NCBI GenBank assembly: GCA_019261985.1
Contig: JAFAQY010000011.1
Span: forward strand, 1-51,603
Direction of reading: 5' to 3'
Length of the DNA: 51,603 nucleotides
Source: Bryobacterales bacterium
GTDB taxonomy: Bacteria > Acidobacteriota > Terriglobia > Bryobacterales > Bryobacteraceae
The number at the start of each line of letters is the position of its first letter. The first letter of the stretch is position 1. The notes beneath the pieces were generated by a model that saw nothing but the letters and a program-made list of their open reading frames with translations, had not been told where the DNA came from and made no database searches. Positions 1 through 51,603 of the stretch are shown here, piece after piece. The position numbers were made by a program, and so were the translations under genes.

Positions 1-198
1 GATCCCGATCAGGTTGCCCATCGACCCGGTGGGCACGAACAGCGCGGCCTGCTTGCCTATGATCTCGGCGGCCCGGCGCTCCAGGCGATTTATAGTCGGA
101 TCTTCGCCGTAAACATCGTCGCCAACTTCGGCCTCGGCCATCGCGCGGCGCATTGCGGGCGTGGGTTTGGTTACGGTATCGCTGCGGAGGTCGATCAT
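1..198 (-). CDS. ltaE: Low-specificity L-threonine aldolase, N-terminal part (cut by window edge)
   Basis: The minus strand from the ATG at 198 reads [20 protein letters not shown], then a [10 protein letters not shown] motif and a FVPTGSMGN motif, and runs open off the left edge (66 codons seen). These are the N-terminal signatures of the PLP-dependent threonine aldolase family, which cleaves L-threonine/allo-threonine to glycine and acetaldehyde. The PLP lysine lies outside the window. The start overlaps the hemW stop in a 4-base ATGA (195-198), so translation is probably coupled. The family call is firm; substrate preference cannot be judged from this fragment. Confidence 0.88.
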
Positions 199-1274
199 AC
201 GAAATGGGCGAAGACTTCGTTCGAGAGCAGAACGCCTCGCGGGGTGAGGCGCAGCCGGCTACCCTTGATTTCGAGCAAACCCTCCTGCTGGAATCGCTCG
301 ACGCCTTCTTGGTAGGACGACCAATCGGCTTCGATGCCTTCCTCAAGCCGTAAGCCTAGGAAGAATGTTTCGGCCGGGTCGGTAGCGGTGCACGCGGCGA
401 CGGGTGAGCCGTGCTGCTCCAGGCACCCGACGTACTCCGCGGCGGATTCGACGTTTTGCCACCGTGTTGCGCCATCGAAGGAATGCGCGTCCGAGCCGAA
501 TCCGAAGTAGGGTTCGCGGCGCCAGTATTTCAGGTTGTGTCGGGATTCGAGGGCGGGCCGGGCGAAGTTCGAAATTTCGTAGCGGCGGACGCCGCTCGCG
601 GCCAGCCGCTCGACCGCGATTTCATAGAACCCGGCAATGGCATCGTCACTCGGGACGTCGGACGCTCCGTAGCGTTTCCCGAATGCGAGGATTTCGGCGC
701 CCAACCGGCTGTCGGCGTCGACTTCGAGCATGTAGACCGAGAGGTGCGGCGGCTCCAGGCGCTCAACCCAGTCGAGCGAGGCATTCCAACTGGCTTCGGT
801 TTGGCCCGGAAGGCCGGCGATAAGGTCGATGTTGAAATTGTCCAGGCCGCCCGCGCGAAGGACTTCGATTTCGGCGGCGACGATCTCAGCCGTATGCTTT
901 CGCCCGGTGCGCGCCAGCTCGCGTGTGACGAACGACTGCACGCCGAGGCTGACACGGCTGATTCCGGCGTTTCGCCACGCTTGAGCCAACTCCGGAGAAA
1001 TGCCTCCGGGAGCGGCTTCAATCGTGGCCTCTGCCCACGGCTTTCCGGGAATCACGGCCAGGATTTCCGCAAGGTCCGCGGGATCGATACGGCTTGGCGT
1101 ACCTCCTCCGAGGTACACGGTTTCCGGGACCCACGGCCAGTCGGTCCCGCGAAGTTCCAGCTTCAACGCTTCCAAATAGCGCTTTTCCAAATCGAGCGGC
1201 AGGACACCCGACGCGAAGTTGCAATACGTGCACTTCTGCGCACAGAACGGATAAGAGATGTAGACGCCCGCCAT
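195..1274 (-). CDS. hemW: Radical SAM HemW-type protein (coproporphyrinogen III oxidase-like, heme chaperone)
   Basis: The protein is 359 aa starting [20 protein letters not shown]. The radical SAM cluster motif CxxxCxxC is at Cys11, Cys15 and Cys18 and is followed by Asn-Phe. That is the HemW pattern; true HemN has a fourth cysteine there. Other family marks are the YLGGGTPS motif, the SLGVQSF segment, a [14 protein letters not shown] segment and the C-terminal winged region. HemW proteins are thought to bind and deliver heme rather than oxidise coproporphyrinogen. I prefer this start over the one at 1382: it aligns with the family N-terminus and its ATG overlaps the cyaY stop by one base (TAATG). 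It is the middle gene of an overlapping cyaY-hemW-ltaE operon, next to an iron-handling protein. Confidence 0.9.
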
Positions 1275-1600
1275 TACAAGCTCACTGTTTCCCCGAGCTG
1301 CTGCGAGATCGCTTCGCCGATCACTTGCGCGAGCGTCTGTCCGGAGCCGGGTAGCACGAAGGCACTGCGGCCCGCATCCCAATCGAATTTAAAGCTCTTA
1401 GAATGAGCTGAAAGCCAGATCTGGCGCACGGGCGAATTGGGGCTGATAACGAACTTCGCGGGCGGTTCGTCAAATTCGATGGCGAGAGCGCCGGCATTAA
1501 AATCCGCATCGAAGTCGTGATCTCCGGAAATAGCGGCGAGGCGCCGGTGAAGGTCGGTCAATGCGGAATCCGCAAGTGTTCTGAACTGTTGATCGTCCAT
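1274..1600 (-). CDS. cyaY: CyaY/frataxin-like iron-binding protein
   Basis: The protein is 108 aa, the usual CyaY length (about 106). The N-terminal helix MDDQQFRTLADSALTDLHRR corresponds to the acidic, iron-binding first helix of frataxins. The sheet region contains a FVISPNSPVRQIWLSA stretch followed by FKFDWD, matching the family's conserved Gln-x-Trp-Leu-(Ala/Ser) strand. Frataxins regulate Fe-S cluster assembly by interacting with the cysteine desulfurase and scaffold. Its stop codon shares one base with the hemW start, so the two are co-translated. This links an Fe-S/iron modulator with a Fe-S heme chaperone. A short AGGA lies about 15 nt upstream of the ATG, which is a poor Shine-Dalgarno distance. 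Confidence 0.85.
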   Translation of the reverse strand: MDDQQFRTLADSALTDLHRRLAAISGDHDFDADFNAGALAIEFDEPPAKFVISPNSPVRQIWLSAHSKSFKFDWDAGRSAFVLPGSGQTLAQVIGEAISQQLGETVSL

Positions 1601-1738
1601 CGCTGCCAGTGTTCTTTCCTGGTGTTCTTTTTAAAGATAGCGCGGTTGCGCGTCCGGTACGTACGGAAGGAATCTGCAACTTTTCAGCAGCCTTGATCAT
1701 CCAAATCGATAGCGGCTTTTTTTACCCCGAAACCGCGC

Positions 1739-1767
1739 TTGCATTTGCTTCCGGCATTTGCTACATT
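1739..1767 (+). promoter_or_regulatory. Possible promoter for rplA
   Basis: TTGCAT at 1739-1744 and TACATT at 1762-1767 are separated by 17 bp, about 69 bp before the rplA ATG. Each hexamer matches consensus only partly (3/6 and 4/6), so this is only the best candidate in the cyaY-rplA divergent gap. Confidence 0.3.
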
Positions 1768-1835
1768 GGAGTTTCATCTCTCTTGGGAGGCTTCAGGGGT
1801 TAGTTTAGGCCTGAGCCGTTTGGACCAATCACATT

Positions 1836-2543
1836 ATGAGCCACAAAGCAGGCAAGAAGTATTCCGCCGCGTCCCAGCAAGTCGAACAGCGTCCTTACAA
1901 GATCGAAGAAGCTGTTCCGCTGATCCAGAAAATCAAGTTCGCGAAATTCGATGAGACTGTGGAAGTCCATATGCGCCTCGGCGTGGATGGCAAGCACGCC
2001 GATCAGATGGTCCGCGGAACTGTGGTCTTGCCGAACGGACTGGGAAAATCGAAGAAAGTCCTTGTGATCGCCTCTGGAGACAAGCAGCGGGAAGCGCAGG
2101 AAGCCGGGGCGGATCTTGTCGGTGGAGAGGACATGGTGGCGAAGATCCAACAGGAAAACTGGACCGATTTCGACGCTGTAATCGCCACGCCGGACATGAT
2201 GCGCTCGGTGGGCCGGCTCGGCAAGGTGCTTGGACCGCGGGGTCTGATGCCGAATCCCAAAACCGGCACCGTTACCGTGGATATCGCCCAGGCTGTGAAG
2301 GAAGTGAAGGCCGGCAAGGTCGAATTCCGGCTGGATAAAACCAATTGCATCCATTGCCCTGTGGGCAAAGTCAGTTTTACGACCGACAAGCTGGTGGAGA
2401 ACGCGAACACATTGCTGCAGGCGGTGGTTCGGGCCAAACCCAGCGCGGCCAAGGGCAAGTATATTCGCAGCGTGACAATCTGTTCGACCATGGGTCCCGG
2501 GGTTCCGCTGGACGAGAGTCCGTATAACGCGAAGCAGGCGTAG
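1836..2543 (+). CDS. rplA: 50S ribosomal protein L1
   Basis: The protein is 235 aa, normal for L1. It begins [18 protein letters not shown] and contains the family signatures [20 protein letters not shown] and [16 protein letters not shown], ending with the TMGPGVPLD motif. L1 forms the stalk near the E site and in many bacteria autoregulates its mRNA. rplK, usually directly upstream, is absent: the neighbour is the divergent cyaY operon. Spacing to rplJ is 15 nt, so the genes are co-transcribed. No clear Shine-Dalgarno precedes the ATG. A Cys-containing IHCPVG variant sits in the usual H-x-P-(I/V)-G loop. Confidence 0.97.
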
Positions 2544-2558
2544 CGAAAGGCCAAAGCG

Positions 2559-3083
2559 ATGAAGAGCAAACCTGAAAAAGTAAAAGATCTCGAGACCTTG
2601 CGCGAGGAATTGATGCAGGCCGCGCACGTGTTCCTGGCTAGCTACGAGAAGCTTACGGTGCAGCAGGATTATGAGCTGCGCAAGAGCGTTAAGGGAGCGG
2701 GAGCGAAGTACCGGGTCGTGAAAAACACGATCGCCGGGAAAGCCTCGGAAGGCACGCGCTCGGCGGACCTGCTGAAGGCGCTGAAGGGGATGTGCTCGAT
2801 TGCCTACACCGAGGGCGATCCGGTAGCGCTCGCAAAGGCTCTGACGGCGTATGCCAAAGCGAATCCATCGTTCACTTTCCGCGCCGGAATGGTGGAGGGC
2901 CGCGTTATCGACGTGGCCGGTATCGATGCGCTTTCGAGCCTTCCGGCGAAAGAAGAGATTTACGCGAAGCTGTTGTTCCTGATCAACGCTCCGGCGCAGC
3001 GGGTGGTTACCGCGGCCAGTGGGGTCGGAAGGCAGCTTGCGGTCGTGGTAGACCAGGGCGTTAAGGAGAACAAATTTAAGTAA
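2559..3083 (+). CDS. rplJ: 50S ribosomal protein L10
   Basis: The protein is 174 aa, the usual L10 length. The N-terminal globular domain has the [18 protein letters not shown] segment typical of L10 (rRNA binding). The C-terminal helix (about residues 140-174) is where L7/L12 dimers dock. L10 anchors the L12 stalk that recruits translational GTPases. It lies between rplA and rplL in one transcription unit. The gap to rplL is unusually decorated with three tandem palindromes (see repeat at 3084-3161). Confidence 0.96.
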
Positions 3084-3161
3084 GACAAGCTTCAGCTTGT
3101 CTATTAAAGTTAGGACATGCTTCAGCTTGTCTAAAGAAAGCAGGACAAGCTTCGGCCTGTC
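3084..3161 (+). repeat. Three tandem palindromes with exact 30-bp period between rplJ and rplL
   Basis: Palindromes begin at 3084, 3114 and 3144. The first is GACAAGCTTCAGCTTGTC, and the other two differ by one to three bases. Each can form a 7-9 bp stem with a tiny loop in RNA. The last ends just before the rplL Shine-Dalgarno (AGGAG, 3165-3169). A role in mRNA processing or in setting L12 dosage is possible but not shown. Confidence 0.9.
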
Positions 3162-3178
3162 ACCAGGAGTCAAAAACT

Positions 3179-3565
3179 ATGGCAGACATTAATGCGATTG
3201 CGGATCAGATTCAAGGGCTTACGCTGCTCGAGGCGTCTCAGCTCGTAAAGATGTTGGAAGAGCGGCTGGGCGTGTCAGCGGCGGCCGCGGCGGTCGCGGC
3301 GGCTCCGGCGGCGGGCGCGGGCGCGGCTGCGGCAGCGGCTCCGGCGGAGGAAAAGACCGAGTTCACGGTGGTGCTCACCGCGGCGGGAGCTAATAAGATC
3401 AACGTCATCAAAGCCGTTCGCGAAGTCACCAGCCTGGGCTTGAAGGAAGCCAAGGATCTGGTGGATGGCGCCCCGAAGACCATCAAAGAAGGCGTTAATA
3501 AAGAAGAGGCCGAAGCTATTAAGAAGAAGTTCACCGATGCCGGCGCGACGGTAGAAGTAAAGTAG
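3179..3565 (+). CDS. rplL: 50S ribosomal protein L7/L12
   Basis: The protein is 128 aa. The N-terminal dimerisation domain (about 1-35, with a MLEERLGV motif) is followed by an unusually pure Ala/Gly/Pro hinge (about 38-56) and a canonical C-terminal domain with [20 protein letters not shown] and [13 protein letters not shown] segments, the surface that binds EF-Tu and EF-G. A good Shine-Dalgarno AGGAG is at 3165-3169. The gene is preceded by tandem palindromes and followed at once by a T6 run and a 91-bp compound inverted repeat, before a separate promoter for rpoB. Confidence 0.97.
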
Positions 3566-3571
3566 TTTTTT

Positions 3572-3662
3572 GGTGGAGCAGGCTTAGCCTACAATGTGGA
3601 CTTAAAGTCCACATTGATCGCGGAGGCTAAAGCCTCCGTTGCAGGCTGAAGCCTGCTCCACC
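3572..3662 (+). repeat. 91-bp compound inverted repeat (cloverleaf-like) after rplL
   Basis: A 13-bp perfect terminal inverted repeat (GGTGGAGCAGGCT at 3572-3584 with AGCCTGCTCCACC at 3650-3662) encloses two more hairpins: 12-bp arms at 3592-3603/3605-3616, and 8-bp arms at 3621-3628/3631-3638. The arms can also fold locally. The layout is a closed three-way junction in RNA. It is probably a palindromic (REP-like) element; in place it could attenuate read-through from rplL into rpoBC. It has no tRNA features (no anticodon arm, no T-loop). Confidence 0.88.
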
Positions 3663-3682
3663 GCTCCTCGGCCTGCCGCCGT

Positions 3683-3711
3683 TTGACGGGCGCTGCGGCG
3701 GCTGTTATTAT
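3683..3711 (+). promoter_or_regulatory. Strong sigma70-type promoter for rpoBC
   Basis: TTGACG (3683-3688) and TATTAT (3706-3711) are separated by exactly 17 bp, each matching consensus at 5 of 6 positions. Transcription would start near 3718, giving an approximately 215-nt leader before rpoB. In that leader I see no gene, only GC-rich sequence with small inverted repeats. This gives RNA polymerase genes a promoter of their own downstream of the ribosomal genes. Confidence 0.75.
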
Positions 3712-3933
3712 AGTAAGCGCCCGGAAAGAGCGCCGGACCGATAAGAGTGATTTTGGTACCCCGCGACCTGCTCGGCAGTTCGTTTGAACTACCGCGTGGC
3801 TTTGCCCTGCGCGCACTGATCCCGCCCGACGTGTGTCTCCACCCTGACCTGTACCGTCGGGCCATTTTCTTTTGATTCCCGCGATGGACCTTTTTGTCCC
3901 CATCGCTTGCCTGCACGCTAAGAAGGATTAAAG

Positions 3934-8277
<4,344 letters not shown>

Positions 8278-8285
8278 GAAGCCAC

Positions 8286-8579
8286 ATGACCAACGTCCAG
8301 CTGTACCTAACAGTCGGGCTGCCAATGCTCGTAGTGCTTGCCGGGATTCTGGTCAATTCCGTCGTAGTCAGTACGATCAATGGTCGCGTTGGCGGCCTGG
8401 ACACGCGAATCCACACTCTCGAGAGCCGCTTCGATGGGCGGTTCGACAAGATGGAGGAGCGTTTTGACCGGTTGGACGCAAAATTCGACGTCCTGACCGG
8501 CAAGGTCATCGAGATTGATAACCGGCTCACCCGTGTGGAAGCACGGCTGGACCATTTGGAAGATCGTTTTAGGCGTTAA
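8286..8579 (+). CDS. Small membrane-anchored coiled-coil protein, unknown function
   Basis: The protein is 97 aa. An N-terminal hydrophobic helix (about residues 7-31, rich in Val/Leu) is followed by a charged coiled coil with repeats of the type RFDxxxxRFDxLxxKFD and LTRVEARLDHLEDRF to the C-terminus. I do not recognise a named family. Proteins of this design (one helix plus a short coil) are, as far as I recall, common in Solibacter-like genomes. It begins 8 nt after the rpoB stop and ends 21 nt before rpoC, so it is transcribed with both. The coding direction, tight spacing and regular heptads argue that it is real. A function tied to RNA polymerase is not implied. Confidence 0.75.
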   Translation: MTNVQLYLTVGLPMLVVLAGILVNSVVVSTINGRVGGLDTRIHTLESRFDGRFDKMEERFDRLDAKFDVLTGKVIEIDNRLTRVEARLDHLEDRFRR

Positions 8580-8600
8580 CTAAAAAAGAGAGGCATAATT

Positions 8601-12827
<4,227 letters not shown>

Positions 12828-13160
12828 CAGAGCAGCGCTAGTACACGCGTACGAAGTAACCGCTGAGTCAGTTTCAAGTGAAACGTGGCTGCTGGGCTAC
12901 TTGCGTGCTCCTGCTGCGGGCTTTTTGCCAGCGACGCTAAGGAAGCTAGGAGCCCGGGTGGGCAAGACATACCTGGGGTGCGCTGGCCGCGGATAATCCC
13001 GAAATTCCTCCGCATCGAAGTTGGCGGACCTCAACGCCCTCGGGTGAAGTGCTTCGCCTCGTAAACCGCCTGTCAGAACACCACGCCAATGCGAGCGGTG
13101 AACGACCCGCGGCGTTAGGAATGCGTGCCGGTCCGCGTTTTCGCGGGCCAGACAATATTT
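12828..13160. other. Gap between rpoC and the TonB receptor; one hairpin
   Basis: This is 333 bp between convergent genes. I see no gene. Short ORFs on both strands look like chance. A hairpin at 13130-13149 has 8-bp arms (GGTCCGCG / CGCGGGCC, one G-U pair) around TTTT, 12 bp from the end of the receptor gene. It might act as a bidirectional terminator, but no T tract follows on either strand. Confidence 0.5.
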
Positions 13161-15941
13161 TCAGAAATGGAAGGCAACGGTTCCCGTAAACGCGCGCGGC
13201 GTCACGTAGTGCGTCCCGCTGAACGTCGAAAGGAAATTGTACACGGCATATTGGTTCGTCAGGTTGACGACGGAGAGCCGTATAGCCCACTTATAACGGT
13301 CGCCGTGGAAAAGATTGTCATGGCCAAAGCCCAGGTCGAAAAGATTGCGGGAAGCGACTCGAGGTGGATTGTGATCGTCGTCCTCCGTTCCGGCGGCGGG
13401 AATTTTGACCAGCGACGAACCGTAGAGATTCGCGGGACATGTGCTATCAGGGCTGATCGGAGTGGTTGGCGTCGCATGCACACTTCCACAGTACAAGCCG
13501 GCTTGGAATTGCTGATCGGGGGTGAGACCCGAAGCATCCACGATCGTGTCGGTTCCGTTCGGCCCATTTGTGCAATTTCCTCCCGCGCAAGGAACGGGCC
13601 CGGCAACCAATCCGCTGTCATACCGCCAGTTGAAGCTAAACCATGGCCCGCGGCTCCAGGGCTGGTATTGGAGGTGGGTGGTCTGATTGAAATGCTCATC
13701 GTGGTCGATACGAAACACCCCTCCGGCTCCGAGGCTGGACGGCGTGGTTCCGATTCCGCTGACCTGCGGGGTGAAGAAGCGCGCTGCGACACTCGACATG
13801 ACGACATAGGCTGTAAAACCGTGGAAGTTCGGCACCGTTGCGCGAATCGCATAGCCTGGAATTTTGGACCTTGCCCATTCGATAGGAAACGTTATGGGCG
13901 TATTGGCGAACACGCTGAAGTCGTACGCGCGGTGGGTGTACTTCCAGATGTATTCACCGCTGACCACCAAATAGCGGCCGAAAGCCTGTTGGAGGGCGGC
14001 ATGGTATTCGTCGCGCCATCCTGGACGCACCGGCGCGGTCAGGCATGGGTAGCCCTGAACCGTTGCCATCAGGTCGTTGACAACGGCGTCGTTACATCCC
14101 AGGCTGGAAAGCACTAGATTTTCGTTGAAGGGTGTTTCCATGGTACGCGCGTAGGAGATCTGAAGTACGGTGCTTGTGGGCTTGATGGAATATGAGATGC
14201 CCGCCCGCGGCTCCACCTGGTTGGTTTGGGTGATGCCATAGTAGAGGTCGCCCCGAACGCCGATCCGCACCGTCCAGTTTTTGAGCTTCATCGTGTCCTC
14301 CAAGTACAGCGCGGTCTGGTGGATATTGGCCAAGCCGCTGAACACGTACCGGCCACTCGTTGCACCCGGACATCCATTCGCGGCGGGCAGAGGAGCAGTC
14401 CTGGTAAGGTCATAACAGGCAAGCAGCGGATCATAGCCGGGATTGGGCTGCAATGCCCCGCTACAATTATTCGGATTTGTCAGTAGTGGATTCGTGTTCG
14501 GGCTTGCGTCCGGGTTCAGGCAGACGGCATTAAACGTTGGATCGACGATTCCGAACGAATCATTTTCCGTCAGCATTGTGTTTTCAAAGGTGATCCCGGC
14601 CTTGATATTGTGGATCCCCTTGACATAGGAAAGCGTAGCGCGGCCCCCGATGTTGGTCAGCCGCCGATTCTGGCCGATGGTCGTACTCTGTAGGTTAGGA
14701 ATCAAGTCGGCGAACGGATTCGCGCTGGGGTAATAATTGAACTGGTCCTGGCGGGCGAACACTCCGAACGTAAAGACGGTTGCATTATTGATGACGCGCG
14801 TCCAAGTCGGATAGATATTGAATGTTCTGATTTTGGAAACTTGGTCGGTCGAACCTACCGGCAGCCCGTTGGGGCCGAGTCCGCTATTGCCGACGACCAG
14901 CCCATTCCACGCTGTGGCGTTTTGCATGTCGAAGGAGTTGGGCGTCTGAAACCAGGAGCGGGTCAGTCCGACATTCAGTGACAGAGTGTCATTTTGTGTC
15001 GGCTTATAGTCGAAGCGGTCGAAAAAATTCTGCTGGTTTCCCTGGCTGTGCAGGATGGTGAACTCCGGGCCATCGAGGAAGCGGCCCGTGTTCAGTCCGC
15101 TGGCGGAAATAAAGTTGCCCCATGACTGGCCGCCATAGACAACATTGGCTCCGCCATTCACCGTTCCGAAGCTACCGAAAGATGTGTTTACCTCACCATG
15201 CGGCTGGCTTATACCAAGGCCGGAGCGTGTGTTCACCACGATTACCAAGCTCGTTTTGTCGCCATACTCGGCCGGGGGCGCGCCTTCAATCACCTCCATC
15301 GACTGTACGGCGTCAAGGGGAAGCTGATTCGAGAAAACTTTGCTTTGTTGATCGGTGATGGGCTGCCCGTCGACTGAAAACGAATTCGAGGCGTGGTCGC
15401 CCAAGCCATGAAACAGCCCGTTAGAATCGGCGGCAACGCCCGGGGAGGCCAGCGTCACTAGCGAGCTGAGTGAGGAGGACTGGCTTTCCAGCGGCAATCT
15501 GTCGAAAAGCTGCCGGTCGATGTCGGTGTGAGTGGCGGGGTCTGTTTCGACTAAATCGGCGGCCGCCTCCACGGTGACAGTGGTAGCGGTAGAGCCTATG
15601 GCCAACATCATTTTTAACTCCACAGGAACGGGGGACTCCACGTAAATGTCCTGCGCGTTCGCCGCGAAGTTCGGTGCGCTGGCCAATACGTGATAGTTGT
15701 TAAAGGGAACATTGTTCAATACGAAGTTCCCTTGATCGTCCGTAGAGGAAGTCGCCGCGAAATGCGAGACGGGATTCTGAATTTTGACCGAAGCGCCTTT
15801 AATTGCCGCGCCAGATGGGTCGAGAACTGTTCCTCGAACCGTGCCAGCGTTACCGGCCTGCCCAAACATCGAACTGGCTGAGAGCGCGTAGACCCACGCG
15901 ATCAAGGCCACAGCCTTCTTGTTGAGCAAAACTGTTTTCAT
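13161..15941 (-). CDS. TonB-dependent receptor with N-terminal Cna-B/carboxypeptidase-regulatory-like domain
   Basis: The protein is 926 aa. A signal peptide (about 1-28, cleaved after a SSMFGQA segment) is followed by a beta-sandwich regulatory-like domain (about 32-115, GTVRGTVLDPSGAAIKGASV), a plug domain (about 125-240, with a FSVDGQPITDQ segment) and a long beta barrel ending in an aromatic strand, GTVAFHF, with the C-terminal Phe required for outer-membrane insertion. This is the Oar/SusC-like architecture greatly expanded in Acidobacteriota. Such receptors import oligosaccharides, peptides or metal complexes with TonB-ExbBD energy; the substrate cannot be read here. It stands alone, 108 bp after the LytTR regulator gene on the same strand. 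Confidence 0.92.
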   Translation of the reverse strand: MKTVLLNKKAVALIAWVYALSASSMFGQAGNAGTVRGTVLDPSGAAIKGASVKIQNPVSHFAATSSTDDQGNFVLNNVPFNNYHVLASAPNFAANAQDIYVESPVPVELKMMLAIGSTATTVTVEAAADLVETDPATHTDIDRQLFDRLPLESQSSSLSSLVTLASPGVAADSNGLFHGLGDHASNSFSVDGQPITDQQSKVFSNQLPLDAVQSMEVIEGAPPAEYGDKTSLVIVVNTRSGLGISQPHGEVNTSFGSFGTVNGGANVVYGGQSWGNFISASGLNTGRFLDGPEFTILHSQGNQQNFFDRFDYKPTQNDTLSLNVGLTRSWFQTPNSFDMQNATAWNGLVVGNSGLGPNGLPVGSTDQVSKIRTFNIYPTWTRVINNATVFTFGVFARQDQFNYYPSANPFADLIPNLQSTTIGQNRRLTNIGGRATLSYVKGIHNIKAGITFENTMLTENDSFGIVDPTFNAVCLNPDASPNTNPLLTNPNNCSGALQPNPGYDPLLACYDLTRTAPLPAANGCPGATSGRYVFSGLANIHQTALYLEDTMKLKNWTVRIGVRGDLYYGITQTNQVEPRAGISYSIKPTSTVLQISYARTMETPFNENLVLSSLGCNDAVVNDLMATVQGYPCLTAPVRPGWRDEYHAALQQAFGRYLVVSGEYIWKYTHRAYDFSVFANTPITFPIEWARSKIPGYAIRATVPNFHGFTAYVVMSSVAARFFTPQVSGIGTTPSSLGAGGVFRIDHDEHFNQTTHLQYQPWSRGPWFSFNWRYDSGLVAGPVPCAGGNCTNGPNGTDTIVDASGLTPDQQFQAGLYCGSVHATPTTPISPDSTCPANLYGSSLVKIPAAGTEDDDHNPPRVASRNLFDLGFGHDNLFHGDRYKWAIRLSVVNLTNQYAVYNFLSTFSGTHYVTPRAFTGTVAFHF

Positions 15942-16049
15942 TGCATCAGTATGCGGGCGGGCTGGTTGTATGACCTAGCATATTCTTACGAACGGACACG
16001 AATGGACGATGAGCGGGCGTTGCTTTTCCATAGACGGAAACGCCCGGTC

Positions 16050-16802
16050 TTACCAATTCAGGATCTTGCGGATGTTATGAGCCTGGCGTTTACTCACGAC
16101 GATTTGCAGAGAATTGCTCAATGTAAGCATCCAGCGATTGCTGCTCATCGCGCTCATTTTGCGAATGTGATTTACGTTAACGATCGCATTGCGATGGACG
16201 CGCTGAAAAGGTTGGTTCTGAAGACGTTCCTCGATCAGGCGCAGGGTTTGGCTGGCGAGCAGCCGTTGCTTACTCGTAACGATCCATACCAGCTCGCCTT
16301 CGGCTTGGAAGCAGAGGATTTCGTCAAGGTCGAGCAGAACGTAATCCGACCCGCTCCGCCCGATGATTTTACGGCCCGCGGCGAAATTCGGTTGAACCGC
16401 AACGGAGGAAATTGCGGCAACGGCATTGGCCTTCTCAAGAGGCTTACTCCGGAGCTTCCGCGCGCGCTCAATGGCTTTTTTCAAACGCGCTTGGCTAACG
16501 GGCTTTAATAAGTAATCGATGGCGCCCGCTTCGAACGCCTCAATCGCATATTCGTCGAAGGCCGTGACGATCACGACGACGGGAAGATATTGGCCGCCCA
16601 GTTTGTGTACGACTTCGAAGCCGCCCATCACCGGCATTTGAAGGTCCAGCAGTACGAGGTCGGGCCGGAGCTTCTCGATTTTGTCCAGCGCTTCTTTGCC
16701 ATTTTCGGCCTCTCCGATAACCCGCACGCCCGCCAGGTATTCCAGTTCCTCCCGCAAGACGCTTCGCGCGATCGGCTCGTCATCCACGATGAGAGTCGTC
16801 AT
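16050..16802 (-). CDS. LytTR-family response regulator
   Basis: The protein is 250 aa from MTTLIVDDEPIARSVLREEL. The receiver domain (1-120) has the acidic pair Asp7/Asp8, phospho-acceptor Asp53 (LLDLQMP), the TAF switch residue near 80 and Lys100. A linker leads to a LytTR DNA-binding domain (about 145-250, with VHRNAIVNVNHI and LSNSLQIVVSKRQ segments). Such regulators pair with LytS-type kinases; one lies at 18014 on the opposite strand, and no other sensor is close. A start at 16817 adds five residues. The open frame extends upstream to 17069, but that part is unlike any receiver and overlaps the divergent gene. Confidence 0.92.
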   Translation of the reverse strand: MTTLIVDDEPIARSVLREELEYLAGVRVIGEAENGKEALDKIEKLRPDLVLLDLQMPVMGGFEVVHKLGGQYLPVVVIVTAFDEYAIEAFEAGAIDYLLKPVSQARLKKAIERARKLRSKPLEKANAVAAISSVAVQPNFAAGRKIIGRSGSDYVLLDLDEILCFQAEGELVWIVTSKQRLLASQTLRLIEERLQNQPFQRVHRNAIVNVNHIRKMSAMSSNRWMLTLSNSLQIVVSKRQAHNIRKILNW

Positions 16803-17022
16803 GACTTCCCGGTCCATTTCCGTTATTTGTACACCAACTCGGTTGATTGGAGTGAGCGAATAGTCGCGGGCGGACTGCGTTTTAGCATGGGCGGGCCAGA
16901 ATCCAGGATGACCGGGAATGACTCGAAATCGCGCGCGATGGCGAAAAAGCGAGAGCTGCGGACCACCCAGGAAAATACATCTTGATTCTAAACAACTCAA
17001 TCGAGTAAATTGTCTTCTAACC

Positions 17023-17545
17023 ATGAATCCCACAAGATGGGTCTGGGCAGCCTCGGTTCTGATCTTCATTGGGTACGCATCCGCGCAGGAAAAAAAAAGA
17101 TGCGGAGGAGGCGGGCATTATTGAGATTGGCGCAGCTCCGAGCCGGAACCTGAAAGACCACAGTGCGAGCGTTGGACCTACGGTGGCCGTTGAGGTTACT
17201 CCTGTTGAGAAATGGCTGGAACTTGAGGCGGGGGTGACTCCGAGCTTCGGGCGCCACACAATCGAATGGGCCACTGACCTGCTATTCAAGAAGCCTTGGA
17301 CGCTTTCGTCCACGATCGAGTTGATGGCCGGTGTTGGCCCGGAGTGGATTCACACAAGCGAGTCCGGGGCGACAGCAAATTCAATTAGCGGGGAGGCGGT
17401 TTTGGATTTCATGTTCTGGCCCAGGCGGTGGAAGCACAAATACGGCTGGTATGTGGAACCGGCCTACGACTACAACTTTGGAAAAGGGCACGAGCGGTCA
17501 ATCGGCGCCAGCTTCGGCCTGCTAATCGCTATTCGCAAACACTAG
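17023..17545 (+). pseudogene. Outer-membrane beta-barrel-like exported protein, frameshifted in an A9 run
   Basis: The ATG at 17023 opens a clear signal peptide (MNPTRWVWAASVLIFIGYAS, then AQEKK), but this frame ends shortly after a run of nine A (17090-17098). Reading one A fewer joins it directly to the frame that continues to 17545: DAEEAGIIEIGAAPSRNLKD, then repeated amphipathic strands such as VAVEVTPVEKWLELEAG and AGVGPEWIHT, ending GLLIAIRKH. The reconstructed protein is about 173 aa and looks like a small outer-membrane barrel. Either a slippage-prone tract, a sequencing error or a recent mutation separates the parts. It is divergent from the LytTR regulator. I do not know its function. 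Confidence 0.75.
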
Positions 17546-18013
17546 GATGCTGCCGGGCTGCCCGTAACACCCCACTCGGAGCTTGATGACGCCGTGCTGT
17601 CTCATCGATTTCATCCCGTTCAACGACGATTTGTTCCGTCTAACGGCTTCAGCAGCCGCCCGCAAGAATTCGCTGAGCGGCACGGAGCCTTCGGCGCATA
17701 CTTAATCTCAAGCAACCACGATTTGCTTGAGCACCGAATACTTTGCAGGCGCCATCGTTTGTATGTCGCCTGCATTTTTCTCCCAATTCGCTCGCGCGCG
17801 TGCCTGGTCAATCGTCCCGCTCGCGCTGCATTTCGGCCCGATCGTGAGTTTTTCCTGGCCAGAATCGGCGGCTGGGGTTATGCTGACGCTTTGCGGCGAG
17901 TACAGCCGATGAATTGGGTCTTGGCTCCGTTGCAGCGGCAGTCGTAAATTCGGCCGCTTTGCTGACTCTTGTAATATAAGACTTCGCGTAGCGAGCCGCG
18001 CCTGAATCGGGTC
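17546..18013. other. Gap with no convincing gene
   Basis: This is 468 bp before the kinase gene. Overlapping short frames exist on both strands, none with recognisable domains. The most gene-like is a 45-codon minus-strand frame (17878-18015) listed separately. No promoter stands out before the kinase. Confidence 0.5.
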
Positions 18014-18015
18014 AT
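17878..18015 (-). CDS. Possible small Cys-containing protein (weak)
   Basis: A 45-aa frame from an ATG at 18015 reads MTRFRRGSLREVLYYKSQQS and ends with IYDCRCNGAKTQFIGCTRRK and a short tail. The CxC...C pattern and basic character look non-random, but there is no neighbour, no strong ribosome site and no family I recognise. It overlaps the first bases of the divergent kinase gene. It could be a remnant of a larger gene. Confidence 0.22.
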   Translation of the reverse strand: MTRFRRGSLREVLYYKSQQSGRIYDCRCNGAKTQFIGCTRRKASA

Positions 18016-19933
18016 GTCCACTCTTCACGAGCTGCAGATAGTAAACATCCTGGGTCACTCCGCGGGCGCGATTATATTCGGAATTTTCGTATACCTATTG
18101 CTGCGGGACCGGGCAGGCGCGAGTATTCGGGGAAGCTGGCTTTCCGTAGCCGCGGCCGGACTTGCCTTCTTATGGAATGGGGGTTCGCTGGGAGTCCTGA
18201 TCGCCACGACGCGCAATTCCGAGTACACCAATATCGTTGTCTCGTTCAGCTTCGCTGTCCTCAGTTTGTTGCCGGCCGTGCTGCTCCATCTGTCACTTGA
18301 AGGAAGCTTCCGGCCGGTCATCGGCGCCGGCTACGCTCTCAGCCTTTCCTCCGTGGGCATGCACCTATTGGAATTATTCCGTCCCGGCCGGCTTTTCCAG
18401 CAACGGGCGCTGCTTCTGATCACTTTCGGCTTTGCGGTCTTGACCCTTCTTTCCGCGGGGGCCATCATCATTCGCGGCAGCGTAGCTGGAAAAGCGCGGG
18501 TCTCACGTCTCTTCGGAGCCATGTTCTTGTGCCTCTTCGCCATGTCATTCGTGCACTTCGGATCCGGACACCCCGCTCACGCATGGTCGAGCGAGTTGAT
18601 CCTGCATCATGCAGGAATTCCCATAGCCTTGTTCGTGTTGCTTCAGGACTATCGCTTTGTGCTTCTGGACGCGTTTGTCCGCTTCCTCGCGAATGTGTTC
18701 GTAGCCGCGATCCTTACCGTGGTGGCGGTTCGCATCACATTCCCCTGGATCATGGCGGACGAGCGGATCTCTGAGAATCCCATCAAGGAAGCTGTTTTGC
18801 TTCTGAGCTTGTGCATACTGCTTATTGCGTTTGCTCTAGCGAGGGGCGAGGTCCAGCGGTGGCTGACGAAGGTAGTGTTTCGGAGGCCCGAACTGGATGC
18901 GGCTCTTCAAGAGATCGAGTCAAAAGGATCGTCGTTCGCGACCGAAGCCGATTTCGTCAAATGGGCGAGCGGCTACCTCGGGCGATTTGTGAGCTCTGAT
19001 CGTGTCGAGGCGGTTCCGGACCATGTCGTAAAACTGCATCCGGAAATATCCTGCTTAGTTTTTCCGGCGCTCAGTTCGGATGTGGCGGCGCTAAGGCACG
19101 CTCCGGAGTTAGCGTGGGCTGAAGTAATCGTGCCGCTTCCAAGCGGGCCCACGGAATCGCGCTACCTACTGTTCGGACGACGGAAAGGAGGAAGGCGATA
19201 CCTCAGCGAGGATCTCCAGGCTCTAAGCCGCTTGACAGCCGCGATTATGGCACAAATCGATCGGTTCAGAAATCTGGAAATGCAGCGGCTGGTTTCGGAA
19301 GCTGAGTTGCGCGCGCTGCAATCTCAGATTAATCCTCACTTCCTATTCAACGCTCTCAATGCGCTCTATGGAATTATTCCTCGGAGCGCGCAGGGCGCGA
19401 GAAAGACCGTCGTCCACTTGTCCGAAATTTTTCGATACTTTCTTCAGTCAGAGAGACGGTTTATTGCTCTCGCTGACGAGATGGAGATTATCAAAGCATA
19501 TCTAGAAATAGAACGGCTCCGCCTTGGTCCGCGCCTTGAGGTAGAGATCGATTTGGACGAAGCGGCCTTACCTGTCCAGATTCCGGTTTTATCGATTCAG
19601 CCGCTAGTGGAGAACGCCATAAAGCACGGGTTGGCTCCGAAGGAAGGTCCTGGATTATTGCGCTTGTTTACAAAAGTGGAAGACGGGCGAGTTCTGATAA
19701 CGGTCGAAGACAATGGGACTCATATCCAGGACGATGAAAGGATACACGACCGAGCCGGCGCGGGGGTGGGTCTCGCGAATGTCAAACGCCGGCTTCAGCT
19801 TTGCTATGGGGTTCAGGCCGATCTTGCCATAGAGGCGGGCCCCACTGGGACGCGTGTGCAGTTTGCCGTTCCCGCTGCGGTGAACTCCGGCGCAACAGCG
19901 GGTTCTTCGCCGGCTCACAGCAGCGCCGCCTGA
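18014..19933 (+). CDS. LytS-type (His_kinase family) sensor histidine kinase
   Basis: The protein is 639 aa. The N-terminal half carries about seven or eight hydrophobic helices (residues about 8-275), a linker/GAF-like region follows (about 290-420), then the His_kinase motif QINPHFLFNALNALYG with phospho-accepting His442. The HATPase domain shows LVENAIKHGL (N box), EDNG (G1) and GAGVGLANVKRRL (G2). It would autophosphorylate and signal to a LytTR regulator; the regulator at 16050-16802 is the obvious candidate, although it lies on the other strand with the barrel-protein gene between. The seven-helix N-terminus suggests a membrane ligand sensor. Start ATG 18014 has no strong Shine-Dalgarno. 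Confidence 0.9.
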   Translation: MSTLHELQIVNILGHSAGAIIFGIFVYLLLRDRAGASIRGSWLSVAAAGLAFLWNGGSLGVLIATTRNSEYTNIVVSFSFAVLSLLPAVLLHLSLEGSFRPVIGAGYALSLSSVGMHLLELFRPGRLFQQRALLLITFGFAVLTLLSAGAIIIRGSVAGKARVSRLFGAMFLCLFAMSFVHFGSGHPAHAWSSELILHHAGIPIALFVLLQDYRFVLLDAFVRFLANVFVAAILTVVAVRITFPWIMADERISENPIKEAVLLLSLCILLIAFALARGEVQRWLTKVVFRRPELDAALQEIESKGSSFATEADFVKWASGYLGRFVSSDRVEAVPDHVVKLHPEISCLVFPALSSDVAALRHAPELAWAEVIVPLPSGPTESRYLLFGRRKGGRRYLSEDLQALSRLTAAIMAQIDRFRNLEMQRLVSEAELRALQSQINPHFLFNALNALYGIIPRSAQGARKTVVHLSEIFRYFLQSERRFIALADEMEIIKAYLEIERLRLGPRLEVEIDLDEAALPVQIPVLSIQPLVENAIKHGLAPKEGPGLLRLFTKVEDGRVLITVEDNGTHIQDDERIHDRAGAGVGLANVKRRLQLCYGVQADLAIEAGPTGTRVQFAVPAAVNSGATAGSSPAHSSAA

Positions 19934-19992
19934 CGTCAAGAGTTCGTAGTCACCAACCGTGCACCGCCGTGAGTGCTAGGGCTGGAGAGATG

Positions 19993-21264
19993 CTACTTCA
20001 CTACGGGCAAAGCCTGGTTCATCTGGAAATGTAAGCAAGCATGCGCCGATCGGAGGGCTTGCTCGGCTCGCTCAGGCGTGGAACACCGTGCAAACAGAAA
20101 CCCGAGGTAGCTGGCGCCCTCTGGGAGCGCTTCCAACTTCTGTCCTTCCTTCGCCGTGATTTCCACCGCCGTAATACCGGGAACACGGCTGGCACTCTCC
20201 TGTCCGGATGCGCGCTGAAATATGCCTGACTCGGGTATGGGAATCATCATTACTCCGTGGGCGTCTGGAGTGAGAGAGATATGCGCAGGATGCTCCCCGA
20301 CTGCATGGAGCAACAAAAGTTCCTCTAGCGAGATTTCGTTGTAGGGCCGGTCGCTAAGCGGCGCATTGCCAACCAGCCCGGAAGAGGCGGACTGGCAGTC
20401 CGCCGCAGGTTGGCAACCTGGCCCACAAAACTTGAGCACTCGCGCGCACAAGCCGCCGATGGGCCTGGCGGCGGCTTCCAGCATCCAAACTCCGCGCGAA
20501 TTTACCCGCATTTCGGCGTGCACCGGACCATGGCTGAGCCCCAGGGCGTTCACAGCTTGCTGCGCCGCGGCGTGAATTGCCTGTTGAATTGCGCCGGTCT
20601 CTCTCGAAGGCGTTACGTAGATCGTTTCTTCGAAATAGGGGCCGTCCAGGGGATCGGGTTTGTCGAAAATGGCGAGCGTTTGCAGGCATCCGGCCGTAAC
20701 GATTCCTTCCAGCGCGAATTCGCTACCCGGAATGAAGTCCTCCACTAAAACCGCTTCGCCACGTGTGATCTTGCGAACGCGCGCGAGAGCTTCTTCGAAC
20801 TCGCGGGTGTTGTTGGCGCGAATCACACCGCGGCTTGCGGAGAGGTGGAGCGGTTTTAGCACGCACGGGTACTTAGGCTCATTTGCAGAGTAGAGGGAAT
20901 AAGCCGGAACCAGCATCCCCGCGGCGCGGAAGCGCTCGCGCGTTCGGAATTTATCGTTCGCGGCGCGCACGGATTGCGGCGAATGAAAGTGCAAACCCAG
21001 GCAGGCTGCGATTTCGGCGGCTACATAGGCCGGCTGGTCGCCAACGGCAACTATGCCATCGAAGGGGCCGCGTTGCTTCAGCGCTTCCATTGCACCTTGC
21101 GGATGCGCGAATTGCACTGGCGCGGCTCGGTCTGACCAGGGATCGTCCAGGATATGACAGCGGTCTGTCGCGAGAACCAGGTGGACGCCCAGGCGTTCGG
21201 CGGCGCCGTAAAACTCGCGGACTTGATAACCGGTTTTGGCGGCAACCAGCAATATTCGTTTCAT
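19993..21264 (-). CDS. ATP-grasp ligase-like protein, with a translated palindromic-repeat insertion
   Basis: The protein is 423 aa. An N-terminal pre-ATP-grasp Rossmann-like part (1-110, MKRILLVAAKTGYQVREFYG) precedes the ATP-grasp fold, with a YPCVLKPLHLSASRG lysine/glycine loop, EDFIPGSEFALEG, and the metal-binding region HAEMRVNSRGVWMLEAAARP. Such enzymes ligate a carboxylate to an amine through an acyl-phosphate. Residues about 280-296 (GPGCQPAADCQSASSG) are encoded by a palindromic repeat (20377-20426) inserted in frame. The gene lies directly downstream of the CUAEP-type radical SAM gene, suggesting one pathway. The start at 21264 is chosen over 21378 because upstream codons run through another repeat copy and the radical SAM tail. 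Substrate unknown. Confidence 0.85.
   Translation of the reverse strand: MKRILLVAAKTGYQVREFYGAAERLGVHLVLATDRCHILDDPWSDRAAPVQFAHPQGAMEALKQRGPFDGIVAVGDQPAYVAAEIAACLGLHFHSPQSVRAANDKFRTRERFRAAGMLVPAYSLYSANEPKYPCVLKPLHLSASRGVIRANNTREFEEALARVRKITRGEAVLVEDFIPGSEFALEGIVTAGCLQTLAIFDKPDPLDGPYFEETIYVTPSRETGAIQQAIHAAAQQAVNALGLSHGPVHAEMRVNSRGVWMLEAAARPIGGLCARVLKFCGPGCQPAADCQSASSGLVGNAPLSDRPYNEISLEELLLLHAVGEHPAHISLTPDAHGVMMIPIPESGIFQRASGQESASRVPGITAVEITAKEGQKLEALPEGASYLGFLFARCSTPERAEQALRSAHACLHFQMNQALPVVK
20377..20426. repeat. Palindromic double-hairpin repeat, copy A (inside the ATP-grasp gene)
   Basis: Hairpin 1 has arms GGCGGACT/AGTCCGCC (20386-20404, loop GGC). Hairpin 2 has arms CAGGTT/AACCTG (20406-20420, loop GGC). 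CCCAC follows at 20422-20426. It is flanked on the left by CCCGGAAGA. The order, loops and trailing CCCAC match copies B and C. Confidence 0.85.
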
Positions 21265-21273
21265 GTCAGCATT

Positions 21274-21316
21274 GCCGGACCTGGGGGTCCGGCGCGGGCG
21301 AGGGCGCCCGCCCCAC
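21274..21316. repeat. Palindromic double-hairpin repeat, copy C (between radical SAM and ATP-grasp genes)
   Basis: Hairpin 1 has arms GCCGGACC/GGTCCGGC (21274-21293). Hairpin 2 has arms GCGGGCG/CGCCCGC (21294-21311). CCCAC follows at 21312-21316. It fills most of the gap between the selenocysteine-extended radical SAM reading frame (ends 21323) and the ATP-grasp start (21264). Confidence 0.85.
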
Positions 21317-21322
21317 CCAGCC

Positions 21323-22666
21323 TCAGACCAGCGCGACCCGCGCCGGCGTTGGTTCCGCTCAACAGTACCATGGCTCATCGAGATACGGAATTGCGGCGCG
21401 GGGGATCAGATTATAGTTCGGCGCCGGCGATTTGCACGCGAGTTCCCATATATGCCTGAAAATCTCTGCGCGGCTTCCGCCCTTTTGCGGGTTCACGAGT
21501 TGAAAGACTCGATCCGCGAGCCGGTCCACTTCGGGGTCCGGATGGTTCCATGGATAAACCAGCGCCTCCGAATCGAACCCCTGGATCGCCCGGCGTATCT
21601 CGTCAAGTTCCAACAGGCGCGATCCCGATGTGACCAGGAGCCGAAGCGCAAGCTGCACGGGCGCGACGTTCTCGACCAAGTTCAAATCCGCGATCGTGCG
21701 AAGCAGATCGCGGTAGCCATCGAGACTGGTCCACGGGGTGAATGCGATGAAGGTCGGCGAGAGCGTTAGCCCGATTTCGCGCATAAAGCCGGCGACTTCA
21801 AAGAAATCGGAGCGAGTATGATGCTTCTCGAGTTTTGCGAGCACGGCATCGTCGATCGATTCGACCGCGCTCGTGACGAACAGGCACCCGGTCTGCTTCA
21901 GACATTTCAGCAGATCGCGGTGCTTGCGCAGGTGCTCGATTTTGATCGTCACGTCGTAAGTCAGCTGAGGGAACTCGGCATGCAGCGCTGTTACGATTTG
22001 CATCGCGTGCTTGGGACCATTAAAGAAATCCGGGTCCCCAAACGTCACGTGCGACGCTCCGGCGGCCACCTGCCGCCGGAGGTCGTCAAGCACAACTTCG
22101 CGGCTAACTACACGAAAGGTCCCCTGATAAACCGGAACCACGGGACAATGCCGGCAAAGATGTTTACAGCCGCGGCTACTTTCGGTGTACGCGACGAGGT
22201 GCTGCGTCCCGTTGACCCGCAGCTTCGCGTATCGGTCTAAAGTGGGGAGGTTGCTCCGTTCGGGTGGAAGGAAGGTTTGTCGGTCAAGCGAAATCTCGGG
22301 CGGATTCCCGCCGCGCGCGAACTCGACCAAGCCGGCTTCGAACTCCCCGCCTATGATGGCGTCCACTCCTCGGCCTCGAAGAAACGCAGCGTTCAGCGGC
22401 GCGTACAATCCGTACGCCGCGATGCGCGCGTGTCGATTTAACCGCTTCACGCGCTCGATAAGCGGCAGCGCGAGGCGCGTTGCCGTATGCATCGGGAGAT
22501 AGAACGCGATCAGTTCGGCAGCCTGGATTTGTTCGTCCGGAAGACGCTGTATGGAAACATCGGCGCAAACTACATCGTGGCCTTCGCGCGTGAGCCAAGC
22601 GGCGGGAGACGCCAAGCCAAACGGCTGCCGGCCCAGGTCATACGTCGAAACCAACAGTATCCTCAC
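21323..22666 (-). CDS. CUAEP-tail radical SAM selenoprotein (in-frame UGA read as Sec), B12-binding-type
   Basis: The protein is 447 aa if the TGA at 21359-21361 is read as selenocysteine (435 aa otherwise). The N-terminal part (1-130, MRILLVSTYDLGRQPFGLAS) looks like a cobalamin-binding-type domain. The radical SAM motif is TESSRGCKHLCRHCPVVP (CxxxCxxC), followed by a TIM-barrel with ESIDDAVLAKLEKHHT. The C-terminus reads PYLDEPWYC, then TGA, then Ala-Glu-Pro-Thr-Pro-Ala-Arg-Val-Ala-Leu-Val and a TGA stop. Cys-Sec-Ala-Glu-Pro is exactly the tail that names the CUAEP/CCAEP radical SAM (seleno)protein family. Start is GTG (22666-22664). It is followed by the ATP-grasp gene. Reaction unknown. 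Confidence 0.85.
21327..21353 (-). promoter_or_regulatory. Candidate bacterial SECIS hairpin after the Sec UGA
   Basis: In the mRNA, ACCA (21353-21350) pairs with UGGU (21330-21327), and GCGC (21343-21340) with GCGC (21334-21331). The apical loop is GGGUC, with a 6-nt one-sided bulge. The GGU of the loop begins 20 nt after the UGA; in E. coli fdhF a GGU loop lies 18 nt after it. Position and loop fit a SelB-binding element. The bulged U of the E. coli element is not obviously present. Confidence 0.55.
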
Positions 22667-22707
22667 GCTTTCAGATTAGCGGGCTTGACGGCGGTTGCCG
22701 CCTGTGC

Positions 22708-22769
22708 GGTGTTGGTAACACCCGAAAAGGCCGATTGGCAATCGGCCGCGGGTTAGCAACCCGCCCCAC
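22708..22769. repeat. Palindromic repeat, copy B (three hairpins)
   Basis: There are three consecutive hairpins: GGTGTT/AACACC (22708-22722), GGCCGATT/AATCGGCC (22729-22747, loop GGC), and GCGGGTT/AACCCGC (22748-22764, loop AGC). CCCAC follows at 22765-22769. It lies upstream of the radical SAM start and ends next to the stop of the following gene. It aligns base by base with copy A. Confidence 0.85.
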
Positions 22770-22770
22770 A

Positions 22771-23457
22771 TTATGGCGCCGGGGCGTGCACAATTACTAT
22801 GTCGCCGAACTTGGCGCGGAGCACGATTTTGTGCTGTGTCTTAGAAGCGTCGTAGTCCAGGCGCTCGCCAAGAAAGTAGAGGCCATGTTGCGCGGTTGCG
22901 AGATTCGAGGTGACCGTGCCGAATTTGCTTTTCGCGTCAACGCTGTATTGTCCTTCGGAAGGCACGAAGGCCGTGACGGACCCGCGCTCCATCGTCACGC
23001 GTATGTCGCCGAGCAAGCGGCTCATGGAAACATCGCCGCTATTCTGATCGATCACCAGACGCGCATCTTGCGGCATCTTGATCTCATAGGTAATGTCCAC
23101 CGGCGGATCGGTGCGGAAACCTGGAATGCCGCCCTGCTTGTATTCGCTGGCCACGACGATCTCCTCGCCTTTGCGGGTGAAGCTGGTTTTAACTTTGTCG
23201 AGTTCTTTGGCCGCGGTTTCCTGTTGATCGCCGCTGAAGTAGTCTTTTGTGGCCTTTACGATGGTGACTTCCACGTCGGGACGGGTCCAGCCTTCAACCT
23301 TCACGTGCCCGAGGATGTTCTCTAAATGCACGACGGCGCTGGGTTCGAACGTCATGTGCTCGGTTTGGCGGGTTTCCACCTTGTCGCGGGTGTTCTGGGC
23401 TGCGAGCAGACAAGCAAAGGACAATGTGGAAACAACTAGTGCGGACTTACGCTGCAT
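22771..23457 (-). CDS. Exported DUF4097-like (putative adhesin-type beta-helix) protein
   Basis: The protein is 228 aa with a signal peptide (MQRKSALVVSTLSFACLLAA, cleaved near Gln21-Asn22). The mature part consists of short repeating beta strands such as VHLENILGHVKVEGW, ARLVIDQNSGDVSMSRLLGD and YSVDAKSKFGTV, the pattern of DUF4097/DUF4098-type bacterial proteins whose molecular role is unclear. It is expected to be periplasmic or cell-surface. It shares the strand with the membrane protein gene 18 bp upstream, so the two may form an operon. Confidence 0.75.
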   Translation of the reverse strand: MQRKSALVVSTLSFACLLAAQNTRDKVETRQTEHMTFEPSAVVHLENILGHVKVEGWTRPDVEVTIVKATKDYFSGDQQETAAKELDKVKTSFTRKGEEIVVASEYKQGGIPGFRTDPPVDITYEIKMPQDARLVIDQNSGDVSMSRLLGDIRVTMERGSVTAFVPSEGQYSVDAKSKFGTVTSNLATAQHGLYFLGERLDYDASKTQHKIVLRAKFGDIVIVHAPAP

Positions 23458-23475
23458 ATAAAGCTACAGAATAAC

Positions 23476-24522
23476 CTACTCGGCGCGCTGGAGCGGCCAA
23501 AATTTGAAGAATTCCGCGTATAGGACGAGTAGCGGAAACGTGACTCCCAGGAGAGCGGAAGCGAGCCAGCGCTCGAAATCGTAGCCGGGCGGCCCGACTG
23601 CCAACTGGCCGGTCAGAGTGGGGGCGAGCGCGCCGTAGACCAGCGAAAGAATCACGCCGATGACGGCCGCGGTGGCTGCGCTGAGCACGCCTTTCACGGG
23701 CTGCGTCATCTTAGCGAACAGCGATGCTTGAAGCATGTTCAAAACGACAATCGTTCCGAAGATGAACGCCACCGGCGCCTTGATCATGTACGCGACGACG
23801 TCCATGCCGATGACGTAAACGGCGATGTAGAAAGCAAGTCCACCAACAGCCAGCGCGATGAGCGTCCATACCAGGCCAAGCACGGGCTGTTTCATCAAAG
23901 CGGGGCTGGTGGTCAGCGGCCAAAGATCGAAATGCAACATCAGGAACATGACGCCGATCGCGGACATGTAGAAGACCAGCGCGTACCAGGCGTTGAACAT
24001 CCCGTGGGGATCGAGCGATGGCACGTAGACCGGCGCTCCGCGCATGAACTCATAGTTGAAGAAGATCCGGAATAGCAAGTAGTTCACCGCATAGCACGCC
24101 GCCACCAGAACAAATCCGGCCAGTACTGTGTTTTTGATAACTGCCGTGAACGGCCAGCCGCCCCACATGATTGCCATCCAGAAGGTGACGATCACGGAAA
24201 CAATGGTGCACATCGCGAGCATAGGCGTCGGCGGGCTGACGCCGCCCCCCGCGGTGTAGTAGTAGACGGCCCCGAAGATCGCGCCCACGACGGGAAGGAT
24301 CAACGCCAACAATATGCCCTTCAGCGGCTGTCTTTGATTCGCCGCGAAAACCGGGAATTTGCAAGCCCACGTGACTCCGATGACGATTTCCATCGGGATC
24401 AGGCATATGAGCGCGTAGGTGACCCATCCGGAGAAGGTCGGGAAATCGAAAAGCGAGATGAAGCCGAAGGAGATGGCGATGATGATCAGGGTGGCGATGA
24501 AGCCAGTAATGGGTTGTTTCAT
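23476..24522 (-). CDS. Ten-helix membrane protein with a repeated QP-x-x-G motif, unknown function
   Basis: The protein is 348 aa, almost entirely hydrophobic, with about ten transmembrane helices. The start of a helix is marked four times by a similar motif: MKQPITGFIATLI (1), QRQPLKGILLALI (about 63), MKQPVLGLVWTLI (about 209) and MTQPVKGVLSAAT (about 269). This suggests internal duplication of a two- or three-helix unit. I do not recognise a characterised family and no transporter signature is evident. It lies upstream of the exported DUF4097-like gene on the same strand and is divergent from the S9 peptidase with a 65-bp gap. Confidence 0.8.
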   Translation of the reverse strand: MKQPITGFIATLIIIAISFGFISLFDFPTFSGWVTYALICLIPMEIVIGVTWACKFPVFAANQRQPLKGILLALILPVVGAIFGAVYYYTAGGGVSPPTPMLAMCTIVSVIVTFWMAIMWGGWPFTAVIKNTVLAGFVLVAACYAVNYLLFRIFFNYEFMRGAPVYVPSLDPHGMFNAWYALVFYMSAIGVMFLMLHFDLWPLTTSPALMKQPVLGLVWTLIALAVGGLAFYIAVYVIGMDVVAYMIKAPVAFIFGTIVVLNMLQASLFAKMTQPVKGVLSAATAAVIGVILSLVYGALAPTLTGQLAVGPPGYDFERWLASALLGVTFPLLVLYAEFFKFWPLQRAE

Positions 24523-24587
24523 GCGTTATGCGGTGGAGACCGCTCCAGACATCCTATACCAGTTTGTTAACCAGCTAAAATCGACCT

Positions 24588-26963
24588 ATGCGCCAACCAC
24601 TGCTGCCCTTACTTTTTCTGGCCACAGCCACGTTCGCTTTGGCTGGCGACTTCTCTTACCGTCAACCTCCTAAGGAGATCGTCGACGCCCTCGCCGCGCC
24701 GGCGGCTCCAACCGTATCTGTTAGCCCGCAACACGACTATGCCATTTTCATGCAGCCCGTGCGGTATCCGCCGATCTCGGAAGTGGCGCAGCCGATGCTG
24801 CGCCTGGCGGGCGGACGCATCGATGTGAACACCAATGGGCCGCATTTGGCCCCGTACTTCGTTTCCTTCATGCTGAAGCGGCTTCCCGGCGGCGAGGATA
24901 TTCATTTGACATTGCCAAGCGCCCCCAAGCTGGGCGCGCCGATTTGGAGCCACGATGGCAAACAGTTCGCGTTCACAAATGTGACATCGCATGGAATCGA
25001 GCTGTGGCTTGGCGCGCCGGCAACCGGCGCGACGCGGCGAGTCGCCGAACATGTGAACACAGTGCGGGTTGGTGGCGAGGCGATCCAATGGTTGGGAGAC
25101 AATCGCACGTTGATGGTGACGATGGTGCCCGCCGGCCGCGGAACACCTCCCGCGGAGCCGGCGATTCCGAACGGTCCACATGTTCAGGAGAGCCTGGGCA
25201 ACGCGGGGCCCGCGCCAACATACGAAGACCTGCTGAGTAATCCACATGACGAGGACCTGTTCGACTACTACGCGACGGCGCAGTTGGTCTACATCGATTC
25301 AGCGACGGAACGCCAAACACAGCTCGCAAAGCCGGGAATCTACACCGCTATCCATCCATCGCCGGACGGACAGCACCTGTTGATCGGGCGGCTGCACAAA
25401 CCGTATTCGTATTCACTTCCCGCCCAGGCGTTTCCTCAGGACATCGAGATCTGGGACCGCACCGCCAAAACCGAGTACAAGGTGGCCAGTTTGCCTTTGG
25501 CGGATCACGTTCCGCTGGCGGGCGTTCGCACGGGTCCGCGCGCATATCAATGGCTGCCCGACAAACCTGCAACGCTGGTATGGGTGGAGGCTTTGGATGG
25601 CGGCAATCCGCGCGAGAAAGTGCCGCATCGCGACAAAATCGTGAGCTTGGGCGCGCCCTTTACGGCGCAACCCCGCGATGTTTTCCAAACGGAGCAGCGG
25701 TTCCGGAATTTGCAGATTCTGGCTGGCGGAAAAGCGCTGGTAGGAGATTATGAGCGCGTGCAGCGCATCGAGCGCACGCTGGCGATTGATCTGGAAAACC
25801 CCACAATCCCGGCTCGTGTGGTGTTCACCCGCAACGAACGCGATGCGTATCGCGATCCGGGAAAGCCGGTCATGCGAATATCTTCCGAGGGCCGCCGGCA
25901 GGCGATGCAGGTGGGCGATGAAATCTTTCTTACCGGAGAAGGCGCTTCGCCAGCGGGCGATAAACCGTTCCTCGATCGATTCAATCTTACTAACGGCAAG
26001 GCGCAGCGTATTTTTCAATCTTCCGGCGGGTACGAGGAAATTGTGGAGGTGCTTGATGACGCGGGCGCCAAGCTGCTTACGCGCCGCGAAAGTCCTACCG
26101 AGCCGCCGAACTATTTCATCCGCTCCGGCGCGAGCCTTACGAAGCTGACCGATTATTCGGACCCGATGCCGCAAGCAGCGGGCGTGAAGAAGCAACTGGT
26201 CACATACAAGCGTGCTGATGGAGTGCCGCTGTCTTTCACGGTGTACTTGCCCGCCAATTACAAAGCTGGAACGCGGCTACCGGCGCTGATATGGGCATAC
26301 CCTTATGAGTTCAGCGATACCGACACCGCGGGCCAAGTGACCGGGCACGCGGATCAGGCATTTAATCAGCTCAATTATCACCAGCTTGCGGTTCTGCATG
26401 GATACGCCTTGATCGATAACGCGGCGATGCCCATCGTGGGCGATGCCGACACCGTGAACAATACGTACGGCGAGCAGCTTTTAATGGATGCGCAAGCGGC
26501 GGTGGACAAAGCCGTGGAAATGGGCTTCGCGGACCGCGACCGGATCGGCGTTTTTGGGCACAGTTACGGGGCGTTCATGACGGCGAATCTGGTTGCACAT
26601 TCGAAGCTGTTTCGCGCCGCCGTCGCCGAGAGCGGCGCATACAATCGCACCCTGACGCCCTTCGGTTTCCAGAGCGAGCGGCGAACTTTCTGGGAGGTTC
26701 CGGACGTTTACACGAAGATGTCGCCATTTTGGTTCGCGGACAAGATCAAGACTCCGCTGCTGCTGATTCATGGCGAAGCGGACGATAACACCGGCACGTT
26801 CCCGATTCAATCCGAGCGCATGTACGCGGCGGTGAGGGGCAACGGGGGAACGGTGAGATTGGTGATGCTACCGGCCGAAGCTCACGGCTACCGGGGTATG
26901 GAGTCGATGGAGCATGTGCTGTTCGAGGAGCTTGAGTGGTTTGATAGGTATTTGAAGCAGTGA
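24588..26963 (+). CDS. S9 family (prolyl oligopeptidase-type) serine peptidase, exported
   Basis: The protein is 791 aa. A signal peptide (MRQPLLPLLFLATATFALAG) is followed by an N-terminal beta-propeller region (about 40-540) and a C-terminal alpha/beta hydrolase domain. The catalytic triad is visible: Ser659 in GVFGHSYGAF, Asp732/Asp733 in HGEADDNTG, and His766 in PAEAHGYRG. The layout matches the glutamyl/acyl-aminoacyl peptidase branch of family S9 rather than classical prolyl oligopeptidase. It would cleave short peptides in the periplasm. The gene stands alone between divergent and convergent neighbours. Confidence 0.92.
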   Translation: MRQPLLPLLFLATATFALAGDFSYRQPPKEIVDALAAPAAPTVSVSPQHDYAIFMQPVRYPPISEVAQPMLRLAGGRIDVNTNGPHLAPYFVSFMLKRLPGGEDIHLTLPSAPKLGAPIWSHDGKQFAFTNVTSHGIELWLGAPATGATRRVAEHVNTVRVGGEAIQWLGDNRTLMVTMVPAGRGTPPAEPAIPNGPHVQESLGNAGPAPTYEDLLSNPHDEDLFDYYATAQLVYIDSATERQTQLAKPGIYTAIHPSPDGQHLLIGRLHKPYSYSLPAQAFPQDIEIWDRTAKTEYKVASLPLADHVPLAGVRTGPRAYQWLPDKPATLVWVEALDGGNPREKVPHRDKIVSLGAPFTAQPRDVFQTEQRFRNLQILAGGKALVGDYERVQRIERTLAIDLENPTIPARVVFTRNERDAYRDPGKPVMRISSEGRRQAMQVGDEIFLTGEGASPAGDKPFLDRFNLTNGKAQRIFQSSGGYEEIVEVLDDAGAKLLTRRESPTEPPNYFIRSGASLTKLTDYSDPMPQAAGVKKQLVTYKRADGVPLSFTVYLPANYKAGTRLPALIWAYPYEFSDTDTAGQVTGHADQAFNQLNYHQLAVLHGYALIDNAAMPIVGDADTVNNTYGEQLLMDAQAAVDKAVEMGFADRDRIGVFGHSYGAFMTANLVAHSKLFRAAVAESGAYNRTLTPFGFQSERRTFWEVPDVYTKMSPFWFADKIKTPLLLIHGEADDNTGTFPIQSERMYAAVRGNGGTVRLVMLPAEAHGYRGMESMEHVLFEELEWFDRYLKQ

Positions 26964-26988
26964 TTGGGGTGGCGGACCCTAGCGCGGC

Positions 26989-27780
26989 TTATACACTTCC
27001 TGCGTCAATCGCAATCAACGTCTGCGCTTGCGACACGATCTGTATGGTGACGCAAACGCGCATCGGGAATTCGGCGTATGGAACAGTCCCGCGCCAACGG
27101 TTGTGGGCTTCGGCAGACAGGTAATACGTGTCGGTGTCCTGATCAATCGCAGTAAGCAGATCCTGCAAATCATCTTGCCGAAATCCGAACCCGCGAATCA
27201 TTTGCCGCAGATTCGAAAGGTGCCAGGCGGCGCCGTTACCCCGATGGACGTGATCGATGGCGTGAATCGTTGCGCCATTTGGTTTTAAGAAGCGTCTCAT
27301 TCCGGCGAACACATTGCTCAAGGAGGCGCCGGATATGTGCTCCAATACCGAGATAGAATATATGCAATCGAAAGAGCTTTCCTCTATTCCACTGAGGTCT
27401 TTCCCAAATGTGGATCGTAGGAAGTTTAGCTTGGGGTATCGCCTCCGATATTCCTGATACGCGGTGGGGCCATTGCCGGATCCATCGTAAGGGTCGACAA
27501 CCCAGACCTCATGGCCGACCTGGGCAAGAAGATTCGCAATAACCGGCTCGCCCGCCCCGATCTCTAACAGTTTTCCAGGGCGCTGCATTGTTGCAACAAT
27601 GGCCTTGAAGACCCAAGGGCGTTGACAGTCCTTCAAGTCGCCGCTTGTTGTCAAGTTCGGGAGATTCTCCACACTATCGCAGTAATCCCGGACGGTTCCA
27701 TAGCTTAGCCGCTGCAGCGGATAGCTCCGGTATAAACGAGCGAGCTGATCTGCGTCAGTGTTGCCCAAGTGCAGGGACAT
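26989..27780 (-). CDS. SAM-dependent class I methyltransferase
   Basis: The protein is 263 aa from MSLHLGNTDADQLARLYRSY. Motif I is KLLEIGAGEPVIANLL, motif II WVVDPYDGS, and a SISVLEHISG segment corresponds to the methyltransferase_11 post-I region. The C-terminus has a basic, aromatic segment. The substrate is unknown; the neighbourhood suggests a sugar or glycan. The start at 27780 is preceded by GGGGAG and gives only a 26-bp overlap with the WbsX gene; the earlier possible start (27864) would overlap by 110 bp. Confidence 0.82.
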   Translation of the reverse strand: MSLHLGNTDADQLARLYRSYPLQRLSYGTVRDYCDSVENLPNLTTSGDLKDCQRPWVFKAIVATMQRPGKLLEIGAGEPVIANLLAQVGHEVWVVDPYDGSGNGPTAYQEYRRRYPKLNFLRSTFGKDLSGIEESSFDCIYSISVLEHISGASLSNVFAGMRRFLKPNGATIHAIDHVHRGNGAAWHLSNLRQMIRGFGFRQDDLQDLLTAIDQDTDTYYLSAEAHNRWRGTVPYAEFPMRVCVTIQIVSQAQTLIAIDAGSV

Positions 27781-28903
27781 ATTCGGATGCGGACTCCCCG
27801 CCCACGACTGGTACAGAGGAAGTAGCGCGGTAAAGCGCGTTTCGAGTCGCAGCAAGTCTGGCATGCCCTAATCGCTGATCGGGCTCGAGATATGCGCCCT
27901 CGGCCCATTCGTTCCACGCATTTATGAATACGAAGCGGGAAGCGTGCTGTAAGGATTGTTTCGCTACGTGATAAAGCCACTCCTCATAAAGAGCGGGACT
28001 GGAATGAACTAAGATATGAGCCTTTCTCCCACGTCGCGGTGTATTGTCCCATGCGGGTGTGACACCGCGATAGAACAGATACTCAGGCCACGGCATCGCG
28101 ACATGCTTGCGGACAATCCCGGAGTAATCCTCCAGGTAACCCTCGAAATCGGGGTGGATTCCGGGGAATGAACCCGGGTCGATGAAAGCCCTCTTGGCGT
28201 GAGGAGGGAACTCCACCGCCGCATCAAACCCATATTCGCGGGGGTCGGTGATCCCGAAACTCTGGACTGCGCAGAGGTGAACCGTACCGAGACCGGATGC
28301 CGCACAAAGCTCTCTCCAGCGTCTCGATATGGAGCGGGCGTTTGGTAATAAATCGGCCCGGTAGACCAAAAGCATGGGCGCGCCATCCAATCGTATATAG
28401 CGTTCATCCCGCATGATCGGAATGACATCCTCAATAAAGCGATCACAGCAAGAACTCGAATAATCGTGCCGGATCAGAACCTGTTCAGTGCCGCCGTCCC
28501 ACGCACGAGTCCAGTTTTCATTCGCCCAGCAAATACAAAATGGAAACTCCGGTTGGCCCGACCTAAGCATTCCTTCTAACGGCCGCTCGAGCAGCTTGTA
28601 CCCGTTGAACCAATAATAATAAAGGCAGAAGCCGAAGACGCCATATTGCCTTGCCAGCGCAGCTTGTTGCTCCAGCACTTCCGGTACGCGAAGATCGTAG
28701 AATCCCAAATCCGCGGGGAGCTGGGGCTGATAATGGCCCTGATAGTTGGGCTGGGTCCGAGTTACATTGGTCCATTCGGTAAAGCCCTTACCCCAGAATG
28801 CGTCGTTTTCTTGGATGGGATGGAACTGCGGAAGGTAAAACGCAATTGGCTTCACTTCAGTTGTGTCTGCTTGTTCGCAACCGCGCAAGTGGTACACCCT
28901 CAC
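27755..28903 (-). CDS. WbsX family glycosyltransferase / GH99-like protein
   Basis: The protein is 382 aa with a GTG start. It has the WbsX signature at both ends: IAFYLPQFHPIQENDAFWGK with GFTEWTNV at the N-terminus, FGFCLYYYWFNG in the middle, FCICWANENWTRAWDG, and FVFINAWNEWAEGAYLEPD near the C-terminus. WbsX-like proteins are found in O-antigen and capsule loci and have a fold like endo-alpha-mannosidase GH99; whether they transfer or cleave sugars is unsettled. It is translationally coupled to the methyltransferase gene downstream. It marks the start of the polysaccharide island. Confidence 0.88.
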   Translation of the reverse strand: MRVYHLRGCEQADTTEVKPIAFYLPQFHPIQENDAFWGKGFTEWTNVTRTQPNYQGHYQPQLPADLGFYDLRVPEVLEQQAALARQYGVFGFCLYYYWFNGYKLLERPLEGMLRSGQPEFPFCICWANENWTRAWDGGTEQVLIRHDYSSSCCDRFIEDVIPIMRDERYIRLDGAPMLLVYRADLLPNARSISRRWRELCAASGLGTVHLCAVQSFGITDPREYGFDAAVEFPPHAKRAFIDPGSFPGIHPDFEGYLEDYSGIVRKHVAMPWPEYLFYRGVTPAWDNTPRRGRKAHILVHSSPALYEEWLYHVAKQSLQHASRFVFINAWNEWAEGAYLEPDQRLGHARLAATRNALYRATSSVPVVGGESASEYVPALGQH

Positions 28904-29013
28904 TTGAGATCCAGACCGGCGGACCTTCGGTCATCAAACATACAACATCTTAGCGTACATTGCCCCAAACCCGGGTCTGCGCGCCCGCGGCTGACTACAC
29001 GATCTTGCACAAG

Positions 29014-29465
29014 ATGGCTTCTTATCAGATAGATGCGGTACGCGGAACGGCCGTTCTATGGATGGGCTGTTGCACCGACCATGTGCTCGCGAAACCCGTC
29101 CAGGTTCGCATTTCCATCGATGGCCTTGCCGCGAGAACAACAACGGCAGCGTGCGAGCCGCCAGGCCTATTATCGGCTGGTTTCAGAACATGCTGTGACG
29201 GGTTTGAGTTCGAAATCCCCCTCGAGTTTGACGAAATCACTGCTTCAGCGCCCTCGTCTTCCACCCAGCATGATTGCCTTCTTCCACCGCGAGTTCTTTG
29301 ATTCGCCATGGCTCCAACTGCGCACTGCAGCGGCTTGGCGATCCGGTGCATATTCGGGTCGGCCCCCTTCAATCTTCATCCGCGGAGCAGCCAAATGCGG
29401 AACAACCTGGCTTCATGCATTTTGGACCCGAAGTTTCGTGAGGTTTTGCCGTTTTATTATTGATC
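29014..29465 (+). pseudogene. Decayed sulfotransferase paralogue
   Basis: Two frames together match the N-terminal 150 residues of the intact sulfotransferase that follows. From the ATG at 29014, frame 1 gives MASYQIDAVRGTAVLWMGCC, then AKPVQVRISIDGLAARTTTA and GFEFEIPLEFDEITA. Then a shift to another frame gives SIFIRGAAKCGTTWLHAFW, the nucleotide-binding motif. A third frame may hold a match to the next strand. The rest of the catalytic domain is missing. The TGW found in the intact GWA motif is damaged here (LWMGC). It is a dead tandem duplicate. Confidence 0.8.
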
Positions 29466-29904
29466 CCGGTGTGTTCCCGCTTGTTAATATGAATCCGCTT
29501 AACCTATCTTAATATTAATCCGGTTACGCGTCCCGACCTGCAATGTTAGGCCATGTGGATTGCTCACCCTAATACATGACTACGCCACTACTACGAGCCG
29601 TACAGTCGTAACTTGGAATTTAGCTCGAGAGGTCTTTCCGTTGATATTGATAACTTTGAATGCGACATAGCCGGACTGACATCGTAATAGTCAAGGCCAC
29701 GGGGCCACCCTCCTGAAGAAAGGGTCTGTTAGTGTTCTTAGTAATTGGGCTTGGCCCGCGCGTGCGGCTTGCCGAGGAGAGCCTGTCGCTTGCCAATTCT
29801 TCATTTTTTTGCCGCGTTGCGCGGAACTGAGGAAACCAAAAATGGGCGTCATCAGACTCGGGTAACCTCCCGGTGGTTTTGGATCGTTACTATACTAGAT
29901 TTAA
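29466..29904. other. Gap between the sulfotransferase remnant and intact gene
   Basis: This is 439 bp, less GC-rich than its surroundings, with stops in all frames and no recognisable protein similarity. It may be eroded sequence from the duplicated sulfotransferase. A TATACT (29891-29896) lies just before the next start codon. Confidence 0.5.
29891..29896 (+). promoter_or_regulatory. Possible -10 element of a leaderless sulfotransferase transcript
   Basis: TATACT ends 8 nt before the ATG at 29905, and no Shine-Dalgarno precedes that ATG. A start site at the ATG itself would give a leaderless mRNA. No matching -35 hexamer is evident. Confidence 0.25.
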
Positions 29905-31044
29905 ATGCGTTCCTGTCAGGGGTATGTTGACCACGTGCGGGGCCGAACAGTGCATGGATGGGCCTACAGTCGCGATGATATGTTTGCGAACCCGATCCAG
30001 GTTCGAATCTTCATAAACGGCATCGAGGCCGGAATGGCAACTGCGGATTGCAACCGCCCGGACCTGTTGTCCGCCGGCTTCAAAACGTCCTGTCACGGGT
30101 TTGAGTTCGTAATCCCAATGGAGTTTGACGAAGTCACCTCGGTTCGCGCTTTCATCGACAACACTGATTACGAGTTACCTGCGTCCGCGCCGGATCATTT
30201 GATTGATCCCGGGTTTAGCCGCCCATTGCCTGAAACATGGCGATCCGGTGAAAGCACCTATCGCTTTCCGTCATTTTTCATTCTCGGCGCCGCCAAATGT
30301 GGGACTACATCCCTTCATGGATACCTTGCGGCGCACCCACTCATATGTATGTCGAATCCGAAAGAACCCTTTTATTTTGAGGCCGAATGTTCGTACGGGG
30401 AAAAATTCTATTTCAACCGGTACTTCTGGCAATGGAACGATGAGCAAGTAGTCGGGGAGGCAAGACACCGAAATCTTTACCTGCCCTTTGTTCCGCCCCG
30501 AATTCACGCCTACAATCCCGACGCCAAGCTGATCGTCCTTTTGCGAAATCCCATTGAACGATGTGTATCGCATTGGTGGCACTGGTACAGCCGCGGTTTA
30601 GATCCGTTGCCCTTTTGGAAAGCCGTACAAGATGACTTCGAGCGAATCCAATCGGGTTCAGACCTGAGCACGCCGGAAGCGGCAGCGATGTATGCGCGTA
30701 CTCTTGATGCTCAGGGGCAGGGCTGCTTCAGAACCTACCTTGACAGCGGATACTATTACGAGCAAATTCTGCGTTATACGGAACTGTTTCCTGTAGAACG
30801 CCTGAAAATAATTTTCTGCGATGATTTTTTTCGAGATCCCGCCGCAACAGTACGAGAGGTTTTAGAGTTTCTAAATATAGACCCGGACTCGTCGCCGTTG
30901 CCCGACGTGACGCCTCATAACGTGTCCAAGCCAGGTATGTTCACAGGTGTCGACGATCGCGCAATAACATGGCTGCGGAGCCACTATTGGCGACACAATC
31001 GTAAATTGGAGGATTGGCTGGAGAGGTCCCTGCCCTGGGGTTGA
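29905..31044 (+). CDS. Sulfotransferase with N-terminal GWA module
   Basis: The protein is 379 aa. Residues about 5-95 form a small beta-rich module (GRTVHGWAYSRDD ... NRPDLLSAGF ... GFEFVIP). Residues about 118-379 are a PAPS-dependent sulfotransferase: the 5'-phosphosulfate loop LGAAKCGTTSLHGYL carries Lys131, and the 3'-phosphate motif LRNPIERCVSHWW carries Arg214 and Ser222. It is probably cytoplasmic or membrane-associated and sulfates a sugar or glycan being built by neighbouring enzymes. The substrate is unknown. The N-terminal module recurs in lipoproteins and membrane proteins at 42-51 kb. Confidence 0.9.
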   Translation: MRSCQGYVDHVRGRTVHGWAYSRDDMFANPIQVRIFINGIEAGMATADCNRPDLLSAGFKTSCHGFEFVIPMEFDEVTSVRAFIDNTDYELPASAPDHLIDPGFSRPLPETWRSGESTYRFPSFFILGAAKCGTTSLHGYLAAHPLICMSNPKEPFYFEAECSYGEKFYFNRYFWQWNDEQVVGEARHRNLYLPFVPPRIHAYNPDAKLIVLLRNPIERCVSHWWHWYSRGLDPLPFWKAVQDDFERIQSGSDLSTPEAAAMYARTLDAQGQGCFRTYLDSGYYYEQILRYTELFPVERLKIIFCDDFFRDPAATVREVLEFLNIDPDSSPLPDVTPHNVSKPGMFTGVDDRAITWLRSHYWRHNRKLEDWLERSLPWG

Positions 31045-31051
31045 GTGCCAG

Positions 31052-32206
31052 TTACCGCAGGCGGGCGTAGAAGTCCTTCAATGCGGGAACATTTTTCGAC
31101 CAGCTCAATCGCTCGATCGCAAATTGCTTACCGGCGGCCCCGATTCGCGCGGCTAGGCTGGCATCGTCGAGAATGAGTTCGATCTTCTGCGCAATTTCGA
31201 TTGCATCTCCGGAATCGAGCAGCATTGCCTCGACGCTATCGCGCACCGACAGGCCTAGGTTCGTTCGGGGAAGAATCACGGGTTTGCCGGACGCGAAAAA
31301 TTCCGGCAGCTTGGAGGGAAATCGATAATCGTTGAAACGACCGGCACGGCCTGGCTGGACCAGAACATCGGCGATTCTTAAGATTGAATACAAGCGCGAT
31401 CTTGGAAGAAATCCTAACTCAAGAACGGCTCCGTTCTCGACAGCCTCTTGAATCCATGTAGCTGCAATGTATTGTCCGCCGGTCTTCAGGAGCGTGATAT
31501 GGCGACCCGAGCGTCGCAAAGCCTGCACAGCGAGAAAAAGGCTGCGTACTTCCGAAGCATTCGTTTCATGAATATTGCCGTTATATACCAGTACGGACTC
31601 TTTCTCAAGAAAGCCATACTGTCTTCGCGAATCCTCGAGGCAGTCTAGATTCAGGAACTGAGGGTCAAAACCAGGCCAGAATACCAGCCCAGGAATGTTC
31701 GAGGGTTTAAATTCCAGAAGGCGATCAATGACCGCGGTAACTCCGCTAGCGCTTGCCAGGAATTCCCGATAACGGAGCGGGTGCGATCGGTGCGTCGGCA
31801 CGATTTCGTCCATCGCCTCTTTTGTGAGCCGGTAGAGTTCAGCGTATTTCGCCGTACCTAACTCCGTTTCAAGAATGACATCCTCATTGTCCTCGAGATG
31901 AACCACATATTTGGCCCGCCCCTGGACGGCCAACCGGAGGGTAAGTTTACGCACGAGCTCACGCGGGGTCCACGCATGAATTACGTCCGCGCCTTGTCCA
32001 TTTGGAAAAACGACCGGGGCGGCATATGCATTTGCATATGAGATGGCAGTGAACTTGGGCGTGCCGTGCTCAGTGACCGTCGATTCGTCATCCGGAACGC
32101 ATACCACGCAATTGACACCCAAATCGCTCAACTGATTAGCAATGCTAAAGATGTGAATCGCGCTGTTTCCGCGAAAATTACAATGACTGATAAATAGTAC
32201 GTTCAC
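31052..32206 (-). CDS. Glycosyltransferase family 4-like protein
   Basis: The protein is 384 aa from a GTG at 32206 that overlaps the preceding stop as GTGA. It has a GT-B fold: the N-terminal domain begins VNVLFISHCNFRGNSAIHIF, and the C-terminal domain has VLVYNGNIHETN, a VLQ/VQPGRAGRFNDYRFPSKLPEF acceptor/donor-binding segment and FASGKPVI. The PSKLPEFFASGKPVI element is the usual nucleotide-sugar-binding region of GT4 enzymes. It retains the sugar configuration. The donor is not predictable. It is co-translated with the large fusion protein upstream. Confidence 0.85.
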   Translation of the reverse strand: MNVLFISHCNFRGNSAIHIFSIANQLSDLGVNCVVCVPDDESTVTEHGTPKFTAISYANAYAAPVVFPNGQGADVIHAWTPRELVRKLTLRLAVQGRAKYVVHLEDNEDVILETELGTAKYAELYRLTKEAMDEIVPTHRSHPLRYREFLASASGVTAVIDRLLEFKPSNIPGLVFWPGFDPQFLNLDCLEDSRRQYGFLEKESVLVYNGNIHETNASEVRSLFLAVQALRRSGRHITLLKTGGQYIAATWIQEAVENGAVLELGFLPRSRLYSILRIADVLVQPGRAGRFNDYRFPSKLPEFFASGKPVILPRTNLGLSVRDSVEAMLLDSGDAIEIAQKIELILDDASLAARIGAAGKQFAIERLSWSKNVPALKDFYARLR

Positions 32207-35200
32207 GCGTGAGCAGTCGCGAGCACCTGGGAGCAAACTGGGATTTGCGGCACGTATTTCGAGATGTAGTAGGGATCCCCCTCTTGGACCAAACTGTGCC
32301 AGCGATCTGAAAAGAGATCCGCGTCCAGCTTACAGCCAATCGGGGCTGCGGGTTCAATGCGTCTACGGACGATAGCCTGAGGCGTTACAATATTGCGTCT
32401 GCCTAAAGCTCTCGCCCGCAAAGAAAGATCAGCTCCATCAAAAACTGATGTAGAAAAGTATTTGACGTTGCCGCCTGATTGCTGGAATAGGCGGGCGGAA
32501 ACCATGAGACACTCTCCGGAAACGGAGCTTACTTCACGCGCACAGGATAATGAGCCAGCGTAACCATCGGATCGTGGAGGCCGTCCTCTCATGGAATACC
32601 CTAATCCATGATCCACTCCCAATACCAGCCCCGAACACCAAACCGTCTCGCCTAACAAAATTAGAGGAGACGCGCAACCCACATCTGGCTGCTCGCAGTA
32701 AATGAGAAGGGTTTCTATCCAGTCCTTTTCTACAATTTCCAGATCAGCATCGATCCATATGAGAAAATCGTGCGCGTCGAGGCGCCGGTGAACTTCTTCC
32801 AAGTTCGCGACATAGATACGTGGGTCGTCGGGCAGAGCGCGCGAAACAACTGGCGAAACCGCAACAAGAAAATTCGGGTAAGAAGACCGCTCGACAATTG
32901 AATGAACCGCAAAGGTGGACGGTTCTGGGGTGTCCCGAACAGCGATTATGACCCGTGGGTGTGTTGATCGCGAAATCGCCCGAATCGTCATGCGGTGGGG
33001 CAGCGATGGGTGCGGAATTGCAATGGCGCCGATGCCAAGCCGTTGAAGGTGAGCGTTCACGGCGGAAGCTTGGACCGGTTCGAGCGGGCCTTTTGCGTTT
33101 GTGGCGGACGCTACGCTGCCGGGAACGGCGCGCCAATGGTACAAGATTCGCGGAATGTGTCCGACCTTATCCGTCTTCTCGGAGACTCGCAGCATGAATT
33201 CAAAATCCTGAATGCGTTCAAACCGTGAATCGAAACCGCCAAGTTCACGAAACAGCTCCGCCCGCACGACGAGCAGGTGGTTCACAAACATGACGCCGCG
33301 GAACAACTCTGGGGACCAATCCGGTTTTAACAGCGTTCCGATTCGGTGGCCATCTGCGTTAATCGTATCTTGGTCTGTATAAACAGCATCTAGGGTAGGA
33401 TTTCTTTCCAGTGCCTTGGCGATCTCCAAAAGCGCATCGCAATCCAATTCGTCATCATGATCGAGGAAACCGATGTAATCGCCCCGAGCTAGAACCGAAG
33501 CCGCATTCGAGGCTTTCGCAATTCCCTGCGTTGTCGCGCCAAACTCGATTTCGATACGCGCGTCTTGTAATTCGATGTACTCCTTCAAAATTGAAGCGGT
33601 CTCAGTCCGATCCGATCCGTCGTCATAGATACATAGCTGCCATTTGGAGTAGGACTGTCGTCGGACAGATTCTATTGCTTGACGAAGGACACCAGCGGCG
33701 GTGTTGAAAACTGGCATCACAATCGAAAATAGAGGCCCGTTGGGAACCACGGTCGTGGCCGCGTCTGACCCCGAACATTGGCGGGAAGCACCCGGGTTGG
33801 CTTGCTCATGAGTTACAGACGGTCGCAGGACCGTTGAGGGTATGTCGTACCTACCGTATTGCCAGTAATGAAGGAGCGGATTAACCCGGTTTTCCGCGAC
33901 ATCATGCCGTTCCCTCAAATATTCGACTGGGTCAAATTCCGGATGCGGCTGGCGATTTTCGTTCGCACCGAACGCATAATAATGTATCAAAGGATTCAAA
34001 CGCCGCCGAACGACATCCGGATTATTTACCGTGTAATACCGCGTATTGAAAAGCGGATGCGGATCTCGTCCCTCATCTGCACCGAATCCTATATAATGCC
34101 CCCACAAATTACGGCTGCGAGACAAATCGGGATTTGACGAAGCATAGAATTGCGGGGAGAACAATGGATTGGACGGGAGGAAAAACCTTCCCAGCGGAAA
34201 GTAGCCACCAGACACGGCCTTCGCTATTATCTTCCCCGTAATTACAAACGCGCTGGACTGGTATAGACACTTCAAAAAAAGTTCATGCGCCTTTAGAACG
34301 AGAGTTCCAACGGCTCGAAGCGGTGAAGTTATCTGCCATGAGAAAGAACTGCGAATGGCATTTAGATTTCGCAAACGCTCCTCCGCTCTCCTCCCCTCCG
34401 CTTGAAGACTGATCTGGAGCGCCGTCCTTTCCCTTTCGACATGTTGCTGTCTGGAAGCCCACAATTGAGATTCCCGGTTATACCGACGTGCCTGTGCCGC
34501 GAGGTCAGAAGTCACTCCGGCCACTAATTTCTGCAGTCGGGCGTTTTCGTCTTCCAGCGTCTGCTGTTTGGCAGCGCGCTGGAGAGATAGCTCACTTTGA
34601 CGTTGAGTCTGTTCAAGGAGGCGAGCGTTTTCCTCTTCTAGCGCTTGCTGTTTGGCAGCCCACTGCAGAGATAGCTCGCTTTGGCGTTGAGTTTGTTCCA
34701 GGAGGCGGGCGTTTTCCTCTTCCAGCGTTCGCTGTTTGGTAGCCCACTGCAGAGATAGCTCGCTTTGACGTTGAGTCTGTTCCAGGAGGCGCGCGTTTTC
34801 GTCTTCCAGCGTTCGCTGTTTGGTAGCCCACTGCAGAGATAGCTCGCTTTGGCGTTGAGTCTGTTCCAGGAGGCGGGCGTTTTCCTCTTCCAGCGTTTGC
34901 TGTTTGGCCGCCGACTCCTGGAGGTACAACGCCTTCTGCTCCTCATATTTCCGTTTTAGCTGTTCAACAGATTGGCCGAGCTCGAAGATAGCTGCTGAAC
35001 AGTGCTCTAAAACCGCCGGCGAAGAGTGAAAATCGGGATCGACCCGTAGCCGGCAGTGAATTCGCAAGGTTGCCGCCCGATCGGGCACTTCGAAGTTGGG
35101 AAGATAGAGTTGTGGATCCACTCCGAAACTGAGAATCGTCAGTGGACTTTCACTAGGGACTTGGACCGCAGTGCCCCCATAGTCAAGTTCGTCCATAGTG

Positions 35201-36141
35201 GGGTCAAGTCTCCATAGGAGATCATTGCTAACACTGTGCCTGATCTCGATTTCAGAGACCTCCACCAGCGATCTGCGGTCGGTCGGATCCACACGCAAAC
35301 GCCCCGAGGGAAAAGGAACTTCAAGGTCGAGAGTGAGCCATTCATTCGGTAAAGTTTCAGCGATTACGCTGCGAGCTTCCGAATACCCGGTGCTGTCGGG
35401 AGAATAGACGCGGAACTTAGAGGTTTCGGCCGGCTTGGGCAAGGGCTGATCAGACAGGCTCTGCGCACACAGGTAATAGTAGTCTCGAACCGTCTGGGGG
35501 TCGGAACCGCCGTTAAACAGGGCCGACAAAAGCGGATGCTTGTCCCTCACCCGACCATTAGCAAGGAGCCCCAGTCCGGAAGAATGCAAGAACGCGAACG
35601 AAGGGAATTGGCTCGCGATCTCTGCCCAGAATCGCCATCCGTCGAATTTTGTCCCTTCGACGGCAATATCATCTATGAGGATCAGGCCACCTGTAGACAT
35701 CTTCGGCAACCAACTCTCAAAATGATGCTTGACAGCGCAATATGCGTGGCAGCCACGAATGTGTAGAAGATCAACTGATTCATTGAAAAATAGCGCTGAA
35801 GCTTCGTCGAAAGTCATTCTCAATAAATTCGAGAAGGATGCGTAATGACGTGCATTGTAATGCGAGATATTGCCGAAGACCCCGTGATCGTATGGTTCTG
35901 TATTGCCGTCCCCTGCCCATCGGTCCACTGCGTAACACTCGCAGTTTACGATGTTCTCGCTCACAGCCTGACACAGGCCAAAATAGGATTCACCAGAGTC
36001 TGTTCCCAGTTCCACGAGAATTGACGGCTTGCGGGCTGCGATCAGGTCGACGGCGCAGGGCAAGTGTCCTGACCAAGACCCCCGGCCGTCAGGGCAAACG
36101 AACTTGGGCTTGAATCGCAGCGAAGGCAGATTCGGGATCAA
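32203..36141 (-). CDS. Giant methyltransferase - coiled coil - GT2 glycosyltransferase fusion
   Basis: The protein is 1312 aa with a TTG start. Domains in order: class I methyltransferase (about 25-190, ILVELGTDSGESYFGL, LILIDDIAVEG); an uncharacterised beta region (about 240-370); a coiled coil of about 150 residues with near-identical 28-residue repeats (about 410-540, ARLLEQTQRQSELSLQ); short repeats of FDxxYYxxxNPDV/NPLxHYxxFG type (about 660-770); a GT2 domain (about 800-1040, IVMPVFNTAAG, YDDGSD, FLDHDDE) and a second, degenerate GT2 domain (to about 1290, DFLIWIDADLEI). It would extend and methylate a polysaccharide chain, with the coil possibly acting as a spacer. It is divergent from the GT2 gene at 36351. 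Confidence 0.88.
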   Translation of the reverse strand: MIPNLPSLRFKPKFVCPDGRGSWSGHLPCAVDLIAARKPSILVELGTDSGESYFGLCQAVSENIVNCECYAVDRWAGDGNTEPYDHGVFGNISHYNARHYASFSNLLRMTFDEASALFFNESVDLLHIRGCHAYCAVKHHFESWLPKMSTGGLILIDDIAVEGTKFDGWRFWAEIASQFPSFAFLHSSGLGLLANGRVRDKHPLLSALFNGGSDPQTVRDYYYLCAQSLSDQPLPKPAETSKFRVYSPDSTGYSEARSVIAETLPNEWLTLDLEVPFPSGRLRVDPTDRRSLVEVSEIEIRHSVSNDLLWRLDPTMDELDYGGTAVQVPSESPLTILSFGVDPQLYLPNFEVPDRAATLRIHCRLRVDPDFHSSPAVLEHCSAAIFELGQSVEQLKRKYEEQKALYLQESAAKQQTLEEENARLLEQTQRQSELSLQWATKQRTLEDENARLLEQTQRQSELSLQWATKQRTLEEENARLLEQTQRQSELSLQWAAKQQALEEENARLLEQTQRQSELSLQRAAKQQTLEDENARLQKLVAGVTSDLAAQARRYNRESQLWASRQQHVERERTALQISLQAEGRRAEERLRNLNAIRSSFSWQITSPLRAVGTLVLKAHELFLKCLYQSSAFVITGKIIAKAVSGGYFPLGRFFLPSNPLFSPQFYASSNPDLSRSRNLWGHYIGFGADEGRDPHPLFNTRYYTVNNPDVVRRRLNPLIHYYAFGANENRQPHPEFDPVEYLRERHDVAENRVNPLLHYWQYGRYDIPSTVLRPSVTHEQANPGASRQCSGSDAATTVVPNGPLFSIVMPVFNTAAGVLRQAIESVRRQSYSKWQLCIYDDGSDRTETASILKEYIELQDARIEIEFGATTQGIAKASNAASVLARGDYIGFLDHDDELDCDALLEIAKALERNPTLDAVYTDQDTINADGHRIGTLLKPDWSPELFRGVMFVNHLLVVRAELFRELGGFDSRFERIQDFEFMLRVSEKTDKVGHIPRILYHWRAVPGSVASATNAKGPLEPVQASAVNAHLQRLGIGAIAIPHPSLPHRMTIRAISRSTHPRVIIAVRDTPEPSTFAVHSIVERSSYPNFLVAVSPVVSRALPDDPRIYVANLEEVHRRLDAHDFLIWIDADLEIVEKDWIETLLIYCEQPDVGCASPLILLGETVWCSGLVLGVDHGLGYSMRGRPPRSDGYAGSLSCAREVSSVSGECLMVSARLFQQSGGNVKYFSTSVFDGADLSLRARALGRRNIVTPQAIVRRRIEPAAPIGCKLDADLFSDRWHSLVQEGDPYYISKYVPQIPVCSQVLATAHA
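34541..34910 (-). repeat. 84-bp tandem repeats encoding coiled-coil heptads
   Basis: Units start at 34541, 34625, 34709, 34793 and 34877, an exact 84-bp period: four complete copies and part of a fifth, differing at a few bases. Each encodes 28 residues, exactly four heptads, so copy number can change without breaking the coil. This is coding DNA, not CRISPR: no spacers. Confidence 0.95.
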
Positions 36142-36269
36142 CTTCTTAATTTACCCCAAACGGGCCGCTTCTCGTCTGGGGACTACCCCCCACGCGGCAC
36201 GATGATCGTTTTGCACTTGCAAGCTCAAAATAGAGACTTTTTGAGCGCAATCGGCAAAAATAGCAATGC

Positions 36270-36275
36270 TATAAT
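36270..36275 (+). promoter_or_regulatory. Perfect -10 hexamer upstream of the GT2 gene
   Basis: TATAAT at 36270-36275 lies 75 bp before the TTG start at 36351, inside the 209-bp divergent gap. The best -35 (TTGAGC, 36241-36246) is 23 bp away, which is too far, so a sigma70 promoter is only probable. Confidence 0.4.
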
Positions 36276-36350
36276 CCGTGATACCGTTCATACCATGCGC
36301 GGCCAGCAACAACGTTTTATAAATCCTTGGCAGACGGAGCGTAAGTTAGC

Positions 36351-38378
36351 TTGGACAACCGGCAACCCTCTCCTTCGTCCGATCTGAAAACAAAACTGAT
36401 CGTACTGGAGGCGCAGCTAAAAGTCGTTCAGAATGAGATGCGAGGAGTGCGGGAGACGCAAGAACGCATTTTTCGCGATGGCGTGGCGATCCGAAACTCG
36501 CTTTCGCGCCACCAAGACGAAATCCAAAGTTGCACGAAGCGCATCGAGGAGCTTCTCGAAAGCCGCATATGGCGCACGTTAGTATGGCTGGGGGGCGCAC
36601 TATTGTTATTCAACAAGAGGTCCAGATTGGCCCCGCCCGCTACAGAACAGAGCGCGACCGTAGCATCGATACCATCAGTGGACGGTGCGCCACTTCCGCC
36701 GGAATCACCATCGGAACAATCTCATCAAAGGAATCCAACCGAGGAATTGGCCGAAGCCCTCGCCATTGCCACCGGCGCACTAGCGCGAGCACATTCGAGT
36801 CGCCCCCGCATCAGCATTATCACCGTGGCCTGGAATACGCCTGTTTCCGCGTTTGCGCGCACGGCGATTTCGGTACTACAGCAAACTTGCGCCGAATGGG
36901 AATGGTGCATCGTCGATGATGCTTCCACGCTGGTGGACTTTCACGCACTGTTCGCAGTATTCGGAGACACCGATCGGATTAAGATCCGAAAACTCGAGCG
37001 CAAGCAGGGTATGAGCGGCGCATTAAATGAAGGCTTACGGCTCGCTATCGGCGAAGATGTCTGTTTTCTGAATCAGAACGATGCGCTGTCGCCGGCGGCG
37101 TTGACGGAATGCGTACAGAAGCTAGATCAGGGATTTGATGCCGTTTACACAGATCACGACGTAGCAAATGAGGGGGCGATTCAGGCCCGTCCTGTCTACA
37201 AACCAGACTGGTCGCCCGAATACTTTCGAGGCGTCATGTATATTGGTGATTTATTATGTGTCCGCCGCGATATTGCGCTCCGAATCGGCGGCTTCGATCC
37301 TCGATTCGACGGCATCGAAGCTTTCGAATTCATGCTCCGCTACTGCGAGCAGACCCAGCGCATTGGCCATTTGAGCAAGATACTGTATCACCGCGTCACG
37401 TCAGGCGACCTCGAAAGTGCACAGTCCACCAGCGCTGATGCGACAGCGCTCCAAAGTAAGGCCGTCCAAGAACACTTGCATCGTATGCGGCTACCGGCGG
37501 TTGCCGAACCGGCATCGTATCCGCATCGCCTCCGTATTGTGCCGCGACCAGTGAGAGATCAACCGCTGGTTTCGGTTGTCATTCCGACGAAGGACGCGCC
37601 CGATCTGCTTCGGGGGTGTATCGGAAGCATCACGGAGAAGACAACATATGCCCGTTTTGAAATTATCTGTGTCGATAACGAAACCACGGACGCTGAAGCA
37701 TTGCGCGTTATGCAAGCCTATCCGGTGGAGCAGGTCTTGTTTCCAGGGCGCTTTAACTATTCCCGGGCTAATAATCTTGGCGTGCGGCGTGCGGCCGGCG
37801 AATACCTCGTTTTCATAAATAATGACACCGAAGTGATAACCAGCCGTTGGATTGAAGAGATGCTCTATTATGCGCGGCAGGAGGATGTGGGCGCCGTCGG
37901 AGCGATGCTCCTTTACCCCGACTGGACTGTCCAGCATGCAGGGGTGGTACTCGGCTGCAGAGGCACCGCCGATCACGTTTCGCGCAATGCACCCGCGAAT
38001 TCGGACGGCTACGAGGGGTCTCTGAGCTGCGCGCGCGAGGTTTCTGCCGTAACCGCGGCGTGTATGATGCTGAGCCGATCGGCTTTCGAGCGGGCCGGCG
38101 GGTTCTCCGAGGAATACAGTACGGCATATCAAGATGTGGACCTATGCCTTCGATTACGTTCTCTGGGATTTCGCAATATATTTACGCCGCATGCCCGCTT
38201 TTTTCATTTTGAATCCCGCACCCGCGGCAATTACTACGACTTAGGAGATCGGAATCGACTGCTGACGACGTGGGGTGAGACAATTGCCGCGCTGGATCCT
38301 TACTATAGTCCGAATTTCGATGTACAGGCATGCAATTATACTCCCAAGTTGCCGGCCGGCGCGTCCGCTGCAGTCTGA
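36351..38378 (+). CDS. Double GT2 glycosyltransferase
   Basis: The protein is 675 aa with a TTG start; GGAG lies 12 nt upstream. A short N-terminal coiled coil (about 10-65) and a hydrophobic segment (about 70-85) precede two GT-A domains. The first (about 150-380) has SIITVAWNTPVSAFA and CIVDDAST but NQND where a DxD is expected; the second (about 400-640) is intact, VSVVIPTKDAPDLLRGC, ICVDNETTD and FINNDTEV. The region YKPDWSPEYFRGVMY to the end of domain one closely resembles the first GT2 domain of the fusion protein at 32203, so the two are paralogues. Rhamnan or galactan-type chain synthesis is typical for this family. Confidence 0.88.
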   Translation: MDNRQPSPSSDLKTKLIVLEAQLKVVQNEMRGVRETQERIFRDGVAIRNSLSRHQDEIQSCTKRIEELLESRIWRTLVWLGGALLLFNKRSRLAPPATEQSATVASIPSVDGAPLPPESPSEQSHQRNPTEELAEALAIATGALARAHSSRPRISIITVAWNTPVSAFARTAISVLQQTCAEWEWCIVDDASTLVDFHALFAVFGDTDRIKIRKLERKQGMSGALNEGLRLAIGEDVCFLNQNDALSPAALTECVQKLDQGFDAVYTDHDVANEGAIQARPVYKPDWSPEYFRGVMYIGDLLCVRRDIALRIGGFDPRFDGIEAFEFMLRYCEQTQRIGHLSKILYHRVTSGDLESAQSTSADATALQSKAVQEHLHRMRLPAVAEPASYPHRLRIVPRPVRDQPLVSVVIPTKDAPDLLRGCIGSITEKTTYARFEIICVDNETTDAEALRVMQAYPVEQVLFPGRFNYSRANNLGVRRAAGEYLVFINNDTEVITSRWIEEMLYYARQEDVGAVGAMLLYPDWTVQHAGVVLGCRGTADHVSRNAPANSDGYEGSLSCAREVSAVTAACMMLSRSAFERAGGFSEEYSTAYQDVDLCLRLRSLGFRNIFTPHARFFHFESRTRGNYYDLGDRNRLLTTWGETIAALDPYYSPNFDVQACNYTPKLPAGASAAV

Positions 38379-38416
38379 ATATGGAAGCGGGCAAATTCTG
38401 GCGTTTTCAACACACC

Positions 38417-40999
38417 TTAGGGTGCAAAATACGCCATAAGGTCGACGATGAGATGAGTTGGGTCCGACGGAAGGGCGTTTATGATGCCATTCGTCGCTGG
38501 AACGATCGTCATATTGGAAGTGATCGCGCCGTCCGGAGCTCTTAACGTCGGCGTGCTTGGAACGCCCGCGGCCGACGCCCATATATTCAGATATTGCAGA
38601 GGTCCCGGCGGGACTACCGTTGCGTTGACCACATAAGCTTGGGCAGACGCGGGAGGCTGGCAGGAACTTGCGCTCATGTCGATGGAATAGGTTATACCGC
38701 CGGGAAGCGGCGGTTGCAACAATGGATAACGCGTATCTAACAAGCGGCACGGAACGATGCTGTAAAGCGATAATCCACCTGCAGCCGGGGAAGCAAAGTA
38801 GCCGCTGATTTCAATCGAAAGGTCCGTATCATCGCTCACAAAGACATCTATTGACCCGCTGATTCCGCCAGCGAGGATGGCAGCAGCGGATGTTATCGCA
38901 CCCGAGCTTGCATTGAGCGTAGACGCCTTTGGCCGCGGTATACCGGTAGGCCATGCTGTCATATATCCTAAGGGGCCACCGGGGAATGCAGTGAAGTTTA
39001 GCAAATACGCCTGCGCCGAACTGGGGATTCCGCAGGCAGTTGCAAAGAGAATGGGAAATGTTCGAGTACTCCCTCCGGCGAGCGAGGGCCCGCCCAAAAC
39101 TCCAGGGAGGGTACGCGTGTCCGACACCGGACAGGGAGGCAGGGGAAAGAATTCTAAAGCCAGCGAAGAGCTTGCCGGAATGAAGTAACCATCGATATCG
39201 AGCACTAGCTCCGTAGCATCACTGACGAAAATCGAAACGCCTCCCGCTAAGCCCGCAGGGATAATCGCCGCATTAGCCTTGATGCGGCCGTCAGAATTTA
39301 AAGTCGAGACCCTTGGGCGGGCTTGGCCTGCCGGCCACACTGTCAAATATCCGAGCGGCCCGGGCGGCACGGCGGTGATGCTTAGAGAATAGGCTTGAGC
39401 CGTAATCGGTATTCCGCAATTACTGCTTGGAATTGGGAAAGTGCGTGTGCCAAACGCGGGGAGAGCGGGCGGGCCGAAGCCACCTGTGAATCCGTGTCCG
39501 GGTCGAGTATCCGCGACCCGGCAGGGAATAATTGGCACAAATCGCAACGGGATAGTGGAAGGTGAATATGAGATGAGGGCAAAAAAACCGTCATACTGAC
39601 CGGGTGGCGACGAGAATAACTCCGGTAAATAAGAAACAGAACCTGATAAGATCTGGCCGGCTACGATGAACTCGTTAGTTCCAGCAGAGACTACGCCGTA
39701 GGCTCTATCGTCTTGGCCGCCACCAATAAAAGTGGAAAAGTCCAAGGCGCTCCCGTTGGCGTCGACGACGGAAACGAAAGCATCAAACAACCCGCCGAAC
39801 GTGCTCTGGATAGGCGTGACTAGCGGAAAATCCGCCGATCCGGTGAAACCAGCGACTACTATCCGGCCATCCTGCGCGACGGATAGAGCGGTCGCGGAAT
39901 CAGACCCACTCCCGCCAATATATCTGGCCCATAACAATTGACTTCCGTCCGGTACAATGGCACAAAGAAAGCCGTCATAGCTGCCGCGGTTTTGATTTTG
40001 CGATGCATTCGGTACGCCGAATGTACTCGAAGTGGAAGCCCCGGCAACATAGACCAGCCCATTGGGCCCAATTGTTACCGCATTACCCTCGTCCACGCTC
40101 TCCCCGCCGATATATGTTGAAAACAGCCAGCGATCTCCGGCGGGACTTAGCTTAGCCAAAAATGCGTCGGACGATCCCGACAACGCAGTGTTTATAGCTC
40201 CTGTCACCGGAAAATTAGAAGAATTCGTTATTCCGGTGACAAAGGCATTGCCGGCCCCGTCGAGCGCAATACCCCGGCAAAGGTCGATGCCCCGGCCGCC
40301 GAGAAACGTCGCGTAGGTTAGGGTTGCGCCACCTGGATCCAGCTTGGCGATGAAGCAATTGGATATTCCAGCTTCAACCAGTTGAGGGGCGTTGTAGGTA
40401 ACTGGAAAATTCTGAGAGCTCGTGGCACCGGTGACAAAAGCGGCTCCGTATTGATCCACGGCAATTCCGTAGCCCGCATCGTTCGAAGAACCCCCTAAGT
40501 AAGTCGCGTAGACCAGGGTTCCGGCAGCATTTACCTTGGCCACGAATGCATCTTGCAATCCCGGACTTGCTGACCGTGCTTGCAGCGCCCCGGCACTAAC
40601 AGGAAAATCGTACGAGTCCGTAATCCCGGTAATGTAGGCGTTACCTGCTGAATCGACTGACAAACCTCTGGCCGAATCGTAGCTAGAACCGCCAAAAACC
40701 AAGCTGTACAGTATCTGGGTGCCGGTCGCGCTCAACTTCACAACAAAGGCATCGCCTGTGGTGCGTGAATGAATCGACGGCTTAGCCGCGGGAAAATCAT
40801 TCGAATATGTTTCGCCTACCACATAAATATTGCCGACGGCGTCCGTCGTTACAGCTCGGATCACATCGTATTGGCTCCCGCCAAAATTGGATGCGGACAA
40901 AAGCGAGGCACAGCTTGCCGGCCCGGGGATGATCATGAGCGCTATCATCATCGGCATCGATAGAAAACATCTGGGGCGAGTCGGGCACTGAAATCTCAT
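38417..40999 (-). CDS. Exported SBBP-repeat protein with three C-terminal 'DTR' domains
   Basis: The protein is 860 aa, with an ATG start and an AGGGAGAA ribosome site; the alternative start at 41041 is unsupported. A long signal sequence (about 1-32) precedes six or seven SBBP repeats of about 60-70 residues (about 40-490), recognised by LVYATYLGGSSNDAGYGIAV and ITGITDSYDFPV-like segments; these build a beta-propeller. Then three copies of a 115-residue domain follow (about 505-860), each beginning PCRxxDTR, with GPLGYLTVWPAG, STLN and a final (I/L)xGYFxP strand. It is probably secreted or surface-bound. Function unknown. Confidence 0.88.
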   Translation of the reverse strand: MRFQCPTRPRCFLSMPMMIALMIIPGPASCASLLSASNFGGSQYDVIRAVTTDAVGNIYVVGETYSNDFPAAKPSIHSRTTGDAFVVKLSATGTQILYSLVFGGSSYDSARGLSVDSAGNAYITGITDSYDFPVSAGALQARSASPGLQDAFVAKVNAAGTLVYATYLGGSSNDAGYGIAVDQYGAAFVTGATSSQNFPVTYNAPQLVEAGISNCFIAKLDPGGATLTYATFLGGRGIDLCRGIALDGAGNAFVTGITNSSNFPVTGAINTALSGSSDAFLAKLSPAGDRWLFSTYIGGESVDEGNAVTIGPNGLVYVAGASTSSTFGVPNASQNQNRGSYDGFLCAIVPDGSQLLWARYIGGSGSDSATALSVAQDGRIVVAGFTGSADFPLVTPIQSTFGGLFDAFVSVVDANGSALDFSTFIGGGQDDRAYGVVSAGTNEFIVAGQILSGSVSYLPELFSSPPGQYDGFFALISYSPSTIPLRFVPIIPCRVADTRPGHGFTGGFGPPALPAFGTRTFPIPSSNCGIPITAQAYSLSITAVPPGPLGYLTVWPAGQARPRVSTLNSDGRIKANAAIIPAGLAGGVSIFVSDATELVLDIDGYFIPASSSLALEFFPLPPCPVSDTRTLPGVLGGPSLAGGSTRTFPILFATACGIPSSAQAYLLNFTAFPGGPLGYMTAWPTGIPRPKASTLNASSGAITSAAAILAGGISGSIDVFVSDDTDLSIEISGYFASPAAGGLSLYSIVPCRLLDTRYPLLQPPLPGGITYSIDMSASSCQPPASAQAYVVNATVVPPGPLQYLNIWASAAGVPSTPTLRAPDGAITSNMTIVPATNGIINALPSDPTHLIVDLMAYFAP

Positions 41000-41095
41000 C
41001 GTCTTCTCCCTAGGCCGGCCTTCAACAACCTGCCTTCCCAAAAGATCGGCATCTCAGACGAATGAGTTTAGGGATAGCGGTGCGCGGACGTTTCG

Positions 41096-41953
41096 CTATA
41101 TGGATTTCTTCGCAACGATTAACGCCTGAGGCCCACGATGGTCTTCAGAGACGTAATCCACCAGTTCGAACGTATCCGTCCAGGCGGATTTCACGTAAGC
41201 GGGAGAGATGATAGCCTGGCCGAAGAAATCGTTGGACAGTACCCCACCGCCTCCCGTGCCCACCCAGATAAATCGGCCCGCGTCGAAATCGGCGAGTGCT
41301 TTGGGAATTGAAAAATCGATATCACTTAAAACGCGGCGCCACACTTCACCGCCGGTTTCCAGCTTGTTTTGCCAGACGGCTATGTGATCGCGCTTGAAGG
41401 TTGTAACGATCAACATGCCGCCCGGTTTGAGAATTCGCGCGAATTCGCGCATCCAAAGCCGGGCGGCCAGTTCGCTCAGATGGGAGAACACGGAGTAGGC
41501 ATAAATCACCTCGAAAGTGGAATTCCCGGCCAGCGGAAGAGGCGGAAAGGCGCTGCACTTTTCAAAGCGGCCGTAGGGCATTGAGGCGCGACAAAAATCT
41601 ATGCATTTCTGATCGACGTCTATTCCGATGAAATGTTCTACAGCAAAATCGCGCAAAAAAATCCGGTAGAACCGCCCCCAGCCTACCCCAAAATCCAGCA
41701 CCCTTGTATTCCGGTCGAGACGGATGTCTAGGCAGCTAGCATATTTCTTCAGTTCTTTGTAGAATATGAATGCTTCTTTGAAGGCGTCCGCCCCGCTGGC
41801 ACCCACGAATTGCCGCTGTAGGCACTCGTCGGGCGGTGGCGGGAACTCGACGCCTCGGATTACCCGCTCCTGGCAACTGCGGAGGACCACGTCCCTCCAT
41901 TCGTCGTCCGTAAGCGCGCCGAAGTTTTCGAAAAAGATTTCGTTGTCCGTCAT
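41096..41953 (-). CDS. SAM-dependent methyltransferase
   Basis: The protein is 285 aa from MTDNEIFFENFGALTDDEWR. The Rossmann motif is TRVLDFGVGWGRFYRIFLRD, followed by FIGIDVDQKCIDFCRAS, a FSHLSE segment and LKPGGMLIVTTF, the methyltransferase_12/25 pattern. The first 31 codons of the longer frame (from 42043) read as unlikely protein. Stand-alone, between the SBBP protein and a broken methyltransferase. Substrate unknown, probably a saccharide. Confidence 0.82.
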   Translation of the reverse strand: MTDNEIFFENFGALTDDEWRDVVLRSCQERVIRGVEFPPPPDECLQRQFVGASGADAFKEAFIFYKELKKYASCLDIRLDRNTRVLDFGVGWGRFYRIFLRDFAVEHFIGIDVDQKCIDFCRASMPYGRFEKCSAFPPLPLAGNSTFEVIYAYSVFSHLSELAARLWMREFARILKPGGMLIVTTFKRDHIAVWQNKLETGGEVWRRVLSDIDFSIPKALADFDAGRFIWVGTGGGGVLSNDFFGQAIISPAYVKSAWTDTFELVDYVSEDHRGPQALIVAKKSI

Positions 41954-42158
41954 TCGTATCAAGGCCACAGTTGTAATCGCCGCGGGACACCTTGACCGGA
42001 AGCCTCGCGCAAGCTCGCGCGGTATAGGACTTAAGCTTAGCACGAGCGCCCAAAGCCTCGTGGATCAAGAGATCTCGCAAATGCGGATCCAAAATTCTGC
42101 GTTTAGGCCACTGACCAGGGAGATGCTCACGATTTTATTCCGCTAGCGCGTTTGGGAC

Positions 42159-42680
42159 GTGTTGTGCGCGTTCTTTGCCAGGTGCATCCAGCCCGATTCC
42201 GCCGTCCTAGATCCTGGTAGCGGATATTGCGAGTTCATTAATGCGGCGCACGCCCTGCAACAAATACGCGAGGGATTTAAATCTCGACGTTGTCCAGCAC
42301 GCCGCCAACGGCGTGACGGTTCTTCACCAGGACTGTTCCGCTGAATGGGACTCGTTTCCTGGCTCGCTTGACGCGATCCTCACCAGCAATTTCTTTGAAC
42401 ACCTGCCCGACAAAGAGGCGCTTAAACGGACGCTGTTGAACGCCAACGGCGCGTTTCGACCCGGCGGCGCATTGATCATGATGGGGCCGAACGTTAAGTA
42501 CTTACCGGGCGCGTACTGGGATTTCTTCGATCATTGTGTATCGGCCGTTTCTTGCCGTACACGATGTCGCAGGGCAGGACCTACCCGATTTGGATCTTGC
42601 GAGCGATTTAGCCATGCCCTGGATATGGCGTTTCTTTGGAAAGCACTTCCTGGTCGTGTAAGGAAGCGTGTATGACGCTT
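42159..42680 (+). pseudogene. Broken SAM-dependent methyltransferase
   Basis: Pieces of one methyltransferase appear in three frames. MLCAFFARCIQPDSAVLDPG continues as SGYCEFINAAHA in frame one. QHAANGVTVLHQD, AILTSNFFEHLPDKEALKRT and PNVKYLPGAYWDFFDH follow in a second frame. A third frame gives RFLPYTMSQGRTYPIWILRA, then AMPWIWRFFGKHFLVV and a stop. About thirty residues between DFFDH and RFLPY are missing, and two or more frameshifts occur. The order and spacing of the pieces follow a typical family member. Non-functional. Confidence 0.82.
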
Positions 42681-44862
42681 ATTTCGATGCGTTTGAAGCC
42701 ACCCGACCGGTTTCAAAGAAATCGGCATCCGCTGGCACAGCGATCCTACTCCCCCAAATTCCGGCGATGTAGGTGACGGCCCCGGTTCCGCGCGCGCCTG
42801 TCGGATCGAAACGGATCGTGTTGCTGGCTTCCTTTGACCAGTAGGGGTTAAGTCCAAGATTCGCCCGCAGGAGTATCCACTCGCCGGTCGTGGAAACAGA
42901 ACCCTGAATACCGCGCCCGTCGACCTGCCGCGCAAAATAGAACTCCACTGTATCGGCGCGCTCGAACTTCGCCTTGATCACCAACGCCGCAAACTGTTTC
43001 AAGTCCGTGCCGGTATCGAAATACACCTGAGTGTCCCCATTATCAGAGCGAATCGTGAGTACACCGGCACTGATGGTACCCGTTCCGCCGATGACGCGCG
43101 GAGGCGTATCAGTGGGAAGCCAAACCGGCGTTAGCGACTGTGCCGATTCGCGCGCCTCAGCTAATTCGGAGACCCCCGTGATTGGTCGTACACCGCTGAT
43201 TGGGCAAATCTCCGTTTCGGAGATGACGCCATAAAGTGTAAGCTGGTCACCTTTCCGGGGCACTGGCCCGAATGCGCTCCATGTGTTCTCCCGTTCTGTC
43301 CCGGGATGCCGAGCAGCCGAGTCGTTGGCCCCAAAGCCCACGATCCTTCCGCCGTGGTCGGCAATCACCAACCAAGACAGCGGAACATTGTCCCCATTGT
43401 TCCAGGCTGAGCCGTGCAGCGATAGTCCGCGCTTATCGGCGTCGCCGGAAATGCTGTAACTGCGGAGTTCACCGTCACAGGCGCCCGGTTTGATCCGGTA
43501 TACATCCCACAGTTTCGCGCCCACCAATGATAACGGCGGTGCGGCATACAATGCAGCTTTATGTTTCCTTAGGAAATCTAGCTCGCCAAAGGTCCACTCG
43601 TCCGGCATGGTGAGGAAGGCGGTTGCGGCACGGTCGCTCACACCAGAGGCTAAGGCGGCGCCCGCGACGTTAAGGAGTTGGCTGTGGAGCTTCGCCTCAA
43701 CCGCAAGTGGCTGAATTCTGTCGGCATTCGCAATCGCGATCAACACGGGCGCGATCTGCAAGGGGAGTACCCACCTGTGCCGGTTTGCGCCACGGGCAAA
43801 TGCGAACAGCAACAAACCGAAAGCCGCCCAGAACAGAAGCACCGGTTCTTCATAACGATTTGTAAATCCAAGGTTGTAGCGTCCCACGGCTGTCATGCCG
43901 GCCGCCCCTGCGCATGTCAGCGCCAAAATGGCCAAGCCGACCTCGAGTGGGGAACCGTTGGACGGGTGAGCGACCCGGCGACATACGATGATGATGCAGA
44001 TAAAAATGCCTATCCACGCTGCCACTTGCCCCACATGATAGAAGAGGGGCGGCCAGCTTTCTGCCATTAACGTGTTGAAAAAAACGAAAACCTCACGCGT
44101 GTTTTGAATCGTGTGCGCGAGGTTTGTAGTCCCCTCTCGCCGGAACCCAATCGCATTCACAGCCGCTGCTCCGATACCCAGCCCGGCGGTTACTAGCCAT
44201 CCGCGCCGGGGCAAACCTAGCATCCATGCTTCAATGCACAGCATTGGCCAGATCAGGAAACCGCTCAGGAGGGAGAAGCTAGCCACCACGGCGGCGATCC
44301 AGCCAGTTGCTATCCAGAGCGAAAACCAATGAGATCGACATTTCTCCGCGCTGAGCGCGAATCCTATTATTGCTAGCGTGATCGCGAAGATCGGGAGAAC
44401 GTATGCAATCTCCCACGGGTGAACGAAGTCCTCCCGTTTGGCGGGGCTAAACAGGGAGAATAAGATCAGCCCCACTGCTGATCGCAGGATTGCGCCGTTG
44501 CGCCAGCCGAGCTTGCGAAGAAAGTGGGTTAGGAGGACGCATTGGACGACCTGTACGGCGTAGGTGGCGATCAACGTAGAAACACCTTTGGCGTGAAACC
44601 AATAAAAATCCGCGAGGTAGAACAACTTGGGAAACGCGATCCGGTGTTCGTTGTGCTGGGCCCACAAAAGAGACCATCTGGGGAGATGATCGAGCTGATA
44701 GATGAAGAACCAAGGATCCATCCAGGGTACAGGGGAGTAGGACCGAACGGTCAGATAGCCCATGAACCCCGCGGTCCCAATGCCCAATGCGAGCGCCACC
44801 CATGAAAGGAACTGGAACAGTCTGTCTAATACCACCGGAGCGGCGTCGCATCCGTGTGCCAC
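42679..44862 (-). CDS. Polytopic membrane protein with C-terminal beta domains (glycan-related, unknown)
   Basis: The protein is 727 aa from the GTG at 44862. About eleven or twelve transmembrane helices (residues about 20-400) contain a RSYSPVPWMDPWFFIYQ and LLWAQHNEHRIAFPK signature shared with the 49268 protein. The soluble C-terminal half (about 440-727) is beta-rich. The longest frame starts at 44913, but its first codons read, in another frame, the last codons of a lipoprotein gene (DIGAIPVEIV, stop), and CGGAGCTATC then precedes GTG 44862, a good ribosome site. GT-C-like oligosaccharide transferase or flippase functions are possible; no catalytic motif is clear. Confidence 0.78.
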   Translation of the reverse strand: MAHGCDAAPVVLDRLFQFLSWVALALGIGTAGFMGYLTVRSYSPVPWMDPWFFIYQLDHLPRWSLLWAQHNEHRIAFPKLFYLADFYWFHAKGVSTLIATYAVQVVQCVLLTHFLRKLGWRNGAILRSAVGLILFSLFSPAKREDFVHPWEIAYVLPIFAITLAIIGFALSAEKCRSHWFSLWIATGWIAAVVASFSLLSGFLIWPMLCIEAWMLGLPRRGWLVTAGLGIGAAAVNAIGFRREGTTNLAHTIQNTREVFVFFNTLMAESWPPLFYHVGQVAAWIGIFICIIIVCRRVAHPSNGSPLEVGLAILALTCAGAAGMTAVGRYNLGFTNRYEEPVLLFWAAFGLLLFAFARGANRHRWVLPLQIAPVLIAIANADRIQPLAVEAKLHSQLLNVAGAALASGVSDRAATAFLTMPDEWTFGELDFLRKHKAALYAAPPLSLVGAKLWDVYRIKPGACDGELRSYSISGDADKRGLSLHGSAWNNGDNVPLSWLVIADHGGRIVGFGANDSAARHPGTERENTWSAFGPVPRKGDQLTLYGVISETEICPISGVRPITGVSELAEARESAQSLTPVWLPTDTPPRVIGGTGTISAGVLTIRSDNGDTQVYFDTGTDLKQFAALVIKAKFERADTVEFYFARQVDGRGIQGSVSTTGEWILLRANLGLNPYWSKEASNTIRFDPTGARGTGAVTYIAGIWGSRIAVPADADFFETGRVASNASK

Positions 44863-44911
44863 GATAGCTCCGAGATCAACGGACGATTTCAACTGGAATC
44901 GCACCGATGTC
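44546..44911. repeat. Donor copy of a partial segmental duplication
   Basis: This segment (the 5' end of the membrane protein gene plus the last codons of a lost lipoprotein gene) is nearly identical to 48516-48837. The second copy has lost about 40 bp and one further base. Confidence 0.88.
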
Positions 44912-44970
44912 ATCGTACTTCCTTTTCTAAACCTGATCCAAATCGTCCGCGGACAGTTAAAACAATGGCC

Positions 44971-47460
44971 TTATTGAACGCGAATAGGATAGACGGGGGA
45001 CTCGAAGTACGCAGTTCCCGCCCTGTTAATAATCCGCACTGCGAGAGTGTGTTGTCCAGTCGAGAGCTCGCTGGCAGGAATACGGAGCGTGAATCCGGAG
45101 GCGGTGTAAGCAGGGTTTTTAAATAGTTGGGCGACATCGGTACGGGCTAGGCCATAGATGGCGGGGTAGCCTCGTTGATCAATAGTGATCTCCACCCCGG
45201 ACGGGGAGTCGCCAGCTACCTCGGCCGCCCAACCGTTTACAGTTAGAGGCACGTGCGCGGAGACGGCGATCTCCGCGCCAGCGATTGGATTCAGCGCTGT
45301 GCCGATCATATCGACGTAAAAACGTGACGCAGTTCCGGTTCGCGCCATGCTTTGAACTTTTTCGGGGATGGTGTCAGGAGCAGAGGCCTTTTCTTGTAGC
45401 TCATAAATCCAAAACGTGCTGACAGGATTTGACGTTAGGGGCGCCAACGATCGTTTTATATCTTGCGGCGGCTCAGATTGGAACGCAACATATCGTATGC
45501 CGACCTGTCGAAGCCTTGGGTCTAGTGGATTCACCTTCCAAGTAACGACGATTCCATTTTGCTCGAAATCATTGGAACTGCTGTTTGCCGCCAAACTGGC
45601 TAACAGGTATCCAGCGCGATTAAATTTAGCGAAATTTTCCCCGGTCGGATCAAATACTCCGAGATCTTTCAAATCGGGCACGTATTTCATTCCCGTAAAT
45701 ACATCGCATCCAACAGCGCTAAAGAAGCCGCTCGGCGCGATATCGGGGGAAAAAACGAGCCATTTTCCATTCAAGAGGGCCGGGCGGCTGTGCACGAACC
45801 GAAAAAGGTCCGACCGAAATACTGTGTCAAATCCACGTTGTACGGGATTCACACCGGAGAAGACTAGAACAGAGGGAATGACAACAGCTGTCCCAAACCA
45901 GAACGTCCGGCCGTCCAGCAGGAATTTAACAGCCAGCGTAAGGAGCAACGAGGTTACCGAAATCGCTTGGAAACTATAGAAATTTCCAAAGCTTACATTA
46001 ACCAAGCCGATGACTGCCAATATCAGGGCAAAAATGGCAGCACCTTGGGTGAGTTGCTGAAAAAAGCTGCGCTGAACAGGTTCACGAGGCCAAGCAAGAA
46101 CTAATGCAACTAGCGCAACATTCACCAACCCGAGTGCGGGCAGCGCGCGGCCAGGGGGCACAATGTCGAAGAAGACGAGCCGGGTGATACTGGCGGGGAT
46201 CGGCAGTATCTCAAACGACCACAACCAAACGAAAAAAAGACCCAAAGACACGAATGCAATCTTCTGAGTGCCTGGTACCCTCTTCACTCTGGACAGACAA
46301 AACAGAGTAACGGGGGCGAGCCAGATAAAGCCTGAAGCTTCGCAGATGTTTGGTAAACTAGGCGGATATCGGGCTTCCGTATTCCACAGGTCAAGAAAAT
46401 GAGAGCCCAATATCGCCAAGTTATATCCCCCCCCACCCAGTGACCGGCGCCCTGGATAATATGTATTTGCCACGACCGCGATGGTAGGAGCGATGTCGCG
46501 ATACAAAAAAAACATTACGGCGCCGAGAAGACAAAACGCAGAAAGAATAATGGCGAGGCGTCTCGGCCAAAATTGAGGACTTCGCAAAACATGAACTCTA
46601 CCCGCGGCCCACGACCCAATTATAAAAACAGCACACCATATTAACGGAATCTGATGTGGGAGATAGGCGAACATGGCGAAGTTTACCGCGCACGCGACAA
46701 AACCCAATGCCGCGAATACGAGCGGCATCCAGTCGTCGGAGCCGCTCAGCAAATAACAAAACAGGCACACGATCCACGCGCACAGACCGACCATGTCAGG
46801 CAACTGAGACGGCCATGAAAACTGCCATTGAGTAAACGCGGAAAATGTGAACCAGAGAGCGCCCATAATCGACGTGGAGGTCGAACGTGTCAGCATTAGC
46901 AGTAGTGTAAATAAGCCCGTTGTGAGGATAAACCATTTGTCCTCCCAAAAAATCGAATAGGCATAGTTAAAGGGAAGGACGAAAAATCCCCAAAACTGGG
47001 GCCGGAATAGAGTCGTGAAATGCCGAACAGGGGCGCTACCAATCAAGCCTGAGTTGCCTGGTCCGAGGATTGTATCTCTTGGCGAAAAACGATCCGGGCG
47101 TAAGTATTGGTTTAGGATTAAAGGGGTGTGGTAATTCCACTCATCGTTGCGGATTCCACGGGGCGTTCCGAGCAGAGGCTGTGATCCGCGTGCTCCGTAT
47201 GGATACGCGGTGCTAAAGATGGCTATGCTTGAACCACTCATTCCGGCCAAGCACATCAGGAGGAAAAGAGCGATGCATGTCGCATAGAACCAAATCGCGT
47301 TTTTATCGAAAGCTATATAGTCCGGGTGACTTATCTTGGCAGCCAAAACATCGAAAGACCGGTCAACTCTTTGGATCGCTCCTAGACGGTTAGAATACCT
47401 AGGCAGGATTCCTGAACCGCTCAACCGCCGGCGGTTGAGAGTGCTCTTCAACTCATTCAT
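44971..47460 (-). CDS. Large polytopic membrane protein with C-terminal GWA-type domain
   Basis: The protein is 829 aa. About 12-14 hydrophobic helices (residues about 55-560) with a long periplasmic loop after the first (GARGSQPLLGTPRGIRNDEW, then YHTPLILNQYLR) resemble GT-C-fold/YfhO-like glycosyltransferases, although I see no decisive motif. The C-terminus (about 720-829) is a beta-domain, VNGWAAEVAGDSPSGVEITI ... ARTDVAQLFKNP ... GFTLRIPASELSTGQHTLAV, related to the small lipoproteins nearby. The lipoprotein gene (47578) lies directly upstream on the same strand (117-bp gap), so the two may act together in building or modifying an envelope glycan. Confidence 0.8.
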   Translation of the reverse strand: MNELKSTLNRRRLSGSGILPRYSNRLGAIQRVDRSFDVLAAKISHPDYIAFDKNAIWFYATCIALFLLMCLAGMSGSSIAIFSTAYPYGARGSQPLLGTPRGIRNDEWNYHTPLILNQYLRPDRFSPRDTILGPGNSGLIGSAPVRHFTTLFRPQFWGFFVLPFNYAYSIFWEDKWFILTTGLFTLLLMLTRSTSTSIMGALWFTFSAFTQWQFSWPSQLPDMVGLCAWIVCLFCYLLSGSDDWMPLVFAALGFVACAVNFAMFAYLPHQIPLIWCAVFIIGSWAAGRVHVLRSPQFWPRRLAIILSAFCLLGAVMFFLYRDIAPTIAVVANTYYPGRRSLGGGGYNLAILGSHFLDLWNTEARYPPSLPNICEASGFIWLAPVTLFCLSRVKRVPGTQKIAFVSLGLFFVWLWSFEILPIPASITRLVFFDIVPPGRALPALGLVNVALVALVLAWPREPVQRSFFQQLTQGAAIFALILAVIGLVNVSFGNFYSFQAISVTSLLLTLAVKFLLDGRTFWFGTAVVIPSVLVFSGVNPVQRGFDTVFRSDLFRFVHSRPALLNGKWLVFSPDIAPSGFFSAVGCDVFTGMKYVPDLKDLGVFDPTGENFAKFNRAGYLLASLAANSSSNDFEQNGIVVTWKVNPLDPRLRQVGIRYVAFQSEPPQDIKRSLAPLTSNPVSTFWIYELQEKASAPDTIPEKVQSMARTGTASRFYVDMIGTALNPIAGAEIAVSAHVPLTVNGWAAEVAGDSPSGVEITIDQRGYPAIYGLARTDVAQLFKNPAYTASGFTLRIPASELSTGQHTLAVRIINRAGTAYFESPVYPIRVQ

Positions 47461-47577
47461 CGGTCATACTCTTCATTGCAGACAACCTGCTCCTTGGCGT
47501 CGGTCGACGAACCAACGAACTGCGGACAGTCCATGGGATCTCGATCTGGGCCAATTGTTCGAAAGCGAAGCGATACA

Positions 47578-48018
47578 TCATCGTACGATTGTGATTGGAA
47601 TTGCGCCAATGTCACGGGTCGCACGTTTCGTTGTCGCTGCCTCGAAAACTAGTTCATGCTTTCCCGGCGGCAATGATGCCGGATCCAGATGTACGCCCCA
47701 CCCCGCCTTATCGCTGTCCGGAAAACCCGGGTATGCTTTACCTACGTCGGGACGAGCCGCTCCAAGAGTGCAATCCGTTAGGTACGTTCCATCTAAATAG
47801 ACGGAAACCCGGCCAATGCGATCCTCGGAAAGCGCCCAACCCATCGCGCTGAGGCCACCTGAAATCGACTGGTTCGGAGTTGGCGAATCTACCCAGCCCA
47901 TTGGCAGCTTGGGATGTGACCTGGATTCTCCACAGTTCGCCAGCACGAAACAGGCCGCAATGACCCAGATCTGGTACGTGTGTCTGGTTGCTCGAGTCCG
48001 CCGTGATCCGCTATACAT
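47578..48018 (-). CDS. Small lipoprotein with GWA module
   Basis: The protein is 146 aa from the ATG at 48018. A signal peptide with a lipobox ends VLANC, with Cys29 the lipidated residue; no Asp follows it (sequence GESRS), so outer-membrane sorting is plausible. The mature domain has AMGWALSEDRIGRVSVYLDG, TLGAARPDVGKAYPG, GWGVHLDPASLPPGKHELVF and a conserved end, RDIGAIPITIV. It is 60% or more similar by eye to the 48802 lipoprotein. The frame opens earlier (48120) but lacks a start that explains the signal peptide. It is followed by the 829-aa membrane protein. Confidence 0.8.
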   Translation of the reverse strand: MYSGSRRTRATRHTYQIWVIAACFVLANCGESRSHPKLPMGWVDSPTPNQSISGGLSAMGWALSEDRIGRVSVYLDGTYLTDCTLGAARPDVGKAYPGFPDSDKAGWGVHLDPASLPPGKHELVFEAATTKRATRDIGAIPITIVR

Positions 48019-48120
48019 AAGAGTTGATAGACGATTAGAATACCATGCCGAATTGTTCTCGAATGCTTCGGAATACTGGTTCCCTCGCATTCGCACACGC
48101 GCGTAGACTAGAGGCCTCAC

Positions 48121-48510
48121 AATACCTTATACCAATGAGAAGGTGGAATTTCACCACGGCCCAACAACCGGGAGACCCCCACTTGCCCGGAATTCACCGA
48201 TGCCATCATGTAAATCCCAGGCGTTATTGCCGTTCATGTCGGCCCACCACTCGCCGCGACGGAACACGCCTATGCGCAACGGCCCAAAGCCCCCAAGTGC
48301 CCAAAACGGGGACATCGCCGGGTACCCAAAAACAAAAAGCGCACCCCGCTCGTTAATGAGAAATCCCCATCGGGGCCCACGAGCCACGACCCGCTCCGGA
48401 AGATGCCAATTTTCAAGCGGTCCGAGCCATTCCACGGCCCGACAGCCGGGTAGTCCCCCTGACGGTGAATCACCGATCTGTCCACTCTGGGGCCGTCCCA
48501 AATGCCGTTT
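48121..48510 (-). pseudogene. Fragment of an FG-GAP/'GVFR-NGNxxWD'-repeat protein, frameshifted
   Basis: Two frames give complementary pieces of one repeat type. GDYPAVGPWNGSDRLKIGIF, then RSGSWLVGPDGDF, are in frame one; PLRIGVFRRGEWWADMNGNN, AWDLHDGIGEF and GGLPVVGPW are in frame two, with the shift near 48320. In known proteins these repeats (G(D)xPVVGPWNG...IGVFRxGxWxxDxNGNxxWD) form a surface beta-propeller. Neither end is intact. The fragment is debris between two lipoprotein cassettes. Confidence 0.65.
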
Positions 48511-48515
48511 CCATT

Positions 48516-48837
48516 ACGACCTGCAAGGCGTAACGATCAACGTAGAAAACAACTTGGGAAACGCGATCCGGTGTTCGTTGTGCTGGGTCCACAAAAGAGA
48601 CCATCTTGGGAGATGATCGAGCTGGTAGATAAAGAACCAAGGATCATCCAGGGTACAGGGGAGTAGGACCGAACGGTCAGATAGCCCATGAACCCGGCGG
48701 TCCCAATGCCCAATGCGAGCGCCACCCATAAAAGGAACTGGAACAGTCTGTCTAATACCACCGGAGCGGCGTCGGATCCGTGTGCCACGATAGCTCCGGG
48801 GTCAATGGACGATTTCAACTGGAATCGCACCGATGTC
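48516..48837 (-). pseudogene. Truncated, frameshifted copy of the 727-aa membrane protein's 5' end
   Basis: It is near-identical to 44546-44911. It starts with the same GGAG-GTG region, then VVLDRLFQFLLWVALALGIG and RSYSPVPWM. A missing base turns the frame at the Met-Asp-Pro-Trp codons, and a 40-bp deletion removes the segment after HNEHRIAFPKL. Everything after the first helix and loop is absent. Its 5' side is the intact lipoprotein gene, the arrangement from which the functional copy at 42679 lost its own lipoprotein gene. Confidence 0.88.
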
Positions 48838-49233
48838 CCGGATCGCGCCCTTTGAGCTTTGGACCTCAAATAGCAGTTCGTGCTTGCCGGGCGGTAGAGA
48901 CGCAGTATCCACTTGAGTGGTCCAACCGGCGCGTTCACCGTCAGGAACACCCGGGAAAACCTTGCTAACATCCGGACGGCTCACGCCAAGTGTGCAATCC
49001 TTCAAATAATTCCCGTCGACGTAAACCGAAACTCGTGCAATCCGGTCTTCGGAAATGGCCCACCCAGCGGCGTCAAAAGCGCCGGAAATCGCCTGATTCG
49101 CCGTCGGCAGGTCGACCACGCCCACCGGCAGCTTGGGATGCGAATCAGATCCGCAGTCTGAAAGCGAGAGCAGAGTGCAGAGCAGCGGAACCAACCAACT
49201 CCTGTTCCGCAAATACTTCGAGTCTATAAGCAT
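48802..49233 (-). CDS. Small lipoprotein with GWA module (paralogue)
   Basis: The protein is 143 aa. The ATG at 49233 is preceded by GAAGGTG, a better start than the TTG at 49245. The signal peptide ends in a lipobox with Cys27 (LSLSDC). The mature domain has AAGWAISEDRIARVSVYVDG, TLGVSRPDVSKVFPGVPDG, a GWTTQVDTASLPPGKHELLF segment and RDIGAIPVEIV-His. It lies between the 603-aa membrane protein gene (22 bp away) and the dead membrane-protein copy that followed it. Attached to the outer or inner membrane by lipid; probable role in the same envelope process as the membrane proteins. Confidence 0.82.
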   Translation of the reverse strand: MLIDSKYLRNRSWLVPLLCTLLSLSDCGSDSHPKLPVGVVDLPTANQAISGAFDAAGWAISEDRIARVSVYVDGNYLKDCTLGVSRPDVSKVFPGVPDGERAGWTTQVDTASLPPGKHELLFEVQSSKGAIRDIGAIPVEIVH

Positions 49234-49267
49234 TGTCACCTTCAAAATGTTCGCAGATCCGTTCTGA

Positions 49268-51079
49268 TCACTGAAGCTTGAATGTGCCTGTCAAGGGACA
49301 TACGGCCGTTGAATCGTCCGAAACTGCAAAAGCACGCACTACCGCTCCCGGTTGTGCGTGGGTCGTAAGTACCCACCCCGTATTAACGTCCCGAATATGG
49401 GGTATCGCTTTAGGGACATCAGGCCGCGGAACGTTGACGTCCGTAGTGTTCATCACATCGCCACGCGCATCGGCCAGAAGTACCCGGTTAGGCCGCTTTG
49501 CAGGTTTTGCATTCCACGCCCACCCTGCCGCGGTAATCTCGCCCTCTTTCCCCGACACCTTCTTGACTGAATCTAACCAGCCTTCACAATCAGCAGGAGG
49601 CAGAATTCGATAACCATTTACTCTCAAGCCCTCCGGTCTAGTAACCGCTCCCGTCGCATCGAGCGGAAGTTGCATTGGCGGACCAAGATGGTGAAACCGC
49701 AGATATGCATACGCCTCCGGAATCGGAAGCGGATAGAGTACTCCTGCAGCTGTCGATGGGCTCTGAGTGACCTGCCGCCACCCCTCCTCTAGGGCGTGTT
49801 GCCGAGCCTCAGCACCCGAAGCCGCCGACGTAAAGCGCGGTACCGACGCTATCAGCAAAACGAACATGAGAGTCTGTATTTCGACCAAGCGCGATGATGA
49901 CGTCCGACTACCGCAACGCCAAAGGACAAGTATGCCACCCACGCACGCCCAAAAATCCAAGGCGAGCGACTGATAGCGGCTCGAAGTCGCCTGCTCCACC
50001 CCAAAGCTGACCCTGCCCAATGCCGTTGAGGCCGCCACTATTAGCAGAAACGTCGCATAACACGCGAGAAATATTTGCAACTGACCGGTCTTCGGGCCAA
50101 ACAGTAAGGCTTTCACCAGAGCCACGGCCACAACAGCGATGGCGCAAATAGCAATCAATTGGAAAAATGTGGGCCATGCCGATGAGTCCGGAAGTTTTGG
50201 ATCCCAACTAAATGCTAAATATGCCAGAACATATCTCGCCACAGCTACTGGTTGCCTCAGGCTTGAAAAGGGGTTAGAGTGTTGTGACGGACTTACATAC
50301 CCCCAGAGGTATGCCGCCACCGCCATGGCGCCCACGTACAGTATCAAGAGTTTAGACTTCAGCGGCGTTCTGTAAATGATGCTGACAATCAGGAGAATAG
50401 GCCAGATAAAAACGCCACTTGCCAAGCTCGTTTCTGCCACAATTCCAGCGCATAACGAGGCCGCCATTGCCCACGACCACCAAGATCTGGAGCCTTGGGT
50501 AGAAGTTGAGCAGCCATGTAGAACGGCGGCTCCAATCGCTATGCATGCCGCCGCCGGAAGACAGACAAACACAGTCTGGAAGCCCCAGCAGAAGTTCTCG
50601 ATCTGAATCGGGTAATAGATGCAAAATAACGCAAACCCAAGCACGGTTAACATCTGAGCTCTACTGACACCGCTGCGGTGGAACATCCAGAATAGAAAAA
50701 GGTACTCCAACAAGCGGAGAAAATAAATTTCAAGCAATAGAGATATGTTTCTGCCGCCGAAAAGTTTAAGATCGGTATATTCGGCTAATTTACCCCACGG
50801 AATTCGATGCTCATTGTGCTGCGCCCACAGTTGAAGCAAGGAAATTCTTCCGTCGTGCCTCGCGAGATAGGTGACTAGGCCCCACTGATCCATGGCGGGA
50901 ACGGGACTGTAACTGCGGTACACAATACTTGCGGTGACCAACGCAGTCAGGATTCCACATGCCAGCATTAGCCATCCTACTGAAACGGATAGGAGGGACG
51001 AAGCGGGCGATAACGCAGACGCATCGTTTCGAACACCCGCGTCATTCGAGTAGATCAGGGCCCCCCCCACCGGCTTCAA
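49268..51079 (-). CDS. Polytopic membrane protein with C-terminal GWA-type domain
   Basis: The protein is 603 aa with a TTG start; AGGAGG lies 11-12 nt upstream. About ten transmembrane helices (residues about 35-420) include RSYSPVPAMDQWGLVTYL and LLQLWAQHNEHRIPWGKL, the same signature as the 42679 protein, so they are paralogues. The C-terminus (about 500-603) is a beta-domain, ITAAGWAWNAKPAKRPNRVL ... PRPDVPKAIPHIRDVNTGW, ending CPLTGTFKL. A run of eight G (51061-51068 on the plus strand as C8) lies in codons 4-7 and could shift the frame. It is followed by the lipoprotein at 48802. Function unknown, possibly glycan transfer. Confidence 0.8.
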   Translation of the reverse strand: MKPVGGALIYSNDAGVRNDASALSPASSLLSVSVGWLMLACGILTALVTASIVYRSYSPVPAMDQWGLVTYLARHDGRISLLQLWAQHNEHRIPWGKLAEYTDLKLFGGRNISLLLEIYFLRLLEYLFLFWMFHRSGVSRAQMLTVLGFALFCIYYPIQIENFCWGFQTVFVCLPAAACIAIGAAVLHGCSTSTQGSRSWWSWAMAASLCAGIVAETSLASGVFIWPILLIVSIIYRTPLKSKLLILYVGAMAVAAYLWGYVSPSQHSNPFSSLRQPVAVARYVLAYLAFSWDPKLPDSSAWPTFFQLIAICAIAVVAVALVKALLFGPKTGQLQIFLACYATFLLIVAASTALGRVSFGVEQATSSRYQSLALDFWACVGGILVLWRCGSRTSSSRLVEIQTLMFVLLIASVPRFTSAASGAEARQHALEEGWRQVTQSPSTAAGVLYPLPIPEAYAYLRFHHLGPPMQLPLDATGAVTRPEGLRVNGYRILPPADCEGWLDSVKKVSGKEGEITAAGWAWNAKPAKRPNRVLLADARGDVMNTTDVNVPRPDVPKAIPHIRDVNTGWVLTTHAQPGAVVRAFAVSDDSTAVCPLTGTFKLQ

Positions 51080-51212
51080 AACCGTAACACCCTCCTCTTG
51101 CTACAGGAAATAGGGATTAGCCATTGGATCCACCAATTATAACCGATGCGATCTCTCAATCGCTTTCATCCAGCGGATTTTGCCTCCGACACCCAAGCGC
51201 TGTCTCTCTAAA

Positions 51213-51603
51213 ATGTCTGGTGTTTCTATTTTGGTCTCCGGCTCCTGCGGCCTTATCGGCTCGGAAGTATCTGTTCTTCGCGCGCCAAGGCCTCCGGGTT
51301 ACCGGTATCGACGACAATCACCGCGCGGTCTTCTTCGGCCCGGAAGGGGATACGAGCTGGGTTCTCGAGCGCCTGCGCCGTGAAATTTCGGGTTACCGGC
51401 ACGAAGCCATCGACATCCGCGACCGTGAGGCGGTGCTGCGCCTCATCAAGGAACTTCGCCCGAGTCTGATTATCCATACGGCCGCCCAGCCATCGCACGA
51501 CCGCGCCGCCGCCATTCCGGTCCTCGATTTCGAAGTGAACGCGCTTGGAACTCTGCACCTGCTGGAAGCCGCCCGGCGGTTCTGCCCGGAAGCCCCCTTT
51601 ATT
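51213..51603 (+). pseudogene. CDP-paratose 2-epimerase-like NAD-dependent epimerase, 5' part, frameshifted
   Basis: The ATG at 51213 gives MSGVSILVSGSCGLIGSE, the NAD-binding Rossmann motif GxxGxxG. The frame then shifts near 51270-51273; from 51274 the next frame runs FFARQGLRVTGIDDNHRAVF, FGPEGDTSWVL, IDIRDREAVLRLIKEL, IIHTAAQPSHDRAAA and VLDFEVNALGTLHLLEAARR to the right edge. The FFGPEGxTSW and HTAAQPSHD segments are typical of CDP-tyvelose/CDP-paratose 2-epimerases, which make dideoxy sugars for O-antigen. One base is extra or missing; the cause is unclear. The catalytic YxxxK lies beyond the window. Confidence 0.8.

What the first reader, a model, noticed from the sequence alone, without database searches (positions are those of the whole stretch)
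21323..22666. Hidden selenoprotein: a radical SAM gene whose UGA encodes Sec in a Cys-Sec-Ala-Glu-Pro tail
On the minus strand the apparent stop of the radical SAM gene is TGA (21361-21359), preceded by ...Glu-Pro-Trp-Tyr-Cys and followed in frame by GCG GAA CCA (Ala-Glu-Pro), then eight more codons and a TGA stop at 21325-21323. The CUAEP motif is the signature of the CUAEP/CCAEP-tail radical SAM (seleno)protein family, in which some members have Cys in the Sec position. An automatic annotation would cut the protein 12 residues short and hide the Sec.
Basis: partly seen in the sequence, partly recalled or inferred. Interest (0 to 1): 0.88.

Follow-up and report, generated by a model that had tools for sequence, protein, structure and literature searches.

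The report
Radical SAM selenoprotein with hidden selenocysteine
A soil bacterium's gene appears to end too early because one UGA codon is very probably read as the rare amino acid selenocysteine; it is a good new example of an already named family whose chemical job is still unknown.

Summary
On the minus strand, frame 22666-21323 contains a UGA (21361-21359) followed in frame by Ala-Glu-Pro and eight more codons, then a stop. The protein passes NCBIfam NF040546 'CUAEP/CCAEP-tail radical SAM (seleno)protein' (600 bits, cut-off 500). In 111 tails read (window included), 86 have UGA and 25 a Cys codon here, each followed by AEP. A bSECIS-like hairpin follows: 36 of 73 distinct UGA tails pass my strict test, against 1 of 20 Cys tails and about 5% of shuffles; the window passes. 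The genome has selA, selB and a selD with its own in-frame UGA. selC was not found by four searches, although six UGA-carrying congeners have it; I read this as an assembly gap, unresolved. Beyond the finding, an ATP-grasp/L-amino-acid-ligase gene directly follows in 34 of 72 usable loci, and an ATP-grasp gene sits in both RCCLKC-tail (ArsL-like) clusters fetched, hinting at a metalloid amino-acid or peptide pathway. Verdict: real; a new member of a known, little-studied family.

The parts
21323..22666 (-). radical SAM selenoprotein gene of the CUAEP/CCAEP-tail family (447 aa with Sec436; GTG start)
   Evidence: NF040546 600.4 bits over cut-off 500
22145..22168 (-). CxxxCxxC motif for the [4Fe-4S] cluster (Cys167, Cys171, Cys174)
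   Evidence: sequence; invariant in the 42 aligned proteins (window and 41 of the 80 GTDB loci); PF04055 over cut-off
21359..21361 (-). UGA codon read as selenocysteine (Sec436; inferred)
   Evidence: 86 UGA and 25 Cys codons in 111 tails; selA, selB, selD in the genome
21327..21347 (-). bSECIS-like hairpin: 9-bp stem, loop GGU, 20 nt after the UGA, -15.0 kcal/mol
   Evidence: all 8 pairs scored for the family form in the window; on energy alone not exceptional for its composition (66 of 200 shuffles fold as well)
21323..21325 (-). true stop codon (TGA)
   Evidence: next stop exactly 11 codons after the Sec codon in 65 of 83 UGA tails; next stops TGA 35, TAA 23, TAG 17, none within the stretch 8
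19993..21264 (-). partner gene: ATP-grasp ligase with L-amino-acid-ligase C-terminal domain (PF13535, PF18603)
   Evidence: homologue directly downstream on the same strand in 34 of 72 loci with at least 1 kb downstream

Best explanation
The gene encodes a radical SAM enzyme (with a weak B12-binding-like N-terminal match) whose C-terminal tail carries a vicinal Cys435-Sec436 pair (CUAEP). The UGA is decoded as Sec by SelB with the hairpin 20 nt downstream. The Sec reading is well supported by comparison; decoding in this organism is inferred, because no protein was measured and no selC was found. Mechanism (inferred, about 0.3): the tail Cys/Sec pair lies where the nearest characterised relative, ArsL, has its RCCLKC tail, and it holds, hands over or reduces a soft substrate atom (As(III), Se or a thiol). 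A SAM-derived radical, possibly 3-amino-3-carboxypropyl as in ArsL, is then transferred to it. The adjacent ATP-grasp ligase would join the amino-acid product to another amino acid. The confidence given below is for the Sec reading alone.
For: NF040546 at 600 bits, second-best model ArsL at 275. UGA/Cys alternation before AEP in 111 of 111 tails. Six stem pairs of the hairpin hold in 92.5% of cells in 73 distinct UGA tails, against 55.8% in 20 Cys tails; in the UGA tails slid partners give at most 59.1% and partners dealt anew 82.2% (largest of 500 shuffles 85.2%) (the pairs were chosen from the window and L082). My strict bSECIS rule is met by 36 of 73 UGA and 1 of 20 Cys tails. The window keeps the stem although its residues there are P-A-R where relatives mostly have E-E-Q. 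selA, selB and selD are open in the genome; selD has its own in-frame UGA (AAGUASK) with a GGU-loop hairpin at the same spacing. Of 61 genomes, all 15 with a UGA copy have a selA match, 1 of 7 with a stop-free copy does. Partner ligase adjacent in 34 of 72 loci; an ATP-grasp gene also lies in the two RCCLKC clusters fetched; the tail Cys aligns with that of RCCLKC proteins.
Against: No selC in the assembly, though it is 98.8% complete and selC scores 64.9-76.8 bits in all six UGA-carrying congeners. 37 of 73 UGA tails miss the strict hairpin test, and the window hairpin's energy is not exceptional for its composition. The G000 selD hairpin at -5.9 kcal/mol misses the -7.5 limit. Cys tails still pair above their slid controls (55.8% against at most 40.0%). 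31 of 72 loci have no ligase homologue within the fetched stretch, nor does the 13-kb T. roseum stretch list one. The two kinds of ligase share only 24-26% identity, and LAL_C2 is below cut-off in the RCCLKC-cluster ones, so the shared partner may be coincidence. No structure could be predicted, so the position of Sec relative to the cluster is unknown.
Confidence: 0.93

Rival explanations
1. The UGA is now a real stop in this lineage: selC was lost recently, the Sec machinery is left over, and the protein ends at Cys435.
For: selC not found by four searches. Six congeners with a stop-free copy have neither a selA match nor a clear tRNA-Sec, so the trait is patchy in this genus. The window protein's neighbour in the tree, L084, is a Cys form (support 83).
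Against: selA, selB and selD sit on three separate contigs and are open (selA 483.5 bits, G015 486.1). The window hairpin is intact and the tail after the UGA still matches relatives. The congeners with a stop-free copy have no selA match, so machinery seems not to linger.
Confidence: 0.05
2. The UGA is decoded as another amino acid (suppressor tRNA or code change), not Sec.
For: selC absent from the assembly.
Against: The same frame ends at another TGA 11 codons on, at the place where relatives use all three stops. SelA, SelB and SelD are present, and a SECIS-like hairpin at the expected spacing follows the first TGA.
Confidence: 0.01
3. Function only (compatible with the Sec reading): the tail pair is a redox relay (selenylsulfide, as recalled for thioredoxin reductase tails) serving a non-arsenic reaction, for example C-methylation or C-S bond formation in a small peptide natural product, with the ligase making the peptide.
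For: A B12-binding match below cut-off (23.6 against 32.1 bits) leaves methyl transfer possible. I saw no arsenic gene among recurrent neighbours, but those clusters were read by eye and not named by any model.
Against: The nearest characterised relative forms a C-As bond (PMC8552651, passages read), and an ATP-grasp gene occurs in the RCCLKC clusters beside arsenic genes.
Confidence: 0.4

Closest known systems
NCBIfam NF040546, CUAEP/CCAEP-tail radical SAM (seleno)protein
   Same: Near full-length match over the curated cut-off; CUAEP tail; radical SAM cluster motif.
   Different: Nothing essential. The window member has the unusual tail TPARVALV and an assembly without a detectable selC.
NF040542 ArsL, arsinothricin biosynthesis radical SAM protein (RCCLKC tail)
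   Same: 35% identity to two RCCLKC proteins, with the C-terminal Cys pair aligned; an ATP-grasp gene in the Alicyclobacillus and Priestia clusters.
   Different: Below the ArsL cut-off (275 against 450 bits); tail CUAEP instead of RCCLKC; UGA in most members read.
TrsS (NF045646) and TIGR04167 (rSAM_SeCys) radical SAM selenoproteins
   Same: Also radical SAM proteins listed as selenoproteins in reviews (PMC13188914, passages read; PMC9312934, passages read).
   Different: Other families; neither is among the window protein's 16 NCBIfam hits at E 0.01. NF040546 does not occur in the main text of PMC13188914.

Membership tests
NF040546 CUAEP/CCAEP-tail radical SAM (seleno)protein | score over the curated cut-off | tested here: met
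   600.4 bits against 500; the only match over the cut-off in its genome
NF040546 CUAEP/CCAEP-tail radical SAM (seleno)protein | C-terminal C-(U/C)-A-E-P | tested here: met
NF040546 CUAEP/CCAEP-tail radical SAM (seleno)protein | CxxxCxxC radical SAM motif | tested here: met
   Cys167, Cys171, Cys174; PF04055
bacterial selenoprotein | in-frame UGA aligned with Cys in relatives | tested here: met
   86 UGA, 25 Cys codons of 111
bacterial selenoprotein | bSECIS: loop 3-9 nt with G in the first two, stem 4-16 bp, 16-37 nt from the UGA, MFE at most -7.5 (model as given in PMC13188914) | tested here: met
   window: loop GGU, 9 bp, 20 nt, -15.0 (my implementation, energy of the hairpin alone)
bacterial selenoprotein | selA, selB, selD in the genome | tested here: met
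   each over its curated cut-off
bacterial selenoprotein | selC (tRNA-Sec) in the genome | tested here: inconclusive
   not found in a 138-contig assembly by four searches (the two RNA-model searches scored 150 of 1086 and 150 of 1601 first-look candidates); found in all six UGA-carrying congeners
bacterial selenoprotein | selenium shown in the protein | not testable with these tools
   needs 75Se labelling or mass spectrometry
NF040542 ArsL | score over the curated cut-off | tested here: not met
   274.9 against 450 bits
NF040542 ArsL | RCCLKC tail | tested here: not met
   tail is CUAEP; the Cys pair aligns with RCCLKC in a six-sequence alignment
NF040542 ArsL | C-As bond formation | not testable with these tools
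   biochemistry needed

The most novel reading that the evidence does not exclude
CUAEP proteins are selenocysteine-dependent cousins of ArsL that attach a SAM-derived amino-acid chain to a metalloid (arsenic or selenium) held by the tail Cys-Sec pair. With the ATP-grasp ligase they form a minimal two-gene pathway for a metalloid-containing peptide, spread through Acidobacteriota and some other phyla.
Probability: 0.2. Interest if true: 0.78.

Novelty: new member of a known kind. Interest (0 to 1): 0.47.

Why it matters
A Sec residue in a radical SAM enzyme's tail is unusual and marks a residue that probably matters for the chemistry. The family has swapped between Sec and Cys repeatedly (10 changes needed on the tree, at least 8 forced by starred branches), so natural pairs exist to ask what selenium adds. 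The partner ligase and the ArsL kinship give a concrete, testable guess at a pathway. A member from a strain in culture (Thermomicrobium roseum DSM 5159), annotated too short, makes it testable at the bench.

Tried and rejected
Searched for selC beside selA, selB and selD (49,338 bases from three contigs): Rfam at E up to 5 gave nothing; ARAGORN on the selB stretch gave nothing, and its result for the other two stretches fell in the cut part. Synteny with G015's selC neighbour gave no match in G000. The nine Rfam tRNA-Sec hits in the own genome are ordinary tRNA-Ser, Gly, Trp, Cys and Lys genes (the ninth coincides with a tRNA-Gly in L006), so the one just over the cut-off (47.4 bits) is a false positive. 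The six own-genome hits of the custom model (at most 35.9 bits) are tRNA-Ser (three), Leu, Ala and His. ARAGORN with a loosened threshold gave only noise. Single-sequence folding did not separate the window hairpin from shuffles; mean z-score was -0.87 for 74 UGA tails and 0.02 for 20 Cys tails, so comparative tests were used. No solved structure matches by sequence. Recurrent neighbours other than the ligase were looked for (1336 stop-to-stop frames, read by eye); the largest cluster is the ligase, the example of the second overlaps it on the opposite strand, and no other was in more than 12 of 80 loci. No structure was obtained.

Literature (open-licence PMC only): 'CUAEP' 0 papers, 'RCCLKC' 0, 'arsinothricin' with 'ATP-grasp' 0, selenoprotein + radical SAM + Acidobacteria + selenocysteine 0. 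Haft and Gwadz 2023 and Haft and Tolstoy 2025 are not held and may treat this family; I saw only their titles in a reference list.

Full report
Observation. The minus-strand frame from GTG at 22666 runs to TGA at 21361-21359, after ...IPYLDEPWYC, and continues AEP-TPARVALV to TGA at 21325-21323. Everything in the finding's description is in the sequence.

Family. NCBIfam NF040546, 'CUAEP/CCAEP-tail radical SAM (seleno)protein', matches residues 3-443 at 600.4 bits (cut-off 500). The next model is ArsL at 274.9 bits (cut-off 450). Pfam gives Radical_SAM over its cut-off and a B12-binding match below cut-off. In the own genome this gene is the only match over the NF040546 cut-off.

Relatives. 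A scan of 201 related genomes (the own one included) found a match at E 1e-100 in 90; of the 92 matches 69 contain one TGA, 22 no stop (some of these do not reach the tail) and 1 a TAA. I read tails from 111 loci: the window's, the 30 returned and the 80. 86 have TGA, 20 TGC and 5 TGT, each followed by AEP (three first missed by my motif rule, L067, L100 and L101). The counts below use the first 108 (83 TGA, 25 Cys). Some genomes occur in both sets and the search seeds include the tail, so the rows are neither all independent nor a blind sample; 93 tails are distinct over the stretch used for pairing (L109 left out as too short). The next stop lies 11 codons on in 65 of 83 UGA tails; next stops are TGA (35), TAA (23), TAG (17) or none within the stretch (8). 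So the second TGA behaves as a stop and the first does not.

SECIS. A hairpin follows the UGA in a fixed register; I chose its pairs from the window and L082. Over the six inner pairs, 92.5% of cells in 73 distinct UGA tails are standard pairs, against 55.8% in 20 Cys tails. In UGA tails slid partners give at most 59.1%; dealing partners anew gives 82.2% on average, at most 85.2% in 500 shuffles. In Cys tails the slid maximum is 40.0% and the shuffled mean 46.7%, so some pairing remains there. Columns show several pair types (for example A-U 45, C-G 11, G-C 10). A strict bSECIS rule of mine, after the limits given in PMC13188914 (passages read), is met by 36 of 73 UGA tails, all at a spacing of 19-20 nt, by 1 of 20 Cys tails and by about 5% of mononucleotide shuffles. 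Thus 37 UGA tails fail it. The window has a 9-bp stem with loop GGU 20 nt after the UGA at -15.0 kcal/mol, with all eight scored pairs formed (the outer two form in only about a third of UGA tails), although the residues coded there are P-A-R where relatives mostly have E-E-Q. On its own its energy is not exceptional: 66 of 200 shuffles fold as well.

Machinery. The own genome (6.49 Mb, 138 contigs, 98.83% complete) has selA (483.5 bits, cut-off 267.9), selB (361 bits, cut-off 242.25) and selD (367.9 bits, cut-off 125). selD has an in-frame TGA in K-A-A-G-U-A-S-K-L with a GGU-loop hairpin at the same 20-nt spacing, though its -5.9 kcal/mol misses the strict limit. selC was not found: the Rfam hits are other tRNAs, a pattern gave nothing, BLAST with G015's selC and its flanks gave only short matches, and a covariance model that finds G015's gene at 109.3 bits gave six other tRNAs at 35.9 bits or less. 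The two model searches scored 150 first-look candidates each, of 1086 and 1601, so a very odd selC could have been missed. In 61 genomes scanned alike, 15 have a UGA copy, 7 a stop-free copy, 1 a match with a TAA, and 38 no match at E 1e-100. selA matches 15 of 15 UGA genomes (G028 only as two fragments below cut-off) and 1 of 7 stop-free genomes; a clear tRNA-Sec (over 60 bits) is in 12 of 15 and 1 of 7. The three UGA genomes without it are G000, G028 (80% complete) and G039 (64% complete). I did not read the tails of the six stop-free congeners themselves; relatives in the GTDB set that fall in the window's clade (L081, L084, L086, L087, L089) read CCAEP. I take the missing selC to be an assembly gap, because three unlinked Sec genes are intact and two UGA-plus-hairpin genes remain, but this is not shown.

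Evolution. On a tree of 95 distinct proteins, with the tail left out, the Sec/Cys label needs 10 changes, at least 8 forced by starred branches (shuffled mean about 18) (quick method, no bootstrap; direction of change not determined). The window protein pairs with a Cys form, L084 (support 83), inside a mixed clade.

Neighbourhood and function. The next gene (19993-21264, minus) is an ATP-grasp ligase with an L-amino-acid-ligase C-terminal domain. A homologue lies within 250 bp downstream on the same strand in 34 of 72 loci with at least 1 kb of downstream sequence; 5 have it further down, 2 upstream and 31 not in the stretch (8 of the 80 loci were too short). RCCLKC-tail proteins of Alicyclobacillus and Priestia plasmids, 35% identical to the window protein, lie in clusters that also hold an ATP-grasp gene (LAL_C2 similarity just below cut-off), together with arsM and arsN1 (Alicyclobacillus) or ArsR, ArsI and arsN1 (Priestia). 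Only these two of 17 or so such plasmid hits were fetched (one search lists 18 records, one of them the CUAEP protein of T. roseum). The two kinds of ligase share 24-26% identity, and the T. roseum stretch lists no ATP-grasp gene, so this is a lead, not proof. ArsL is reported to transfer the 3-amino-3-carboxypropyl group of SAM to As(III) (PMC8552651, passages read; PMC12159101, passages read). In a six-sequence alignment the tail Cys435 is shared by both families. From this I infer, without direct evidence, a soft-atom substrate bound or reduced by the Cys-Sec pair, and a ligase that uses the amino-acid product.

A cultured case. The listed CDS of Thermomicrobium roseum DSM 5159 (WP_012643191.1), 42% identical to the window protein, ends at ...ESWFC. 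The DNA continues TGA, then AEP and 20 more codons to the next TGA, with a 6-bp hairpin, loop GUC, at 20 nt. I did not check that strain for selA-D.

Novelty. The family has a public model and name, so the window gene is a new member of a known kind. No paper in the open library mentions CUAEP, and the 2026 review's main text does not contain NF040546, but two papers by the authors it credits with a related selenoprotein search are not held.

Noticed in passing
window 22729-22760 (-) and 20386-20417 (-): Two copies of a palindromic REP-like element (GTTGCNAACCNGCGGNNGAYTGNCARTCNNCC; none in 100 shuffles, but the pattern was made from these two copies). The second lies inside the ATP-grasp gene, without a stop, within a stretch of about 28 residues that the homologue in L082 lacks.
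   Followed up: partly
L178 5935-7371 (NC_011961.1, Thermomicrobium roseum DSM 5159): Listed CDS of a CUAEP-family protein stops at a UGA that is followed by AEP and a bSECIS-like hairpin; the annotation is probably 24 residues short (Sec and 23 more).
   Followed up: partly
L019 1531-1533 (own genome, contig C53): selD of the same genome is itself a likely selenoprotein: in-frame TGA in AAGUASKLSP with a GGU-loop hairpin 20 nt downstream.
   Followed up: yes
genomes G001-G022 (same genus): The Sec trait is patchy within one genus: selA matches 6 of these 22 genomes, the same six that carry a UGA copy of the gene and a clear tRNA-Sec.
   Followed up: partly
L179 1436-2668, L180 1483-2706: ATP-grasp genes inside arsinothricin-like RCCLKC clusters of Alicyclobacillus and Priestia plasmids, suggesting that the arsenic amino acid may be built into peptides.
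   Followed up: partly
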